DNA of 64,000 bases, taken from NCBI RefSeq assembly GCF_900105065.1, contig NZ_LT629749.1:4588001-4652000 (forward strand), in the 5' to 3' direction. Each line of letters opens with the position of its first letter. Position 1 is the stretch's first letter. This document shows positions 1-64,000 of the stretch, in pieces. Under the pieces are notes generated by a model. It was not told where the DNA came from. It did no database searches and was given only the letters and a program-made list of their open reading frames with translations. The position numbers and the translations under genes were made by a program. This stretch comes from Friedmanniella luteola. GTDB lineage: Bacteria > Actinomycetota > Actinomycetes > Propionibacteriales > Propionibacteriaceae.

Positions 1-56
1 GCCGACGGCCCCGGAGGGTCAGACCGTGGACCGATGGGCGTGGGCGGCGCCGCCCG

Positions 57-62
57 TAGGCT
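57..62 (+). promoter_or_regulatory. Putative -10 box of the sensor kinase gene
   Basis: TAGGCT lies 9 nt before the ATG at 72, with no ribosome binding site between. This is close to the leaderless pattern seen upstream of many genes in this window, though 2-3 nt longer than usual. No convincing -35 was found in the few upstream bases available. Confidence 0.4.
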
Positions 63-71
63 GACCGGGCC

Positions 72-1292
72 ATGAGCTCTCGCCTCGACCTGCAGGTCCG
101 CGACCGCCGGTTCGTCTGGGACTTCGTCCTGGCCTGCGTCGTCGCGGTGGTGGTCAGCCTGCCCTACGCGACGGGCGGCGAGCCGGCCGCGGCCGCCGCC
201 AGCGTCATCCTGGCCTCGGCGCTGCTGATGCGCCGGCTGGTCCCCGCGGCGGCCCTGGCCGTCGGCGCCGTGGGCGCGCTCGGGCAGCTGCTGACGCTGT
301 CGCAGCCGATGATCGGCATCGTCGTGGTGCCCATGCTCGTCTACGCCGCCGCCCGGTGGGGCAGCAGGAGCGTCAGCCACGCGGGGCTGGCGCTGGGCCT
401 CGCCGGGGCGCTGCTCGGTCCGGCCCGCTGGGCGCTGCCGGTGTACTCCTCCAGCACCGCGATGGTCTACTTCGCGATGGGCGTGACCGGCTGCGCCGGC
501 GTCGTGCTGGCGGCCTACCTGGTGGGCCGGCGGGGTCGGGAGAGCGTCGAGAACCGGCGCGAGCGGCAGCTCTCGGAGCTGGAGCGCTCCCGGCTGCGGC
601 TGGCCGAGCAGGAGCAGCGGGCCGCCGTCGCGGCCGTCGACGAGCGCAACCGGATCGCCCGCGAGCTGCACGACATCGTCGCCCACTCGCTGTCGGTCAT
701 CGTCGTCCAGGCCGAGGGCGGCCGGGCCCTGGCCGCCAAGCGGCCCGAGAAGGGCCCGGAGGTGCTCGGCACCATCGCGGAGACCAGCCGCGAGGCGCTG
801 GAGGAGATGCGGCGGATGGTCGGTCTGCTCCGCAGCGGCGGCCCCGGCGCCGAGCCCACGTCCTACGTGCCCACCCCAGGGCTGGACGACATCCCCGACC
901 TGGTCCGCAAGACCAGCGCCACCGCCCGGCTCGCCACGTTCGGCACCGCGCCACCCGTGAGCCAGGCCCTCGGCCTGACCGCCTACCGCATCGTCCAGGA
1001 AGCCATGACCAACACCCTCAAGCACGCCGGCCCCGCCGCCACCGCTCAGGTCACCCTCGCGTTCACCGGGAGCGCCCTCGAGATCGAGGTGTCCGACGAC
1101 GGCCGGGGCGCTGCGGCGACCGGCGACGGCCGGGGCCACGGCCTGCGGGGCATGCACGAGCGCGTCGCTCTGCACGGCGGCACCCTGACCGCCGGGCCGC
1201 GGCCGACCGGCGGGTACAGCGTCCGCGTCTCGCTCCCCCTCACCGCCGCGCCGGCCGCGCAGCCGGGTCCGTCCGCGTGGACCGGCCGCTGA
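72..1292 (+). CDS. Two-component sensor histidine kinase (NarL/DesK-type)
   Basis: Membrane sensor kinase of the HisKA_3 class. The N-terminal 160 residues hold several hydrophobic segments (about 15-32, 40-75, 80-95, 103-120, 130-150). A short coiled stretch follows, then the dimerisation/phosphoacceptor helix with RELHDIVAHSLS, where His200 is the expected phosphorylation site. The C-terminal HATPase_c domain shows the N box (EAMTNTLKHA) and G boxes (DDGRG, GHGLRGMHER). Its TGA overlaps the ATG of the response regulator, so the pair is translationally coupled. The following ABC exporter genes suggest the system senses an envelope or antimicrobial stress and controls export. The signal is unknown. 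Confidence 0.93.
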   Translation: MSSRLDLQVRDRRFVWDFVLACVVAVVVSLPYATGGEPAAAAASVILASALLMRRLVPAAALAVGAVGALGQLLTLSQPMIGIVVVPMLVYAAARWGSRSVSHAGLALGLAGALLGPARWALPVYSSSTAMVYFAMGVTGCAGVVLAAYLVGRRGRESVENRRERQLSELERSRLRLAEQEQRAAVAAVDERNRIARELHDIVAHSLSVIVVQAEGGRALAAKRPEKGPEVLGTIAETSREALEEMRRMVGLLRSGGPGAEPTSYVPTPGLDDIPDLVRKTSATARLATFGTAPPVSQALGLTAYRIVQEAMTNTLKHAGPAATAQVTLAFTGSALEIEVSDDGRGAAATGDGRGHGLRGMHERVALHGGTLTAGPRPTGGYSVRVSLPLTAAPAAQPGPSAWTGR

Positions 1293-1954
1293 TGCCGGTC
1301 CGCGTCTTCCTGGTCGACGACCAGGCGCTGGTGCGCAGCGGCTTCCGGATGCTCATCGAGGCCGAGGACGACCTGGTGGTCGTGGGCGAGGCGGCCGACG
1401 GCCAGGCGGCGGTGCAGGCCCTGGCCAAGGTGTCGGCCGACGTCGTGCTGATGGACATCCGGATGCCCGTCGTCGACGGCGTGGAGGCCACCCAGCGGCT
1501 GACCGCGGCCGGCCACCCGGCCCGCGTGCTGGTGCTGACCACCTTCGACCTCGACGAGTACGTGTTCGCCGCGCTCAAGGCCGGGGCGAGCGGCTTCCTG
1601 CTCAAGGACGCGCGCCCCGCCGAGCTGCTGAGCGCCATCCGTGACGTCGCGGCGGGGGACGCCGTCGTCGCCCCCAGCGCCACCCGCCGGCTGCTCGCGC
1701 AGGTCGTGCCGACGCTGCCCGGCCGACCGACCGAGCACACCCCGGACCCACGGCTGGCCCTGCTCACCGCCCGGGAGCTCGACGTGCTGGTGGAGATCGC
1801 GGCCGGGGCCAGCAACAGCGAGATCGGCTCGCGGCTGTACCTCGCCGAGGGCACGGTCAAGACCCACATCGGCCGGCTGCTCGCCAAGCTGGAGATCCGG
1901 GACCGGGTGGGTCTGGTGCTGTTCGCCTACGAGACCGGGGTCGCCCCGCGCTGA
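1292..1954 (+). CDS. LuxR/NarL-family response regulator
   Basis: Partner of the upstream kinase, 220 aa. The receiver domain (about 1-120) has the acidic pair in FLVDDQ, the phosphoacceptor Asp55 in VLMDIRMP, the Thr in VLTTFD and the Lys in LLKDARP. The C-terminal LuxR helix-turn-helix (about 150-215) reads LTARELDVLVEIAAGASNSE, followed by the recognition region AEGTVKTHIGRLL. The ATG at 1292 overlaps the kinase stop codon. A strong hairpin follows the gene, so the kinase-regulator pair is probably its own transcript, separate from the ABC genes that begin at 2061 and are the likely target. Confidence 0.95.
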   Translation: MPVRVFLVDDQALVRSGFRMLIEAEDDLVVVGEAADGQAAVQALAKVSADVVLMDIRMPVVDGVEATQRLTAAGHPARVLVLTTFDLDEYVFAALKAGASGFLLKDARPAELLSAIRDVAAGDAVVAPSATRRLLAQVVPTLPGRPTEHTPDPRLALLTARELDVLVEIAAGASNSEIGSRLYLAEGTVKTHIGRLLAKLEIRDRVGLVLFAYETGVAPR

Positions 1955-1968
1955 CCGCCGGTCGGACC

Positions 1969-1992
1969 GCGGGCCCCTCCTGCAGGGCCCGC
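1969..1992 (+). terminator. Hairpin after the response regulator
   Basis: Perfect 8-bp inverted repeat GCGGGCCC / GGGCCCGC with an 8-nt loop, 15 nt after the stop codon. No T-run follows, as is common in high-GC actinobacteria. A possible -10 element TAGGTT at 2023-2028 then precedes the ABC transporter gene, consistent with a transcript boundary here. Confidence 0.6.
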
Positions 1993-2060
1993 GCTCCGAT
2001 GCGGGGGCCCGGCGCCCGTTCCTAGGTTGAAGCCGACACCTCGACCGAAGGGACTTCTCC

Positions 2061-2849
2061 GTGCGCACCACCCTCGAGCCGTCGACCGGCCCCGGCCCGG
2101 CGCCCCGGACCACCCGTCCGGGCGACGTCGCCGCCGTCCGGGCCGTCGACCTCGTCAAGACCTACGGCAGCGGCCGGACCGCCGTCCGGGCCCTGGACTC
2201 CGTCAGCGTCGCCATCACCCGCGGCCAGCTGACCGCGGTGATGGGCCCGTCGGGCTCGGGCAAGTCGACGCTGATGCACTGCCTGGCAGGCCTCGACACC
2301 GTCACCAGCGGGCAGGTGTTCCTCGGCGGCCGGGAGATCTCCGGCCTCGCGGACCGCGAGCTCACCACCGTCCGCCGCGACCAGGTGGGGTTCGTCTTCC
2401 AGGCGTTCAACCTGCTGCCCACCCTCACCGCCGCGCAGAACATCACCCTGCCGCTGGAGCTGGCCGGCACGGAGGTCGACCCGGGCCTGCTGCAGGCCAC
2501 CGCGATCGCGCTCGGGCTGCAGGACCGGCTGGCCCACCGGCCCAGCGAGCTGTCCGGCGGCCAGCAGCAGCGGGTCGCCATCGCCCGCGCGCTCATCACC
2601 CGGCCCGACGTCGTCTTCGCCGACGAGCCGACGGGCGCGCTCGACTCCCGCACGGGGCAGCAGCTGCTCGCCCAGCTGCGCAGCGCCAGCCGGGAGCTGG
2701 GCCAGACCATCGTCCTGGTCACCCACGACCCCGCGGCCGCCGCCCACGCCGACCGGGTGCTGCTGCTGGCCGACGGCGCGCTGGTCGACGAGCTCGACGC
2801 TCCCGGCACCGACGACCTGCTTGCCGCGCTGACCCGGCTGGGTTCCTGA
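2061..2849 (+). CDS. ABC transporter ATP-binding protein (MacB/LolD type)
   Basis: ATPase subunit, 262 aa, of an exporter whose permease is encoded 1 nt downstream. Visible motifs are Walker A GPSGSGKST (about 62-70), Q-loop VFQAFN, signature LSGGQQQRVAIARAL, Walker B VVFADEP and H-loop VTHDP. The sequence belongs to the LolD/MacB/FtsE branch, which powers mechanotransmission-type permeases rather than classic import. The GTG start at 2061 follows a GAAGGGA ribosome binding site. About 30 extra N-terminal residues rich in Pro/Thr precede the ATPase fold. The substrate is unknown; lipoprotein, peptide antibiotic or macrolide export are the usual roles. Confidence 0.94.
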   Translation: MRTTLEPSTGPGPAPRTTRPGDVAAVRAVDLVKTYGSGRTAVRALDSVSVAITRGQLTAVMGPSGSGKSTLMHCLAGLDTVTSGQVFLGGREISGLADRELTTVRRDQVGFVFQAFNLLPTLTAAQNITLPLELAGTEVDPGLLQATAIALGLQDRLAHRPSELSGGQQQRVAIARALITRPDVVFADEPTGALDSRTGQQLLAQLRSASRELGQTIVLVTHDPAAAAHADRVLLLADGALVDELDAPGTDDLLAALTRLGS

Positions 2850-2850
2850 G

Positions 2851-5310
2851 GTGCGGCGCGCGTGGCGCGAGCTCCGCACCCACCCGGACCGGACGGTCTC
2901 GGTCGGCCTGGCCGTGGTGGTCAGCGTCGCCTTCGTCGTCGCCTGCCTGGTCTTCGTGGCCACCGAGACCCGCGGCGTCGGCCAACGGCTGAGCGCCCCG
3001 TCCTCCACCAGCGACGTGCTGGTCGACCTGGGCGGGGACCCCGCCCCGGTCGCCGCCGCGGCCGCGGCCCTGCCCGGCGTCGCCGCCGTCTCCACCTCCG
3101 CCCGCACCTACGCCGCCTTCAGCACCGCCGCCGGGCCCGGGCCGATCGAGCTGCAGACCCTGCCCGACCGGCCGGAGTTCCGCTGGTCGGAGCTGGGCAC
3201 CGGCCGCTGGCCGACCACCGCCGACCAGGTGGTGCTCAGCCCCGGGACCGCGCGGTCCTACGCGGTGGGCCCCGGGGACGTGCTGACCCTGGAGCCCCTG
3301 GGCGACCGTCCGGCCCGGCGGCTGGTGGTGACCGGGCTGCTGGACGAGGGCCGCGCGCTGTTCGCGGACCTCGGCGACTCCGGCGTCGTGGCCCCGGCCT
3401 TCGCCGCCGCCACCGCCCCCGGGGACCGCTCCGGGACGGTCCTGGTCCGGGTGCAGCCCGGGACCGAGCCCGGCGCGGTGGCCGCCGCCCTGCAGCCCGT
3501 CGTCGGCGAGGCGGGCACCGTCCAGACCTCGGCGGAGGCCGGCGCCGCCGCCCTCCACGAGGCCACCGGGGTCGCCGACCTGTTCGGCTACCTGGTGCTC
3601 GTCTTCGGCTCGATCGCGGTGCTCGTCGGCTCGATGACCGTCCTCAACACGCTGGTGATCATCCTGACCCAGCGGCGCCGGGAGATCGGCCTGCTGCGGG
3701 CCGTCGGCGCCTCCACCCGCCAGGTCCGGCGGATGCTGCTCGCCGAGGCGCTGCTCACCGGCCTGCTCGGGTCCGCCGCGGGCGTCGTGCTCGGCACCGG
3801 CGTGGCGGCGCTGGTCGCGACGGTGACCGGCGGGATCGGCGCCGGCCTGGCCGTGCCGCCGCTGGCGGTCGGGCTGGGCTTCGTCGGCGGGGTCGTGGTC
3901 ACCGTGCTGGCGTCGCTGGTCCCGGTCGGCCGGGCCAGCCGGGTCGCCCCGCTCGAGGCGCTGCGGCCGGTCGCGCCCGAGGCGGACCGCCACCGCCACG
4001 GCCGGCTGCGGGTCGTCGCCGGCGGGCTCGGCACGCTGCTCGGGGTGGCGGTGATCGTCGTGGCGCTCACCGCCGATGCGCACAACGTCGTGCTGGCCGT
4101 GGCCGGCGCGGCCATCACGGCGGTCGGCGTCCTGGCCCTCGCCGTGGTGGTGGTCCCCGCGCTGCTGCGCGGGGTCGGCCTGCTCGCCCGCCGCGGCGGT
4201 CCCACCGCCCGGCTGGCGGCGGCCAACCTGGTCCGCAACCCGGGCCGGTCGGCGGCGACCTGCACCGCGCTGATGCTGGCCGTGGGGTTGATCGTCACCC
4301 TCCAGGTGGGCTCCGCCACGGTCGGCGCGACGCTCGACGACGCCCTGGACGCGAAGTTCCCGGTCGACCTGGTGGTCGTCAACCCCGACGGCCCGCTCTC
4401 GACCACGGTGACGACGGCGGTCGCCGGCGTCCCGGGTGTCACGGCGACGGTGCCCGTGCGCAGCGTCCGGGCCGGCCTCCCGGGAGCCGGTGACGACGGC
4501 GTGGCCGAGCTCACCGTCTCGGCGCCGGGGGCCGGCGTGGAGCGGGTCGTCCCGACCGGGCTGGACCAGCTCACCGGACGCAACGCCCTGGTGGACGACT
4601 TCACCCTGGAGATGCTCGGCGCCCGGTCGGGGGACCCGCTGGAGCTGTCGTACCAGGGACGGCGGGGCACCTTCGTGCTCCGGTCGAGCGAGATCCCGCG
4701 CTCGGGCGGGGTGGCGGTGACCGACGCCGCGCTGGCCGCGCTGGCCCCGACCGCCCCCACCTCGGAGCTGTGGGCGGCCGCCGCGGACCGCGACGAGGCC
4801 CGGGCCGTCGTCGCGGCGGTCCGGCAGGCGACCGTGAGCCAGCCCGGGCTGCGGGTCGACGGCTCGCTGACCGAGGCCGCCGAGGTCGTCCGGGTGCTCG
4901 ACAGGCTGCTGGCGGTGGCCACGGGCCTGCTCGCCGTCGCTGTGCTGATCGCCCTGATCGGCGTGGGCACCACCTTGGGCCTGTCGGTGCTGGAGCGGAC
5001 GCGCGAGTCCGCCCTGCTGCGGGCGCTGGGCCTGCAGCGGCGCCAGCTGCGGGGGATGCTGACCGTGGAGGCGGTGCTGCTCGCCCTGGTGGGGGCGGCC
5101 GTCGGCGTCGTGGTCGGGATCGCCTTCGGCGGGGTGGGTGCCGTAGCGCTGGCGGAGGAGACCGACATGGGGAGGCTGCACCTGGCCGTGCCCGTGCTCC
5201 AGACGCTCGGCGTGGTGGCGGTCGTCGCGCTCGCCGGGGCGCTCGCCTCCGTGCTGCCGGCCCGCCGCGCGGCGATGGCCACCCCGACGGAGGCGCTGGC
5301 CGACCGGTGA
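2851..5310 (+). CDS. FtsX-like ABC transporter permease
   Basis: Large permease of 819 aa. The first transmembrane helix lies at about 15-38, followed by an extracytoplasmic MacB-type periplasmic-core domain. Then come three helices with the FtsX signature (LVIILTQRRREIGLLRAVGA), two more helices, a second extracytoplasmic domain, and a second FtsX block (ERTRESALLRALGLQRRQ) near the C-terminus. This double-FtsX layout is typical of single-chain actinobacterial permeases paired with one ATPase. The GTG start is 1 nt after the ATPase stop, so the two are co-translated. Probably regulated by the upstream two-component pair. Confidence 0.93.
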   Translation: MRRAWRELRTHPDRTVSVGLAVVVSVAFVVACLVFVATETRGVGQRLSAPSSTSDVLVDLGGDPAPVAAAAAALPGVAAVSTSARTYAAFSTAAGPGPIELQTLPDRPEFRWSELGTGRWPTTADQVVLSPGTARSYAVGPGDVLTLEPLGDRPARRLVVTGLLDEGRALFADLGDSGVVAPAFAAATAPGDRSGTVLVRVQPGTEPGAVAAALQPVVGEAGTVQTSAEAGAAALHEATGVADLFGYLVLVFGSIAVLVGSMTVLNTLVIILTQRRREIGLLRAVGASTRQVRRMLLAEALLTGLLGSAAGVVLGTGVAALVATVTGGIGAGLAVPPLAVGLGFVGGVVVTVLASLVPVGRASRVAPLEALRPVAPEADRHRHGRLRVVAGGLGTLLGVAVIVVALTADAHNVVLAVAGAAITAVGVLALAVVVVPALLRGVGLLARRGGPTARLAAANLVRNPGRSAATCTALMLAVGLIVTLQVGSATVGATLDDALDAKFPVDLVVVNPDGPLSTTVTTAVAGVPGVTATVPVRSVRAGLPGAGDDGVAELTVSAPGAGVERVVPTGLDQLTGRNALVDDFTLEMLGARSGDPLELSYQGRRGTFVLRSSEIPRSGGVAVTDAALAALAPTAPTSELWAAAADRDEARAVVAAVRQATVSQPGLRVDGSLTEAAEVVRVLDRLLAVATGLLAVAVLIALIGVGTTLGLSVLERTRESALLRALGLQRRQLRGMLTVEAVLLALVGAAVGVVVGIAFGGVGAVALAEETDMGRLHLAVPVLQTLGVVAVVALAGALASVLPARRAAMATPTEALADR

Positions 5311-5465
5311 CGGGCAGCCATCCACCCCTGCGGGTGGTGTGCCGCACCCCCGCGGTCGTGAAACCTGGGGGACACACAGCGCTGCTAGCGTCGGCCCTGC
5401 CCGGGTCGACCGGCCGTCCCGAGCCCGGGGCATCCCTGACGGCCACGGCGCGGGAAGGATGTCGC

Positions 5466-6626
5466 ATGACCATCTCCTACGGGGTGCTGAGCACCTACCC
5501 GCCCACGCAGTGCGGGCTGGCGACCTTCAGCCGCGCGCTCGTCACGGCTCTGGAGTCGCCGCAGGACCTGGTGGGCGTGGTCCGGGTGGCCGATGCGGCG
5601 GAGCTGCCCGGCCGGCGCGGCGCACGCAGCAGCACCGGCCAGCCCGCCGACGGCACCTGGGTGCGGGGCGAGGCGCGCGGACCCCGCCGCGCCGCCGCCG
5701 CGCTCAACGCCTTCGACGTCGCCGTGCTCCAGCACGAGTACGGCATCTTCCCGGGTCCCGACGGGGAGGACGTCCTCGACGTGGTCCGCCGGCTCCGCGT
5801 CCCCCTCGTCACCGTCCTGCACACCGTCCTGGTGACGCCGTCGCCCAACCAGCGGCGCATCCTCGAGACCCTCGTGAGCGCCTCCAGCGCGGTGGTGACC
5901 ATGACGCAGACCGGCCACGACCGGCTGCTGGAGCACTACGCCGTCGACGGCAGCAAGGTCACGGTCATCCCGCACGGCGCCGACGTCCCGCCGCCGCAGC
6001 TGCACCGCCGGCCCCGCGCGGCCGGCCGGCCGGCGACGGTGCTGACCTGGGGACTCCTGGGTGAGGGCAAGGGCATCGAGTGGGCGGTCGACGCGATGGG
6101 GCTGCTCGGTGACCTCGACCCGCGGCCGGAGTACCACGTCGTCGGTCAGACCCATCCCAAGGTGCGGGCCGAGCACGGGGAGGTCTACCGCGAGCGGCTG
6201 ATCGCCCGCGCCGCCGCCGGCGGCAGCGGTGCCGTGCACTTCGACGACCGCTACCTGAGCACCGCCGAGCTGCACCGGATCGTCCAGGCCGCCGACATCG
6301 TGCTGCTGCCCTACGACTCCCGCGAGCAGGTCACCTCCGGGGTGCTGATCGAGGCCGTCGCGGCCGGCAAGCCCGTCGTCTCGACCGCCTTCCCGCACGC
6401 CGTGGAGCTGCTGTCGAGCGGCGCCGGTCTGCTGGTGGACCGGCAGGACCCGGCGGGGATCGCCGCCGCCCTGCGCCGGGTGCTCACCGAGCCCGGGTTG
6501 GGCACCGCCATGGCGGCGGAGGCGGAGCGGATCGCACCCGGCCTGCTGTGGCCCGCCGTCGCCGACCGGTACCGCGCCGTCGCCGCGGCCGTGGTGCCCC
6601 GCCGGTCGGTCCTGGCCACCGCGTGA
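5466..6626 (+). CDS. Glycosyltransferase family 4 protein
   Basis: GT-B fold glycosyltransferase of 386 aa. The N-terminal half begins YGVLSTYPPTQCGLATF, the usual opening of GT4 enzymes, and includes LQHEYGIF and VTVLHTVL. The C-terminal Glycos_transf_1 domain has VLTWGLLGEGKGIEW and the nucleotide-sugar-binding region DIVLLPYDSREQVTSGVLIE, in which the final Glu is expected to hold the donor ribose. The ATG at 5466 was chosen because a GGAAGGA site lies just upstream; the reading frame stays open further 5' without family similarity. The stop overlaps the next GTG. Donor and acceptor cannot be told; the linked GH130 gene points to mannoside metabolism. Confidence 0.88.
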   Translation: MTISYGVLSTYPPTQCGLATFSRALVTALESPQDLVGVVRVADAAELPGRRGARSSTGQPADGTWVRGEARGPRRAAAALNAFDVAVLQHEYGIFPGPDGEDVLDVVRRLRVPLVTVLHTVLVTPSPNQRRILETLVSASSAVVTMTQTGHDRLLEHYAVDGSKVTVIPHGADVPPPQLHRRPRAAGRPATVLTWGLLGEGKGIEWAVDAMGLLGDLDPRPEYHVVGQTHPKVRAEHGEVYRERLIARAAAGGSGAVHFDDRYLSTAELHRIVQAADIVLLPYDSREQVTSGVLIEAVAAGKPVVSTAFPHAVELLSSGAGLLVDRQDPAGIAAALRRVLTEPGLGTAMAAEAERIAPGLLWPAVADRYRAVAAAVVPRRSVLATA

Positions 6627-7654
6627 CCGCCGTCCCCGTCCTCGGTCCGGCGGTGTCCTTCGACCACCTGCTCCGCCTGACCGACGACGGCGGCCTGTTC
6701 GAGCACGCGGAGCTGACCACGCCCCGTCCGGAGCACGGCTACTGCGTCGACGACCTCGCCCGCGGACTCGTGGTGCTGGCACGGGAGCCGTCGCCCGCCG
6801 CCCCGCTCCGGCGGCTGGGCGGGGACTACCTGCGGCTGGTCGTCGACGCGCAGGCCCACGACGGCCGTTTCCACAACCGCCGGAGCCTGGAGGGCCGCTG
6901 GACCGACGCCCCGACCCTCGACGACTGCTGGGGACGGGCGCTGTGGGGGCTGGGCAGCGTGGCCGCCCGCTGGGGCGACGAGGCGCAGGCCGGGGTGGCG
7001 CTGCGCCACTTCGAGCGCGGCGCCCGGCACCGTTCCCCCCACCTGCGGGCGGACGTCTTCGCGGCGCTGGGCGCGGCCGAGGTGCTCACGGTCCGGCCCG
7101 GCCACCGCGCGGCGCGACGGCTGCTGACCGCGACGGCGGACCGCCTGCTGGCCCGACCCACCGAGCCCGGCTGGCCGTGGCCCGAGCCCCGGCTGCGGTA
7201 CGCCAACGGCAGCCTCCCCGAGGTGCTGGTCGCGGCGGGGCACCTGCTGGGCGACGCCCGGCTGCTGGAGGCGGGCCTGCGGATGCTGACCTGGCTGCTG
7301 GACGTCGAGACCTCGGGCGACCAGCTCTCCCTCACCCCGGTCGGGGGCTGGGCGCGCGGCGAGCCCCGGCCGGGCTACGACCAGCAGCCGATCGAGGTCG
7401 CCGCGCTTGCCGACGCCTGTGCCCGCGCCCTCGACGTGACCGGGGACCCGCGGTGGGCCGTCGGGCTGGAGCGTTGCCGGCGGTGGTTCCACGGCGCCAA
7501 CGACACGGGTGTCATGCTGCTGGACGTGATCAGCGGTGGTGGGTACGACGGGCTCGAACGGCACGGGCGCAACGAGAACCAGGGTGCGGAGTCGACGCTC
7601 GCGCTGATCTCCACCCTGCAGCGCAGTGCCGCGGTGACGGCCGCGCGGACGTGA
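6623..7654 (+). CDS. Six-hairpin glycosidase-like protein in a mannoside gene set
   Basis: A 343-aa protein rich in paired helices with conserved aromatic/acidic patches: DDGGLFEH near the start, CVDDLARGL, DDCWGRALWGLG, YDQQPIEVAALADAC, and a C-terminal HGRNENQGAESTLA. The pattern resembles the (alpha/alpha)6 barrels of mannan- or glucuronyl-active enzymes, and proteins of this kind often accompany GT4 and GH130 genes. The GTG start at 6623 overlaps the glycosyltransferase stop (GTGA), and its own stop overlaps the GH130 start. This three-gene coupling implies one pathway. Catalytic activity is not proven by the sequence; it could be an intracellular glycosidase or an accessory protein. Confidence 0.72.
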   Translation: MTAVPVLGPAVSFDHLLRLTDDGGLFEHAELTTPRPEHGYCVDDLARGLVVLAREPSPAAPLRRLGGDYLRLVVDAQAHDGRFHNRRSLEGRWTDAPTLDDCWGRALWGLGSVAARWGDEAQAGVALRHFERGARHRSPHLRADVFAALGAAEVLTVRPGHRAARRLLTATADRLLARPTEPGWPWPEPRLRYANGSLPEVLVAAGHLLGDARLLEAGLRMLTWLLDVETSGDQLSLTPVGGWARGEPRPGYDQQPIEVAALADACARALDVTGDPRWAVGLERCRRWFHGANDTGVMLLDVISGGGYDGLERHGRNENQGAESTLALISTLQRSAAVTAART

Positions 7655-9111
7655 GCGCGGGCCTGCTGGTCCGCAGCCCGCTCGTCCTCCGGCCCGACCC
7701 GGCCCGCGTCATCGCCCGCCCGTTCCTCCCGGGCGAGGAGCTGCTCGCGGACGGCCGGGCCCGCGTCGACGCCGTGGTCGACCGCGTCCAGGCCATGGCG
7801 GACGCCGACGTGACCGCCACCCTGGTCGCCACCCGCGCCGCCTTCGGCGACCGGCACGACGACCTGGACGGCGTCTTCGCCGCGCACTTCGCCGCCGTCG
7901 CCGACCGGGCCGGGACCGGCGTGCTGCCACCCGAGCGGGCCGCGCTCATCGGCGCCTACTTCACGCAGGAGTACGCCCTCGAGGCAGCGGCGCTGTTCAA
8001 CCCGTCGATGGTGGTCCACCCGGACCAGGCCGGCCTGGCCCCCGGCGAGCTGCGCTTCCTGATGACGGTGCGCTCCGTCGGCGAGGGGCACGTCTCCAGC
8101 ATCCAGTTCCGCTCGGGCGTGCTCGGGAGCGGTCCGGCCGACCTCCGGGTGGACGACCCGGGCCGGCCCCGGACGCCGGCGCACCGGTCGGCGACCCTGA
8201 GCCGTGACGTGCTGCTGGCCGCGGTGGCGGACCGCACCGGGAACCCGGTGGACGAGCTGGCGCGGGTGCTGCCCCCGCACGTCGACGGGGACAACCTCGA
8301 GCAGGTGCTCGAAGCCGTCCGCCGGGACTACCTCGACCGCGTCCGGGGTGCGGTGGTGGCGGAGCAGGTCCGGTGGGTCTTCCGCTGCGACTACGGCCTG
8401 GACGTCGACCCGGGTGTCCCGGCGACCGACACGGCGCTGTTCCCCGTGGCGCCCGACGAGCTCCGCGGGGTCGAGGACGCGCGGCTCACCCGGCTGGTGG
8501 AGGACGACGGGAGCGTCGCCTTCCACGCCACCTACACCGCCTACGACGGCACGGCCATCGCGTCCCACCTGGTCAGCACCACCGACTTCCGCCGGCTGGA
8601 CGTCCGTCAGCTGCTCGGCCCGGCGTCCAGGAGCAAGGGCATGGCGCTGTTCCCGCGCCGGCTGGACGGCGACTACGCCGCCCTGGTCCGGTGGGACCGC
8701 GAGAGCATCGGCGTCGCCCGGTCGCGCGACCTGCGCTGGTGGGACCCGGCCGTCATCGTGCAGCAGCCCGCGGAGCCGTGGGAGCTCATCCAGCTGGGCA
8801 ACTGCGGACCGCCGATCGAGACCGAGGCCGGCTGGCTGGTCCTGAACCACGGGGTGGGGCCCGTCCGCCGCTACGGGATCGGCGCCACGCTGCTGGACCG
8901 CGACGACCCGACCGTCCTCCGGGGCGTGCTGGCGGAGCCGCTCCTGCTGCCGGACGAGGACGAGCGGGTGGGCTACGTGCCCAACGTCGTCTACTCCTGC
9001 GGGGCGCTGGTGCACGGCGACCGGCTGGTCCTGCCGTACGGCTGCAGCGACTCCTCGATCCGCTTCGCCTTCGTCGACCTGCCCGCGCTGCTGGCCCGGC
9101 TGACGGCCTGA
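7651..9111 (+). CDS. GH130-family glycosidase / beta-mannoside phosphorylase
   Basis: A 486-aa protein. The first 230 residues are a helical N-terminal extension (with YFTQEYALEAAALFNPSMV). The remainder is a five-bladed beta-propeller of glycoside hydrolase family 130: GVEDARLTRL carries the likely acid Asp, then YTAYDG, SKGMALFPRRLDGDYAALVR, LGNCGPPIETEAGWLVLNHG and GYVPNVVYSCGAL. GH130 enzymes cleave beta-mannosides, either with phosphate (phosphorylases) or water. The sequence alone does not separate these, because the phosphate-binding residues need a structural alignment. The GTG start overlaps the previous stop. No signal peptide, so the enzyme should act in the cytoplasm. Confidence 0.85.
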   Translation: MSAGLLVRSPLVLRPDPARVIARPFLPGEELLADGRARVDAVVDRVQAMADADVTATLVATRAAFGDRHDDLDGVFAAHFAAVADRAGTGVLPPERAALIGAYFTQEYALEAAALFNPSMVVHPDQAGLAPGELRFLMTVRSVGEGHVSSIQFRSGVLGSGPADLRVDDPGRPRTPAHRSATLSRDVLLAAVADRTGNPVDELARVLPPHVDGDNLEQVLEAVRRDYLDRVRGAVVAEQVRWVFRCDYGLDVDPGVPATDTALFPVAPDELRGVEDARLTRLVEDDGSVAFHATYTAYDGTAIASHLVSTTDFRRLDVRQLLGPASRSKGMALFPRRLDGDYAALVRWDRESIGVARSRDLRWWDPAVIVQQPAEPWELIQLGNCGPPIETEAGWLVLNHGVGPVRRYGIGATLLDRDDPTVLRGVLAEPLLLPDEDERVGYVPNVVYSCGALVHGDRLVLPYGCSDSSIRFAFVDLPALLARLTA

Positions 9112-9137
9112 CGCCTGACGGCGCGGGGCCGCGCCGC

Positions 9138-9143
9138 CAGACT
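9138..9143 (+). promoter_or_regulatory. -10 box for a leaderless transcript (FMN-binding protein gene)
   Basis: CAGACT ends 7 nt before the ATG at 9151, and there is no ribosome binding site. The spacing puts the transcription start at or next to the A of ATG. The same arrangement recurs at several other genes in this window. Confidence 0.5.
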
Positions 9144-9150
9144 GGGCGGC

Positions 9151-9813
9151 ATGAGTGCCGACGCCTACCCCCCGACCGACCGGACGACGCCCAGCCGTCT
9201 GCGCGAGCGCGTCGGCTACGACCGGGCGGCGGTGCACGCCGTGCTGGACGAGGCCACCGTCTGCCACGTGGGGTTCGTCGTCGACGGTCGGCCGGTGGTG
9301 CTCCCGCAGCTGCACGTGCGGGTCGGCGACGACCTCTACCTGCACGGCTCGACGGGGGCGCGGGCGCTGCGGACCGCGGCCGAGGGCGGGCTCGAGGTGT
9401 GCGTGACCGTCACCCTGATCGACGGCCTGGTCCTGGCCCGCTCGGCGTTCAACCACTCGGTCAACTACCGCTCCGTCGTCGCCCAGGGGCGGGCGGAGCT
9501 GGTCCGCGACGAGCAGGACAAGGCGGCCGTCCTCGCGGCGCTGGTCGAGTCGGTGGTGCCGGGCCGTTCGTCCGGCTCGCGGCCCGCGGACCGTCGCGAG
9601 CTCGCGGCCACGGCGCTGCTGCGGCTGCCCCTGCGCGAGGTGTCGCTCAAGACGCGGAGCGGGCCGCCGTCGGACGACCCCGAGGACCTGGACCTGCCGC
9701 ACTGGACCGGCGTGCTGCCGCTGTCCGTCCGGCGCGGCGAGCCGGTCGCCGCTCCCGGCCTGGCGGAGGCACCCGTCCCCGAGCACGTCCGGGCCTGGGC
9801 GGCCCAGGACTGA
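9151..9813 (+). CDS. Pyridoxamine 5'-phosphate oxidase-like FMN-binding protein
   Basis: A 220-aa split-barrel flavoprotein of the Pyridox_ox_2 type. Typical features are LRERVGYDRAAVHAVLDEA near the N-terminus, CHVGFVVDGRPVVLP, DDLYLHGSTGARALR, VCVTVTLIDGLVLARS and FNHSVNYRSVVAQGRAE. Members bind FMN or F420 or act in detoxification; few have known substrates and true PNPOx activity is not implied. A leaderless-type promoter lies immediately before the ATG. The gene faces the LLM oxidoreductase gene across an intergenic region filled with repeats. Confidence 0.86.
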   Translation: MSADAYPPTDRTTPSRLRERVGYDRAAVHAVLDEATVCHVGFVVDGRPVVLPQLHVRVGDDLYLHGSTGARALRTAAEGGLEVCVTVTLIDGLVLARSAFNHSVNYRSVVAQGRAELVRDEQDKAAVLAALVESVVPGRSSGSRPADRRELAATALLRLPLREVSLKTRSGPPSDDPEDLDLPHWTGVLPLSVRRGEPVAAPGLAEAPVPEHVRAWAAQD

Positions 9814-9842
9814 GCGCCGCCGTCCGTCCGCCCTCCGGGGTC

Positions 9843-9912
9843 CGGACCGGCGTCCAGCCGTATCCCCGGGTGTGGCTCGGACCGGCGTCCGCCCGTACCC
9901 CCGGGCGTGGCT
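9843..9912. repeat. 35-bp tandem direct repeat, two copies
   Basis: Unit 1 at 9843-9877 and unit 2 at 9878-9912 abut exactly. Both start CGGACCGGCGTCC and end GGGTGTGGCT or GGGCGTGGCT, differing at only a few positions. A third copy seems to begin (CGGTCCGA) at 9913 and then diverges. It lies in the non-coding gap between convergent genes, just before the nested palindromes. Confidence 0.75.
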
Positions 9913-9921
9913 CGGTCCGAC

Positions 9922-10000
9922 CCCCCACGTCACACCCCGTCGGGGTGCTTCACACCCGGTGCAGCGGGTGTGAAGACCACCGCAGGGGTGTGAAGTGGCG
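9922..10000. repeat. Nested palindromic repeat, copy 1
   Basis: Outer arms CCACGTCACACCCC (9925-9938) and GGGGTGTGAAGTGG (9985-9998) pair with one mismatch. Between them an inner hairpin has 11-bp arms CTTCACACCCG (9948-9958) and CGGGTGTGAAG (9965-9975) around the loop GTGCAG. All four arms are versions of the same TCACACCC / GGGTGTGA word. Compare copy 2 at 10132-10211. No coding potential was found. It could act as a bidirectional terminator, a REP-like element or a multi-site operator. Confidence 0.8.
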
Positions 10001-10131
10001 GACGCACGCCGGCGCTGAGCTGACGAACGGCCGACGAGGGCGAGCACACGCGTCGCGTGGGGCGGTGACGTCGCGTGACCGCGCGGTCCATCAGGCGTGG
10101 GACGCCTCGCGCGGCCGGTCCCGCGCCAGCA

Positions 10132-10211
10132 CCCCCACTTCACACCCCGTGGACGTGCTTCACACCCCCTGCACGGGGTGTGAAGACCACCGCAGGGGTG
10201 TGAAGTGGGGG
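10132..10211. repeat. Nested palindromic repeat, copy 2
   Basis: Outer arms 10132-10148 and 10195-10211 are a perfect 17-bp inverted repeat (CCCCCACTTCACACCCC and its complement). The inner arms 10158-10168 and 10175-10185 are a perfect 11-bp inverted repeat (CTTCACACCCC) around the loop CTGCAC. The right-hand spacer ACCACCGCA is identical to that of copy 1. The closing base pair of the inner hairpin is C-G here and G-C in copy 1, so pairing is kept while sequence changes. The rest of the gap 9814-10392 shows nothing recognisable. Confidence 0.82.
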
Positions 10212-10392
10212 ACGGACCGGGGTGCCGGGGACGGACCGACCCCGGCCGGGACGAGCCCTCGCGAGGGCGAGCGGCGCGGGAGGCACCGACGGGGCGCGGT
10301 CCCGAGCGGCGGCGGACCACGTCGTCGCGAGGGGACGCCGGGCGGAGGGCTCGACCGGTCGTGCCGGACCGGCCCCCCGCCTCGCGACGGCC

Positions 10393-11367
10393 TCAGGCCG
10401 AGGCGGCCCGGAGCTTCTCCAGCAGCGGGCCGGCGGCCTGCTCGAGGAACGCGCTCTGACCCTCGTCGCCCACCTGCACCAGCGCGATGTCGGTGAAGCC
10501 GGCCTCCCAGAAGGGCTTGACCGCCTCGACGACCGCGTCGAGGTCGGGCCCGCAGGGGATCTGCTCGGCGACGTCCTCGGGTCGGACGAACTGGCTGGCC
10601 CCGGCGAAGCCGGCCGGCGTCGGCAGGTCGGCGTTGACCGCCCAGCCGCCCGCGAACCAGCGGAACTGGTCGTGCGCCTTGGCCACCGCCGCATCGCGGT
10701 CGGTGCCCCAGCAGATCGGGATCTGGCCGATCTTGCGGGACGACGTGTCCCCCTTGGCCCGGTCCCAGGCCTGCAGCAGCTCGGCGTCGGGCTCGGTGGT
10801 GATGAGGTGCTCGGCCAGCGGGCTGAAGTGCTCGATCGACTTCGGACCGGACACGGCGATGCCGATCGGCACGCCGCCCTCCGGGACGTCCCAGATGCGG
10901 GCGGAGTCGACCCGGAAGTAGTTGCCCTCCCACGTCGTCAGCTCGCCGGTGTGCAGCTCGCGGATGATCGTGGCGGCCTCCACCAGCATGTCCTGGCGCT
11001 GGTCGACCGGTGGCCAGCCCTCGCCCGTCACGTGCTCGTTGAGGTTCTCCCCCGAGCCCAGGCCGAGCGTGAAGCGGCCGTCGGAGAGCAGCTGCAGCGT
11101 CGCCGCCTTCTGCGCCACCACCGCCGGGTGGTAGCGCTGGATCGGCGAGGTCACGTAGGTCATCAGCTCGACCCGCGAGGTGGCCTGCGCCACGGCACCC
11201 AGCACGGTCCAGGCGTAGGGCGCGTGACCCTGCGACACCAGCCACGGCGAGTAGTGGTCGCTGGACACCTCGAAGTCGAAGCCGACCTGCTCGGCCGCGG
11301 TGGCGTACTGCACCAGGGCCTTCGGGCCGCTCTGCTCCGTCATCAGCGTGTAGCCGAACCGCGTCAT
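10393..11367 (-). CDS. LLM class F420-dependent oxidoreductase
   Basis: A 324-aa TIM-barrel protein of the luciferase-like monooxygenase superfamily, closest in pattern to the F420-dependent dehydrogenase group that includes FGD. Diagnostic stretches are FDFEVSSDHYSPW, YVTSPIQRYHPAVVAQKAAT, GRFTLGLGSGENLNEHV and GVPIGIAVSGPKSIE. It would transfer hydride between a substrate alcohol or aldehyde and coenzyme F420; the substrate is not evident. The ATG at 11367 follows a strong GGAGGAG site. It is convergent with the FMN-binding protein gene, and the DUF3072 gene lies just upstream in the same direction. Confidence 0.88.
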   Translation of the reverse strand: MTRFGYTLMTEQSGPKALVQYATAAEQVGFDFEVSSDHYSPWLVSQGHAPYAWTVLGAVAQATSRVELMTYVTSPIQRYHPAVVAQKAATLQLLSDGRFTLGLGSGENLNEHVTGEGWPPVDQRQDMLVEAATIIRELHTGELTTWEGNYFRVDSARIWDVPEGGVPIGIAVSGPKSIEHFSPLAEHLITTEPDAELLQAWDRAKGDTSSRKIGQIPICWGTDRDAAVAKAHDQFRWFAGGWAVNADLPTPAGFAGASQFVRPEDVAEQIPCGPDLDAVVEAVKPFWEAGFTDIALVQVGDEGQSAFLEQAAGPLLEKLRAASA

Positions 11368-11392
11368 GAGCCGCTCCTCCTCACCACCCCGG

Positions 11393-11653
11393 TCAGGACT
11401 GGCCGGACTGGGCCGTCTTCAGCCGGTCGATGTGCTCGGAGGCCTCGGCCTTGTTCAGGTTGGCGGGGAGCTCCTCCCCGGCCTGCTTGGCCAGGGTGTC
11501 GAGGTAGCTCTTCTGGGACGGGGTCATGGGGTCGTCGCCGCTGACCCAGTCGCTGGGGTCCTTCTCCAGGGCCGGGTTCTCGGTCTCGGCCTTGGCGCCG
11601 ATGGTGCCCTCTTCCTGCGCGGCCTGGGTGGTCTCTGACTGGAATTCGCTCAT
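11393..11653 (-). CDS. DUF3072 domain protein
   Basis: Small acidic protein of 86 aa. The C-terminal half has the conserved DUF3072 block: DPSDWVSGDDPMTPSQKSYL, then LAKQAGEELPANLNKAEAS. The N-terminal 35 residues are Glu/Thr-rich and probably disordered. No membrane segment. The family has no established function; it is widespread in actinobacteria and some proteobacteria, and the MT-x-x-Q-x-x-x-L core resembles a short helical module found in stress-linked proteins. The ATG at 11653 was chosen over a longer open frame because the family match begins there. It may share a transcript with the LLM oxidoreductase. Confidence 0.82.
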   Translation of the reverse strand: MSEFQSETTQAAQEEGTIGAKAETENPALEKDPSDWVSGDDPMTPSQKSYLDTLAKQAGEELPANLNKAEASEHIDRLKTAQSGQS

Positions 11654-11721
11654 GGCCACACCGTATGCGCAGCCTCCGACAGCCTTCCGCCGGTCCGCCC
11701 GTCCGTGGCGGGCGAGGAGCC

Positions 11722-12261
11722 TCAGCGGTGGCCGTACAGGGCGACCAGGTTCTTGATGTCGGCCTTGCTCGGGTAGCGCTCGTCGGTCACGTGCGAGGTC
11801 ATGCAGGAGCCCGGGCTGTGCTGCAGACCGAGCGTGTGGCCGAGCTCGTGGCACACCACGTTCCGCCGCCGCGTCGGGCCGTTCGTCCGGCCGAAGGTCG
11901 TGTCCAGGACCACCGCGGCCGAGACGATGTCGGGACCCGACCGGCCGGTGGCGCCCGAGCCGACGACCGGGGCGGCGAGCTCGGCCTGCCGCACCACCAC
12001 GCACTGCGCACCCGTCGGGCAGGCCTTGGTGGTGTAGCGGAAGTCCACGGGGTTGGCGTCGTCCCAGCGCTCGGCCGCGGCCTTGACCGGCCAGACCGGA
12101 GAACCGTCCGCCGTCCTCAGCCCGGCGGTCAGGTCCTGCACGTAGACCACGTCCTCCGGCCAGTAGACGGAGGTGATCGCCGCCTCCGCGCCCGGGGTCG
12201 TGAGGAGCGACGACGCCAGCACCGTGAGGAAGGAGGCGAGGGCGACGAGGGAGGTGCGCAC
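11722..12261 (-). CDS. Secreted matrixin-like zinc metalloprotease
   Basis: A 179-aa protein with an N-terminal signal peptide (hydrophobic core LVALASFLTVLASSLL, probable cleavage after AEA near residue 27). The mature part has the metzincin motif VVCHELGHTLGLQHSPGSCM: three zinc-binding His, the catalytic Glu, and a downstream Met close to a typical Met-turn. Two Cys near ACPTGAQC and others may form disulphides. It should act outside the cell as a small peptidase. The GTG start has an AGGAG site. It sits beside the surface DUF3494 gene in the same direction, separated by 298 bp; a functional link is only a guess. Confidence 0.82.
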   Translation of the reverse strand: MRTSLVALASFLTVLASSLLTTPGAEAAITSVYWPEDVVYVQDLTAGLRTADGSPVWPVKAAAERWDDANPVDFRYTTKACPTGAQCVVVRQAELAAPVVGSGATGRSGPDIVSAAVVLDTTFGRTNGPTRRRNVVCHELGHTLGLQHSPGSCMTSHVTDERYPSKADIKNLVALYGHR

Positions 12262-12559
12262 GAGGGCTCCTGGGGGATCCGCAGGAGCGGGACCGCTCTG
12301 CGATCAGGAGTCTGGTGCGCCGACCTCGGGGTTCCGGGGGGCGCAGACCCCGCGGAGGGTCAGGAGTTCGCGAGGGGCGACCGACGGGTCAGGTTCTGCT
12401 CAGCGCCGGCTCGGGGCCACCGCGGACGCCGCCGCCGGACGCCGGCGCGACCCGACGAACGGGGCCGGCGGAGCCACGGCGACGACGGCCCCCCGGTCGA
12501 CCCGGCCACCGAGGTGGGACGGACGAACGGGGGGCCGGCGTCGGCTGCGGTCGGGGCGG
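12262..12559. other. Intergenic gap between protease and DUF3494 genes
   Basis: No gene was found. Two similar words, GACGAACGGGGCCGG near 12454 and GACGAACGGGGGGCCGG near 12521, form a direct repeat about 65 nt apart. An AGGAG site for the protease gene lies at the left edge. No clear promoter was recognised. Confidence 0.5.
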
Positions 12560-13783
12560 CTACTCGTGCCGACCGGCCTGAGCCCGCCGCCGGGCCACGA
12601 CGAGGACGCCCGCGGCGGCCAGCACGAGGACGCCGCCGCCGAGGCCGAGCGCGGTGGTCAGGCCGCTGCTGCCCGTCTGGGCCAGTGCGCCTCCGTCGCC
12701 ACCGGAGCGGCCGGAGCCGCTCACGGCCGTGGCGGTGTCGGTGGCCGACCCCTCCTGGCTCTCCCGCTCGATGGAGGTCGCGGTCGCCTCAGCGCTCGGT
12801 CCCTCGGTCTCGAACTCGGTCTGCACCGTCGTCGGCAGCGCGCTGGACGCGCTGGGACTCGGGCCGTCGCTCGCGCTGGGACCGTCGCTCGGGCTCGGGC
12901 CGTCGCTCGCGCTGGGACCGTCGCTCGCACTGGGACCGTCGCTCGGGCCGGGGCCACCGCTCGGGCTCGGGCCGTCGCTCGCGCTGGGCTCGTCGTCGGG
13001 GCTCGGGCTGGCGCTGGGCTCCAGGCAGGCCGACGAGGTGAATACGTTGTCGTCGAGGGTGACGGCACCGTTGCGAGCCAGGGCCCGGCCGTCGACGGTG
13101 GCGCCCGACTTCACCGTGATGGACGTGAGGGCGAGGATGGTCCCGACGAACTCGCTGTCCACGCCGAGGTCGGCGGAGCTGCCGACCTGGAAGAACACGT
13201 TGCAGGACTGCGCGCCGTTGACCAGGGCGATCGTGCTGTTGGTCGCCGTGGTGAGGGCGGAACCGATCTGGAAGATGAAGACGGAGTTCGGGTCGTCCTG
13301 CCCGTCCAGGGTCAGCGTGCCGGTCAGCAGTGCGGACGACGAGGCCTGGTAGACCCCGGCGACGAAGGGGGCTGAACGGTCGAGCGAGCCGGAGAGCGTC
13401 CCCGTGGGGTCCCGGCCGGCGGCGTCGTCGTAGGCGATCGTCAGATCGGACTGCGCCTGAGCGGCGGCGGCATTGCCCGCGTTGGTCGCCCCTCCGACGC
13501 GTCCGGGCGGGAAGCCGACGATCGCCAGGCCCGGGCTCACCCCGAGGTCGTCCGAGAGCTCGGTCTCCCCGGTGCTGGTCACGGTCGTCGCACCCAGGAC
13601 GGAGTAGCTCTCGGTGGTGCCCAGCAGCACGGCGCCGTCGGCCGCGGCGTAGGCGCGGACCGAGCCCAGCGCCGTGGCCAGGACCACCAGGCCGACCAGC
13701 AGGCCGATCAGGGCGGTGGTGACCACGAGCTGTGGCTGGCCTGGGCTCCGACTGGTCTGCGCGCGCGAGGTGCTGGGATTCAT
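12560..13783 (-). CDS. DUF3494 (ice-binding-like) cell-surface protein
   Basis: A 407-aa exported protein. A hydrophobic segment at about 20-42 acts as signal or anchor. Residues 45-250 form the DUF3494 beta-solenoid domain (LGTTESYSVLGATTVTSTGE, LSDDLGVSPG, FIFQIGSALTT, CNVFFQVGSSADLG, GRALARNGAVTLDDN). A Ser/Pro/Asp-rich low-complexity stalk follows, then LAQTG, a hydrophobic helix and an RRR tail, as in sortase-anchored proteins. DUF3494 includes ice-binding proteins and adhesins; ice binding cannot be inferred from sequence alone. The ATG at 13783 has a GGAGG site. No sortase gene is in the window. The gene is divergent from the topoisomerase IB gene. Confidence 0.85.
   Translation of the reverse strand: MNPSTSRAQTSRSPGQPQLVVTTALIGLLVGLVVLATALGSVRAYAAADGAVLLGTTESYSVLGATTVTSTGETELSDDLGVSPGLAIVGFPPGRVGGATNAGNAAAAQAQSDLTIAYDDAAGRDPTGTLSGSLDRSAPFVAGVYQASSSALLTGTLTLDGQDDPNSVFIFQIGSALTTATNSTIALVNGAQSCNVFFQVGSSADLGVDSEFVGTILALTSITVKSGATVDGRALARNGAVTLDDNVFTSSACLEPSASPSPDDEPSASDGPSPSGGPGPSDGPSASDGPSASDGPSPSDGPSASDGPSPSASSALPTTVQTEFETEGPSAEATATSIERESQEGSATDTATAVSGSGRSGGDGGALAQTGSSGLTTALGLGGGVLVLAAAGVLVVARRRAQAGRHE
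12846..13018 (-). repeat. Tandem repeat encoding the SPSDGPSASDGP stalk
   Basis: Short imperfect units of about 18 bp, encoding alternating (S/A)-(P/S)-S-D-G-P steps, repeat through the stalk of the DUF3494 protein. The unit number may vary between strains by slippage. Its function would be to hold the domain away from the wall. Confidence 0.7.
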
Positions 13784-13993
13784 CGGTGCCTCCGGGGCTG
13801 CTCACCGCCCCCGCGGCCCGGCATCGGACCGGACGACCGGTCTGACTGCCGGGGGCAGCGTAGCCCGTGGTCCTCCCAAACCTCGCATCGTCGCTGCCGG
13901 ACCACGAGCTGGGTGGAGGCGCTCGGGTCGCCCCGGGGCAGGTCGTCCCGCCGGTGCCGCATCTTCCCGGCTCCCGCGGGTAGAAGGATGACC

Positions 13994-15046
13994 GTGCCAC
14001 GGTTGAGAACTGTCTCCCCCCGCGACCCCGGGTGGACCCGGCGTCGGGCCGGGAAGGGCTTCATCTACCTCGACAACGACGGTCAGCGGCTGACCGCGGA
14101 GGACGCCGAGCGCTGCAAGCTGCTCGTGATCCCCCCGGCCTGGCAGCAGGTGTGGATCTGCCCCGTCCCGAACGGGCACATCCAGGCCGTGGGGACCGAC
14201 GACGCGGGCCGGCGGCAGTACCTCTACCACGAGGAGTGGCGCCGCAAGCGCGACCAGTCCAAGCACGACCGCGTGCTGGAGGTGGCCGCCAAGCTGCCCA
14301 TCGCCCGACGACGGGTGGCCAAGCACCTGCGGCTGCCGGGGATGCCCTACGAGCGCGCCCTCGGGACGGCGTTCCGCCTCCTCGACCTCGGCTTCTTCCG
14401 GATCGGCGGCGAGGCCTACGCCGAGGCGAACCAGAGCTACGGCCTCGCGACCATCCAGAAGGAGCACGTCTCCCTCGAGGGCCGCTCGGTCGTCTTCGAC
14501 TACATCGCCAAGTCCGGCAAGGAGCGCTACATCACCCTGGGGGACGAGCTGGTGCGCGCCTCCGTCTCGGTGCTGCTCGAGCGGGAGGGCGGCGGACCCG
14601 AGCTGCTCGCCTACCAGACCGAGGACGGGGAGTGGAAGGACGTCGGCTCGACCGACATCAACAGCTACGTCAAGCAGGTGGTGGGTGGCGAGGTGTCGGC
14701 GAAGGACTTCCGGACCTGGCACGGCACGGTGATCGCCGCCGTCGCCCTGGCCCGGGCCAACGGCACCGCGACGACGGCCAGCGCGCGCAAGCGCGCGGTG
14801 TCCGCGGCCATGAAGGAGGTGTCGCTCTACCTCGGCAACACCCCGACGGTGGCCCGCGCCTCCTACGTCGACCCCCGCCTGGTGGACCTCTTCAACGACG
14901 GCGCGACGATCACCCCCTCGCTGGTCGGCAAGAACGCCGACCTCTCCGACGGCGCCACCCACGGCAAGGTCGAGAAGGCCGTCCTGGCGCTGCTCGAGAC
15001 CCCGAAGAGCGAGATCAGGAAGCTCCGGAGGGCTGCCGCCGCCTGA
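13994..15046 (+). CDS. DNA topoisomerase IB
   Basis: Poxvirus-like type IB topoisomerase of about 350 aa. The N-terminal domain begins RTVSPRDPGWTRRRAGKGF and contains LVIPPAWQQVWICP and QYLYHEEWRRKRDQSKHD. The catalytic domain has the Arg of FRIGGEAYAEANQSYGLAT, KSGKERYI, FRTWHGTVIAA with catalytic Arg/His, and the nucleophile Tyr in ARASYVDPRLVDLF. It relaxes supercoils by a 3'-phosphotyrosine intermediate. The GTG at 13994 is preferred because AGAAGG (13982-13987) sits 6 nt before it; the in-frame ATG at 13988 is too close to that site. Often found as an accessory gene in actinobacteria. Confidence 0.9.
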   Translation: MPRLRTVSPRDPGWTRRRAGKGFIYLDNDGQRLTAEDAERCKLLVIPPAWQQVWICPVPNGHIQAVGTDDAGRRQYLYHEEWRRKRDQSKHDRVLEVAAKLPIARRRVAKHLRLPGMPYERALGTAFRLLDLGFFRIGGEAYAEANQSYGLATIQKEHVSLEGRSVVFDYIAKSGKERYITLGDELVRASVSVLLEREGGGPELLAYQTEDGEWKDVGSTDINSYVKQVVGGEVSAKDFRTWHGTVIAAVALARANGTATTASARKRAVSAAMKEVSLYLGNTPTVARASYVDPRLVDLFNDGATITPSLVGKNADLSDGATHGKVEKAVLALLETPKSEIRKLRRAAAA

Positions 15047-15076
15047 GCCGGCGGGTCCGGGGCCGGCCCCGGCTCA
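15044..15076. terminator. Bidirectional terminator overlapping two convergent stop codons
   Basis: TGAGCCGG (15044-15051) pairs with CCGGCTCA (15069-15076), and a 16-nt palindrome CCGGGGCCGGCCCCGG (15057-15072) lies inside. The first three bases are the topoisomerase stop; the last three are the complement of the CorA stop. One structure thus serves both genes. Confidence 0.6.
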
Positions 15077-16057
15077 CCACCAGCCCTGGCGCTTCGCCCA
15101 GCGCAGCAGGATCAGGGAGAGGGACACCATCGCCGCGAGGAGGATGACCAGCGGCCACCACAGCGTGCGGTCGTTGACGATGACGTTCATGCCCACGATC
15201 GAGGAGAGCGCCGTGACCGGGAGCGTGACGGCGGCGATCACCGCGAGCCGCTCGGCCGCGATCGTCATCTTGGTGTCGGTCCGGGCCCGGTAGAACTCGG
15301 TCACGCCCGTCAGGAAGTCCAGCTGACTCTGGCTGATCCGGGACACGCGCTCGTACTGGTCGAGGAGGTCCTTCAGCAGCGCCCGTCCCTCCCTCGGCAC
15401 GAAGGTCGCGAGCCTGATGGCCCGCTTGTAGATCTCAGCGCTCTGCGACGCCATCGTCCGGATGGTCAGCAGCTCGTGCCGGGCGGTGAACAGGGCGGTG
15501 AGGAAGGCCTGGGGCTCCTCGTCCGCCGCCCCCATCACCCGCTGCTCCAGCAGCCCCACCTGCCGGGCGAGGTCACCGACCAGCGCCTCCTCCCGCCGGG
15601 CGATCGCCGACACGACGGCGTAGGCCAGGGCGAACGGCGAGACGGGCCGGAGCCGGCCGGCCTCCAGGCGGGCGGTCACCTGGCGGGTCTCGGCCAGCGC
15701 GCGGTCCAGCGGCACGACCGGGTTGAGCGGCCCGTGCACGGTCACCAGCAGGTGCTCGCTGATGAACTGGTCGAGCTCGAGGTAGTGCACGTGGCCACCG
15801 GTGCCGATCTCGGGCGCGTGCAGGGCGACGAACAGGTGGTCGGGGTAGACGTGCACCCGGGGCGTGTGGTTGCGCTGCCGGGCCTCGGCGACGGCCATCG
15901 GGTGGAACCCGAGCTCGGCCAGCAGGATCCGCTCGGCGTCGTCGTCGCAGACGGGGATGTCCAGCCAGACGAAGCCGCCGTCGCGCTGCCGGAGCTCGTG
16001 GAGCTCGCCGGGGTCGCAGAGGCGGGCGCCGTCGGGACTCACCCAGCGCAGCTCCAT
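15074..16057 (-). CDS. CorA-family magnesium/cobalt transporter
   Basis: A 327-aa member of the CorA family. A large cytoplasmic N-terminal domain (LDIPVCDDDAERILLAELGF, HVYPDHLFVALHAPE) and a long helix lead to two C-terminal transmembrane helices (about 265-288 and 298-318). The hallmark GMN filter is present in SSIVGMNVIV. The GMN motif marks divalent cation channels of the pentameric CorA type. The start at 16057 is supported by a leaderless-type box (CAGGAT, 6 nt upstream) and by family length; the open frame runs 11 codons further 5'. Ends inside a terminator shared with topoisomerase IB. Confidence 0.88.
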   Translation of the reverse strand: MELRWVSPDGARLCDPGELHELRQRDGGFVWLDIPVCDDDAERILLAELGFHPMAVAEARQRNHTPRVHVYPDHLFVALHAPEIGTGGHVHYLELDQFISEHLLVTVHGPLNPVVPLDRALAETRQVTARLEAGRLRPVSPFALAYAVVSAIARREEALVGDLARQVGLLEQRVMGAADEEPQAFLTALFTARHELLTIRTMASQSAEIYKRAIRLATFVPREGRALLKDLLDQYERVSRISQSQLDFLTGVTEFYRARTDTKMTIAAERLAVIAAVTLPVTALSSIVGMNVIVNDRTLWWPLVILLAAMVSLSLILLRWAKRQGWW

Positions 16058-16063
16058 GCGGCC

Positions 16064-16069
16064 ATCCTG
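16064..16069 (-). promoter_or_regulatory. -10 box for a leaderless corA transcript
   Basis: On the minus strand CAGGAT is followed by GGCCGC (6 nt) and the ATG at 16057. This fixes the start codon choice and predicts that the mRNA begins at the ATG. Confidence 0.5.
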
Positions 16070-16156
16070 CGCCACGGGGCGTCCCGCCACCAGGGCGGCG
16101 AGGAGCGGGCACGTCCGGCTCGCGCACCGCGAGCCGGACCCGGGCCGCGGTGGTGG

Positions 16157-18019
16157 TCAGGACGCAGCGGGCTCCGGGGTCGGGCGTGGTCGCAGGGTCG
16201 AGAGGTCGAGCTGGTCGGCCGGCGCCGGGCGGGCGTAGAGGTAGCCCTGGGCGTGGGTGGCGCCCAGCTCGCGCAGCACGTCGGCCTGGCTCACGCGCTC
16301 CACGCCCTCGACGACCACCCGGAGGCCCAGCTCGTGGCCCATGGTCAGCAGCGCCTGCATGAACCGCCGGGTGCGCGGGTTCGTGTCGACGTCGGAGGTG
16401 AACCCGCGGTCGATCTTGACGACGTCGAGGGGGATCGTCCGCAGGTGCAGCAGGGAGGAGTAGCCCGTGCCGAAGTCGTCGAGGGCCAGCCGGAACCCCG
16501 CTGCGTGCAGCTCCTCGGCGATGACGGCCGCGGCGTCCGGGTCGTCGAGCAGGGCGTCCTCGGTGATCTCGAGGGTCAGCTGACGGGGGTGGACCCCGGC
16601 CCCGAGCACCTGAGCGGTCAGCTGACCGGGGAAGGCCGGGTCCTTCAGCAGCCCGGGCGGGACGTTGACCGCGACCCGGAGCCGGTCGTGGCCCAGCGTG
16701 CGGCGCCACTGCCGCAGCTGGGCGCACGCCCGGCCGACCATCAGCGTCGTGAGCGCCGGCAGCAGCCGGCTGCGGGCGGCCAACGGGATGAAGACGTCGG
16801 GGCCCACCGGGCGTCCCTGGTGGGTCCACCGCGCCAGGCACTCGACCCCGACCACGGTCAGGGTGTCCAGGGCGACGACGGGCTGGTAGACCTCCTGGAT
16901 CTCACCGTTCTCGATGGCCTCGCGCAGGGGCTCGCGGAGCTGCAGGTCGCGCGCCTCGGGCAGCCGCATCGTCGGCTGGTAGACGGTGGACTGGAACTTC
17001 CCGCCCCTCTTCGCCGTGTAGAGCGCGACGTCGGCCTGGGTGAGGAGGACCTCCGCCCCGACGCCGTGGGTCCCGGGCTCGAGGGCGGCGACGCCCACGC
17101 TGACCCCCACCTTGATCCGCTGGCCACCGACCTGGAAGGGCTCGTCGAGGGCCGCCATGACCCGCTCGGCGACCCGCTGGGCTCCCTGCAGACCTCCTCG
17201 ACCGCCGCTGGGCTCCAGGAGGACGGCGAACTCGTCGCCCCCCATCCGGGCGAGCGTGTCCCCGGCCCGCACCGCCGCCTGCAGCCGCCGGGAGAGCCCG
17301 ACAAGCAGCGCGTCCCCGCCGCCGTGGCCGAAGGCGTCGTTGACCGCCTTGAAGTCGTCGACGTCCAGGGTCAGGACGGCGACCGGGCGCTGGTCGCGCG
17401 CGTGCAGGGCGAGGGCGTGCTCGAGCCGGTCGTAGAACAGGGCACGGTTCGGCAGGCTCGTCAGCTCGTCGTGGAAGGCCCGCCAGCGGAGGGTGGCCTC
17501 CCGCTCCCGGGCGTCCAGCTGCAGCCGCTCACCGGTGAGGATCTGCCCCAGGAGCGTGGCCAGCAGCTGCAGGAGGGGAGCATGCCGCTCGAGGACCGCG
17601 CTCTCCTGCCGGTCCGGGTCGGACGCGCACAGCGTGCCGAAGAGCTCGCCGTCGCCCGTCCGGATCGGCACCCCGACGTAGGCGCCGACGGCCAGGCCGG
17701 CAGCGGCGCTGAGGGCGGCATACCGGGGCACCGCCCTGATGTCGGCCGCGAGCTGCGGGGCGAGCCCGGCGACCATGTACTGGCAGAAGGACTCCGACCA
17801 CGCGTTGGAGTCGCCCACCGCGGCGCGGCCGCTCTGGTCGCGCAGGTGCAGGTAGACCTGTCGGTCACCCTCGGCGTCGTGGGCCGTGACCGCCCAGAAG
17901 CTCATCGGGATCAGGGTCCGCAGGTAGTCGAGCACGCGTTCCGACGCCTCGTCGAACGACATCAGGGCCGTCAGCGCCGGCGGCACCAGGGCCTGCTCGG
18001 TGGTCGCCCCTGCGGTCAT
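16157..18019 (-). CDS. GAF-GGDEF-EAL cyclic-di-GMP signalling protein
   Basis: Soluble dual-domain c-di-GMP protein of 620 aa. An N-terminal GAF-type sensor domain occupies about 15-165. A GGDEF domain with intact GGDEF (RMGGDEFAVLL) follows, and an RxxD inhibitory site (RAGD) lies exactly five residues before it, so cyclase activity with product inhibition is plausible. In the C-terminal EAL domain the signature reads ECL (VGVECLARW); the metal-binding Glu is kept, and the second motif DDFGTGYSSL and EITED are intact, so phosphodiesterase activity is also plausible. The ATG at 18019 is the likely start, with a weak upstream site. The net activity is unknown. Confidence 0.88.
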   Translation of the reverse strand: MTAGATTEQALVPPALTALMSFDEASERVLDYLRTLIPMSFWAVTAHDAEGDRQVYLHLRDQSGRAAVGDSNAWSESFCQYMVAGLAPQLAADIRAVPRYAALSAAAGLAVGAYVGVPIRTGDGELFGTLCASDPDRQESAVLERHAPLLQLLATLLGQILTGERLQLDAREREATLRWRAFHDELTSLPNRALFYDRLEHALALHARDQRPVAVLTLDVDDFKAVNDAFGHGGGDALLVGLSRRLQAAVRAGDTLARMGGDEFAVLLEPSGGRGGLQGAQRVAERVMAALDEPFQVGGQRIKVGVSVGVAALEPGTHGVGAEVLLTQADVALYTAKRGGKFQSTVYQPTMRLPEARDLQLREPLREAIENGEIQEVYQPVVALDTLTVVGVECLARWTHQGRPVGPDVFIPLAARSRLLPALTTLMVGRACAQLRQWRRTLGHDRLRVAVNVPPGLLKDPAFPGQLTAQVLGAGVHPRQLTLEITEDALLDDPDAAAVIAEELHAAGFRLALDDFGTGYSSLLHLRTIPLDVVKIDRGFTSDVDTNPRTRRFMQALLTMGHELGLRVVVEGVERVSQADVLRELGATHAQGYLYARPAPADQLDLSTLRPRPTPEPAAS

Positions 18020-18194
18020 CGGGTTCCGTCCGTCGACGGCCCACGGAAGTGCCGGGACCGGTCCTCGACGCACCTGGCGCGCTGGTCGAGCTGCCATCCC
18101 CCGAGGAGTGCGTCCGGCGATCATAGCCACACGGGACGGCCGACCCCGACGACCGAGGCCGGGCAGCGCGCTGCGGCGAGGTGGGACAGGAGGG

Positions 18195-18238
18195 GTGGGC
18201 CTCAGTGGACGTGAACCACTGACCTCTGCCTCATCAGG
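18195..18238 (+). repeat. Partial copy of the tRNA-Ile 3' half (attachment-site-like)
   Basis: This 44-nt stretch matches 22371-22414, the 3' half of the tRNA-Ile gene from anticodon stem to acceptor end, at 41 of 44 positions and in the same orientation. The 5' half of the tRNA is absent. A direct repeat of a tRNA 3' end some 4.2 kb away on its downstream side is the usual trace of integration by a tyrosine recombinase. The gap 18020-18194 upstream shows nothing else recognisable. Confidence 0.82.
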
Positions 18239-18397
18239 TCGACCTCGACGGGCGGAGCCAGCCAGTTGTGAGCGTGGTGTCGGGCCACCGTGGTCCAGGC
18301 GCGTCGGCGGTCAGGCGACCTGGTAGTCACTCACGTCGTCACGCAGCGGCTCGATGCAGTGCCTTGCGTTGCGGGCCTAGGAAGCACGGCTGAGGCA

Positions 18398-18676
18398 TCA
18401 GCGACCGAACCGACCGGTCCTTCGCTTCGAGTCCCAGCGAGCAAGCTGGTGAAGGTCGGACTCGTCGTACCCGACCGATGCCATGGCCTGCTGGATCTGC
18501 GCTAGAGACACACCTGTGGCCTCTAGTTCCGCCAGGAGGGGAGGCAGCATCGCCTCGGTCTGACTCGTTCGAGCCCAGCCGTTGTTTCCCACCACGTCCA
18601 GGTGGTTCAGCAGAGTGGACTGCTCATCGGTGAAGCCCAGCCCTTCGACGTTCGGTGGTTTGCGAACCACGTCCAC
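18398..18676 (-). CDS. Small hypothetical protein inside the tRNA-Ile element
   Basis: A 92-aa protein of natural-looking composition with a helical core (EAMLPPLLAELEATGVSLAQ, IQQAMASVGYDESDLHQLAR) and a basic C-terminus (WDSKRRTGRFGR). No signal peptide or membrane segment. I do not recognise a family. The codon usage is less GC-biased than neighbouring core genes, fitting acquired DNA. The start could be GTG at 18676 or GTG at 18670; a TAGCGT box ends 6 nt before the latter, which would suit a leaderless transcript. The flanking gap 18239-18397 shows nothing recognisable. Confidence 0.55.
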   Translation of the reverse strand: MDVVRKPPNVEGLGFTDEQSTLLNHLDVVGNNGWARTSQTEAMLPPLLAELEATGVSLAQIQQAMASVGYDESDLHQLARWDSKRRTGRFGR

Positions 18677-19116
18677 ACGCTACGCGGGGCGGCGCGGCCC
18701 GCAGCGAAGCGAGGACACGCGCCGTCGGCCGAGCGTAGCGAGGCCCTTGATCTAGAAGAGCCAGACGCAGCAGTGCACGCCCTGGGCCCTGTGCCTCCAG
18801 GGTCCTGGACCGCTGCCCGGGGCCGCTTGTCCTGTGGCCGCTGAGACGCCCGCCAGGGGAGCTCGTCCCGGCTGCGCGCAACCGGGCCGGGGGTCGCCTC
18901 ACGGCAACCGAGGGCCGGCAGTAGCGTTCAAGCCGACGTCGAGGCTTCAACCACGTGGTCCACATCGACGCCACAGGCCTCAAGGGGCTGCTCATGCCAT
19001 GTCCGCTCTGCGCGGGACCGCTTCGTCTGGAGAATCTCGACCGTCCGTCTACGTGGGTGGTGAACAGCTCGAAGAATGCGAGCTTGCCGAAGCTTCGGCC
19101 GCCCGGGTCAGGGCCG
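18677..19116. other. Island stretch without intact genes
   Basis: No supported gene. It holds short degenerate words CAGCGAAGCGAGGA and CGAGCGTAGCGAGGC near 18707-18745. Frames here are open only because of high GC and show no family similarity. Confidence 0.5.
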
Positions 19117-19359
19117 GTCACAGTGTTCGCCAGCGACGGCGTGTCCTGGGGTGTCGACCAGATCCAGTACCGAGACAACGCAGGCCCTTGCCCGGACGCC
19201 TGCCAGGCCCGGACGGTGGCCCAGGTCGGGGACGCTTCCCGGGCGGCCGATCGGTGGCCCTGCAGGGCCCGCGTCGCCACCGAGCTTGGTGTCGGCACCA
19301 GCCTGTCCCTGCCGGTGACCGGAGCCGACGACACCTACGGGGCGCTCGACCTGGAAGCG
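19117..19359 (+). pseudogene. Remnant of a GAF domain from a GAF-ANTAR-type regulator
   Basis: The translation contains VTVFASDGVSWGVDQIQYRD, NAGPCPDACQARTV, RWPCRARVATELGVGTSLSL and TYGALDLEA. This follows the order of the GAF domain in actinobacterial GAF-ANTAR antiterminators (typically ...LDxLQYxLGEGPCLDA...RWPxFAxxAxxLGVRSxLSLPL...GALNLYA). The start of the domain and the entire ANTAR helix bundle are missing, and the frame runs on into unrelated Arg/Pro-rich sequence. I therefore call it a decayed fragment. The region 19360-19640 shows nothing else. Confidence 0.62.
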
Positions 19360-19640
19360 TGCGCCGGGACCGGCGCGGGAGAACCCCCGGACGTCGCCGC
19401 GTCAGGCCCGCGACGCCCGGGGCTGGCTTACGGCCGGAGGTCGAGCCCGCGGCTTCGATCCCTCCCGATCGTCGCCGCTCCCCCGAAATCTGCTGCAAGC
19501 CCAGATCTGTGTGTCCGCAGTCCGATCGTGAGGTACCGCGGGCACCAGCAGCGATATCCAACACTCAGGCTGCACCCCGGCGCATCGGCAGAACGGCCGA
19601 TCAGGCCAGGTGGCGCGGGCGGCGCGGGGTGGGGGGCCCG

Positions 19641-20786
19641 ATGAAACCATCAGCGGACGCAGGGCGGATCGCGACCGAGGTGTCGCAGATCGCGGCGACG
19701 CCGGGCAGCCCGGCTGAACGTGCTGCAGCGCTGCTCGAGCCGCTGCACCGGCTGCTGTCGTTCGACGGGGCGTGGCTGGCGCTGCGCGACGAGCAGCGCC
19801 GCGGACACCGCCCACTGGTCAGCCTCGGCTGGGACCAGCGCACCGCCGCCTACCTGGACGGACCGGTCCTGGTCGACGAGATCGAACAACTCGGGATGAC
19901 CCACTCCCGCACCCCGCTCCGGGTCGCCGACTCCCCCACTCACGTTACCGAGATGCGCGCCTGGGCCGAGTGCCTGCTGCCGGCCGGCTTCCGCGAAGGC
20001 CTGGGCCTGTGCCTGTTCTCCGCTGACGGTCGGCACCTGGGGTTGCTGGGCCTGTTCACCGGCACCCCCACCGCCCCGTCCGACGCCGCCCGCGACCTGC
20101 TCGCCGCCCTCGGCCCCACGCTGGCCCGGGCCATCGACCCCCTGCGCTCGGCCGCAGCAGCGGTGCAGCTGGTGCACGGCGCGACCGCCGCGGTGATCCT
20201 CACCCGAACAGGCGGCGTGCAGGCGCTGCCCGGGCTGCCCGATCACGCCGCGTTGCGCCCCGGCTCCCCCGTGCTGGCCGCGGCCCACGAGATGCTCGAC
20301 GGGCCGCAGACCTCGTTCCTGCACCCCGCACCGGCAGAGCCCGGAGGCTATCTGCGTGTGACCGCCCTGGACGGGCCCGACAACGCCCCGCCCCACCTGA
20401 GCGCGATCGTCGTGCTCTCACCGTGCGGCGACCTGCAAGCGCTGACCCGCCGCGAGCTCGAGGTCCTCGGCCTGCTGATCGCCGGCTGCCACAACGCCGA
20501 GGCTGCTCAACGCCTCGCCGTCACCCAGCGCACCATCGCCACCCACATCGAACACATCCTCATCAAGCTCGACGCCGACACCCGAGCACTCGCCGCCGTC
20601 CGCGCCCAACGACGCGGGCTCTACATCCCACCCACACTCCTGGCATGCACGACCAGCCCACCCCAGAGCCGAGAGCGAACCCCTCGACAAACACCGAAGA
20701 ACCCGGACGTCCTTGATCTGGGTGAACGGAGGAGCCTCGGGGACGTCCGGAAGGTCGCGCCTGTGCCGAGGCCCGCCGCCGGGTAG
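19641..20786 (+). CDS. GAF-like LuxR-family transcriptional regulator
   Basis: A 381-aa protein. Residues 10-170 resemble a GAF sensor (ERAAALLEPLHRLLSFDGAW, PAGFREGLGLCLFSADGRHL, GLLGLFTGTP). A linker follows, then a LuxR helix-turn-helix at about 265-325 (LTRRELEVLGLLIAGCHNAE, RTIATHIEHILIKLDA). The last 45 residues are Pro/Arg-rich and look like read-through beyond the natural domain end. The ATG at 19641 follows a G-rich site. It is the best-preserved regulator inside the tRNA-Ile element. Ligand and targets are unknown; the aldo/keto reductase 79 nt downstream is the obvious candidate target. Confidence 0.78.
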   Translation: MKPSADAGRIATEVSQIAATPGSPAERAAALLEPLHRLLSFDGAWLALRDEQRRGHRPLVSLGWDQRTAAYLDGPVLVDEIEQLGMTHSRTPLRVADSPTHVTEMRAWAECLLPAGFREGLGLCLFSADGRHLGLLGLFTGTPTAPSDAARDLLAALGPTLARAIDPLRSAAAAVQLVHGATAAVILTRTGGVQALPGLPDHAALRPGSPVLAAAHEMLDGPQTSFLHPAPAEPGGYLRVTALDGPDNAPPHLSAIVVLSPCGDLQALTRRELEVLGLLIAGCHNAEAAQRLAVTQRTIATHIEHILIKLDADTRALAAVRAQRRGLYIPPTLLACTTSPPQSRERTPRQTPKNPDVLDLGERRSLGDVRKVAPVPRPAAG

Positions 20787-20864
20787 GAGGATGGCGGGAT
20801 GCGGGGTCCCCGGGATGTCCCGGCCCGCGTCCCACCGCAGCACACGGAAGGAAAGGGATCGCAG

Positions 20865-21698
20865 ATGCGACGGATCGCGCTGCCGAGCGGGGAGTCCGTC
20901 CCCGTGCTGGGCCAGGGCACCTGGGGCTGGGGGGAGGACCCCGGTCGCCGCGGCGACGAGGTCGCGGCTCTGCGCACCGGCCTGGACCTGGGCATGACCC
21001 TGGTCGACACTGCCGAGATGTACGCCGGCGGCGGCGCGGAGGAGGTGCTCGGTGAGGCACTGGCGGGTCGCCGCGACTCGGCGTTCGTGGTCAGCAAGGT
21101 GCTGCCGTCGCACGCGTCGCGTTCCGGTACGATCTCTGCCTGCGAGCGCAGCCTGGAGCGCCTGCGCACCGACCGGATCGATCTCTACCTGCTGCACTGG
21201 CAGGGCGGGCACCCGCTCGAGGACACCCTCGCGGCCTTCCAACAGCTGGTCGACGTCGGGAAGATCCGGTACTGGGGCGTCAGCAACTTCGACTACCTCG
21301 CCCTCACCGACCTCCTGGACCTGCCGGGCAGCGGCGGGCTGGCCACCGACCAGGTGCTGTACAACCTGTCGCGGCGGGGGCCGGAGTACGACCTGCTGCC
21401 CTGGTGCGCCGACCACGAGCTGCCGGTGATGGCGTACTCGCCGATCGAGCAGGGCCGCATCCTGGGCGACGCGACGCTGGGCGATGTCGCGGCCCGGCAC
21501 GGCATCAGCCCGGCGGCGGCGGCCCTGGCCTGGGTGCTGCGCCGCGACTCGCTCTGCACCATCCCCAAGGCGAGCAACCCGGAGCACGTGCGCGACAACG
21601 CCACGGCCCTGGACGCGGAGCTGACCCGCGAGGACCTGGATGCTCTCGACCGTGCGTTCCCGCCGCCGAACGGACCGCGGCCACTGGAGATCTTGTGA
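20865..21698 (+). CDS. Aldo/keto reductase
   Basis: A 277-aa NADPH-dependent oxidoreductase of the AKR TIM-barrel family. The catalytic tetrad is visible: Asp and Tyr in VDTAEMYAGG, Lys in FVVSKVLPSH and His in LYLLHWQGG. Cofactor-binding segments near the C-terminus read CTIPKASNPEHVRDN. Closest in look to the AKR5/YeaE-like group acting on small aldehydes such as methylglyoxal, but the substrate cannot be fixed. The ATG at 20865 was chosen for its AAGGAAAGGGA site; the frame is open 22 codons further 5'. Intact, unlike its neighbours in the element. Confidence 0.88.
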   Translation: MRRIALPSGESVPVLGQGTWGWGEDPGRRGDEVAALRTGLDLGMTLVDTAEMYAGGGAEEVLGEALAGRRDSAFVVSKVLPSHASRSGTISACERSLERLRTDRIDLYLLHWQGGHPLEDTLAAFQQLVDVGKIRYWGVSNFDYLALTDLLDLPGSGGLATDQVLYNLSRRGPEYDLLPWCADHELPVMAYSPIEQGRILGDATLGDVAARHGISPAAAALAWVLRRDSLCTIPKASNPEHVRDNATALDAELTREDLDALDRAFPPPNGPRPLEIL

Positions 21699-21922
21699 TC
21701 TGCCGGAGGGTGCAGCCCGGTCCGCACGAGGACCAGGAAGCCCCCGGCGTCAAACCCCGGGTCGGGAGATCGGGCCGAGTCAGCTCGTCACCTCTTCCTG
21801 ACCCGGTACACGCCTTGACCTGGTCCACCACACCAGCACCTCGGGCGCGGTGACAACTTCAGGGCTGCCCGAGGATCACGTCGCGCGGGCCAGAAGATCC
21901 CGAACCGGGACCCGAGCCCGCT

Positions 21923-22157
21923 GCTCAGGACGACGGCGGCGGGTCGGTCGGCGACTTGGAACTGTTCTTCGACCTCGTGTTCGTCTACGCCATGTCGCAG
22001 GTGACCGAGCTGGTGCTGGCTGACGCTGGCAGCGAGCGCACTCCCGACCGCGTTCAGCACTGGGGTCCTCGTCTTCGGGCTTGCACTGCTCGCCGTCCGC
22101 GTCATTCACCTCGTGATGTTCGGCGTGGCAGTCCGGACAACGTCGCTTTCACGCTGA
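21923..22157 (+). pseudogene. Remnant of a low-temperature-requirement A (LtrA)-like protein
   Basis: One frame encodes DLELFFDLVFVYAMSQVTEL followed by VLAD, the unmistakable N-terminal signature of LtrA-family membrane proteins. From about 22020 a different frame continues with a hydrophobic stretch (LTLAASALPTAFSTGVLVFG, ALLAVRVIHLVMF) that would fit the last helices of the same family, then stops at 22157. A full LtrA is about 350-400 aa, so most of the gene has been deleted and the ends are joined out of frame. The rest of 21699-22371 shows nothing intact. Confidence 0.62.
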
Positions 22158-22371
22158 CCCGTTACGGCGGTCTCTTCGAGGACGGGTCGGATGAGGCGGT
22201 CGATCGCCTGCATGCGCTGCTGAGGAGCCGGGTGAGCCGACCGCCATACGTGGTCGAGCTGCGAGAAGAAGGGTCCCGGTGAGTCCCGCACGCCCCCGAG
22301 GCCGACGGGCTGCGGAAGACCTGCCGGAAGCGGCCTAGCCCTCGCCCTGGTCAGCGAGGATTCGGGGTGGG

Positions 22372-22445
22372 TGGGCCTAAGTGGACTTGAACCACTGACC
22401 TCTGCCTTATCAGGGCAGCGCTCTAACCGACTGAGCTATAGGCCC
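22372..22445 (-). tRNA. tRNA-Ile (GAT)
   Basis: A 74-nt cloverleaf read on the minus strand: acceptor GGGCCTA / TAGGCCC, D stem GCTC / GAGC, anticodon stem CTGCC / GGCAG around CTGATAA (anticodon GAT), variable loop AGGTC, T stem AGTGG / CCACT with loop TTCAAGT, discriminator A. The CCA end is not encoded. It lies downstream of gyrB-gyrA-DUF3566, its usual place in actinobacteria. Its 3' half is duplicated at 18195-18238, marking it as an integration site. Confidence 0.96.
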
Positions 22446-22501
22446 GCGAGACTTCCGCGGTGCGCCCCGGGTGGCCGGTGCGACTCGCAAGGTTAGCCCA
22501 T

Positions 22502-22533
22502 GGCCGCGGACCGCCTCAAATCGGTCCGCGGCC
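22502..22533 (-). terminator. Terminator of the gyrA/DUF3566 transcript
   Basis: Perfect 12-bp inverted repeat GGCCGCGGACCG / CGGTCCGCGGCC with an 8-nt loop (CCTCAAAT), just after the DUF3566 stop. No T-run follows. Confidence 0.7.
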
Positions 22534-22540
22534 GGCGGGC

Positions 22541-23947
22541 TCAGTCCTCGGCGAGGGTGATCTCCAGCCCGCCGAGCATGGTGGCGGCGAGGTTGTAGAG
22601 GAACGACCCCAGCGTGGCCAGCGCGGTGAAGATGACGACGTCCACGCAGGCGAGCAGCGCGGCGATGCCCATCACCCGCTGGGTGTTGATGTAGTCCTCC
22701 ACCCGGAACGGCGTCGTGTCCCCCGGCGTCGAGACGACGCTGGCGACGATGTCGTTGACCGAGGCGAACAGGCCCGACGCGCTGAGCACGGCCCAGACCG
22801 CGTAGACGGCGACGACCAGCATGATGCCGGCGGCGATGGAGAACAGGAAGGACGTCTTCATCACCGACCACGGGTCCAGCCGGCTCAGCCGGAGCCGGGC
22901 CTTGCGGGTCCGCCGGGCCGGGGTGGCCGCGGGCGCCGGGCCGGCGGCCAGGGTCTCGGCCGGCTTCGGGCCGCCCGCCGGCGTGGTCGTGGGCAGCAGG
23001 GCGGTGGAGCTGGTCGGGGCGACCGCGCCGGTGGTGGCCGCACCGGCCGGCACGCCCGGGCGCGACGCCGGCGCGGACGCGGGCTGGGGTCGCTCGCCGA
23101 TCCGGTACTGCTGCGGACCGGGGTGGGCCGGGGCCGAGGGTGCGGCCGTGACCGGGGCCGTCGCGGTGACGCCCGGCCGCGGGCCGGCAGCCCCCGTGGA
23201 GGGCGAGGCCGGCTGAGCCGTCCGGGCCGCCGGAGCGGTGACACCGGTGGCGGCGGCGGGTGCCGACCCGTCCGCCTCGGCGCCGTCGGCCGGGGCGTGG
23301 TCGTCGGACTTCCGCTCGATCCCGAGGGCGTCGGTCAGCCGCTGCCAGAGCGGGACCTTCGGCCCGCCGGCGGTCGTCGGCGCGGCCGGCTTCGCTGCCG
23401 CGGTGGCGGCACCCGCCGCGGCGGCGGTCCGCGGGGCGGCGCTCGGGTTGGTCGCGGCCGGACCGGCCACGTCGGAACCGGGGCGTCCGCCGGCGGGGCG
23501 GGCCTGGGCGGGCCGGCCGGCCGGCGGACCCGCGGTGGTCGCGCCCGGGCCGGGGCGGGCCGAACCAGCGGGCGGGGCCGCCGGGGGCTGCGGGGTCTGC
23601 CGTCCGCCGAGAGGCGGCGGGGTCCACCCGGAGGCGCTCGGCTGGGGACCGGAGGGCCGCGTGGCGCCGGGGGCGGGCTGGGCCGGGGCGCCGGCCCGGG
23701 GGCTGCCCGGGGCGTGCGCACCCTGGCTGCCGTTCCCGCTGGTGGTGCCCGGCTCGGACTGGCTCTGGGCCGTCCGGGTCTTCGACGGGCTGGCGCTGGC
23801 CGGACCCCGGGGAGCGGGAGGGGTCGCCGCGGGGCGCTCGGCGCCGTCACCCGGCCGGACCGCCGGGATCTGGGCGGTCGGCCGGTCATCCTCGGTCACC
23901 GGAGTCCGGCGCGCGGGACCGCTGGGTCCCTGGTTGCCTTCACTCAC
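22541..23947 (-). CDS. DUF3566 membrane protein downstream of gyrA
   Basis: A 468-aa protein in two parts. Residues 1-330 are a Pro/Ala/Gly/Thr-rich, low-complexity cytoplasmic region, probably disordered. The C-terminal 130 residues are the DUF3566 domain, with a basic lead-in (RRTRKARLRLSRLDPWSVMK), a transmembrane helix (FLFSIAAGIMLVVAVYAVWAVL), an extracytoplasmic loop and a second helix (IAALLACVDVVIFTALATLG). DUF3566 genes sit after gyrA in most actinobacteria; a role in envelope growth has been suggested but is not settled. The GTG start follows GGAGGAG and is 3 nt from the gyrA stop, so the two are co-transcribed. Confidence 0.9.
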   Translation of the reverse strand: MSEGNQGPSGPARRTPVTEDDRPTAQIPAVRPGDGAERPAATPPAPRGPASASPSKTRTAQSQSEPGTTSGNGSQGAHAPGSPRAGAPAQPAPGATRPSGPQPSASGWTPPPLGGRQTPQPPAAPPAGSARPGPGATTAGPPAGRPAQARPAGGRPGSDVAGPAATNPSAAPRTAAAAGAATAAAKPAAPTTAGGPKVPLWQRLTDALGIERKSDDHAPADGAEADGSAPAAATGVTAPAARTAQPASPSTGAAGPRPGVTATAPVTAAPSAPAHPGPQQYRIGERPQPASAPASRPGVPAGAATTGAVAPTSSTALLPTTTPAGGPKPAETLAAGPAPAATPARRTRKARLRLSRLDPWSVMKTSFLFSIAAGIMLVVAVYAVWAVLSASGLFASVNDIVASVVSTPGDTTPFRVEDYINTQRVMGIAALLACVDVVIFTALATLGSFLYNLAATMLGGLEITLAED

Positions 23948-23950
23948 TGC

Positions 23951-26608
23951 TCACTCCTCCTCGCCGTGCCTCGAGGACCGGTCACCCTCGAGGGCGGTGT
24001 CCTCGGCCGACGCGGCCGTCGGGCCCTCGTCCTCCTGCACACCAGGCTCTGTCGCCGACGCGACGGAGCCGTCCACCGGCACCTCGGTGTCGTCCACCGC
24101 GGCCGTGTCGATCACGGCAGCCTCGGCGGTCGTCTCCGGGTTGAGCGCGATCACGACCACCGAGTCGTTCCCGCCCACTCCGACGAACTTGACCCCCATG
24201 GTGTCACGGCCCTTGACCGGCACCTCGGCCACGGCGCTCCGGGTGATCTGCCCGCTGGCCTTGATGGCGATGACCTGGTCGCGCTCGGTGACCACCAGCC
24301 CGCCGACCAGGGCGCCCCGGTCGTCGTTCAGCCGCATGGCCTTGATGCCCAGGCCGCCGCGGCCCTGCTGCCGGTACTCCGCCACCGCGGTCCGCTTGGC
24401 GAACCCGCCGTCGGTGACGGTGAAGACGAAGTGGTCGTCCTCGTTCTCCCCGGCCTTGATGACCGAGAGGCTGAGGAGCTCGTCGTCGGCCCGGAACTTC
24501 ATCCCGGTGACGCCGGACGTCGCCCGGCCCATCGGCCGGAGCTCCTCGTCGTGCGCCGGGAAGCGGATCGACTGGCCCTTGCGCGAGATCAGCAGGACCT
24601 CGTCGGAGGTGCTGGCCAGCTGGGCGCCGATCAGCTCGTCGTCGTCGTCGCGGAAGTTGACGGCGATGATGCCCGCCTGCCGGGGCGAGTCGTACTGGGA
24701 GAGCGCCGTCTTCTTGACCAGGCCGCGCTTGGTGGCCAGCAGCAGGTAGGGGGCGGTCTGGTAGTCCCGCACCGCCAGCACCTGGGCGATCTCCTCGTCG
24801 GGCAGGAAGGACAGCAGCCCGGCGACGTGCCCACCGCGGGCGTCCCGGTTGGCCTCGGGCAGCTGCCACACCTTCGCGCGGTAGACCCGGCCCTTGTTGG
24901 TGAAGAACAGGATCCAGTGGTGGTTCGTGGTGGCGAACAGCTGGTCCACCTCGTCGTCGCTGCGCAGCGTGGCGCCGCGGACGCCCTTGCCGCCGCGCTT
25001 CTGCACCCGGTACAGCCCGGTCGGGGTGCGCTTGGCGTAGCCGCCGCGGGTGATGGTGACGACGACGTCGGAGTCGGGGATCAGGTCCTCGTTCGACAGG
25101 TCGCCGTCGGCGGAGATGATCTGCGTGCGCCGCTCGTCGCCGTACTTGTCGACGATCTCGGCGAGCTCCTCGCTGACGATGGTCCGCTGCCGCTCGGGCC
25201 GGGCCAGGATGTCCTCGAGGTCGGCGATGATCCGCTCGTACTCGGCGAGCTGGTCGATGATCCGCTGCCGCTCCAGGGCCGCCAGCCGGCGGAGCTGCAT
25301 GTCGAGGATCGCCGTCGCCTGGGGGTCGTCGATGTCCAGCAGCGTCTTGAGGCCCTCGCGCGCCTCGTCGGTGCTGGGGCTGCGCCGGATGAGGGCGATG
25401 ACCTCGTCGAGGGCGTCCAGCGCCTTGACCAGGCCCCGGTAGATGTGGGCGCGGGCCTGGGTGTCGGCGAGACGGTGCCGCGTGCGCCGCTGGATCACCT
25501 CGACCTGGTGCTCGATCCAGTACGAGATGAACTGGTCGAGCCGCAGCGTGCGCGGGACGTCGTCGACGAGAGCCAGCATGTTGCAGCCGAAGGTGTCCTG
25601 CAGCTGCGTGTGCTTGTAGAGGTTGTTCAGCACCACCCGCGGCTGGGCGTCGCGCTTCAGGACGATCACCAGCTGCTGACCGGTCCGGGACGACGTGTTG
25701 TCCCGGATGTCGGAGATGCCGGAGAGCTTGCCGGTGTTCACCAGCTCGGCGATCTTCAGCGCCAGGTTGTCCGGGTTGACCATGTAGGGCAGCTCGGTGA
25801 TGACGAGGTTCGTGCGCCCCGAGCGGTCCTCGTCGATGTCGACGACGGCCCGCATGGTGACGGAGCCGCGGCCGGTCCGGTAGGCGTCCTCGATGCCCTG
25901 CCGGCCGACGATGAGCGCGCCGTTGGGGAAGTCGGGACCGCTCACCCGCTCCATGGCGGCGGCGAGCAGCTCCTCGGCGGTGGCCTCGGGGTGCTCGAGC
26001 GACCACTGCACGGCCGCCGCGACCTCGCGGAGGTTGTGCGTCGGGATGTTGGTGGCCATGCCGACGGCGATGCCGGTCGAGCCGTTGACCAGCAGGTTCG
26101 GGAACCGGGCCGGGAGGACGACCGGCTCGGACTCCTTGCCGTCGTAGTTGGGCTTGAAGTCGACGGTGTCCTCGGTGATGTCGCGGACCATCTCCATGGC
26201 CAGCGGCGCCATCTTGCACTCGGTGTAGCGCATCGCCGCCGCGGGGTCGTTGCCCGGCGAGCCGAAGTTCCCCTGGCCCGAGACCAGCGGGTAGCGCATC
26301 ACCCACGGCTGGGCGAGCCGGACGAGGGTGTCGTAGATCGAGGAGTCCCCGTGCGGGTGGTACTGCCCCATCACGTCGCCGACGATCCGGGCGCACTTGT
26401 TCCACCCGCGGTCGGGCCGGTACCCGCCGTCGAACATCGCGTAGAGCACCCGCCGGTGCACGGGCTTCAGCCCGTCCCGGACGTCCGGCAGCGCCCGCCC
26501 CACGATCACGCTCATGGCGTAGTCCAGGTAGGACTTCTGGATCTCCTCCTGGAGGTCCACCGGCTCCCGCCGGTCGGTCACCGGACCCTCGGGCGTCTGG
26601 TCACTCAT
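23951..26608 (-). CDS. gyrA: DNA gyrase subunit A
   Basis: An 885-aa gyrase A. The breakage-reunion domain shows the quinolone-resistance region [19 protein letters not shown] and the catalytic Tyr in [10 protein letters not shown]. The C-terminal six-bladed propeller carries the GyrA box QRGGKGV (in [12 protein letters not shown]) and repeats such as [13 protein letters not shown] and [13 protein letters not shown]. At the site equivalent to M. tuberculosis Ala90 there is Ser, as in many bacteria; Asp94 is conserved. A 45-residue acidic tail ends the protein. It works with GyrB to introduce negative supercoils. The ATG at 26608 follows AAGGAGCAAC. It lies 174 nt after gyrB. Confidence 0.98.
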
Positions 26609-26782
26609 GTGTTGCTCCTTCGGAGATGAGCACCCGGATCAGCGTCCGAGTTGGCGAGCGTCGGGAAGGTCGCGCCCGGGTCCGGTCGGGACGACGCGTG
26701 AGCGGCGGACCCGCTCTGCGTCCGTCTCGGACGAGGAGGAGGACAGGAGCTGGAGGGTGCGGCCGGGCGCGATCGGGACTGC

Positions 26783-28939
<2,157 letters not shown>

Positions 28940-29349
28940 GGGCTCCTGTCACACAGGCGCCGCCCGGGCCGGGCCGCGCGGCAGTGAGAGCCGGGCGGGA
29001 CGGGGAGCAGGCGGCACGTTGGACCGTTGCGGCCGGACCGGGCGGTCCGACCACCTCCGGCAGGCACACGTCCGTCGACGGCACGAGACCGGGGGCGGGC
29101 CGGTGCGAACCGGACCTGCCCATTCTAGCGCGCACGAGCGCAGATCCCGCATCCTGGTGGGGTGTCCGGGGACGGCCCGATGCATCTGGCTGGCCCTGGC
29201 TGGGCATCTGGACGAACCGGGAGGTCTCCGGAGACTCCCGATACGCACCCCGGGCCCGCGACGGGCTTCTGAGGGCTTCTGGCGGCCAGCACCCGGTCCC
29301 CCGCCGCGAGGTCCGGACCCGGGGCCCGGGCCGGCCCTACACTGACCGC
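28940..29349. other. Divergent intergenic region, gyrB / envelope protein
   Basis: A 410-bp gap with promoters pointing both ways. On the minus strand TAGAAT (complement of 29122-29127) is the best -10 candidate for gyrB, giving a leader of about 180 nt. On the plus strand TACACT (29338-29343) ends 6 nt before the GTG at 29350. A repeated word CTGGCTGG(C/G) lies near 29185-29205. No RNA structure was recognised. Confidence 0.5.
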
Positions 29350-30027
29350 GTGCCTGAGCCGACCGCCGTCAGCCGGGTCTGGCTGGACGAGGGGGAGGTC
29401 AGCCCGCGCTGGTCGGCACCGTCCACCCCGGTGCGAGGCCGACCCCTCCCGCCCGGAGCGGCGTGGGGGCTGGTCGCCGCGGCCCTGGCGGGCCTGCTGG
29501 TCCTCACCTGGGCGCTCGGCGGGTTCGAACGGCGCACCGACCTGCTGCGCGCGACCCCGGTCGGCACCCTGGTGAGCACCGGGCCCTACGAGCTCCGCTT
29601 CACCGGGGCCACCGCCCAGCAGCGGACGACCTACGACGACCGGGTCGTCTGGCGGGTCACCGCCGTCGGGGAGGGCCGGACCACCGGCGACGTCACCATC
29701 GCGCCCGACCACAGCGGCGACGACGGCATGTTCGTGGCCAAGGACGTGGCGAGCGGCGAGGTGCGCACCCCCGAGACCCAGTCGTTCCGCCCGGGCGGCT
29801 TCGTCAGCTCCGAGGCCTTCACGCCGGGGCTGCCGCTGCAGCCCTTCCGCGTCGAGTTCGAGTTCCCCCGCACCTACCAGCCGGGGGACACCCTCAGCTT
29901 CGTGGTGTTCGACCTCGAGTTCCGGGACAGCTCGCTGCTGGGCGACCAGGAGCCGCAGTGGCGCAACGCGGACGCCGGCAGCCGGTTCGAGCTGCCGGTC
30001 GAGGTGCTGCCGCCGGCCACCAGCTGA
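29350..30027 (+). CDS. Single-pass membrane protein of unknown function
   Basis: A 225-aa protein with a 35-residue cytoplasmic Pro/Arg-rich head, one transmembrane helix (GLVAAALAGLLVLTWALGG, about 40-60) and a beta-rich outer domain of about 165 residues (YELRFTGATAQQRTTYDDRV, TGDVTIAPDHSGDDGMFVAK, FRVEFEFPRTYQPGDTLSFV). I do not recognise a named family. The outer domain has the strand pattern of Ig-like DUF4352-type domains. A leaderless-type box lies 6 nt before the GTG. It converges, with a 7-nt gap, on a three-gene operon of similarly built proteins. Confidence 0.75.
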   Translation: MPEPTAVSRVWLDEGEVSPRWSAPSTPVRGRPLPPGAAWGLVAAALAGLLVLTWALGGFERRTDLLRATPVGTLVSTGPYELRFTGATAQQRTTYDDRVVWRVTAVGEGRTTGDVTIAPDHSGDDGMFVAKDVASGEVRTPETQSFRPGGFVSSEAFTPGLPLQPFRVEFEFPRTYQPGDTLSFVVFDLEFRDSSLLGDQEPQWRNADAGSRFELPVEVLPPATS

Positions 30028-30034
30028 GCGGTGC

Positions 30035-30607
30035 TCAGGCCGGCGGCCGCAGCACGGGCGTCCGGGCGGCGGTCGTGCGGTCGGGCAGCGCGACGCCTAC
30101 CACCTGGTCGACGAAGGCCGTGGGCACGAGGTAGACCACCTCGAAGCGGTAGGCCCGGCCCACCTCCCGGTCCTCGGAGCTGCACCCGGGGGTGTCCCGC
30201 GACGGCACGCCGGACCCGCGGTCGCCGGGCTCCCAGACCCGGCCCCCCGGACCCAGCAGCGCCGTGGTGCAGAACGCGAAGTCGGTGACCTCCACCGGGG
30301 TCCGCTCGAGCTCCGCCACGACGTAGGTGGCACCGGCGCCGGCGAGGCCCGGCTCGCCGGACGAGGCGACCAGCCGGGGCGTCCGGACCAGGCCGAGCAG
30401 CCGCCACTCGGCGGACAGCGCCCGGGCCGGGGCGCCGGGCGCGACCGCGCGGTAGCGGTCGTCCCCGGTGTGCGCGAGGGCGTAGACCGACCAGCTGAGC
30501 AGGTAGAGCAGCGTCACCAGCGCGCCGGCGGCGGTCAGCAGCCAGGCCCGGCGTCGCGCGGCCGGCCGGGGCACCGCGGCGGGCGCGGGGTCGAGCACGG
30601 CGGTCAC
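30035..30607 (-). CDS. Single-pass membrane protein, third gene of an envelope operon
   Basis: A 190-aa protein with an N-terminal Ala/Pro head, one transmembrane helix (AWLLTAAGALVTLLYLLSWSVYALA, about 20-44) and a beta-rich outer domain (EWRLLGLVRTPRLV, TYVVAELERTPVEVTDFAFC, GRAYRFEVVYLVPTAFVDQV). Two Cys (FAFCTTALL and TPGCSSE) could form a disulphide. No family recognised; the layout is like a DUF4352 domain. The GTG at 30607 overlaps the stop of the gene before it, which supports this start over a 48-codon longer frame. Function unknown; the coupling suggests a complex with the two upstream products. Confidence 0.72.
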   Translation of the reverse strand: MTAVLDPAPAAVPRPAARRRAWLLTAAGALVTLLYLLSWSVYALAHTGDDRYRAVAPGAPARALSAEWRLLGLVRTPRLVASSGEPGLAGAGATYVVAELERTPVEVTDFAFCTTALLGPGGRVWEPGDRGSGVPSRDTPGCSSEDREVGRAYRFEVVYLVPTAFVDQVVGVALPDRTTAARTPVLRPPA

Positions 30608-31179
30608 CCGAGCGCCCTCGTGGTGCGGTTCGTGTCGATCTCCACCCGACGGCCGGCCGCGGCCTCGCGCCACTGCGCCGCGTTGTCGGCCGTGATGCCG
30701 AGGTGCACCTGCACCCGGGCCTGGTAGCCGCTGATGATCTCGACCCGCCACAGCTCCAGCGTCAGGTCCTCGACCGCGGTCGGGTCGACCTCGAAGACGT
30801 AGTCGAGCCGCTCCGCGAAGCCGGGGGCGGCCCGGACGCTCTGGGAGGTGAACGCGTCGTAGACCCGGGGCCCGCGGGTGACCAGCCGGCTGCTGCCGAA
30901 GAGCACCTCGCGGTGCCCGGTGGCCGACGCCGTCACCCCGACGACGACGAAGGCGCCCGGGGTGGTGTCCATGACCTCACCGGAGCGGGTGAGCTGGGTG
31001 CCGACCCGGACGTCGTCCACCAGCACCTCGCCGTCCTCGACGGCGACCGGGCGGCCGACCTGGCCGCGGAGGTACTCGTGGTCGGGCCGGGCCTCGCTCA
31101 CCTGGACGGCGGTGGCGGCCAGGGCGACGCAGGCGATGGCGCTCAGCAGGGCGACGAGCCGGGAGCGGCGGACCCTCAC
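30604..31179 (-). CDS. Exported or anchored protein, second gene of an envelope operon
   Basis: A 191-aa protein. A hydrophobic N-terminus (LVALLSAIACVALAATAVQV, about 7-26) acts as signal or anchor. The rest is a beta-rich domain: GEVLVDDVRVGTQLTRSGEV, GAFVVVGVTASATGHREVLF, RLDYVFEVDPTAVEDLTLEL, RVEIISGYQARVQVHLGI. The order (strand, hydrophobic VVVGVTASATG strand, FEVDP) fits an Ig-like DUF4352 domain, by eye only. The GTG at 31179 overlaps the stop of the polytopic membrane protein gene and its own stop overlaps the next start, so all three are translated together. Confidence 0.74.
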   Translation of the reverse strand: MRVRRSRLVALLSAIACVALAATAVQVSEARPDHEYLRGQVGRPVAVEDGEVLVDDVRVGTQLTRSGEVMDTTPGAFVVVGVTASATGHREVLFGSSRLVTRGPRVYDAFTSQSVRAAPGFAERLDYVFEVDPTAVEDLTLELWRVEIISGYQARVQVHLGITADNAAQWREAAAGRRVEIDTNRTTRALG

Positions 31180-32612
31180 CCGCCCACCCCGACCGTCGCG
31201 GGCGGCGCGAGCACGGGTGCTGCGGCGGCGTGCGAGCGCTGCTGGAACAGCTCCAGGCAGCGGCGGAAGGCCACGGCCAGCAGGCAGAGCCGGAGCGGCT
31301 CGAAGGGCAGGGTGGACGCCAGGTCGACCCACGGTCCCCAGACGGTCCAGAAGTCCACCGTGTGCCCGCCCAGCAGCGCGTCGAGCGCGGTGGAGGCGTA
31401 GTTGCGGACGGCCTCCAGGACGGCGTGGACGAGGACGAAGGAGCCGAGGAAGACCAGCCCGGCCCGCAGCACCAGCCGCAGCGAGTGGAAGGTGGGCAGG
31501 TACTTGTCGTCCACGTCGCCCAGGAAGGCCTCCTTGGCCTCGCGGGCCACCCGCTGCACGCCGCGCGGGGGAGGGCCGATGCGGCGCAGCGCCTGCTTGT
31601 CGCGGTATCGCGCGAAGGTGCCGGCGCCGGGGATCCGGTCGGCGTAGGTCTGGCCCTTGCGCCACAGCTCGGCCAGCGACAGCACCTGGGAGCCGTAGAT
31701 CAGCGCGGCGACGGCGAGCCAGATGATCGGCTGCGAGACCACGTCCCAGGCCACCGGCCAGACCTGCTCGGTGACGACCCGGGTGAGGGTCTCGAGGACC
31801 GCGGGCAGGTCGATGGCGAACCGCGCCAGGAACGCGCCGACGGCGTCGCGGACGGCCGCGCCCCAGCCCATGAACGCCCGGTCGGTCAGCCAGAGCATCG
31901 CGAGCTGGAACAGCCGGATGCCGCCCAGGATGACCAGCAGCATGAAGAAGGACTCCACCAGCGCGACGAGCAGGCCCAGGACCTGACGGCCGGTGCGCTC
32001 GTGGAGGGCGTCGATGACCCGCCGCAGCACGTAGACGCCCACCACGAGGGCGAGCAGCCGCCACGGGTGCTGCTGGCTCGCGTCGTTCAGCACGCCCAGG
32101 ACGCTGCCGTCGGCGCCGAAGCCGCTGCGCAGGCCCTGCTCCACCGTGAGGTCGCTCGCCGCCTCGGTCACCTGGCCGAACGCGGCGTAGAGGCCGAGGA
32201 ACGGCAGCAGGGTGACGGCGAGCAGCTGACCGACGCTCTCGTCCCGGCCGTCGACGGCCGCCTCCTCCGCGGGGATCAGGGTCCGGATGCCGAGCTCGCG
32301 GCCGACCAGCTGCAGGATCAGGACGAGCGCCGTCAGCAGGCTGACGAAGTTGAACGAGAAGAGCACCAGGGCCAGCCAGGCACTGACCTCACCCGCGGCG
32401 ACCGCGAGCCGCAGCGCCAGCTGCGAGCCCAGCCAGCCCAGCAGGTAGAGGCCGAGCAGCTGCGGCAGCAGCCGCCACCAGACCCGTCCGCTGTCCACGA
32501 CGAGGATCCGCAGGTCGGTCAGCAGCCCGACCAGCTCGGCCCGGCCGGCGTCCGCCGCGGTCAGTCGGGGGGCCGGCGGACGGGACGTGGTCGGGGCGGC
32601 CGGCTCAGCCAT
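31176..32612 (-). CDS. Polytopic membrane protein, first gene of an envelope operon
   Basis: A 478-aa integral membrane protein with about seven hydrophobic segments (near 50-70, 78-105, 130-150, 190-205, 215-245, 300-320, 390-420). The loop at about 325-375 is strongly charged (YRDKQALRRIGPPPRGVQRV, EAKEAFLGDVDD) and presumably cytoplasmic. There is no transporter, sugar-transferase or protease motif I can name. Its ATG overlaps the end of the DUF721 gene by a few bases, so it may be expressed with recF and DUF721. With the three small outer proteins it forms a candidate envelope complex. Confidence 0.75.
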   Translation of the reverse strand: MAEPAAPTTSRPPAPRLTAADAGRAELVGLLTDLRILVVDSGRVWWRLLPQLLGLYLLGWLGSQLALRLAVAAGEVSAWLALVLFSFNFVSLLTALVLILQLVGRELGIRTLIPAEEAAVDGRDESVGQLLAVTLLPFLGLYAAFGQVTEAASDLTVEQGLRSGFGADGSVLGVLNDASQQHPWRLLALVVGVYVLRRVIDALHERTGRQVLGLLVALVESFFMLLVILGGIRLFQLAMLWLTDRAFMGWGAAVRDAVGAFLARFAIDLPAVLETLTRVVTEQVWPVAWDVVSQPIIWLAVAALIYGSQVLSLAELWRKGQTYADRIPGAGTFARYRDKQALRRIGPPPRGVQRVAREAKEAFLGDVDDKYLPTFHSLRLVLRAGLVFLGSFVLVHAVLEAVRNYASTALDALLGGHTVDFWTVWGPWVDLASTLPFEPLRLCLLAVAFRRCLELFQQRSHAAAAPVLAPPATVGVGG

Positions 32613-33213
32613 AGGTGTCCCGCGGGCCCCGTCCGTCGCGGACGGACAACCGACCCTTCTTCCAGGTCGGCCCGTCCGGGCCCCGCACGTCCACGCGCGT
32701 CACCGTACCGTCGCCGAGGGCCCCGTTCAGCAGCGCGACGAGCTGCGGCGCGAGCATCCGCAGCTGGGTCGCCCACGCCGTCGAGTCGGTGCGCACGGTG
32801 AGGACGGTGTCGGCGAACGCCTCCGGGTGCGAGTGGGCGGCGTTGGTCGGCCCGACGAGGCTGGGCCAGCGGGCCAGCAGGCTGCGGGCGTCGACCTCCG
32901 TCGTCCAGCCCTTGCTGTCGACGAGCCGCTCCACCGCGGCGCCGAGCCGCTGCGGGTCGCGGTCGTCGGGGTGCGCGCCGGAGACCTGCGGGCCGGGTCC
33001 CACGACCCGCTCGGTGCGGGGACGGGTCCGGCGACGGGGCCGGTTGCGGGCGGTCGCGCCCAGGGACGCGGCGACGGAGCGGGCCAGGCCCAGCCCGCTC
33101 GGGTCGTGCGGCTCGGCGGGAGCCGGCCGCTGCTCGGCGGCGGCCGCGGGCTCGACGTCGGCTGCCTCGCCGTCGCCACCCTCGGCCGGCCCGCCCTGCG
33201 GGGGCTCACTCAT
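32605..33213 (-). CDS. DUF721 protein, DciA-like helicase operator
   Basis: A 202-aa protein. The first 80 residues are Pro/Glu-rich, then basic ([18 protein letters not shown]). The C-terminal DUF721 domain (about 85-180) has [40 protein letters not shown] and [23 protein letters not shown]721 proteins next to recF correspond to DciA, which loads or stimulates the replicative helicase in bacteria lacking DnaC/DnaI; in mycobacteria the homologue binds the helicase. The ATG follows GGGGAGGTG and overlaps the end of recF by 8 nt. A core replication function is likely. Confidence 0.88.
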
Positions 33214-34345
33214 CCGGGGTCACCTCCCCGGCCCGGACGGCGTAGCGCCGTCCCTGCAGCACCGCCGGGACGTCGGCCGGTACGGCGGCCGTGATCAGGA
33301 CCTGCTCGGCGGCGCTCACCCCGCCGGCCAGCCGTTCCCGGCGGGTGACGTCGAGCTCGGCGAACACGTCGTCGAGCACCAGCACCGGCTCGATGCCGTC
33401 CGAGCGCAGCAGGTGGAAGCTGCCCAGCCGCAGCGCCAGGGCGAACGACCACGACTCGCCGTGGCTGGCGTAGCCCTTGGCCGGCAGCACACCGAGGCTG
33501 AGCACGAGGTCGTCGCGGTGCGGGCCGACCAGGGAGATCCCCCGCTGGACCTCCTCCAGGCGACGCTCGGCCATGGCGTCGCGGAGCGCCTCGGCCAGCT
33601 CGTCGCGGCTGAGCCGGCCCGCGAGGTCGACGGAGGACCGGTACTCGGCCGCGGCCTCGTTGTTGGTGGGCGCGATGTCGGCGTAGGCCTTCGCCATGTG
33701 CGGGCCGAGGTCGGCGAGCGTGCTCAGCCGGGCGGCGAGCAGCTCGCCACCGGCCGCCGCCAGGTGGGTGTCCCACACCTCCAGGGTCGAGGCGGCCTCC
33801 GGTGGGGGCGGGCCGACGCGGCTGCGCCCGCTGAGGGACTTGAGCAGGGTGTTGCGCTGCCGCAGCACCCGGTCGTAGTCCGCGCGGACGCCGGCCATCC
33901 GGGGCCACCGGGTGACCAGCAGGTCGTCCAGGAACCGGCGCCGCTCGCCCGGGTCGCCCTTGATGACGGCGAGGTCCTCGGGGGAGAAGACGACGGTGCG
34001 CAGCACCCCGACCAGCTCGCGGGGCCGGCGCAGCGGCGAGCGGTTGAGCTGGGCCCGGTTGGCCTTGCCGGGGGTGATCTCCACCTCGAGCTGCAGCTGG
34101 CGGGTGTCCTCGAGACCGGCCTGCACCCGGGCCCGGACCACCGCCCGCTCGGCGCCGAAGCGGACCAGCGGCTGGTCGGTGGAGACCCGGTGCGAGCTCA
34201 ACGTCGAGAGGTACTCGATGGCCTCGACGAGGTTGGTCTTGCCCTGCCCGTTGGCGCCGACGAAGGTCGTGACCCCCGCGCCGAGCGGCACGTCGACAGC
34301 GGTGTAGGAGCGGAAGTCGGCCAGCTGGAGGTGGTCGACGAACAC
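33206..34345 (-). CDS. recF: DNA replication and repair protein RecF
   Basis: SMC-like ATPase of 379 aa that helps load RecA at gaps. It begins [14 protein letters not shown], has Walker [15 protein letters not shown], a signature region ([20 protein letters not shown]) and Walker [13 protein letters not shown]. The GTG at 34345 is preferred to an ATG 11 codons upstream because the RecF fold begins immediately and a TAGGCT box lies 7 nt before it. Together with dnaN and DUF721 it forms the usual block. Confidence 0.96.
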
Positions 34346-34352
34346 GGGGGTG

Positions 34353-34358
34353 AGCCTA
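34353..34358 (-). promoter_or_regulatory. -10 box for a leaderless recF transcript
   Basis: TAGGCT on the minus strand, 7 nt before the GTG at 34345. It suggests recF has its own promoter in addition to read-through from dnaN. Confidence 0.45.
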
Positions 34359-34400
34359 CCGGCCGCAGACCGGCTCATCGGCGGCGCGCCTTCGTCGAGA

Positions 34401-34421
34401 GCCCTTCGACGAGCTCAGGGC
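34401..34421. repeat. Dispersed CCCTTCGACGAGCTCAGGG repeat (recF-dnaN gap)
   Basis: GCCCTTCGACGAGCTCAGGGC with complementary ends (GCCCT / AGGGC) around a GAGCTC core. The same word recurs at 36831-36850 and, degenerate, at 36642-36660 and 36856-36870. Here it lies in the 134-nt to 167-nt gap between dnaN and recF. Confidence 0.7.
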
Positions 34422-34512
34422 GCGGTGGCTGGTCGGGGTGTCGATGCCCCCGACCAGGCACCCGGAGCGGGCGGCCAGGAGCACGCTCCGCGCCCGAGGG
34501 AGCGAGGGCAGA

Positions 34513-35670
34513 TCAGCCCGGCAGGCGCATCAGCATGATGACGTGGCGGTAGTCGGTGCGGATCTCGCCGTCGAGCTCGGGCACGCCGGTCAGCTGGCAG
34601 GGCTTGCTGGGGGCGGTGAAGGCGAAGTTGACGTAGGGCGTGTCGAAGGCGCCCAGGGCGTCGAGCAGGTAGGTCGGGTTGAAGCCGGCCGCGGTGACCG
34701 CCAGCTCCCCGCCGCCGGGCTGGTCGACGGTCGCCTCGATGCTCTCGGAGGCCTGGGCCTGGTCGCCGGTGGCGGCCTCGAGGGTGACGACGCCGTCGCC
34801 GATCAGCATCCGCAGCGAGGTGTTGCGCTCGGCGACCAGGGCGACGCGCTTGGCGGCGGCGATCGCCTCGGCGGTGCTGACCCGGACGTTCATCACCGCC
34901 GCGGTGTTCATGATGTGCCGCACCTTCGGGAACTCGCCGTCCAGCAGCCGGGTGGTGGTCTGCCGCTCGCCCGAGGCGCCGTGGCCCTCGAACCCGATGA
35001 TCCCGTCCCCCGAGCCGCCGGCCAGGCTGAGGGTGACCTCCTCGCCCGCCGTCATCGACTTGGAGGTCTCGTTGAGCACCTTGGCCGGCACCAGTGCGGT
35101 GGCCGAGATCTGGGTGGAGCTGGGGTTCCAGCTGAGCTCCTTGAGCGCCATCCGGTACCGGTCGGTGGCCAGCAGCGAGATGGTGTCGCCCTCGATCTCG
35201 ACCCGGACGCCGGTGAAGACCGGCAGCAGCTCGTCGCGGCCGGCGGCCACGACCACCTGCGAGACCGCCTGGGCGAAGACCGTGCTGGGCACCGTGCCGG
35301 TGGCCTCCGGCATGCTCGGCAGCGAGGGGTAGTCCGCGACGGGCAGGGTCTGCAGGGTGAAGCGGGCGCTGCCGCAGACCAGCTCCATCTTGGAGTCGTC
35401 GGCGGTGATGTCGACCGGCTTGGCCGGCAGGCTGCGGGAGATGTCGGCGAGCAGCCGGCCCGAGATGAGCACGGTCCCCTCGTCGGTGACCGTCGCCGCG
35501 ACCGTGATCCGGGCGGAGGTCTCGTAGTCGAAGCTGGAGAAGGTGACCCCCTCGGCGTCCGCCCGGACCAGCAGCCCGGCCAGGATCGGCACGCTCGGCC
35601 GCATCGGCAGGCTGCGCGCAGCCCACTGGACGGCTTCGGCCAAGGTGTCGCGCTCGAGTCGGATCTTCAC
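34513..35670 (-). CDS. dnaN: DNA polymerase III subunit beta (sliding clamp)
   Basis: Ring-shaped processivity clamp, 385 aa, with three similar domains. Typical segments are MKIRLERDTLAEAVQWAARS, RPSVPILAGLLVRA, LISGRLLADISRSLPAKPVD, TDRYRMALKELSWNP, FDTPYVNFAFTAPSKPCQLT and the C-terminal YRHVIMLMRLPG that forms the partner-binding pocket. The GTG at 35670 follows AGGGAACAGCT. Unlike in most actinobacteria it is not directly next to oriC: a 130-aa unknown gene lies between. Confidence 0.97.
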   Translation of the reverse strand: MKIRLERDTLAEAVQWAARSLPMRPSVPILAGLLVRADAEGVTFSSFDYETSARITVAATVTDEGTVLISGRLLADISRSLPAKPVDITADDSKMELVCGSARFTLQTLPVADYPSLPSMPEATGTVPSTVFAQAVSQVVVAAGRDELLPVFTGVRVEIEGDTISLLATDRYRMALKELSWNPSSTQISATALVPAKVLNETSKSMTAGEEVTLSLAGGSGDGIIGFEGHGASGERQTTTRLLDGEFPKVRHIMNTAAVMNVRVSTAEAIAAAKRVALVAERNTSLRMLIGDGVVTLEAATGDQAQASESIEATVDQPGGGELAVTAAGFNPTYLLDALGAFDTPYVNFAFTAPSKPCQLTGVPELDGEIRTDYRHVIMLMRLPG

Positions 35671-35821
35671 AGCTGTTCCCTCACCCCTGACGAGGTCGGT
35701 CAGGACGGGCTCGGGGCAGCCCGCCCTAGGACGTGCCCTGGACGGGCTCGACGATCATACCGACGCGTGGCCCCGCCGCCAGGCCATCGTCGGACCGTCG
35801 CCGACGGCCGGTCTCCGCCAC

Positions 35822-36214
35822 TCAGCCGCGCTCCTGCGGCAGCAGCTCGCGGAGGTCCTCGGCGGCCGCGACGACCTGGTCCTGCAGCGGGACCAGGCTC
35901 TCCAGCCCGGGCGGCACCGGTCCGGTGAAGACGGGACGGATCTCGAACACCAGGTCGAGCAGCTGCTCGCGGGTCGGCACGCCCTGGCGCAACGTCGCAG
36001 CCTCCCCCGCCAGCCGGCTGTACTCGTTGACCCGACCGCGCCAACCGGGGTTGTCGACGCTCTGGGCGACCCGCATCTGCTCCGCCAGCGCGTCGAGGGC
36101 CGTCTCCAGCCGCTGCAGCTGCGGGCGCCGTACCGCGAGGTCGAGCGAGACGGGCGCGTCGAACCCCTCGTCGTCGTCGCGGTCCCGTCCGAACAGCTTC
36201 CCCAGAAATCCCAC
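35822..36214 (-). CDS. Unknown 130-aa protein between dnaN and oriC
   Basis: A short soluble protein. It begins GFLGKLFGRDRDDDEGFDAP, a pattern seen in small actinobacterial proteins with an amphipathic N-terminus. The rest is mainly helical (RRPQLQRLETALDALAEQMR, EYSRLAGEAATLRQG, LQDQVVAAAEDLRELLPQ). No signal peptide, membrane helix, Cys or known motif. The GTG start follows a strong GGAGGAG site, and codon use matches core genes, so it is very likely real. Its place beside the origin invites a replication or cell-cycle role, but that is inference only. Confidence 0.78.
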   Translation of the reverse strand: MGFLGKLFGRDRDDDEGFDAPVSLDLAVRRPQLQRLETALDALAEQMRVAQSVDNPGWRGRVNEYSRLAGEAATLRQGVPTREQLLDLVFEIRPVFTGPVPPGLESLVPLQDQVVAAAEDLRELLPQERG

Positions 36215-36641
36215 GAGCTCCTCCTACCGGTCGACAGCCTCTCTGCGGCTCCGTCGATCATGCCTGCTGCTCCCCCACCGTCCTGACGGGGCGTCCGACC
36301 CGTTGTGCACAGGTCCACCCCCGCACAGACTTAGGCCTCTTGTCATTCGATAGTTCAGTTCGTCGTAGTCGTAGGTGGTGTGGATCCTGTGGACAACCGC
36401 CATCGCCCCCCGTGGGAATGACAAAAGACACGCGGCCGGGCTGTGGAGCACTCGAAACCACACGGGGAGTATTTGCGGACGAGCAGCAGCCCTCCGGGTG
36501 ACCCCCACACCACCATCCCCGCCGTCCCCCGCGACGTCCACAGTTGTCCACAAGGTTCTCCCCAGCTGTGCACGTCTCGACATCGGAACGTGACACCGGG
36601 GGAAGAAGACCTCGAGGAGGGTGCTGGACCCTCTTCTCCGC

Positions 36642-36660
36642 GCCCTTCGACGAGGTCGGG
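36642..36660. repeat. Degenerate CCCTTCGACGAG repeat in oriC
   Basis: GCCCTTCGACGAGGTCGGG, a variant of the repeat at 34401 and 36831 in the same orientation. Confidence 0.55.
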
Positions 36661-36830
36661 GAACGGGGAGCTGGGCGTCCGATCGAGGACACGGAGGGAA
36701 CCGAGGCGCCGGACGGGGACGGGCCTGGCGGGAGGAGCACGCGCACGGCCGGCCGAGCACGCGGACAGCCGGCGCGGGCGGAGGTTGCCCGGCGCCCAGG
36801 ATCCCACCCTGCCCGGGTCCGACCGCAGCG

Positions 36831-36870
36831 ACCCTTCGACGAGCTCAGGGCACGGCGACGAGCTCAGGGA
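36831..36870. repeat. CCCTTCGACGAGCTCAGGG repeat with a partial second copy, next to dnaA
   Basis: ACCCTTCGACGAGCTCAGGG is followed closely by a truncated copy CGACGAGCTCAGGGA (36856-36870), ending 30 bp before the dnaA stop codon. With its hairpin-forming ends it could act as the dnaA terminator. Confidence 0.65.
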
Positions 36871-36899
36871 GCGGAGGAGCGCTCAGGCGAGGCGGGGGA

Positions 36900-38528
36900 T
36901 CAGCGCTGCGACGCCTGCTGCTTGATCCGGTTCGTGAGCTCGGTGACCTGGTTGAACACGCTGCGGCGCTCGCCCATGAGCGTGCGGATCTTCCGGTCCG
37001 CGTGCATCACGGTGGTGTGGTCGCGGCCGCCGAACTGCTGGCCGATCTTGGGCAGCGACAGGTCGGTGAGCTCGCGCACGAGGTACATGGCGATCTGCCG
37101 GGCCGTGACCAGGACGTGGGTGCGGCTCTGCCCGCAGAGGTCGTCGATCGTCAGGCCGAAGTAGGCGGCGGTCTGGGCCATGATCATGCCGGTGTTGATC
37201 TGGGTCTCCCCGCCCTCGGGGATGAGGTCCTTGAGGACGACCTCGGCCAGGCTCATGTCGACCTGCTGCCGGTTGAGGCTGGCGAAGGCGGTGACGCGGA
37301 TCAGCGCCCCCTCGAGCTCGCGGATGTTGGTCTGGATCTTGCTGGCGATGAACTCCAGCACGTCGGGGCCGGCGGTGAGCCGCTCCTGCGCGGCCTTCTT
37401 CCGCAGGATGGCGATCCGGGTCTCGAGGTCGGGCGGCTGGACGTCGGTGATGAGTCCCCAGCCGAACCGGCTGCGGAGCCGGGGCTCGAGGTTCTCCAGC
37501 AGCTTCGGCGGCCGGTCCGAGGTCATGACGATCTGCTTCTGGGCGTTGTGCAGCGTGTTGAAGGTGTGGAAGAACTCCTCCTGCGTCTGCTCCTTGCCCT
37601 CCAGGAACTGGATGTCGTCGATGAGCAGCACGTCGATGTCGCGGTAACGACGGCGGAACTCGGCACCCTTGTTCTGGCTGATCGCGTTGATGAAGTCGTT
37701 GGTCAGCTCTTCGGTGGAGACGTAGCGGACGCGGACCCGGTCGAAGTAGTTGCGCACGTAGTGACCGAGCGCGTGCAGCAGGTGGGTCTTGCCCAGCCCG
37801 GACTCCCCGTAGATGGTCAGCGGGTTGTAGGACTTGCCCGGGTTCTCGGCGACGGCGATCGCAGCGGCGTGGGCGAAGCGGTTGGAGCTGCCGATGACGA
37901 AGGTCTCGAAGGAGTACTTCGGGTTGAGGCGCGCGTCGGTCTCGCGCCGAGGCCGGTTGGGGTCACCGCTGTGGGCGGCGAAGCCGTCGACGGGTGCGCC
38001 CGGCGGCAGGTGCGGGCCGGCGTCCCCGGTCCGGAAGCTGCTGGCCCCGAACTCCCCCGGCTCGAAGCCGTTGCGGTCGCGGCCGTGCTGGTCGTACCCG
38101 TCCGCGTCGAACTCCGGGGGCGAGCGGAAGTCCGGGCTCTCGTAGTGGTCGGTGCGGGCGAACTCGTCCCGACTCAGCGGGGGGTGGCCGCCCTCGCCCG
38201 GGGCCGCGAAGCCGTCCCGACGCTCGAACTCCCCGGTCGGCTCGTCGGACGACTCGTCGGCCGGGACCAGGGTCTCGTCGACGATGACCGCGAGCTGGAC
38301 CGGACGGGCGAAGAAGGTGTGCAGCTCGGTCTCGATCACACCGCGGAAGCGGCCCTCGAGGAGGTTGCGGGTGAAGTTGCTGGCCACCGCGACCATCATC
38401 AGGTCCTGGTGCAGAGCCACCGGCTTCCCGGTGCCCAGCCAGCGCCGGAGCTCGGGGGGCGCGGAGGAGTAGATGTGCTCCCAGGCCCTGCGGGTCTCGT
38501 CGTCTGCGCCGTCAGCAGGTTCGCTCAC
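36900..38528 (-). CDS. dnaA: Chromosomal replication initiator DnaA
   Basis: A 542-aa initiator. Domain I (about 10-95) is followed by a long acidic, low-complexity linker (about 110-210). The AAA+ domain has Walker [14 protein letters not shown], Walker [21 protein letters not shown] and sensor segments ([12 protein letters not shown]). Domain IV has the signature [15 protein letters not shown] that reads DnaA boxes. The GTG at 38528 was chosen because GGAGAACGA lies just before it; the frame is open 26 codons further 5' without similarity. Upstream DnaA boxes at 38658-38677 suggest autoregulation. Confidence 0.97.
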
Positions 38529-38657
38529 TCGTTCTCCGCTGCGTCTCGTGCAGGCCAACCGGCGCTGTGGACGACGGGCCGGGAAGGCCCGCTGACCACG
38601 CGGCACGGCGTGTCTTGCGGTTCGGGGGTATGGCTACACCTTAGCCATTCCACATAG

Positions 38658-38677
38658 TTATCCACACCTTGTGCAGA
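38658..38677 (+). promoter_or_regulatory. DnaA boxes upstream of dnaA
   Basis: A perfect TTATCCACA (38658-38666) is followed 2 nt later by TTGTGCAGA (38669-38677, one mismatch from TTGTGCACA). They lie 130 nt upstream of the dnaA start. DnaA binding there would repress or modulate its own promoter. The remaining dnaA-rpmH gap (38529-39060, 532 bp) otherwise holds the rpmH promoter and nothing else recognised. Confidence 0.75.
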
Positions 38678-38925
38678 AAGTGGTGGACGAGAGGCCGGGC
38701 CGGGCCGCGCGACCCCGGGGGTCGGCAGCGGCAGCCTGGCTCAGATCAGTCGTCTCAGATGCTCGTCGGGCCACCCGTGGAACCTCGTGGCCTGCGGGAC
38801 GCTAGCAACCCGTCCGGACCGGCGCAAGCGGATCGGCAACATTCGCGCCGGCGGTCGGCGTGTCGGCTGGACGGGCCCACGTACTCTGGTGCACACGTCT
38901 CCGACGGGCGTGGGACACCGCTGGT

Positions 38926-38954
38926 TTGACCCCTCCGGTACGCCCCCGTACCGT
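38926..38954 (+). promoter_or_regulatory. Strong promoter for rpmH with overlapping palindrome
   Basis: TTGACC (38926-38931) and TACCGT (38949-38954) are separated by exactly 17 nt, matching the vegetative sigma consensus spacing. A palindrome CGGTAC-6 nt-GTACCG (38936-38953) fills the spacer and overlaps the -10. The predicted leader to the GTG at 39061 is about 100 nt. Confidence 0.7.
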
Positions 38955-39060
38955 TGGCAGGTCGCTGTGCACCAGCGACCGCTGTCGGCTGCGCCCGCGT
39001 CACCTCGTGGAGCAGCACCAGAGTCAACCGAACGCCTTCGAAGATCTAGGGAGCTCTCCC

Positions 39061-39198
39061 GTGAGCAAGCGCACTTTCCAGCCCAGCCTCCGGCGTCGCA
39101 GCCGTACCCACGGCTTCCGTCACCGCATGGCCACCCGCGCAGGTCGCGCGATCCTGGCGGCTCGTCGCCGCAAGGGTCGCAACGAGCTGTCGGCCTGA
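39061..39198 (+). CDS. rpmH: 50S ribosomal protein L34
   Basis: A 45-aa very basic protein: [20 protein letters not shown] continuing [18 protein letters not shown], the full bL34 signature. It binds 23S rRNA in the large subunit. The GTG at 39061 follows AGGGAG. First gene of the rpmH-rnpA-yidD-yidC-jag transcript driven by the promoter at 38926-38954. Gap to rnpA is 21 nt. Confidence 0.98.
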
Positions 39199-39219
39199 GC
39201 CTGCGGCTGAGCGTCAGCG

Positions 39220-39567
39220 GTGCTGCCGCGCGGGTCCCGGCTGAACGCCTCGGGGGACTTCCGCTCGACCATCCGGCGGGGCGTCCGTGTCGGACGACCC
39301 ACGCTGGTGGTGCACGTCGGCCCCTCGGGGTCTGACGGCGTGCGGGTCGGGATGGTGGTCTCGAAGGCGGTCGGGAACGCGGTGACCCGCAACCGCGTCA
39401 AGCGTCGCCTGCGGCACCTGGCGGCGGCGGAGATCGGTCGCACCCCGGCCGGCACCGACGTGGTGGTCCGTGCCCTGCCCCCGGCGGGCAGCGCGGGGAC
39501 GGGTCTCGGTCAGGACCTGGCGTCGGCGTGGACCGCGGCGCTCCGCAGGTTGGGCGACCGCTCGTGA
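39220..39567 (+). CDS. rnpA: Ribonuclease P protein component
   Basis: A 115-aa protein cofactor of RNase P, which matures tRNA 5' ends. Recognisable parts are LPRGSRLNASGDFRSTIRRG, the central VGMVVSKAVGNAVTRNRVKR with the RNR motif, and DVVVRALPPAG. Length and location after rpmH are typical. The GTG start is at 39220. The final TGA overlaps the GTG of yidD, so translation is coupled. Confidence 0.97.
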   Translation: MLPRGSRLNASGDFRSTIRRGVRVGRPTLVVHVGPSGSDGVRVGMVVSKAVGNAVTRNRVKRRLRHLAAAEIGRTPAGTDVVVRALPPAGSAGTGLGQDLASAWTAALRRLGDRS

Positions 39568-39938
39568 AGTACCTGCTGATCGGGCTGCTCAAGGTCTACC
39601 GGCTGGTCATCAGCCCGCTCTACGGGGACGTCTGCCGGTACCACCCCAGCTGCTCGGCCTACGCCCTGCGTGCGGTCGGCGTGCACGGGGCGGTCAAGGG
39701 CAGCTGGCTCGCCGGGCGCCGGCTGCTGCGCTGCCACCCGTGGGCGTCCGGCGGCTACGACCCGGTGCCCGGCACGCCCGAGTTCGCCGAGGAAGAGCGT
39801 GAGCAGGCCCGCGCAGCAGGAACACTGGGGGCAGGCGCACTCCACGAGCACCCCGGACCGCACCACGCACGAGCAGGGCATGACCCGCAAGCCCACGACC
39901 ACGACGCGGAGATCGCGTCACGACGAGGTGTGAACTGA
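39564..39938 (+). CDS. yidD: Membrane protein insertion efficiency factor YidD
   Basis: A 124-aa protein. The conserved core is KYLLIGLLKVYRLVISPLYG, then CRYHPSCSAYALRAVGVHG, then LLRCHPWASGGYDPVP, with the conserved Cys and the amphipathic membrane-binding N-terminus. It assists YidC and Sec in membrane protein insertion. The C-terminal 45 residues are His-rich (HEHPGPHHARAGHDPQAHDH), beyond the usual family length of about 70-85 aa. The GTG at 39564 overlaps the rnpA stop, and the stop overlaps the yidC ATG. Confidence 0.93.
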   Translation: MKYLLIGLLKVYRLVISPLYGDVCRYHPSCSAYALRAVGVHGAVKGSWLAGRRLLRCHPWASGGYDPVPGTPEFAEEEREQARAAGTLGAGALHEHPGPHHARAGHDPQAHDHDAEIASRRGVN

Positions 39939-40957
39939 TGGACCTTCTTCCGCTGATGCTCCCGCTGAGCATCTGGGACCCCTTCATCGCCATCGGCAGC
40001 GCCATCATGACGCCGCTGTACTGGGTGGTGTCGGGCATCCTGGTGCTCTTCCACTCCCTGTGGGCGCCGCTGCTGGGCGCCGACTCCGGCTGGACGTGGG
40101 CGCTGTCCATCGTCAGCCTCACCATCGTCATCCGCGTGGCCCTGATCCCGCTGTTCGTGAAGCAGATCAAGTCGTCGCGCGCCATGCAGCTGCTGCAGCC
40201 CAAGGTGCGCGAGCTGCAGAAGAAGTACGGCCACGACCGGGAGAAGCTCGGTCAAGAGACGATGAAGCTCTACAAGGAGAACAACGCCAACCCGTTGGCC
40301 TCCTGCCTGCCGCTGCTGCTGCAGTCGCCCATCTTCATCGCGCTGTTCCGCGTGCTCGACGGCGCCGCCCGCATCGACCCCTCGACGGGTCTGCCCATCG
40401 CGCGCGGCCACTGGCTGGTGGTCAACCCCGACCTGCTGCTCTCGCTGAACCAGGCGACCCTGCTCGGGGCCCGCATCTCCGACACGTTCATGAAGGTCGG
40501 TTTCGCGAACGGCATCACGAGCGTGCACATCGTCACGCTGGTGCTCATCATCGCGATGACGGCGACGCTGTTCATCACCCAGCTGCAGCTGATGCGCAAG
40601 AACATGCCGGCCGACGCGCTGACCGGCCCGTTCGCCCAGCAGCAGAAGATCATGCTGTACCTGTTCCCGCTGATCTTCGCGATCGGTGGCATCAACTTCC
40701 CGGTCGGCGTGCTGATCTACTGGTTCGCCTCCAACCTGTGGACGATGGGCCAGCAGTTCTACGTCATCCGCCGCAACCCCGCACCCGGGACCCCGGCGTA
40801 CGACGCCTGGGAAGAGCGCCGCCGGGCCAAGGGCAAGGACCTCCACGAGGCGATCGTCTCCGACCTGGAGGTGGAGGCCGAGGCGGCCGGCACCAGCGTC
40901 TCCAAGGTGATCCGGCAGCAGCCCCGCAAGCAGACGCGCTCGCAGCGCCGGGTCTGA
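39938..40957 (+). CDS. yidC: Membrane protein insertase YidC
   Basis: A 339-aa YidC/Oxa1 insertase of the Gram-positive type, without the large periplasmic domain. Segments include WALSIVSLTIVIRVALIPLF with the conserved membrane Arg, the cytoplasmic hairpin LLQPKVRELQKKYGHDREKL, NPLASCLPLLLQSPIFIALF, and C-terminal helices (IMLYLFPLIFAIGGINFPVG, LIYWFASNLWTMGQQFYVIR). The basic C-terminal tail (RQQPRKQTRSQRRV) can contact the ribosome. Inserts proteins alone or with SecYEG. ATG overlaps the yidD stop; jag follows after 97 nt. Confidence 0.97.
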   Translation: MDLLPLMLPLSIWDPFIAIGSAIMTPLYWVVSGILVLFHSLWAPLLGADSGWTWALSIVSLTIVIRVALIPLFVKQIKSSRAMQLLQPKVRELQKKYGHDREKLGQETMKLYKENNANPLASCLPLLLQSPIFIALFRVLDGAARIDPSTGLPIARGHWLVVNPDLLLSLNQATLLGARISDTFMKVGFANGITSVHIVTLVLIIAMTATLFITQLQLMRKNMPADALTGPFAQQQKIMLYLFPLIFAIGGINFPVGVLIYWFASNLWTMGQQFYVIRRNPAPGTPAYDAWEERRRAKGKDLHEAIVSDLEVEAEAAGTSVSKVIRQQPRKQTRSQRRV

Positions 40958-41054
40958 CGCAGCGCCGGCGCCCCGGGCGCCCCCGACTTCCCCGAGCCGT
41001 CCGTCGGCCGGGAACCAATGACGAGCCGCGGAACGCGCTCGGCGAGGAGGACCT

Positions 41055-41729
41055 GTGAACGACGAACGTGACCCCAGCACCGAGGCCGCGGGCGCCGAGG
41101 AGGGCGTGACCGAGGCCGGCGCGGCGAGCACCGTGGTGGCCGACGACGCCCCGACGGATGCACCGGCCGAGCCCGTGGTGACCCCGGTCGCGGCCGAGGA
41201 GGACGAGGCCGACGAGGACGAGGCCGACGAGGACGAGGCCGACGAGGACGAGGCCGACGAGGACGAGGCCGCGTCGGACAACCCCCTGGACACCGAGGCC
41301 GAGATCGCCGCGGACTACCTGGAGGAGCTGCTCGACATCGCCGACCTGGACGGCGACATCGACACCTACATCGAGGGCGACCGGGCCCACGTGTCCATCG
41401 TCAGCGAGTCGCAGGTGCTGGTCGGGGCCAACGGGGAGGTGCTCGACGCGCTGCAGGAGCTCACCCGGCTCGCGGTGATGACCGACACGGGCGACCGCAG
41501 CCGGCTGATGCTGGACGTGGCGGGCTACCGCGAGCGTCGGCGCACCGAGCTGTCCGCCCTGGCCGCGGACGCGATCGAGGAGGCGCGCACCTCCGGCGAG
41601 CGGGTGCCGCTGCAGCCGATGAACCCGTTCGAGCGCAAGATCGTGCACGACGCGGTGGCCGCCGCGGGCCTGAGCAGCGAGTCCGAGGGCGAGGAGCCGC
41701 GCCGGCACGTCGTCGTCCTGCCCGCCTGA
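41055..41729 (+). CDS. jag: Jag/KhpB family RNA-binding protein
   Basis: A 224-aa protein. Residues 1-75 are very acidic with a tandem ADEDE repeat. A KH domain follows (about 80-150; AADYLEELLDIADLDGD, ESQVLVGANGEVLDALQELT), then a C-terminal R3H domain (RLMLDVAGYRERRRTELSAL, PLQPMNPFERKIVHDAVAA). These two domains bind single-stranded RNA; homologues partner with KhpA and affect cell division and envelope growth. The family's N-terminal Jag-N domain is replaced here by the acidic stretch. The GTG follows a GAGGAGG site. Terminated by the hairpin at 41751-41779. Confidence 0.92.
   Translation: MNDERDPSTEAAGAEEGVTEAGAASTVVADDAPTDAPAEPVVTPVAAEEDEADEDEADEDEADEDEADEDEAASDNPLDTEAEIAADYLEELLDIADLDGDIDTYIEGDRAHVSIVSESQVLVGANGEVLDALQELTRLAVMTDTGDRSRLMLDVAGYRERRRTELSALAADAIEEARTSGERVPLQPMNPFERKIVHDAVAAAGLSSESEGEEPRRHVVVLPA
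41202..41270 (+). repeat. 15-bp tandem repeat in jag encoding EADED units
   Basis: GAGGCCGACGAGGAC repeats perfectly about four times, keeping the frame. Each unit adds one Glu-Ala-Asp-Glu-Asp block. Perfect identity at the DNA level suggests recent expansion and possible length variation between strains. Confidence 0.8.
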
Positions 41730-41750
41730 CCCGCAGCCGCGATCGCGAGG

Positions 41751-41779
41751 ACCCCGTCCGGACCTGGTCCGGGCGGGGT
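41751..41779 (+). terminator. Terminator after jag
   Basis: ACCCCGTCCGGACC (41751-41764) pairs with GGTCCGGGCGGGGT (41766-41779), with one G-U pair and a minimal loop. It follows the jag stop by 21 nt and is followed by TCTGCGT. It separates the rpmH-jag transcript from the GABA genes. Confidence 0.75.
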
Positions 41780-41816
41780 TCTGCGTCGGGGGGCCGGCGC
41801 ACCGGCCGTTCAGGTG

Positions 41817-41822
41817 CAGAAT
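41817..41822 (+). promoter_or_regulatory. -10 box for a leaderless gabT transcript
   Basis: CAGAAT, then GGCCCC (6 nt), then the GTG at 41829. This supports 41829 over the GTG 15 nt upstream as the true start. Confidence 0.5.
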
Positions 41823-41828
41823 GGCCCC

Positions 41829-43202
41829 GTGCCGCCACCCCTGGAGCAGCGTCGCCTGCTGATCACCGACGTCCCCGGGCCCCGGTCGCGTGAGCTGATG
41901 GCGCGGAGCGCGGCCGCCGTCGCCGCCGGGGTCTCCACCACGATGCCGGTGTTCGCCGCGCAGGCGGGCGGCGGCGTGGTCGTCGACGTCGACGGCAACT
42001 CCTTCATCGACCTCGGCTCCGGCATCGCGGTCACGACGGTGGGCAGCAGCGCACCCCGCGTGGTCGACGCGGTGCAGCGCCAGGTGGAGGCGTTCACCCA
42101 CACCTGCTTCATGGTCACCCCGTACGCGGGGTACGTGGAGGTGGCCGAGGCGCTCAACCGGCTGACCCCCGGGGACCACGAGAAGCGGACGGCCCTGTTC
42201 AACTCCGGGGCCGAGGCGGTGGAGAACGCGGTGAAGATCGCCCGTGCCCACACCGGCCGGTCGGCCGTGGTCGCCTTCGACCACGCCTACCACGGCCGGA
42301 CCAACCTCACGATGGCCCTGACGGCCAAGTCGATGCCCTACAAGAGCGGGTTCGGCCCCTTCGCGCCCGAGGTGTACCGGGCGCCGCTCTCCTACCCCTA
42401 CCGCGACGAGGCGGGCCTGGACGGCGCGGCCGCCGCCCGGCGGGCGATCGACATCATCGAGAAGCAGGTGGGGGCCGCCAACCTGGCGGCGGTGCTGATC
42501 GAGCCGATCCAGGGCGAGGGCGGGTTCATCGTCCCCGCCGACGGCTTCCTGCCGGCGCTGGCGGCGTGGTGCCGGGAGCACGACGTCGTGTTCATCGCCG
42601 ACGAGGTGCAGTCGGGTCTCGCCCGCACCGGCGCGTGGTTCGCCTCCGAGCACTTCGGGGTGGTGCCCGACCTCGTGGTGGCCGCCAAGGGCCTGGCCGG
42701 TGGGCTGCCGCTCTCGGCGGTCACGGGCCGGGCCGCGATCATGGACGCCGCCCACCGGGGCGGGCTCGGCGGCACCTACGGGGGCAACCCGCTCGCCTGC
42801 GCCGCCGCGCTCGCGGTGATCGAGACGATCACGGAGGAACGCCTGCTGGAGCGTGCGGCGGAGATCGAGGGGGTGCTGCTCCCCCGGCTCCAACGGTTGC
42901 AGGCCGAGGACGACCGGATCGGGGACGTCCGCGGACGCGGCGCGATGGTCGCCGTCGAGCTGGTGCGGCCCGGCGGCACCGAGCCGGACCCGCTGCTGAC
43001 CCAGGCGGTCGCCACCGCCGCGCACCGGCAGGGCGTCATCGTCCTGACCTGCGGCACCTACGGCAACGTGCTCCGCCTGCTCCCCCCGCTCGCCATCACC
43101 GACGAGCTGCTCACCGAAGCCCTGGACGTCCTCGCCGCCGTGCTCGCCGAGAGCGGCGACCGCCCGGTGGCCCGCGTCCTCGACCAGGAGACCACCTCAT
43201 GA
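41829..43202 (+). CDS. gabT: 4-aminobutyrate--2-oxoglutarate transaminase
   Basis: Class III PLP aminotransferase, 457 aa. Segments: GNSFIDLGSGIAVTTVGSSA, ALFNSGAEAVENAVKIARAH, VVAFDHAYHGRTNLTMALTA, VLIEPIQGEGGFIVP, VVFIADEVQSGLART and the PLP lysine in VVAAKGLAGGLPLSAV. It moves the amino group of GABA (or delta-aminovalerate) to 2-oxoglutarate. The N-terminus aligns with actinobacterial GabT when started at 41829. Its TGA overlaps the ATG of the dehydrogenase gene. The pair sits unusually between jag and rsmG in the origin cluster. Confidence 0.9.
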   Translation: MPPPLEQRRLLITDVPGPRSRELMARSAAAVAAGVSTTMPVFAAQAGGGVVVDVDGNSFIDLGSGIAVTTVGSSAPRVVDAVQRQVEAFTHTCFMVTPYAGYVEVAEALNRLTPGDHEKRTALFNSGAEAVENAVKIARAHTGRSAVVAFDHAYHGRTNLTMALTAKSMPYKSGFGPFAPEVYRAPLSYPYRDEAGLDGAAAARRAIDIIEKQVGAANLAAVLIEPIQGEGGFIVPADGFLPALAAWCREHDVVFIADEVQSGLARTGAWFASEHFGVVPDLVVAAKGLAGGLPLSAVTGRAAIMDAAHRGGLGGTYGGNPLACAAALAVIETITEERLLERAAEIEGVLLPRLQRLQAEDDRIGDVRGRGAMVAVELVRPGGTEPDPLLTQAVATAAHRQGVIVLTCGTYGNVLRLLPPLAITDELLTEALDVLAAVLAESGDRPVARVLDQETTS

Positions 43203-44650
43203 CCGCCACCCCGCCCCTCGACGTCCCGCGCACCGTGCAGAACTACGTGGACGGGAAGCTCGTCGACTCCGACGCCACCGAGTTCACCGAGCTGGTCGAC
43301 CCGACGACCGGTCAGGTCACCGGGCGGTCACCGAAGTCCACCCCCGAGGAGGTGGACGCGGCGGTCCGGGCGGCCGAACGGGCCTTCGTGACCTGGCGCC
43401 GGACCACCCCGTCGCAGCGGCAGGCGGCCCTGCTCGCGCTGGCGGACGCGCTGGAGGCGCACAGCGACGAGCTGGTGGAGCTCCAGAGCCGGAACACGGG
43501 CCAGATCCGGTCCCTGATCGCCTCGGAGGAGGTGGCCGTCGGGGCCGACCAGCTGCGCTTCTTCGCGGGCGCCGCCCGCACCCTCGAGGGCAAGGCCACC
43601 GGGGAGTACCTCGAAGGGCTCTCCTCCAGCGTCCGACGGGAGCCGATCGGCGTCGTCGCCCAGGTGACCCCCTGGAACTACCCGCTGATGATGGCGCTGT
43701 GGAAGATCGGCCCCGCGCTGGCCGCCGGCAACACCGTGGTGCTCAAGCCCAGCGACACCACGCCCGAGTCGACCGTCCGGCTCGCGGAGCTGGCCGGGGA
43801 GATCCTCCCGCCCGGTGTCCTCAACGTGGTCAACGGCGACGGGGCGACGGGTCGCACCCTCGTCGAGCACCCGGTGCCCGCGCTCGTGGCCATCACCGGC
43901 TCGGTGCGGGCCGGCATCGCGGTCGCCGTGTCGGCGGCCCAGGGGCTCAAGCGGGCGCACCTCGAGCTGGGCGGGAACGCGCCGGTGGTGGTCTTCGCCG
44001 ACGCCGACCTGGAGGCCGCCGCCGAGGGCATCGCGACCGCCGCCTTCTTCAACGCCGGGCAGGACTGCACGGCCGCCACCCGCGTCCTCGTGGCCGACAC
44101 CGTGCACGACGCCTTCGTCGACGCCCTGGTGGCGCAGGCGGAGCAGACCCGCCCGGGCGGTCACGACGACGACGACGCCGCCTACGGCCCGCTCAACAAC
44201 GCGGGCCACCTCGCCAAGGTGCAGGCCCTGGTGGACGGGATCCCGGCGAGCGCCACCGTGCGCACCGGGGGCCGGCAGCACGGGACCGAGGGCTTCTACT
44301 TCCAGCCCACGGTCATCACGGGGCTGGAGCAGGACGACGAGATCGTCCAGCAGGAGGTGTTCGGGCCGGTGATCACCGTCCAGGGCTTCTCCGACGAGGC
44401 GGACGCCCTGGCCAAGGCCAACGGCGTGCCCTACGGGCTGTCCTCCAGCGTCTGGACCCGCGACCACGCGACGGCTCTGCGGATGTCCCGGGACCTCGAC
44501 TTCGGCTGCGTCTGGGTCAACACCCACATCCCGCTGGTCGCGGAGATGCCGCACGGCGGCTTCGGGGCGTCGGGCCACGGCAAGGACCTCTCGGGCTACG
44601 GCCTCGAGGACTACACGCGGGTGAAGCACGTCATGAGCTCGCTCGGGTGA
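43199..44650 (+). CDS. Aldehyde dehydrogenase, likely gamma-aminobutyraldehyde or succinate-semialdehyde type
   Basis: NAD(P)+-dependent aldehyde dehydrogenase, 483 aa. Motifs: VAQVTPWNYPLMMALWKIGP, catalytic Glu in HLELGGNAPVVVF, catalytic Cys in FFNAGQDCTAATRVLV, and FGPVITVQGF. The WNYPLMMALWK and NAGQDC segments resemble gamma-aminobutyraldehyde dehydrogenases (PatD) more than classical GabD. With GabT the operon could convert aminobutyraldehyde to GABA and on to succinate semialdehyde. If the enzyme instead uses succinate semialdehyde, it would complete the GABA shunt. The ATG overlaps the gabT stop, and its stop overlaps the rsmG start. Confidence 0.87.
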   Translation: MTATPPLDVPRTVQNYVDGKLVDSDATEFTELVDPTTGQVTGRSPKSTPEEVDAAVRAAERAFVTWRRTTPSQRQAALLALADALEAHSDELVELQSRNTGQIRSLIASEEVAVGADQLRFFAGAARTLEGKATGEYLEGLSSSVRREPIGVVAQVTPWNYPLMMALWKIGPALAAGNTVVLKPSDTTPESTVRLAELAGEILPPGVLNVVNGDGATGRTLVEHPVPALVAITGSVRAGIAVAVSAAQGLKRAHLELGGNAPVVVFADADLEAAAEGIATAAFFNAGQDCTAATRVLVADTVHDAFVDALVAQAEQTRPGGHDDDDAAYGPLNNAGHLAKVQALVDGIPASATVRTGGRQHGTEGFYFQPTVITGLEQDDEIVQQEVFGPVITVQGFSDEADALAKANGVPYGLSSSVWTRDHATALRMSRDLDFGCVWVNTHIPLVAEMPHGGFGASGHGKDLSGYGLEDYTRVKHVMSSLG

Positions 44651-45255
44651 GCGGGATCCAGGAGGAGGTCTTCGGCACACGCTACGAGTCGGCTAGTCGA
44701 TATGTCGATATATTGGCGACGCGGGGCATCGACTGGGGTCTGATCGGTCCGCGGGAGAGCGACCGGCTCTGGGACCGGCACGTCCTCAACAGCGTCGCCC
44801 CGGCGGAGCTGCTGCCCGAGGGCGCCACCGTCGCTGACGTGGGCAGCGGCGCCGGGCTGCCCGGCATCCCGCTGGCCCTGCTGCGGCCGGACCTGCGCGT
44901 GGTGCTCGTCGAGCCGCTGCTGCGCCGGGCGACCTTCCTGGAGCAGGCCGTCGAAGAGCTCGGCCTGGGCGACCGCGTCGAGGTGGTGCGCTCCCGGGCC
45001 GAGGACCACAACGGCCGCTACGACGTGGTGCTCTCCCGGGCCCTCGCTCCTCTCCCCCGCCTGATCTCCTGGTGCGACCCCCTGCGCCAGCCGGACGGCG
45101 TCATCGTCGCGCTCAAGGGGCGCACCGCGCCGGACGAGCTGGCCGCGGCACGGCGTGACCTCGAGCGCCGGGGCCTCGTGGGTGAGGTCCTCACCGTACG
45201 AGCCCACCCTGCGGTCGAGCCGACGTCGGTCGTGCGGGTGCGGTCCTCCCGCTGA
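44647..45255 (+). CDS. rsmG: 16S rRNA (guanine(527)-N(7))-methyltransferase RsmG
   Basis: SAM-dependent methyltransferase, 202 aa, modifying G527 of 16S rRNA; loss gives low-level streptomycin resistance in other bacteria. Motifs: ESDRLWDRHVLNSVAPAELL, SAM-binding VADVGSGAGLPGIPLALLRP, VVLVEPLLRRATFLEQ, YDVVLSRALAPLPRLISW. The GTG at 44647 overlaps the dehydrogenase stop, so rsmG is now coupled to the GABA operon. The segment 44690-44715 is locally AT-rich with TCGATATGTCGATATATT, odd in this genome, but in frame. parA starts 129 nt later. Confidence 0.95.
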   Translation: MSGIQEEVFGTRYESASRYVDILATRGIDWGLIGPRESDRLWDRHVLNSVAPAELLPEGATVADVGSGAGLPGIPLALLRPDLRVVLVEPLLRRATFLEQAVEELGLGDRVEVVRSRAEDHNGRYDVVLSRALAPLPRLISWCDPLRQPDGVIVALKGRTAPDELAAARRDLERRGLVGEVLTVRAHPAVEPTSVVRVRSSR

Positions 45256-45384
45256 CCGCTGCCGGCTGACCGGGGTGCTGCTCGGTCGTGAGTCGGGTGG
45301 TGACGACGGCCCGGAGCGTGGCGGAGTGCGGGAGCCCGGCCCGGGCCTTGTACCGTGAGTCGTCGAATCCGGACAGGGGAGAGC

Positions 45385-46689
45385 ATGACGGTCGGTCCAG
45401 TACGCGAGCACGACGTGGTCCCGGGACTCGGGTGGCCCCAGCAGGTCGTGCCCGACCCGCACGTCGGGTGGCCGCGTGTTCCACGTGAAACACTCACCTG
45501 GCCGTGGGAGGTCCGCACGGTGGACGGTGGCCAGCCCGGGCCGGTGGAGGGCACGCCCGCCCAGCCGCTGGTGGAGGATCCCGCTCCCTCGCCGTCGCAC
45601 GGCGAACCGGCCGGACCCGTCGAGCCGGACCTCAGGGTCGACCCAGAACCGCCGGGAGAACCGGACGACCAACCGCAGTCGCAGCCGGAGCCGCCGCCGC
45701 CGGCTCAGCCCGGCCCCAGCGGCTCCTCGGTCCTGAGGGCCGACGCGTCCACCAAAGCGTTCGTCCGCCCCCCGGGCCCGCGCCGCGCCAAGTTCGACGA
45801 GGCGGAGGAGGGCCTGCCGCCGGTCGCGGAGCCGTCACCCGCCGGTGTTCCACGTGGAACACGCGCCGTGGCCAGCCTCCCCGCCCCCGCCGCACCCCGC
45901 GTGTTCGTGGTGGCCAACCAGAAGGGTGGGGTCGGCAAGACGACCACCTCGGTGAACCTGGCTGCCGCGCTGGCGCTCGGTGGGCTCTCGGTGCTGGTGA
46001 TCGACCTGGACCCGCAGGGCAACGCGTCGACCGCGCTGGGGGTCGAGCACTCCCCCGGCACGCCCGGGACCTACGAGGTGCTGATCGGCGGCTCGGCGAT
46101 CGCCGAGCACGTCGTCCCCTCGCCCGAGGCGCCCGGGCTGCAGGTGCTGCCGGCGTCCATCGACCTGGCCGCCGCGGAGATCGAGCTCGTCTCGGTGGTC
46201 GCGCGCGAGAACCGCCTGCTCCGGGCCCTCCGCACCTACCTGGCCGGGCACCCGACCGACTACGTCTTCATCGACTGCCCGCCGTCGCTCGGCCTGCTCA
46301 CCCTCAACGCCCTCGTCGCGGCGAACGAGATCCTCATCCCCATCCAGTGCGAGTACTACGCGCTGGAAGGCGTCTCGCAGCTCATGCGGACGATCAACCT
46401 GGTGACCGGCGAGCTGAACCAGGACCTGCGGCTGACGACCGTCGTGCTGACCATGTTCGACGCCCGGACCCGCCTGGCGGCGCAGGTCGCCCAGGAGGTG
46501 CGGACCCACTTCGCCGCCGAGACGCTGCCCAGCGTCATCCCGCGGTCGGTGCGGATCTCGGAGGCGCCCAGCTACGGGCAGACGGTCCTCACCTACCACC
46601 CGGACTCCGCGGGCGCCGTGTCCTACCTCAAGGCTGCGCAGGAGATCGCCCTGCGCGGCGCCGCCCCGACCACCCAGGAGAACCGATGA
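45385..46689 (+). CDS. parA: Chromosome partitioning ATPase ParA
   Basis: A 434-aa ParA. The Walker-type ATPase begins at about residue 170 ([20 protein letters not shown]), followed by [14 protein letters not shown] and [16 protein letters not shown]. It moves ParB-bound origins along the nucleoid. The first 168 residues are Pro/Glu-rich, low complexity, and their codons contain both parS sites. The ATG at 45385 follows AGGGGAGAGC, a good site. An in-frame GTG at 45868 would give a conventional 273-aa ParA with parS upstream, but has no clear site. The stop overlaps the parB ATG. Confidence 0.94.
45477..45492. promoter_or_regulatory. parS: parS site 1
   Basis: TGTTCCACGTGAAACA, 15 of 16 matches to the bacterial consensus TGTTTCACGTGAAACA. 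It lies inside the N-terminal part of the parA reading frame. ParB binds and spreads from here. Confidence 0.92.
45846..45861. promoter_or_regulatory. parS: parS site 2
   Basis: TGTTCCACGTGGAACA, a perfect 16-nt palindrome with 14 of 16 matches to consensus, 369 bp from site 1 and just before the ATPase domain of parA. Confidence 0.88.
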
Positions 46690-47654
46690 GCACCGCAACC
46701 GACCGTCGAGGAGGCCTGGGCCGCGGCCTCGGCGAGCTCTTCCAGCGCACCGAGCCGACCGAGGCACCGGCGGGGCCGGCCGCGGGGCCCGGTGACGACG
46801 CCGCGGCCCGGTCGGTCGTGCCGCCCCCGCACCCGGTGCCGGAGGGGTCGTACTTCGCCGAGCTCGACATCGCCACGATCACGGCCAACCCCCGGCAGCC
46901 CCGCACCGTCTTCGACGAGGAGGCCCTGGAGGAGCTGACGGGATCCATCCGGGAGGTGGGCCTGCTGCAGCCGGTCGTGGTCCGCCCCGTGGGCGGCGAG
47001 CGCTTCGAGCTGGTGATGGGGGAGCGACGCTGGCGTGCCTCCCAGGCTGCCGGCCTGAGCCAGATCCCCGCCATCGTCCGGCGCACCGAGGACCACGACC
47101 TGCTGCGGGACGCGCTGCTGGAGAACCTGCACCGGGCTCAGCTGAACCCGCTGGAGGAGGCCGCCGCGTACCAGCAGATGCTCGAGGACTTCGGCTGCAC
47201 CCAGGACGAGCTGGCGACCCGCATCAAGCGGTCACGGCCGCAGATCTCCAACACCATCCGGCTGCTCCGGCTGCCGCCGACCGTCCAGCGCCGAGTGGCG
47301 GCCGGCGTGCTGAGCGCCGGGCACGCCCGGGCGCTGCTGGCCGTGCCGGACCCGGCCGGGCAGGAGCGGCTGGCTCAGCGCGTCGTCGCCGAGGGCTTGT
47401 CGGTGCGCGCCGTGGAGGAGCTGGTGGCCCTGGGGGAGACGGGGTCGGACGACGCGCCGCGTCGGCGGGAGCGACGGGAGGCGCCGGCGCTCGCGACCGA
47501 GCTGGCCAGCCGGCTCTCCGACCGGCTGGACACGCGGGTGCGGGTCGAGATGGGCCGGTCGAAGGGCCGGATCGTCGTGGACTTCGCCACGGCGGACGAC
47601 CTCCAGCGCATCGTCGACGCGATGGCCGGTCAGAATCAACAAGTCGACATGTAG
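46686..47654 (+). CDS. parB: Chromosome partitioning protein ParB
   Basis: A 322-aa CTP-dependent DNA clamp. N-terminal segment [16 protein letters not shown] is the ParA-stimulating region. The CTP-binding domain shows [20 protein letters not shown] and [20 protein letters not shown], and [20 protein letters not shown]. The helix-turn-helix that reads parS follows ([20 protein letters not shown]). A C-terminal dimerisation domain ends at [16 protein letters not shown] overlaps the parA stop. It ends 2 nt before a convergent DUF3817 gene. Confidence 0.97.
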
Positions 47655-47656
47655 AT

Positions 47657-48028
47657 CTATTGTTCAGCCGATGGTGCCACCGGCCGGTCGACCGCGGAGA
47701 CCGCCGGGACCGTCGGGTCCTCCTCGGCGGCCAGCTTGGCCCGCACGTCCTGGGTCGCGGACCGCTCCGCCACGAAGGAGAGGAAGGGCACCGTGCCGGC
47801 GAGGGCGATCAGCAGCAGGCGCCGCCACGACCAGCCCGCCCGGCGGCCGAGGTCGACGGCGGTGATGATGAGGATCATGTACAGCCAGCCGTGCGGGATG
47901 GCCGTCCACGTGACCACGCGGTCGTCGCCGTACCAGTACTTGAGCGGCAGCCCGACCAGGGTGAGGACGATCAGCAGGGTGCCCACGAGGTAGGCCATCA
48001 CCCGGTAGCGGAGGAGGGCGTTGCGCAT
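47657..48028 (-). CDS. DUF3817 integral membrane protein
   Basis: A 123-aa protein with three hydrophobic helices: YLVGTLLIVLTLVGLPLKYW, WLYMILIITAVDLG and LLLIALAGTVPFLSFVAE, followed by a hydrophilic C-terminus of about 30 residues. The pattern, with RYRVMAYLVGTLL and HGWLYM, is DUF3817. Function unknown. A TAGGCT box lies 6 nt before the ATG, suggesting a leaderless transcript; that box overlaps the end of the SURF1 gene. Confidence 0.86.
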   Translation of the reverse strand: MRNALLRYRVMAYLVGTLLIVLTLVGLPLKYWYGDDRVVTWTAIPHGWLYMILIITAVDLGRRAGWSWRRLLLIALAGTVPFLSFVAERSATQDVRAKLAAEEDPTVPAVSAVDRPVAPSAEQ

Positions 48029-48034
48029 GGGCCG

Positions 48035-48040
48035 AGCCTA
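48035..48040 (-). promoter_or_regulatory. -10 box for a leaderless DUF3817 transcript
   Basis: TAGGCT on the minus strand, then CGGCCC (6 nt) and the ATG at 48028. Its last bases overlap the SURF1 stop codon. Confidence 0.45.
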
Positions 48041-48766
48041 CGTGGCGCGGGCCGGCTCCTCGGGCGTGAGATCGGCCACCCCGACGCCACCCAGCTCCTG
48101 GTCCCGCGCCATCCGGACGGCGAGCCCGACGGCGAAGGCGGCGAACGCCCACCACTGCAGGGCGTAGGCGCCGTTGCGCAGCCGGCCGCTGCCCTCGGGC
48201 AGCACCACCGCGGCGGGCTGCAACCCCTGCGCGGCCGACTCCGCCGCGCTGAGGGTCACGAAGCCGCCCACCAGCGGACCCGGCCAGGTCTGGGCCAGCG
48301 TGGGCAGCCGGACCGAGCTGATCTGCCCCGCCGGGAGCGCACCGGCCGGGGCCTCCTCGGACGGCAGCAGCAAGCCGGTCGCGGCCTGGACCCCCGGGGG
48401 GGTCGGCGGGGCGCTCGGCGCGTCGGTGACCCCGCGGACCACGGGCAGGACGTCGCCGTTGTCGAGCCGGAGCGCGGCCACCACCCGGTAGGAGCCGGGC
48501 CGGTCCTCGACGGGGACCAGCGCCTGGGTGTCGGCGAGGTAGGCGCCCCGGAAGCGGACGGTCCGGCCGTAGCCGTCGGGGACGGGCTGCCCGGCCCGCG
48601 CGACGGCGCCGACCTCCACGGCCGGCTCCGCGGCCCGCCGGTCCGCCTCCGCCCGGCCCTGGCTGTGGTAGACGTCGAGCTGCCAGAGCCCGAGCACCAC
48701 CATGACCGCGGCCACGCCCAGCCCGACCAGGACGATCAGGGCCTGCCGGAGGCGGATCAGGCGCAC
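48038..48766 (-). CDS. SURF1-family protein
   Basis: A 242-aa membrane protein with a helix at each end (LRQALIVLVGLGVAAVMVVL and ALQWWAFAAFAVGLAVRM) and an outer domain between. Family marks are GLWQLDVYHSQ, VRFRGAYLADTQALV, LPVVRGVTDAPS and the terminal NGAYALQWWAFA. SURF1 proteins help assemble the haem a3-CuB centre of cytochrome c oxidase; the actinobacterial branch is diverged. No oxidase genes are in the window. The GTG is at 48766; D-Ala-D-Ala ligase ends 20 nt upstream, so co-transcription is likely. Confidence 0.9.
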   Translation of the reverse strand: MRLIRLRQALIVLVGLGVAAVMVVLGLWQLDVYHSQGRAEADRRAAEPAVEVGAVARAGQPVPDGYGRTVRFRGAYLADTQALVPVEDRPGSYRVVAALRLDNGDVLPVVRGVTDAPSAPPTPPGVQAATGLLLPSEEAPAGALPAGQISSVRLPTLAQTWPGPLVGGFVTLSAAESAAQGLQPAAVVLPEGSGRLRNGAYALQWWAFAAFAVGLAVRMARDQELGGVGVADLTPEEPARAT

Positions 48767-48785
48767 GGCCGCAGGCCCTCCGTGC

Positions 48786-49796
48786 TCACGCCGGCACCCG
48801 CGGCCCGGCCGCCCCGGACGTGGCCCCGCGGGCCGCGGCGGTCCGCACCAGGTCGGCGCACATCCGGCCGAGGCTCCAGCCGGCGGCCTCGATGGCCAGC
48901 GGGACCGCCGACGTCTCGGTCATCCCGGGCGCCACGTTCACCTCGAGGAAGACCGGCTCGCCCTCGGCCGTGACGATCAGGTCGGTGCGCGAGAGGTCCC
49001 GCAGGCCGAGCTCCTCGTGCACCTGCAGGGCCAGCGCGGCGCAGCGGGTGGCCACCTCGGGCTCCACCTCCGCCGGGCAGAGGAACCGGGTGGCGCCGGC
49101 GGTGTAGCGGGCCGTGTAGTCGTAGACGCCGGAGTCGGGGCGGATCTCGACGGCGGGCAGCGCGGTGGGGCCGGCGCCCCGGTCGACGACGGCCACCGTC
49201 ACCTCGGTGCCCTCGACGAACTCCTCGACGACGGCGACGGCCCCGTAGGCGTAGGCGCCGACCATCGCGGCCGGCAGCTCCTCGGCCCGGGACACCTTGC
49301 TGCAGCCCAGCGCGGAGCCGCCCCGGGAGGGCTTGACCATCATCGGGAAGCCGATCTGCTGGCCCAGCGCGGCGACGAGGGCCGCCGCGCCCAGCTCGCG
49401 GAAGATCTCGTGGGGGAGCGCGACCTGGGCCGGGGTGCGCAGCCCGGCCTCGGCGACCACCGTGGTGGCGATCGACTTGTCGAAGGCGACCCGGGACGCG
49501 GCGCCGACCGATCCGACGAACGGGACGCCGAGCAGCGCCAGGACCTCGCGCAGCGCGCCGTCCTCGCCCGCCTCGCCGTGCAGGACGGGGAAGACGACGG
49601 CGTCGGCCAGCTCGGTCAACCGGGGCACCAGCGCGGAGTCGACGTCGGACTCGACGACGTCCGCGCCCTGGGAGCGCAGGGCCTGCGCGACCCGGCGACC
49701 GGACCGGAGCGACACGTCGCGCTCGTGCGAGAGCCCGCCGGCCAGCACCACGACGGTGCCCGGGAGGTCGGCCAGGGGTGCCTCTGCTGTGCTCAC
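48786..49796 (-). CDS. D-alanine--D-alanine ligase family protein
   Basis: ATP-grasp enzyme, 336 aa. Family marks: VLAGGLSHERDVSLRSGRRV, VFPVLHGEAGEDGALREVLA, FVGSVGAASRVAFDKS, PMMVKPSRGGSALGCSKV, YDYTARYTAG and FLEVNVAPGMTETSAVPLA (metal and phosphate site). It would make the D-Ala-D-Ala dipeptide for peptidoglycan. Its location outside the mur cluster and slightly unusual signature (SALGCSKV where SSxGVSKV is common) leave open whether it is the main Ddl or a paralogue. The GTG at 49796 has a distant AGGA site. A 53-nt gap separates it from the aminotransferase gene. Confidence 0.85.
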   Translation of the reverse strand: MSTAEAPLADLPGTVVVLAGGLSHERDVSLRSGRRVAQALRSQGADVVESDVDSALVPRLTELADAVVFPVLHGEAGEDGALREVLALLGVPFVGSVGAASRVAFDKSIATTVVAEAGLRTPAQVALPHEIFRELGAAALVAALGQQIGFPMMVKPSRGGSALGCSKVSRAEELPAAMVGAYAYGAVAVVEEFVEGTEVTVAVVDRGAGPTALPAVEIRPDSGVYDYTARYTAGATRFLCPAEVEPEVATRCAALALQVHEELGLRDLSRTDLIVTAEGEPVFLEVNVAPGMTETSAVPLAIEAAGWSLGRMCADLVRTAAARGATSGAAGPRVPA

Positions 49797-49849
49797 GCGG
49801 TGTCGTCCTCGGTCGTCTCGTGGGGTCCTGGCCGGCCAGGGGTGGCGGC

Positions 49850-51229
49850 TCAGGCCTGGTTGGCGCCGGGCGCCTCGTACGGGGGCATCGGCAGGCGGTC
49901 GGCGCCACCGCCGAGCGCGGGGCCGAAGGTGGCCAGCATGCTCGCCTCGTGCGCCAGCACCTCGCCGAGCCGACGGGTGCCCTCCACCAGCCGCTCGGGC
50001 GTCGGGAAGCAGTAGGAGAGCCGCATGTAGCGGCTGCCGAAGCCGTCGGCGTAGAAGGCGGTACCGGGCACGTAGGCCACCCGGGCCGTCACCGCGCGCG
50101 GGAGCATGGCGTGGGAGTCCAGGCCGGGCGGCAGGGTGGCCCAGACGAAGAACCCGCCCGTGGGGACCGTCCAGGACATGCCCGCCGGCATGTGGTCGGC
50201 GAGGCCCGCCAGCAGGGCGTCGCGACGCTCGCGGTACATCTCCCGGAACACCTTGATCTGGCCGCGCCAGTCGTGGTTGGCCAGGTAGGCGGCGATGGCA
50301 AACTGGGAGAACACCGGCGGGCACAGCGTGGCCGACTCCTGCGCCAGCACCAGCTTCTCCCGGACGGCGTGCGGAGCCAGCACCCAGCCCACCCGGAAGC
50401 CCGGGGCGAAGGTCTTGGAGAACGAGCCGAGGTAGACGACGCGGTCCTCGTCGAGCGCACGGATGGCGGGCGTGGGCTCGCCGTCGAAGCCCAGCAGCCC
50501 GTACGGGTTGTCCTCGACGACCAGCAGGTCCGCCTCCTCGGCCACCCGGAGGATCTCGGCCCGCCGCTCCAGGGACTGGGTGACCCCGGCAGGGTTCTGG
50601 AAGTTGGGGATCGTGTACAGGAACTTGACGGTCCGGCCGGCGGCGCGCAGGGCGGCGACCGCCTCGCGGAGCGCCTGCGGGTCCAGCCCCTGCTCGTCCA
50701 TGGCGACGTGGGCGACGTCGCACTGGAAGGCCCGGAACACCCCCAGCGCGCCGACGTAGCTGGGCGCCTCGCAGAGCACCACGTCGCCGGGGTCGCAGAA
50801 GATGCGGGTGACCAGGTCCAGCCCCTGCTGCGAGCCCACGGTGACGGTGACGTCGTCGGGGTGGGCCTGGATGCCCTCGAGCCGCATGACCTCGCAGATC
50901 GCCTCGCGGATCATCGGCTCCCCCTGCCCGGAGCCGTACTGCATGGCGCGCATGCCGGTCGTGGTGACGAGGTCCTCGAGGACGGAGCCGACGACGTCGA
51001 GCGGCAGGTCGGCGATGTTGGGCATCCCGCCGGCCAGGGAGACGACCTCCGGGCGGTTGGCCACCGAGAAGAGGGCCCGGATGGCCGACGCCGTCATGCC
51101 GTGCGTGCGGGCGGCGTAGCGGTCGACGTAGGGGTCCAGCCGGGTGTCCCGGCGCGCCGGCCGAGCGACCCCGCCGGCAGGTCCGTGCGTCACCCCGGGG
51201 CCGGTCGAGGGGAGAGGTGGCACGCTCAC
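49850..51229 (-). CDS. PLP-dependent class I/II aminotransferase
   Basis: A 459-aa fold-type I aminotransferase. Segments: VVSLAGGMPNIADLPLDVVG, YGSGQGEPMIREAICE, TVTVGSQQGLDLVTRIFC, TIPNFQNPAGVTQSLERR, VVEDNPYGLLGF and the PLP lysine in GSFSKTFAPGFRVGW. It lacks the GntR DNA-binding domain of MocR regulators. Closest in style to 2-aminoadipate/aromatic aminotransferases (LysN, ARO8-like); the exact substrate is not evident. The GTG at 51229 was chosen because CACCCT, 6 nt upstream, fits the leaderless pattern; other starts exist up to 51280. Confidence 0.86.
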   Translation of the reverse strand: MSVPPLPSTGPGVTHGPAGGVARPARRDTRLDPYVDRYAARTHGMTASAIRALFSVANRPEVVSLAGGMPNIADLPLDVVGSVLEDLVTTTGMRAMQYGSGQGEPMIREAICEVMRLEGIQAHPDDVTVTVGSQQGLDLVTRIFCDPGDVVLCEAPSYVGALGVFRAFQCDVAHVAMDEQGLDPQALREAVAALRAAGRTVKFLYTIPNFQNPAGVTQSLERRAEILRVAEEADLLVVEDNPYGLLGFDGEPTPAIRALDEDRVVYLGSFSKTFAPGFRVGWVLAPHAVREKLVLAQESATLCPPVFSQFAIAAYLANHDWRGQIKVFREMYRERRDALLAGLADHMPAGMSWTVPTGGFFVWATLPPGLDSHAMLPRAVTARVAYVPGTAFYADGFGSRYMRLSYCFPTPERLVEGTRRLGEVLAHEASMLATFGPALGGGADRLPMPPYEAPGANQA

Positions 51230-51333
51230 CCCCCAAGGGTGCCTCATCGGCCCGCACGGCGCACGCCGTCCCACCCGCACGGCGCACGGCGGCCCGCGCC
51301 GGGGCGCCCGTCGCCAACCCCGGGTCCGCCGCC

Positions 51334-51339
51334 TACGAT
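51334..51339 (+). promoter_or_regulatory. -10 box for the small membrane protein / GNAT operon
   Basis: TACGAT, 6 nt before the ATG at 51346, no ribosome binding site. The cleanest leaderless promoter in the window. Confidence 0.55.
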
Positions 51340-51345
51340 GGGCGC

Positions 51346-51477
51346 ATGCGCAGTGCCTCCTCGGGTGGGTGGCTGCGCCCCGTGCGGTGGTCGCTCTGGC
51401 TCACCGGGGGCGCCGTCGTGGGCCTGGTCGTCGGCTTCGGGCTGGGCCTCGCCCGGCCGCGGGCGCGGGCGGCCTGA
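51346..51477 (+). CDS. Small membrane protein, 43 aa
   Basis: MRSASSGGWLRPVRWSLWLT followed by GGAVVGLVVGFGLGLARPRARAA: a basic head, one Gly-rich transmembrane helix and a basic tail. No family recognised. A TACGAT box (51334-51339) lies 6 nt before the ATG, giving a leaderless transcript, and the stop overlaps the ATG of the GNAT gene, so the gene looks genuine and may serve to drive translation of the next gene. Confidence 0.65.
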   Translation: MRSASSGGWLRPVRWSLWLTGGAVVGLVVGFGLGLARPRARAA

Positions 51478-52139
51478 TGGCGCGCCGGTACCGCCCGATG
51501 ACCGCGGGCGACCTCCCCGAGCTGCCCGAGCCGTGCGCCGGCTGCACCTTCTGGGAGTCGAGCCTCGCCGACCTCGCCACCTCGTCCTCCGACCAGCGCC
51601 GCAGCGCCACCAAGCGCGAGTGGGCCCAGGCGGTCACCCGGCACTGGGGCTACTGCGGCGTCGCCGCCTACGACGACGCCGAGCTCATCGGCCACCTGAC
51701 GCTGGCCCCCGCCGGTCACGTCCCCCGGCTCGGGGCGTTCGCCAGCACCCCGGTCAGCCCGGACGCCGCCGTCGTCACCTCCGTCCGGGTGGCCGAGGAG
51801 CACCGCGGTCACGGCGTCGGCCGGCACCTCGTGCAGACGGCGGCCGCCCTGGTCGCCCGCCGCGACATCCGCGCGCTCGAGGCCGTGGGCACCTACCACC
51901 AGGGCCCGTCCTGCATGCTGCCCGTGGGCTGGCTGGAGAGCGTGGGCTTCACCGTCGTCCGGCCGCACCCCGTCACGCCGCGGCTGCGGATGGACCTGCA
52001 GACCACGGTGCGCTGGCGTCCGGACCTCGGCGCGGCCTGGAGCCGGCTGACCGGCCTGGTCAGCCAGCCCCCGGCCGCCGAGCCGGCCACCTACGCCCAC
52101 CGCGACACGACCGACCCGCTGCCGACGACCCCCGCCTGA
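51477..52139 (+). CDS. GNAT family N-acetyltransferase
   Basis: A 220-aa acetyltransferase-like protein. The N-terminus has a Cys pair (PEPCAGCTFWESSLADLA) typical of a subgroup of actinobacterial GNATs. The acetyl-CoA site is EEHRGHGVGRHLVQTAAALV (the Q/RxxGxG/A loop). GYCGVAAYDDAELIGHLTLA forms a central strand. The last 50 residues are Arg/Pro/Thr-rich. The substrate is unknown. ATG overlaps the stop of the small membrane protein gene. Confidence 0.83.
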   Translation: MARRYRPMTAGDLPELPEPCAGCTFWESSLADLATSSSDQRRSATKREWAQAVTRHWGYCGVAAYDDAELIGHLTLAPAGHVPRLGAFASTPVSPDAAVVTSVRVAEEHRGHGVGRHLVQTAAALVARRDIRALEAVGTYHQGPSCMLPVGWLESVGFTVVRPHPVTPRLRMDLQTTVRWRPDLGAAWSRLTGLVSQPPAAEPATYAHRDTTDPLPTTPA

Positions 52140-52251
52140 CCTCGCCCGGACCGCTCCGCGCCGCTCGCCCGCGATCGGCCACGGACCGGGGGACAGGTCC
52201 TAGAGTGCGAGCACGACCCGTCCGCCGGAGGGGTGCGAGCAGAGGAAGCGC

Positions 52252-53487
52252 ATGCGCATCGTCCTGGTGGGTGCGGGGGGCGTCGGGGACGCCTTCGCCA
52301 AGATCGCGGTCCGGCGGTCGTTCTTCGAGCGCCTGGTGGTCGCCGACCACGACGTGGCCCGCGCCGAGCGGACCGTCGCGGCGGTGAACGGCTGGCGGGG
52401 CCACGACGACCGCTTCGTCGCCGCCCGCGTCGACGCCGCCGACCCCGCCTCGGTCGAGGCCCTGGCCCGGGAGCACGGCGCCACGCACGTGATGAACGCC
52501 GTCGACCCCCGCTTCGTGATGCCGATCTTCCGGGGGGCCTTCGCGGCCGGCGCCGACTACCTCGACATGGCCATGTCGCTCTCGGTCCGCGACCCCGACG
52601 ACCCCTACCGGCGCACCCACGTCATGCTCGGCGACGAGCAGTTTGCCGAGGCGTCCCCCTGGGAGGCCGCCGGCCGGCTGGCGCTGGTGGGGATGGGCGT
52701 CGAGCCGGGGCTGTCCGACGTGTTCGCCCGCTACGCCTGCGACCACCTGTTCTCCCGGGTCGAGGAGCTCGGCACCCGCGACGGCTCGAACCTCACCGTC
52801 GACGGCCACGACTTCGCGCCCTCCTTCTCGATCTGGACCACCATCGAGGAGTGCCTCAACCCGCCCGTGGTGTGGGAGAAGAACCGGGGCTGGTTCGTCA
52901 CGGAGCCGTTCAGCGAGCCGGAGATGTTCGACTTCCCGGGCGGCATCGGCCCCGTCGAGTGCGTCAACGTCGAGCACGAGGAGGTGCTGCTGATGCCCCG
53001 CTGGCTCGACGCCCGGCGGGTGACGTTCAAGTACGGCCTCGGTGCGGAGTTCATCGAGGTGCTGCGGACGCTTCGCAAGCTGGGGCTGGACCGCACGGAG
53101 CCGGTGGACGTCAAGGGCGTCGCCGTCTCGCCGCGCGACGTCGTCGCCGCCTGCCTCCCCGACCCGGCGACCCTGGGCGACGCGATGCACGGCTCGACCT
53201 GCGCGGGCCTGTGGGTGACCGGGACCGGCAAGGACGGCAGGCCCCGGGAGGTGTACCTGCACCACGTCGTCGACAACGCGACGACCATGCGTGAGTACGG
53301 CGCCCAGTGCGTGGTCTGGCAGACCGCCGTGAACCCCGTGGTGGCCCTGGAGCTGCTGGCGACGGGTGCCTGGTCGGGCACCGGTGTGCTGGGTCCGGAG
53401 GCATTCGACGCCGTCCCGTTCCTCGAGCTGCTGGCGGAGGGGTACGGCTCCCCCTGGGGGCTGGAGGAGCGGGAGCCGTCCCGGTAG
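52252..53487 (+). CDS. Saccharopine dehydrogenase family oxidoreductase
   Basis: A 411-aa protein with an N-terminal Rossmann fold (IVLVGAGGVGDAFAKIAVRR) and the saccharopine dehydrogenase-like C-terminal domain (ALVGMGVEPGLSDVFARYAC, WTTIEECLNPPVVWEK, VYLHHVVDNATTMREYGAQC). The family includes saccharopine reductases, carboxynorspermidine synthase and lysine dehydrogenases. The precise substrate is not clear; linkage to an aminotransferase resembling 2-aminoadipate enzymes hints at lysine or polyamine metabolism. A TAGAGT box at 52201-52206 is a likely -10, and AGAGGAAG precedes the ATG. Confidence 0.86.
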   Translation: MRIVLVGAGGVGDAFAKIAVRRSFFERLVVADHDVARAERTVAAVNGWRGHDDRFVAARVDAADPASVEALAREHGATHVMNAVDPRFVMPIFRGAFAAGADYLDMAMSLSVRDPDDPYRRTHVMLGDEQFAEASPWEAAGRLALVGMGVEPGLSDVFARYACDHLFSRVEELGTRDGSNLTVDGHDFAPSFSIWTTIEECLNPPVVWEKNRGWFVTEPFSEPEMFDFPGGIGPVECVNVEHEEVLLMPRWLDARRVTFKYGLGAEFIEVLRTLRKLGLDRTEPVDVKGVAVSPRDVVAACLPDPATLGDAMHGSTCAGLWVTGTGKDGRPREVYLHHVVDNATTMREYGAQCVVWQTAVNPVVALELLATGAWSGTGVLGPEAFDAVPFLELLAEGYGSPWGLEEREPSR

Positions 53488-53495
53488 CGCTGTGA

Positions 53496-53501
53496 CAGGG
53501 T
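53496..53501 (+). promoter_or_regulatory. -10 box for a leaderless OsmC transcript
   Basis: CAGGGT, then GGTCCG (6 nt), then GTG at 53508. Confidence 0.45.
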
Positions 53502-53507
53502 GGTCCG

Positions 53508-53990
53508 GTGACCGCCGCCGCGTCCCCGACGCCCTCGTCCCCCACCCCAGCCACCCGTGACCCGCACCGCCGCGTCGACCTGACCCGGACGGGACCCCTG
53601 CGGCTGCGGGCCACCAACAGCCGGGGCACGACGCTGGACCTCGGCTCCGGCGACACCGCGGACTTCACCCCCGTCGAGCTGCTGCTGGTCGCGCTGGCCG
53701 GCTGCAGCGCCGTCGACGTCGAGTCGATCACCGGCAAGCGGTCCGACCCCGCGCAGTTCGACGTCGTCGCCGAGGCCGACAAGGTCCGCGACGCCGACGG
53801 CAACCACCTGGCGGGGGTCACGCTGGACTTCCGGATCACCTTCCCCGACACCGAGGGGGGCCGGGCCGCCGAGTCGGTGCTGGCCCGCTCGGTGGCCATG
53901 TCCCACGACCGGCTGTGCACGGTGAGCCGGACCGTCGAGCTGGGCACGCCCGTGCGCCCGCTGCTCCGCGGCGAGGAGCTGGCGCGCTGA
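53508..53990 (+). CDS. OsmC family protein
   Basis: A 160-aa OsmC/Ohr-fold protein: TPVELLLVALAGCSAVDVES carries the first reactive Cys, and MSHDRLCTVSRTVELG the second. Members reduce organic hydroperoxides, although many YhfA-like proteins of this size have other roles. Residues 1-25 are Pro/Thr-rich. The CAGGGT box (53496-53501), 6 nt before the GTG at 53508, indicates a leaderless transcript. Confidence 0.88.
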   Translation: MTAAASPTPSSPTPATRDPHRRVDLTRTGPLRLRATNSRGTTLDLGSGDTADFTPVELLLVALAGCSAVDVESITGKRSDPAQFDVVAEADKVRDADGNHLAGVTLDFRITFPDTEGGRAAESVLARSVAMSHDRLCTVSRTVELGTPVRPLLRGEELAR

Positions 53991-54087
53991 CGGCCGTGGC
54001 CGGCCCCCGGCCCTCCCGGCGGCCCGGCGTGGCGGTCCCGGTGGTCGAGCCGCGCCGGCGCTGACCGGCCCGGCCCGCCCCGCACGG

Positions 54088-54093
54088 CAGACT
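54088..54093 (+). promoter_or_regulatory. -10 box for a leaderless Eis-like gene transcript
   Basis: CAGACT, then GTGCCC (6 nt), then ATG at 54100. Identical hexamer to the one before the FMN-binding protein gene. Confidence 0.5.
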
Positions 54094-54099
54094 GTGCCC

Positions 54100-55347
54100 A
54101 TGGCGACCGCCCCGCACCTGGCCCACCTCGAGCTGAGCCCGCTCCCGGCCGAGGGTGCCGAGGACTTCCTGGCCGCGACGACGCGGGGGTTCCACCAGGA
54201 CTACGACGCCGACGCCGCGCGGGCGGCCCGGGGGGTGCTGGAGCCGGAGCGGTGCTTCGGGTACGCGGTCGACGGTCGCTGGATGGCCACCTGCGGGTCC
54301 TACACGCGGGTGATGACCGTGCCGGGCGGGACCGTGCCGACGGCTGCCGTCACCTTCGTCACGGTGAACCCGGGGTACCGCCGCCGGGGTCTGCTCACCC
54401 AGATGATGTCCCACCAGCTGCGCGGGCTGGCCGAGCACGGGGAGCCGGTCGCCCTGCTCTGGGCCTCGGAGAGCGCGATCTACGGCCGCTACGGCTACGG
54501 TCCCGCCACGCCGCTCGTGCAGCTGGAGGGGGCCACGCTGGACACGGCGTTCCGGTCCGACGTCGACCTCGGGGCCGGCTCGGTGGGGGAGGTGGACCGG
54601 GAGGAGTGCCGCCGGGTGGTGGAGGGGCTGCACGCCCGGCTGCTGCCCGACCGTCCGGGCGCCCTGGACCGTCCGAGCGCCTGGTGGGACGCGGTGTTCT
54701 TCGACCACCCGTCCCGTCGGCACGGCGGCGCGGCCGCCCGCTACGCCCTGCACTTCGACGCCCGGGGCCGGCCTGACGGCTACCTCACCTTCCGGCTGAG
54801 CTCGGCGGGCACCGCGGACCCGGGCCCCGGGCACACCGTCCGGGTCGCGGCGCTGGACGCGAGCGACCTCCGCGGCTACGCACGCCTGTGGCGGTTCGCC
54901 CTGGACCTGGACCTCGTCCGCCGGTTCGAGGGGCCTGCGGCGCTCGACGAGCCCCTGCGCCACCTGGTGGCGGACCCGGCGTCCGTGCGCGCGACGTCCA
55001 CCGACGGCACCTACGTGCGGGTGGTCGACGTCGCGCGCGCCCTCGAGGCCCGCCGCTACGCCCTCGACGTCGACCTCGTGCTCGGCGTGCGGGACGCCCT
55101 GCTCCCGCAGAACGCCGGGAGCTACCGGTTGCAGGGCGGGCCGGACGGGGCGTCGGTGCAGCGGGTGGACACGCCCGCCGACGTCGAGCTGGACGTCCGG
55201 GAGCTGGGGACGCTCTACCTGGGCGGCACACCGGCCGCGGAGCTGCACCGCGCCGGTCTGCTGCACGAGCGCACCCCCGGCGCGGTCGCCGCGCTCAGCC
55301 TCGGCTTCTCCTGGTCGCGGAAGCCGTTCTGCCGCGACTACTTCTGA
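54100..55347 (+). CDS. Eis-like GNAT acetyltransferase with SCP2-like domain
   Basis: A 415-aa protein in the Eis layout: N-terminal GNAT domain (FVTVNPGYRRRGLLTQMMSH is the acetyl-CoA loop; SESAIYGRYGYGPATPLVQL), a second degenerate GNAT domain, and a C-terminal sterol-carrier-like domain (VDLVLGVRDALLPQNAGSYR). The chain ends RKPFCRDYF; in Eis the terminal Phe carboxylate acts as base, and that terminal Phe is kept. Eis enzymes acetylate aminoglycosides or protein lysines; the natural substrate here is unknown. ATG at 54100 rather than GTG at 54094, from promoter spacing. Confidence 0.88.
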   Translation: MATAPHLAHLELSPLPAEGAEDFLAATTRGFHQDYDADAARAARGVLEPERCFGYAVDGRWMATCGSYTRVMTVPGGTVPTAAVTFVTVNPGYRRRGLLTQMMSHQLRGLAEHGEPVALLWASESAIYGRYGYGPATPLVQLEGATLDTAFRSDVDLGAGSVGEVDREECRRVVEGLHARLLPDRPGALDRPSAWWDAVFFDHPSRRHGGAAARYALHFDARGRPDGYLTFRLSSAGTADPGPGHTVRVAALDASDLRGYARLWRFALDLDLVRRFEGPAALDEPLRHLVADPASVRATSTDGTYVRVVDVARALEARRYALDVDLVLGVRDALLPQNAGSYRLQGGPDGASVQRVDTPADVELDVRELGTLYLGGTPAAELHRAGLLHERTPGAVAALSLGFSWSRKPFCRDYF

Positions 55348-55363
55348 CCGGGTCCGGACGCGG

Positions 55364-55408
55364 CGACGGCCGCCGTCCGGCCCGGGAGGGCACGGACGGC
55401 GGCCGTCG
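55364..55408. terminator. Bidirectional terminator between Eis-like gene and trxA
   Basis: Perfect 16-bp inverted repeat CGACGGCCGCCGTCCG (55364-55379) / CGGACGGCGGCCGTCG (55393-55408) with a 13-nt loop, exactly between two convergent genes. The strongest hairpin in the window. Confidence 0.85.
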
Positions 55409-55428
55409 AGCGGGCCGTCACCGACGGC

Positions 55429-55752
55429 TCAGAGGTACTCCTCGATCGCCTTCAGCAGCACCGACTTGGACTTGGCGCCCTTGAACGCCTTGACCAGCTC
55501 GCCGCCGACGTAGACCTGGATCGTCGGCAGGCCGAGCACGTGGTTGTTGGCCGGGGTGACCGGGTTGGTGTTGGTGTCCATCTTGACGAAGGTCACCTTG
55601 TCGCCGTGCTGGGTGGCGAGCTCCTCGATGATCGGGGCCACCTGCTTGCACGGGCCGCACCAGTCGGCCCAGTAGTCCACGACGACGGGCTTGTCGGAGT
55701 GGAGGACGACCTTGTCGAAGTCGGCGTCGGTGACGTCGGATACTGCGCCCAT
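55429..55752 (-). CDS. trxA: Thioredoxin
   Basis: A 107-aa cytoplasmic thioredoxin with the active site WCGPC in VVVDYWADWCGPCKQVAP, the conserved cis-Pro in GLPTIQVYVGGE and typical fold length. It is reduced by TrxB, encoded just upstream. The ATG at 55752 follows AGGAG at 7 nt; the frame is open 30 codons further 5' but without similarity. The trxB-trxA gap is 102 nt. Confidence 0.97.
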   Translation of the reverse strand: MGAVSDVTDADFDKVVLHSDKPVVVDYWADWCGPCKQVAPIIEELATQHGDKVTFVKMDTNTNPVTPANNHVLGLPTIQVYVGGELVKAFKGAKSKSVLLKAIEEYL

Positions 55753-55854
55753 CTGAGTGCTCCTGCGGGTCGGGGGGTGGGTGGGGGCGAGGATGCCAGC
55801 GGGGTCTGACAGGACGGCGGGTGAGCGGCCGGCAGCCGCCACCCCGCCGGGAGG

Positions 55855-56859
55855 TCAGCTACCGGCGCCCATCAGCTCGCTGTGCGCCTCGGCCAGCTCG
55901 ACGTCGCCGAGGTCGTCGAGGTCGGCCAGGTAGCGCTCGGCGTCCAGGGCCGCGGAGCAGCCGGTGCCGGCCGCGGTGATGGCCTGCCGGTAGGTGTGGT
56001 CGACCAGGTCGCCGGCCGCGAAGACGCCGGGCAGGTTGGTCCGGGTGGACTTGCCGTCGGTGATCACGTAGCCCTCGCCGTCGAGCTGGACCTGGCCGCG
56101 GACGAGCTCGGAGCGCGGGTCGTGGCCGATGGCGATGAACAGCCCGGAGACGGGCAGCTCGCGGGTGCTGCCGTCGTGGCTGTCGGTCAGGGTGACCGAC
56201 TCCACCGACTGGCCGCCGTTGACCGCGCTGACCGCGGAGTTCCAGGCGAAGCGGATCTTCGGGTCCTTCTCGGCGCGGGCGGCCATGATCTTGCTGGCCC
56301 GCAGCTCGCCGCGGCGGTGCACCAGGGTCACCGAGCGGGCGAAGCGGGTGAGGAAGGTGGCCTCCTCGACGGCGGAGTCGCCGCCGCCGACGACGGCGAT
56401 GTCCTTGTCGCGGAAGAAGAAGCCGTCGCAGGTCGCGCACCAGGAGACGCCGTGGCCGGACAGCCGGTCCTCGTCGGGCAGCCCGAGCTTGCGGTAGCTG
56501 GAGCCCATGGCCAGGATCACGGCACGGGCGGTGAAGGTGTTCCCGTAGCCGTCGGTGACGGTCTTCAGCTCACCGGTCAGGTCCATCGCGACGATGTCCT
56601 CGCTGACCAGCTCGGCGCCGAACCGCTCGGCCTGCTCGCGCAGGTTGTCCATCAGCTCCGGGCCCATGATGCCGCTCGGGAAGCCGGGGAAGTTCTCGAC
56701 CTCGGTGGTGTTCATCAGCGCGCCACCAGCGGTCACGGAGCCCTCGAAGACCAGCGGGTGCAGGTTCGCCCGGGCGGCGTAGATCGCGGCGGTGTACCCC
56801 GAGGGGCCGCTGCCGACGACGATCACGTCGCGCACCTGCTTGTCGAACGTCTCGCTCAC
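55855..56859 (-). CDS. trxB: Thioredoxin-disulfide reductase
   Basis: A 334-aa flavoprotein. FAD-binding [20 protein letters not shown], redox-active CATC in [20 protein letters not shown]-binding [15 protein letters not shown] and a second FAD segment [20 protein letters not shown]. Transfers electrons from NADPH to thioredoxin. The GTG at 56859 follows GAGAGGG. Placement with sigM and an anti-sigma gene matches mycobacterial sigM-trxB2-trxC loci and suggests oxidative-stress control. Confidence 0.97.
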
Positions 56860-57000
56860 TCGTTTCCCTCTCAGCTGTGCTGCTCGACGGGTGTCCCCGG
56901 GGCCGGCCGGAGCCGGTGACCCTGGGGCGGGAGGCCCGCCGGGGCCTCACCCTACCCCCGCTCAACGGGGCCGGGGTGTGCCGTATTCCGGGGCCGCGGG

Positions 57001-57702
57001 TCAGCGACCGAGCACCGCGGAGGCGGTCGAGGAGGGCACCGGGGTCCGGCAGCCGGTGACCACGGTGACGTGGGCGGAGCCGTCCTCGCGGGTGTAGACC
57101 AGCAGGGCCGGGGCGCCGTCGACGCGGGCCCGGACCAGGCCCGTGATCCGGCCGTCGGTGACCGAGCGGCCGCAGAACCAGGCCTGGGAGAAGCGGTGCG
57201 GGTCGAGGTCGCGGGCGCTCTGCAGGGCCCGCGCCTCGCTGGCGAGGTCGTCGGTGCTGACGGCCGCCGCGACCACGGGCGGCTCGTTGAGCCCCGCGGC
57301 AGCGCTGAGCACGTAGCCGCCGAGCCCGACCGCGCCCGCCGCGACGACGACCCCGAGGGCGGGAACCCACCGGCGCCACCACGGCGGTCGGGGGGCGTGG
57401 TCGAGGAAGCGTCCGAGGCTGTGCCGTGGCTGGGGCCGCACGGTCCGGGGGGCGAGGACGGGGACCGCGGCCCGGTGCGCGCTCTCCACGGCGACCGCGG
57501 CGGCCAGCCGGGCGGCGACGGCCGGCGGCATGGTGGGGGCGGGCTCGGCGGCGAGGGTCGCGCTGACCTGGCCCAGCGCCGCGACCGTCCGCTGGCACGA
57601 CGCGCAGCCGGGGACGTGGTCGGCGACCCAGCGGCTGCGCCCGGGGTCGAGCAGACCTTCGGCGGCGTCCGCCAGGTCGTCGATCGAGGGGTGGTCAGCC
57701 AC
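57001..57702 (-). CDS. Zinc-type anti-sigma factor, probable partner of SigM
   Basis: A 233-aa membrane protein. The N-terminal zinc anti-sigma (ZAS) motif is HVPGCASC (H-x3-C-x2-C), after DDLADAAEGLLDPGRSRWVA. One transmembrane helix (WVPALGVVVAAGAVGLGGYV, about 135-155) leads to an outer domain with Cys in WFCGRSV and VVTGCRTP. It would hold SigM inactive until the envelope is stressed. The GTG at 57702 follows GAAGGA at 7 nt. In mycobacteria the anti-sigma gene directly follows sigM; here a PH-like gene lies between, so the partnership is inferred. Confidence 0.85.
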   Translation of the reverse strand: MADHPSIDDLADAAEGLLDPGRSRWVADHVPGCASCQRTVAALGQVSATLAAEPAPTMPPAVAARLAAAVAVESAHRAAVPVLAPRTVRPQPRHSLGRFLDHAPRPPWWRRWVPALGVVVAAGAVGLGGYVLSAAAGLNEPPVVAAAVSTDDLASEARALQSARDLDPHRFSQAWFCGRSVTDGRITGLVRARVDGAPALLVYTREDGSAHVTVVTGCRTPVPSSTASAVLGR

Positions 57703-57837
57703 GGGGTGTCCTTCGGTGCTCGGGCCAGCGGAGGGCGTCCGGGGCGGCGACGCCGGGCGGGGCCCCGGACTCGGACGCACCGCACCCCCCTCCCGGTTCC
57801 CCCGACCGGCCGACCGGCGGTGTCGCACCCCGGGCGG

Positions 57838-58317
57838 TCACGGGAGCAGCCCCGCCGTCTGCAGCTGCTCCACCGTGCGCCGGGACCCGCGGTCGAGCTC
57901 GGCCTGCGGGGCGTGCGCCAGTATCCAGCGGAAGAGGGTCGAGGTGCCGCCGCGGAGGAGGGCGACGGGGGCGACGACGCGGCGGGTGCCGCCGTCGGCG
58001 TCCCGGCAGACCAGGGCGAAGACCGGGCCCGACGCGGAGGCCTGCTGCCGCACCGCCACCACCGTGCCGGCGTCGACGGTGTGCAGCGCGCGGACGCGGC
58101 GGACGGTCAGCCGGGCGCCGTCGACCTCCAGGTGGGCGCGCGTGCGCGCCCAGACCAGGGTGAGGCAGCCGGCCCAGAGGACGACGAGGACGACGGCGAC
58201 CCCGACCTTGCCCGCCGCGTCCCCGCGCAGCACGACGCCCAGGCAGACGACGGCGCCGACGGAGGCGAACAGGGCCGGTGTCCGCCAGTTGTACGCGAGC
58301 TCCAGCGGGTGGGCCAT
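57838..58317 (-). CDS. PH-like domain membrane protein between sigM and its anti-sigma factor
   Basis: A 159-aa protein. Two transmembrane helices come first (PALFASVGAVVCLGVVL, VGVAVVLVVLWAGCLTLVWA), then a bacterial PH-like beta domain (AHLEVDGARLTVRRVRALHT, FALVCRDADGGTRRVVAPVA), ending in a short helical tail. Resembles small actinobacterial bPH-domain proteins of unknown function. The ATG overlaps the sigM stop by one base, so it is translationally coupled to sigM and may modulate the sigma/anti-sigma pair or report on the membrane. Confidence 0.75.
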   Translation of the reverse strand: MAHPLELAYNWRTPALFASVGAVVCLGVVLRGDAAGKVGVAVVLVVLWAGCLTLVWARTRAHLEVDGARLTVRRVRALHTVDAGTVVAVRQQASASGPVFALVCRDADGGTRRVVAPVALLRGGTSTLFRWILAHAPQAELDRGSRRTVEQLQTAGLLP

Positions 58318-58922
58318 CAGCGTCTCCCCGCCGTCGGTTGCAGGTCGGCGAGCAGCGGGACCAGCCGGGCGCGGCCGCGGGCGCAGCGGCTCTTCACCGT
58401 GCCGGGGGCGCAGCGCAGGATGCCCGCCGCCTCCTCCACCGAGTAGCCCTGCATGTCCACCAGCACCAGCGCGGCCCGCTGGTCGGGGTTGAGCTGGGCG
58501 AGGGCGGCCGCGACGTCGCTGCGCTGCTGCTGCTGCTCGAGGGGGTCGGCGCCGGGGGCGGTGGCCAGCATGCCCGCGCGGTCCAGGTCCTCCGGCAGCG
58601 GGTCGGCCGCCCGGGTGCGCATCCGGCGCAGCCGGTCGAGGCAGGCGTTCACCACGACCCGGTGCAGCCAGGTCGTCACCTGGGACTCGCCGCGGAACGT
58701 GCCGGCCCGGCGGAAGGCGGAGATGTAGGCGTCCTGCAGCGCGTCGGCGGCGTCCTCGGGGTTGCGCATGGTCCGCAGCGCGACCGCCCAGAGCCGGTCC
58801 CGGTGCCGGCCCACCAGGGTGCCGAAGGCGTCCGGGTCGCCGGCGACGTGCCGACGCAGCAGCTCGGCGTCGGGCAGGCCGGCGTCGTCGGGGTCGGCGG
58901 GCAGGACGTGGTCAGGAGGCAC
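58317..58922 (-). CDS. sigM: ECF RNA polymerase sigma factor SigM
   Basis: A 201-aa extracytoplasmic-function sigma factor. Region 2 (about 20-90) has RRHVAGDPDAFGTLVGRHRD, LWAVALRTMRNPEDAADALQ and DAYISAFRRAGTFRGESQVT. Region 4 (about 130-190) has LNPDQRAALVLVDMQGYSVE, EAAGILRCAPGTVKSRCARG. The gene lies between murJ and trxB, as sigM does in Mycobacterium; there it answers late or redox stress. GTG start at 58922. An ECF sigma often drives its own operon; I did not find a confident self-promoter in the 51-nt gap after murJ. Confidence 0.92.
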   Translation of the reverse strand: MPPDHVLPADPDDAGLPDAELLRRHVAGDPDAFGTLVGRHRDRLWAVALRTMRNPEDAADALQDAYISAFRRAGTFRGESQVTTWLHRVVVNACLDRLRRMRTRAADPLPEDLDRAGMLATAPGADPLEQQQQRSDVAAALAQLNPDQRAALVLVDMQGYSVEEAAGILRCAPGTVKSRCARGRARLVPLLADLQPTAGRR

Positions 58923-58973
58923 AGCGGACCGGGGAGCCGACGACGGGGCGGGGGAGGTGGGGGTGACCAGCGG

Positions 58974-61900
58974 TCACCGGCGCACCTCGACCTCGCTGAT
59001 GCCGCCGCGGTAGCGTCCCCCCTCCCTCGGCAGCGAGGTCAGGTACACGAGCACGAAGCGGGTGGTCACCGGCCTGGCGGGGGTGAGGGTCGCCGTCCGC
59101 TTCGCCCCCTCCTGCTCGGCCACGGCGTCCCACTGGGCGTCGGAGCCCAGCGGCGGCCGGGTGGTCCCGGCCGGGTCGGTGCGGGGGACCCGGAGGTCGA
59201 GGTCGGTGCCGTCGCCGCTCAGGGTCACCTTGACCGACGCCACCGGCTGCGCCGAGCCGAGGTCCAGCACCAGGCCGACGCCGCGCTTGATCCCGCCCAG
59301 CTCGGGGTTGCCGATGTAGGCGACGGTGCGCCAGCGGGTCGACGGGTCGCCGTCGTAGGCCAGCCGCACCTCGCCCGGGTTCTCCCGCTGGTCGTCGGCG
59401 CCCTGGGGGTCGAAGTCGCGGGCGGTGCGCACGGGCAGCACCGCCGAGGTCGGGGTGGGCGCGGGCTGACGGGCGGGCGTCGCGCTGGGGCCGGGCTCGG
59501 GGGTGGCGCCGAGCTGGTCGCTCAGCACCAGGCCGGCGACCAGGCCGACGCCGGACAGCAGCACCACCAGGCCGACGAGCAGGGCGATCCAGCGCCGCGG
59601 CTGCCGCGGCGGCTTGCGCGGCGGGGCCGGCGGCCGGTCGGGCACGGGCGTCCGGATGACGGTGGTGCTGGCCGAGGCCGAGGCCGGGGCCGGTGCGGCC
59701 GGCACCGACCGGGTCACCCGCAGCGGTGCGGCGTCGGCGGCGGCGGCCCGGCTGAGGTCGGGGCCGTCGTCGTGGACCACCGGGGTCGGCTCGGTCGGCT
59801 GGTCGAGCAGCGTGGAGACCGGGGCGGAGGGGCTGGGCCGGTGGGCGCCGACCCGGGGGATCGGCTGGCGCAGCCGACGCTCCAGGTCGCCGGACGCGTC
59901 GGCGGCGCCCAGCACCTTCGTCAGGGCGTTGACCAGGGCGTTCGCGTCGGTGACCGGGGCCGCGCGGTGCCGGGGCGGGTCGCCCAGCACCTGGTCGCAG
60001 ACGTCGTCCAGCGCGGGGGACACCCCGGCCCGGACCTGCCGCGGGGTCAGCCAGCGGCGTCCGGTGGTCGGTGCGTCGGGCAGCCCGTAGGCCGGCCCGC
60101 CGGGCCAGCGGCAGACCAGGGCGGCGTAGAGCAGCCGGCCCAGGTCGGTGACGTCGACCAGCTCGGGCTCCTCGGGGCCGTGCAGGGGCTCGGTGGCGGC
60201 CGGCCGGAGGGCCGCCTCGATGAGCAGGCCGACGATCTTGACGTTCCCGGTCGGGGTGACGATCACCGTCTCCGGGCTGATCCGCCGGTGGTGCAGCCCG
60301 AGGCTGTGCACCCCGGACAGGGCGTCGGCGACCTCCCGGACCACCCAGCCGGCCTCCAGCCCGGACAGCGGCCCCTGGCTGAGGATCACCTCCAGCGACT
60401 GGCCGGTGGCGTACTCGCAGACGATGTAGGAGCCGAGCTCGGGGTCCCCGCCCGGCCCGGCGGCCGAACCGCCCGGGACGGCGTCGAGCACCCGCAGGAA
60501 ACGGGAGTCGGTGGCCACTGACGCCCGCCGGGCGGCGGCCATCAGCTGCGCCTCGGCGGGGTCGCCCGGGGCGAGCAGGTGGACCAGCACCGAGCGCGAG
60601 AGCACCTGGTCGAAGGCCCGCCAGGTGATGGCCGGGCCGGAGCCGGCCAGCAGCTCCTCGAGCCGGTAGCGGGTCCCGAGGACGGTGCCCGCCGGCAGCG
60701 TCGCCGCCTTCGTGGTGGTGGTGGACCAGTGCGGGCCCGCGCCGGCACCGTCCTGCTGGTCGGTCGCGTGCTGATGCGTCGGGTGCAGTTGGGTCGAGGC
60801 GTCCCCCAGATCGGCCTCGCCCCCAGGGTGCCTACGGACGACTGCCGTGTGGGCCATGGAGTCAGCGTTCTCGCTCGTGCCGGGCCGCAGCTGGGACGCA
60901 GGACCGGCGGTGGGTGGTGGCTCGATGGTAGGAGACGGCGGACGCAGAAGGGTGTCCGAATCGCCGGCCGTGGCCAGATCGTGAGCAGCCTCCTCGGGCG
61001 CCGCGTCGGGACCGGGTCCGCCCCGGCGGCCGCGCAGGGTCGTGACCAGGGCGTTGACCTCGGCGATCCCGAGCAGCCGGGCCGCCACCAGGAAGACGAC
61101 GACGGCGGGGACGCCCGCGGCCGCGAGCACCAGCGCCCGGCCCGGCTGGGAGTCGACGTCGCGGCCCAGCCACCAGGTGAGCAGGACGGCGAGGACCGCC
61201 GCCGGGGCGACGGCGAGCAGCAGCCGCACGCAGTGCCGGACCAGGCTGAAGAGGTCGAGCGCGGGCAGCCGGCGCCGCAGCCGGGTGAGCGAGAGCAGCA
61301 CCCCGACCAGGTAGGAGAGCGAGTAGGCGAGGCCGAGGGCGGCGGCCACCAGGCCCGGGGAGCGGACCAGCGAGACCGCGGCCAGCCCGAGCACCACGTT
61401 GGCGGCCGAGATCACGATCTGCAGGAAGAACGGCGTCCGGGTGTCCTCGAGGGCGTAGAAGGCGCGCAGGCAGAGGTACTGGATCGTGAAGGGCACCAGG
61501 CCGAGGGCCAGGGTCATCAGGGCCCAGCCCGGGGCGGCGGCGTCGCCCGCGCCGCGACCGAAGCCGAAGGCCAGCTGGGCCAGCGGCACCCCGAGGACGC
61601 CGAAGGCCACCGACGCCGGCAGCAGGACCGTCAGGGCCAGCCGGACGGCGCGGACGGTCTCGGCGGCCACCCCGTCCAGGTCGGCGGCGGCGGCCATCCG
61701 GGAGGCGGCCGGCAGCATCGCGGTGGCCAGCGAGACGGTGACGAGGGAGTGCGGCAGGATCCACACCGCGTAGGCGTTGTAGTAGGCCGTGATGCCGCCA
61801 CCGGCGCCGCCGGCCGTCGCCCCCGTGGCCAGCCGGGAGACCACCACCAGGGCCAGCTGGGTGACGATGACGAAGCCCAGCGTCCACTTCGCCAGCCGGA

Positions 61901-62702
61901 GCGTCTTGCCGAGCCCGACGCCCCGGAAGTCGACGCGGGGGGCGAACCGGTAGCCGGCGCGGCGCAGGAACGGCACCAGCACGGCGGCCTGCACGGCGAT
62001 GCCGAGCGTCGAGCCGAGGCCCAGCAGCAGCTCCTCGCCGGAGGTGAAGGGCGCGGAGGTGTCACCGCGGCCGAAGACCCCGAGGAACAGGCCGAGCACG
62101 CCGATGGAGACGACGTTGTTGGCGATGGGCGCCCACATCATCGGGCCGAAGCGGTCGCGGGCGTTGAGGACCTGCCCGGCCAGCACGTGCACGCCGTAGA
62201 AGAAGACCTGCGGCATGCAGTAGTAGCCGAGCACGACCATCGAGTCGTACTGCGCGGCGAGGCCGGGCGCCCGCCAGGAGTCGGCGGAGTAGAGCCAGAT
62301 GACCGCCGGCACCGCGAGGGTCAGCAGCACGGTGATGAGGCCCAGCCCCAGCAGGCCGGCCGTCATGATCCGGTTGGTGTAGGCCTCGCCGCCGTCCGCG
62401 TCGCCCCGGATGGCGCGGACGATCTGCGGCACGAGCACGGTGTTCAGCACCCCGCCGGCGAGCAGGATGTACATGCTGTTCGGCACGGTGTTGGCCACCG
62501 TGAACATGTCGGCCTGCCGGGTCGCGTTGCCGAACAGGTACACCAGCAGCATCAGCCGGCCGAAGCCGAGCAGCCGCGACAGCAGGGTGCCGGCCGCCAT
62601 CAGCGCGCTGGCCGAGACCAGCGCCGAGGTGCGGCCCGCGCCGCCCCGGTCCGGCGGGGCCGGCGTGGGGGTGGAGGTGGGGCTGGTGGAGGTGTCGGTC
62701 AT
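58974..62702 (-). CDS. murJ: MurJ lipid II flippase fused to a pseudokinase and discoidin-like domain
   Basis: A 1242-aa membrane protein. Residues 25-545 are the MurJ/MviN flippase with 14 or so helices (SALMAAGTLLSRLLGFGRLM, NTVPNSMYILLAGGVLNTVL). A Pro/Thr linker follows, then a kinase-like domain (about 660-920) lacking the key residues: the VAIK lysine is replaced (RSVLVHLL), HRD reads HRRISPETV, and DFG reads VGL. A helix (about 1038-1062) and an outer discoidin-like domain (YDGDPSTRW, VGLVLDLGSAQPVASVKVTL) end the chain. This three-part layout matches mycobacterial MviN (Rv3910), whose pseudokinase is a PknB target. ATG is 1 nt after the upstream gene. Confidence 0.93.
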   Translation of the reverse strand: MTDTSTSPTSTPTPAPPDRGGAGRTSALVSASALMAAGTLLSRLLGFGRLMLLVYLFGNATRQADMFTVANTVPNSMYILLAGGVLNTVLVPQIVRAIRGDADGGEAYTNRIMTAGLLGLGLITVLLTLAVPAVIWLYSADSWRAPGLAAQYDSMVVLGYYCMPQVFFYGVHVLAGQVLNARDRFGPMMWAPIANNVVSIGVLGLFLGVFGRGDTSAPFTSGEELLLGLGSTLGIAVQAAVLVPFLRRAGYRFAPRVDFRGVGLGKTLRLAKWTLGFVIVTQLALVVVSRLATGATAGGAGGGITAYYNAYAVWILPHSLVTVSLATAMLPAASRMAAAADLDGVAAETVRAVRLALTVLLPASVAFGVLGVPLAQLAFGFGRGAGDAAAPGWALMTLALGLVPFTIQYLCLRAFYALEDTRTPFFLQIVISAANVVLGLAAVSLVRSPGLVAAALGLAYSLSYLVGVLLSLTRLRRRLPALDLFSLVRHCVRLLLAVAPAAVLAVLLTWWLGRDVDSQPGRALVLAAAGVPAVVVFLVAARLLGIAEVNALVTTLRGRRGGPGPDAAPEEAAHDLATAGDSDTLLRPPSPTIEPPPTAGPASQLRPGTSENADSMAHTAVVRRHPGGEADLGDASTQLHPTHQHATDQQDGAGAGPHWSTTTTKAATLPAGTVLGTRYRLEELLAGSGPAITWRAFDQVLSRSVLVHLLAPGDPAEAQLMAAARRASVATDSRFLRVLDAVPGGSAAGPGGDPELGSYIVCEYATGQSLEVILSQGPLSGLEAGWVVREVADALSGVHSLGLHHRRISPETVIVTPTGNVKIVGLLIEAALRPAATEPLHGPEEPELVDVTDLGRLLYAALVCRWPGGPAYGLPDAPTTGRRWLTPRQVRAGVSPALDDVCDQVLGDPPRHRAAPVTDANALVNALTKVLGAADASGDLERRLRQPIPRVGAHRPSPSAPVSTLLDQPTEPTPVVHDDGPDLSRAAAADAAPLRVTRSVPAAPAPASASASTTVIRTPVPDRPPAPPRKPPRQPRRWIALLVGLVVLLSGVGLVAGLVLSDQLGATPEPGPSATPARQPAPTPTSAVLPVRTARDFDPQGADDQRENPGEVRLAYDGDPSTRWRTVAYIGNPELGGIKRGVGLVLDLGSAQPVASVKVTLSGDGTDLDLRVPRTDPAGTTRPPLGSDAQWDAVAEQEGAKRTATLTPARPVTTRFVLVYLTSLPREGGRYRGGISEVEVRR

Positions 62703-62703
62703 C

Positions 62704-64000
62704 TCAGGCGTCCGTCGGGTCGGGGCGGCTGGCGGGCGGGGCCTCGGGCGGCGGTGCCGAGGTCAGCCCGCTGGGGGCCGGGGGCGCGGCGGCGGCCAGC
62801 TCGGCCGCCCGGGCCCGGGTGCGGTTGACCTGGCGGATCCGCAGCGCCGTGCTCCCGGCGAACACGACCAGCGCGGCCGCCGCGATCGCCCAGCCGGTGG
62901 TGCCGTTCTGGGTGACGCGGACGTCGATCCGCTGCGGCCGGCCGACCGGGGTGCCGTCCAGGGTCTGCAGCTGGGCCCGCACGGGCACCGTGCCGTTGGC
63001 CTTGGCGCTCACCTGCGCGTTCGCGGTGTAGCTGTCGCCGGCGCGGATCATCCGGACGCCGTCGCGGACGTCGCCCAGCTCGATCGGGGCGATCCGCAGC
63101 CGTTGCCGGTTGTCGGAGACGAAGACCAGGCGCAGGCGGACGGCCCCGGCCTCGGGGTCGTCCGGGTCGGCGGGCAGCTGGTTCTCGACGGTGATCGGGA
63201 AGACGACGCCGTCCTGGGCGATGGTGCTGACCTTCGGGTTGGTGCTGATCAGCAGCTGGTCCTCCAGCGTCGCGTCCAGCGCGTCCTGCTGGGTCTCGAG
63301 CCAGGGGCTGCGGAGGCGTTCCTCGTCCCGCCAGGCCGTGCTGGCGGCCCGGGCGACGGCCGCCTGGCCGGCGATCTCCACCGCGTCACCGTCCACGAGC
63401 AGCTCGGCGTAGGTCGACCAGCTGGCCGCGAAGCCCCGCAGGGTGGCCAGCTGGCCGCTGGTGAGCTCGGCCTCCCGTGCCTCGGCCGGGTAGCTGAGCC
63501 GGCCGTCCCAGCGGGCCGGGGTGCCGCTGAGCAGGTCGCTGAGGGTGGTCCGCCTGATCCACGGCGCGGCGACGCCAGGGTCCTCGCCCTGCACCTGGTT
63601 GGTGGCGCTGACCAACCGCACCCGGCCGCGGGTCACCCCGTCGGTGGCCTCGCTCGCCTGCACCCAGGTGTCGGCCAGCGACCGCTGGCGCACCTGGACA
63701 GGGGTGTTGCGGGGGTCGGGTCCGGGACCGCCGCCGGACGCGGCACTGCTGAACCGGACGACCGGGGGACGGTCGCCGCCGCCCAGCAGCGGCTCGTCGC
63801 CGTCGGTCACGGACCGGTCGGAGAGGACGACGGCGGCCGGCTCCAGCCGCTCGGCCGCACGCAGGGTGGCCTCGTCGGCCAGGCCGTCGGCGGGCAGCAC
63901 CAGCAGCGGGAGCGAGGCGGTGGCCTCCACCCGGCGGCTGGCCGCGGCGGCGGCGTCGAGCACGCGGGTCTGCCGGTCGTGCACGAGCGCCGCGATGTCC
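62704..64000 (-). CDS. DUF6049 family exported protein (5' end outside window)
   Basis: The C-terminal 430 residues of a larger protein. The visible part is a mixed alpha/beta region (LPLLVLPADGLADEATLRAA), then a beta domain (VFPITVENQLPADPDDPEAG, RLRIAPIELGDVRDGVRMIR), one C-terminal transmembrane helix (TGWAIAAAALVVFAGSTALR) and a Pro-rich cytoplasmic tail. DUF6049 proteins sit upstream of murJ throughout actinobacteria; function unknown, probably linked to envelope assembly. The frame remains open to the window edge, so the true start lies beyond 64000. Its stop is 1 nt from the murJ ATG. Confidence 0.85.
   Translation of the reverse strand, partial: DIAALVHDRQTRVLDAAAAASRRVEATASLPLLVLPADGLADEATLRAAERLEPAAVVLSDRSVTDGDEPLLGGGDRPPVVRFSSAASGGGPGPDPRNTPVQVRQRSLADTWVQASEATDGVTRGRVRLVSATNQVQGEDPGVAAPWIRRTTLSDLLSGTPARWDGRLSYPAEAREAELTSGQLATLRGFAASWSTYAELLVDGDAVEIAGQAAVARAASTAWRDEERLRSPWLETQQDALDATLEDQLLISTNPKVSTIAQDGVVFPITVENQLPADPDDPEAGAVRLRLVFVSDNRQRLRIAPIELGDVRDGVRMIRAGDSYTANAQVSAKANGTVPVRAQLQTLDGTPVGRPQRIDVRVTQNGTTGWAIAAAALVVFAGSTALRIRQVNRTRARAAELAAAAPPAPSGLTSAPPPEAPPASRPDPTDA

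Follow-up and report, generated by a model that had tools for sequence, protein, structure and literature searches.

Cis-mobilizable elements (CIMEs) have two flanking att sites and no recombination or transfer genes of their own. Rolling-circle double-strand origins (dso) include those of the pC194/phiX174 type, and the nick site of the pC194 family has the form CTTGATA. Elements of Frankia that lack tra or rep are presented by their authors as possible remnants or mobilizable elements (PMC3218068). The same report describes RepSA as binding and nicking a dso, with a nick site that put pSAM2 in the pC194 family. Signals that act in single-stranded DNA are also known and include single-strand promoters (PMC11541004) and the sso of an ICE (PMC4595007).

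The window analysed here comprises 64,000 nucleotides of the Friedmanniella luteola genome. Beside the gyrA-adjacent tRNA-Ile gene of the window lies a 4.2 kb segment that most likely represents the decayed remains of a self-transferring element, inserted long ago. Features are given in window positions and lie on the forward strand unless stated otherwise.

Results

The window contains a single tRNA, tRNA-Ile(GAT), which was located by ARAGORN and Rfam on the reverse strand (22370–22445). This tRNA is the integration target, and its 3′ half constitutes the tRNA-proximal att copy. The tRNA-proximal att core (22371–22414) spans 44 nt from the anticodon loop to the tRNA 3′ end, was found by a repeat scan and recurs in congeners. 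As the original prediction held, the core is directly repeated at 18195–18238, which is interpreted as the displaced old tRNA 3′ end; 41 of the 44 positions match, and the next best score over all window positions on both strands is 23/44. The match continues outward by two bases (22369–22370 equal 18193–18194). Rfam yields no match at 18195–18238 at E≤1, so the segment is not a described ncRNA, and a conserved ncRNA at this position was rejected. The other Rfam matches at this threshold, both below their gathering scores, are a snoRNA at 20470–20568 and 'Plastid-ycf2', which lies antisense to the tRNA.

The element-side flank of the tRNA-proximal att core contains CCCTGGTCAG (22345–22354), found by comparing flanks and possibly an attP-arm site. 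The pattern CT[AGT]GTCA was picked after the flanks had been inspected. Of the 18 tRNA flanks in the genus, 8 carry it beside the att core, compared with a mean of 0.075 and a maximum of 2 in shuffles. These eight include all four genomes with an adjacent integrase. The spacing of 24 nt in the window equals that of the congeneric genome G006 and differs by one from that of G013. The motif is also present on the outer side of two of seven distal att copies (G012 and G013). Genome G009 has a second att copy yet lacks the flank motif.

Next to the tRNA, the window retains the C-terminal remnant of a tyrosine recombinase with an RYGGLF box (22136–22282). Over 22136–22255, the remnant is 80% identical across 40 aa to the intact G006 integrase at the same tRNA-Ile (E 6e-13; 85% over 88 nt at the nucleotide level) and 79% identical across 29 aa to the G013 integrase (E 2e-10). 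The stop codon of the remnant and the att core are 88 nt apart; in G006, this distance is 92 nt. The integrase is reduced to its C-terminal ∼50 residues, at the expected place. An earlier statement that the segment holds no recombinase is correct for an intact enzyme between the att copies, but not for this remnant.

The same tRNA-Ile is occupied in other members of the genus. Among the 20 genomes searched, that of the window included, at least four (G004, G006, G012 and G013) have a PF00589 match within ∼220 bp of the tRNA-Ile 3′ end; in the subset of eight genomes that was covered completely, one genome, G006, has the adjacent match. The ∼20 kb element at the tRNA-Ile of G006 comprises int, RepSA, an FtsK-family protein and a hairpin motif described below, with another att copy at a distance of 20 kb. 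Because it carries RepSA and an FtsK-family protein, this element looks like an AICE (actinomycete integrative and conjugative element). A match to the tRNA-Ile 3′ segment alone occurs in 10 of the 20 genomes (own included), in five of them on the contig of the tRNA within ∼60 kb. On these sequence comparisons, the tRNA-Ile is a recurrent integration target in the genus, and the gyrA-proximal region does not have the normal stability ascribed to it in the original prediction.

Between the att copies, two genes look intact and a third is in pieces. An apparently intact aldo/keto reductase gene (20799–21698; alternative start at 20865) matches PF00248 with an E value of 8.5e-54. A GAF/LuxR-type regulator gene (19641–20786), also apparently intact, has an 82% nucleotide match at genome position 1844306; its open frame covers 18756–20786, and the start near 19641 was assigned by reading. 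Both genes are regarded as cargo. LtrA is represented by fragments in two frames (21947–22145) that run into the integrase remnant and match PF06772 with E values of 8e-7 and 5e-4, neither of which reaches the curated cut-off. Another open frame (18955–19644) matches part of GAF weakly and below the cut-off (E 0.0012) and may be a degraded gene of this type. The open-reading-frame listing also contains a 92-aa frame on the reverse strand (18398–18676), which has no Pfam match and no tblastn match in the element loci compared. No RepSA was found in the window, no RepSA or FtsK remnant inside the element is significant (best E 0.056), and no translocase inside the element was matched by two FtsK-family proteins of AICEs. 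The G+C content of the 500 nt at both element ends falls in the 3rd–9th percentile of the window, and that of the middle is ordinary.

A 75-nt motif of two hairpins ending in CTTGAT (18690–18765) was characterized by copy search, alignment and covariation. The five further clear copies in the same genome are distributed singly over five tRNA-anchored RepSA elements, and the window copy is oriented to its tRNA as in these five. The stems covary. CTTGA is found behind the hairpin region in 22 of the 24 copies in the alignment and in four of seven weaker copies inspected outside it; the computed best stem ends right at CTTGA in 15 of the 24, and 12 of the 24 have GNA loops. Folded as a single sequence, the window copy does not stand out (z –1.45 and –0.65 for the two strands), and RNAalifold alone predicts hairpin 1 and not hairpin 2. 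In genome G016, a motif copy and a 27-nt piece of the att core are ∼0.25 kb apart.

Within the genus, the motif is associated with RepSA elements. Of 36 RepSA loci, 23 have it upstream of repSA and on the same strand, and the other 13, including all five of G012, show no copy. Outside the genus, the same arrangement is found at five of nine loci, at a distance of 2.5–5 kb, and 12 of 17 motif matches have no RepSA beside them. The motif architecture is also present on a plasmid (L096) that has a Rep_3 initiator and a MobA/MobL match and whose annotated genes do not include RepSA, and it sits between repA and a DNA-binding-protein gene on another plasmid (L098). The motif is therefore common to RepSA elements and mobilisable plasmids and is not restricted to rolling-circle initiators. 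A third plasmid (L099) was dropped as a motif context; its match consists of 31 nt behind the hairpins, where the model finds no motif.

The outer boundary of the element was compared with the nearest relative, G002. This genome lacks all of 15049–22362, including CorA and GGDEF/EAL genes outside the proposed element, and has another gene there, so the junction of 18194 with the tRNA is not seen uninterrupted. The G002 gene lies between topoisomerase IB and the tRNA and, by our own reading of its sequence, encodes a putative serine hydrolase. It was rejected as the ancestral neighbour because G005 and G010 have its close relatives at other places, and the ancestral order is therefore not shown by G002. 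Outside the distal att, the flanking sequence weakly resembles the tRNA flank of G005, but the match next to the core falls short of significance (P 0.07), and this candidate for the ancestral outer flank was likewise discarded.

Discussion

Integration into tRNA-Ile followed by decay, as originally predicted, is well supported by the att duplication, the integrase remnant, the congeneric elements at the same tRNA and the element-associated hairpin motif, and we hold it with high confidence as the best overall explanation. Points against it are the wider gap in G002, the non-significant resemblance of the outer distal flank to G005, the ordinary G+C of the middle, and the flank motif being absent from G009 and present on the outer side of two distal copies. 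Integration would have exchanged the 3′ half of the tRNA for the copy of the element and displaced the old 3′ end to 18195–18238, where it would have drifted by three bases. Deletions would then have taken rep, the transfer genes and most of int, leaving two cargo genes; one deletion probably fused the LtrA fragment to what is left of int, its last ∼50 codons. Descent from the AICEs of its own genus is suggested by the related integrases at the same tRNA and by the common hairpin motif. The AICE label, as opposed to another integrative element, rests on these two features because the element contains no significant RepSA or FtsK remnant. The element should not excise autonomously; in principle, a related integrase acting in trans could recognise both att sites.

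The three att mismatches, the ordinary composition of the cargo genes and the lack of an intact recombinase would also suit a local rearrangement or a tRNA pseudogene that duplicated the tRNA 3′ end without any integrative element. However, the integrase C-terminus on the expected side at the expected distance, the congeneric integrases and the element-side flank motif leave this origin strongly disfavoured and very improbable. Accretion at one tRNA is a rather unlikely elaboration that is compatible with integration and decay and not exclusive of it: an older insertion (15049–18194; CorA and GAF-GGDEF-EAL), whose outer att has decayed, would have been followed by 18195–22370. Such a compound structure would account for the absence of the whole 15049–22362 region from G002, and in the other genomes there is no GGDEF/EAL match within 40 kb of tRNA-Ile, and the CorA matches are on other contigs or separated from the tRNA by more than 1 Mb. 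The outer motif of the distal att in G012 is likewise expected of tandem elements. Against it, the window has no third copy of the att core, the third-position G+C is host-like (0.97 for CorA and 0.94 for GGDEF/EAL), and G002 may itself have lost the CorA and GGDEF/EAL genes or gained its own.

A replication or single-strand role of the hairpin motif is likely but unproven. Its use as single-stranded DNA is quite possible, as a putative lagging-strand start (sso/ssi) or single-strand promoter in elements with a single-stranded stage. The covarying stems, GNA loops and fixed orientation are consistent with this use, as are the occurrence in both RepSA elements and mobilisable plasmids, the start of the opposite-strand 92-aa frame 14 nt from the window motif, and the published precedents (PMC11541004 and PMC4595007). 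The unexceptional fold of the window copy argues against it, and so does the lack of a consistent neighbour gene across copies in the open-frame listing, for which a promoter of one gene type was rejected. The motif may also function as RNA. More tentatively, the motif is a candidate dso for RepSA elements, with the nick placed at CTTG|AT. This assignment agrees with the CTTGA behind the hairpins, the placement upstream of repSA and the dso nicking described for RepSA (PMC3218068), but RepSA loci without a copy and matches without RepSA count against it; the copy on the Rep_3 plasmid, beside that near repA on L098, argues against a simple rolling-circle origin. Somewhat doubtfully, the motif may be an undescribed cross-phylum signal for single-strand replication or expression, carried by the RepSA elements of the family and by proteobacterial plasmids, that flags decayed elements without mobility genes. 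Among the papers listed for a few search terms, none dealt in its title or abstract opening with the tRNA-Ile site or the motif.

A gyrA-adjacent tRNA-Ile thus appears to have been reused repeatedly within one genus, and the window element is a wreck with identifiable pieces. The motif may allow AICE remnants without genes to be found. As a folded DNA signal, it links RepSA elements to plasmids of another phylum, and its function is directly testable.

The motif resembles pC194/phiX174-type origins in having CTTGA behind a hairpin in elements whose initiator is RepSA and differs from them in its presence on a Rep_3 plasmid. In comparison with the Frankia remnant AICEs or mobilizable elements (PMC3218068), in whose main text the terms 'tRNA-Ile' and 'isoleucine' are absent, the window element differs by the additional loss of its integrase and by its location in tRNA-Ile. 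The locus shares with pSAM2-type AICEs a tyrosine integrase, in the window a remnant, at the tRNA 3′ end and a duplicated tRNA 3′ segment, and the element that the congener G006 has at this tRNA adds RepSA and an FtsK-family protein; in contrast, of the rep, transfer and integrase genes the window copy keeps nothing but the integrase C-terminus. With att at both ends and neither recombination nor transfer genes, the window element has, as far as its sequence tells, the organization of a CIME.

Gene content of the probable element at tRNA-Ile

The tRNA-Ile(GAT) gene (22370–22445, minus strand) is the sole tRNA detected in the window. Its segment from the anticodon loop to the 3′ end (22371–22414), a common place of action for tyrosine recombinases, recurs in direct orientation at 18195–18238 with 41 of 44 bases identical, as originally noted; the runner-up in a scan of all window positions on both strands matches at 23 of 44. 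The distal copy matches no RNA family in an Rfam search, which speaks against a conserved non-coding RNA.

Inward from the distal att core, the element begins with a 92-residue open frame (18398–18676, minus strand) without a Pfam match, followed by a 75-nt two-hairpin motif (18690–18765), a frame that matches GAF weakly and in part (18955–19644) and two apparently intact genes, GAF/LuxR (start near 19641 by reading of the sequence) and aldo/keto reductase (ending at 21698). Two frames with pieces of LtrA lie between the reductase gene and an integrase remnant, which is situated next to tRNA-Ile. The G+C content (500-nt) is low at both ends of the element (3rd to 9th percentile of the window) and ordinary in the middle. 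The GAF/LuxR region (19531–20657) has an 82% identical match at 1844306–1845430 of the same genome.

The remnant (22136–22255) matches the intact integrase adjoining tRNA-Ile in the congeneric genome G006 (80% over 40 amino acids, E 6e-13, tblastn), and the original statement that the element holds no recombinase is therefore incomplete. At the nucleotide level, the 88 nt of 22137–22224 share 85% identity with G006, and the integrase of G013 matches the remnant at 79% over 29 amino acids (tblastn). The matching part contains RYGGLF, which we take to be the box carrying the catalytic tyrosine of tyrosine recombinases. By coordinates, the stop codon and the att core are 88 nt apart in the window and 92 nt apart in G006. 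No RepSA (replication initiator) was found in the window copy, and no significant rep or translocase remnant was found inside the element. The att repeat, the integrase remnant and the congeneric integrases at tRNA-Ile favor tRNA-targeted integration and subsequent decay, as had been proposed: the element very probably arrived by site-specific integration into tRNA-Ile, would later have decayed through deletions and would now be unable to move on its own.

tRNA-Ile as a target across the genus

tRNA-Ile and its gyrA-side flank were searched in 20 genomes of the genus, the own genome included. Matches restricted to the 3′ segment occur in ten (G000, G004, G006, G007, G009, G012, G013, G014, G016 and G018), measuring 27 nt in G016 and 43 nt at 88% in G018, where the full tRNA was not found. 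In five (G000, G006, G007, G009 and G012), the match is located on the contig of the tRNA, within about 60 kb. At least four of the 20 genomes (G004, G006, G012 and G013) have a PF00589 match no more than about 220 bp from the tRNA-Ile 3′ end; among genomes with full match lists, one of eight has a PF00589 match beside tRNA-Ile.

In eight of 18 tRNA flanks (all genomes minus G001 and G018, which yielded no tRNA), the pattern CT[AGT]GTCA is observed on the side of the core that faces the element; the eight comprise the window and all four genomes with an adjacent integrase, among others. The mean in shuffled flanks is 0.075 and the maximum 2, a comparison that overstates significance because the pattern was picked after looking. 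Its distance in the window (24 nt) is the same as in G006 and one off that in G013, both of which have integrases matching the remnant. The pattern is absent from the flank of G009, a genome with a second att copy. Two of seven distal att copies (G012 and contig C84 of G013) bear it on the outer side, and these may represent tandem elements. In G012, a tRNA-Ile element of 60 kb bears its own outer CCTGTCAG motif at its distal att (loci L044, about 4477, and L045, about 14418), which suggests tandem elements. Short att-bounded segments are found at tRNA-Ile in G007 (L041, 929–2662) and G009 (L040, 891–8135), with no PF00589 match inside them in full match lists, and are perhaps remnants similar to the window element.

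Comparison with the nearest relative

The nearest relative, G002, provides the best match at the tRNA-Ile locus among the 20 genomes. Collinearity with the window stops at 15048, where topoisomerase IB ends, and restarts at 22363; the intervening 1.27 kb or so of G002 appears, by reading, to be a serine-hydrolase-like gene. G002 therefore lacks the element, but also CorA (15074–16090) and GAF-GGDEF-EAL (16157–18130), which lie outside the proposed boundary. In the remaining genomes, CorA matches are on other contigs or separated from tRNA-Ile by more than 1 Mb, and none to GGDEF/EAL occurs within 40 kb of it. The difference over 15049–22362 from the otherwise collinear G002 may reflect either a change in G002 or a compound insertion in the window, with 15049–18194 as a possible older insertion. 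The likeness of the distal att outer flank to the G005 tRNA flank is not significant (P 0.07).

A two-hairpin motif associated with RepSA elements

The two-hairpin motif with its CTTGA tail, seen at 18690–18765 and in loci L058, L060–L063 and L066–L090, is associated with RepSA elements of the genus and is present in further genera of the family. BLAST with 18690–18765 gives five other matches in the own genome, each within an element delimited by a tRNA 3′ duplication: tRNA-Ser (69 nt; 214991–232668), tRNA-Thr (44 nt; 593269–607284), tRNA-Pro (89 nt; 2262805–2269307), tRNA-Ala (80 nt; 3234768–3250840) and tRNA-Lys (50 nt; 4147136–4157637). The five RepSA genes of this genome are distributed one per element. 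In these elements, the motif and the distal att are separated by 0.3 to 3.4 kb, and the orientation of the motif relative to the tRNA is identical in all five and the window. A covariance model adds a weak seventh match (34 bits), located on the other strand at 4142931.

Across the genus, the model gives 45 matches (E<=0.01), this seventh one among them, spread over 13 of 20 genomes. The motif is located upstream of RepSA on the same strand at 23 of 36 loci (47 matches, with split ones merged and one below the cut-off dropped) within 22 kb, a limit chosen after seeing the data; the 13 loci without it include all five of G012. On large contigs only, 19 of 28 loci have such a motif versus a random mean of 0.33 and maximum of 4 (n=5000; the size of G006 contig C1 was assumed to be 900,000, a guess), and the controls give 1/28 for an opposite-strand motif and 4/28 for a same-strand downstream motif. 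Of 22 further motif copies from eight genomes (the window copy left out), 17 have a PF00589 match on their own strand no more than 20 kb downstream, versus a mean of 0.48 and a maximum of 5 in random placements (n=2000).

In a survey of 97 family genomes (six of this genus), the motif, searched for with stricter filters, occurs in 18 and RepSA (E<=1e-20) in 11. Outside the genus, five of nine RepSA loci have the motif 2.5–5 kb upstream on the same strand, and 12 of 17 motif matches have no adjoining RepSA.

The same two-hairpin architecture is observed on proteobacterial plasmids (L092–L098; Aeromonas, Comamonas, Nitrotoga and others). With a query from an Aeromonas plasmid, this version was found in 132 of 72,556 plasmid records (E<=1e-3), in part as fragments only. 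CTTGA follows five of the seven copies read on five records. Plasmid L096 contains a Rep_3 initiator and a MobA/MobL match (motif 49.7 bits), the 2,953-bp L097 contains an annotated MobV relaxase (29.2 bits), and in L098 the motif lies between repA and a DNA-binding-protein gene (38.8 bits).

Structure and possible roles of the motif

Of 34 motif places, 24 were chosen by hand for alignment, with ten shorter or weaker matches omitted. In these 24 copies, 82.7% of cells pair in the two named hairpins (helix 1, 89.7%; helix 2, 69.2%), both sides vary in 11 pairs and the covariation score is 0.181, values reached by 0/500 shuffles; because the structure was read from the tested sequences themselves, the test favors it. 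When the partner is shifted by one to three columns, pairing is at most 48% and the covariation score at most 0.052. Two pairs of helix 2 are mainly G.A or A.G oppositions, and five copies have G-C or C-G in their place. RNAalifold, unaided, gives hairpin 1 only, and many shuffles fold at least as well as the window copy does by itself (z −1.45 and −0.65). GNA loops are present in 12 of the 24 copies, and CTTGA stands behind the hairpins in 22, as well as in 4/7 examined copies left out of the alignment. A replication or single-strand function is favored; possible roles are a double-strand origin (dso), a lagging-strand start (sso/ssi), a single-strand promoter or an RNA function.

Comparison with known elements

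The G006 element at tRNA-Ile combines an integrase with RepSA (PF20199, E 4e-86) and a protein of the FtsK/SpoIIIE family (E 2e-12). It also contains the hairpin motif (32.7 bits), a second att at a distance of about 20 kb, and proteins that match TrbL and AAA_10 weakly. The G006 element thereby shows the make-up of an actinomycete integrative and conjugative element (AICE) as set out in PMC3218068; the window copy is without RepSA.
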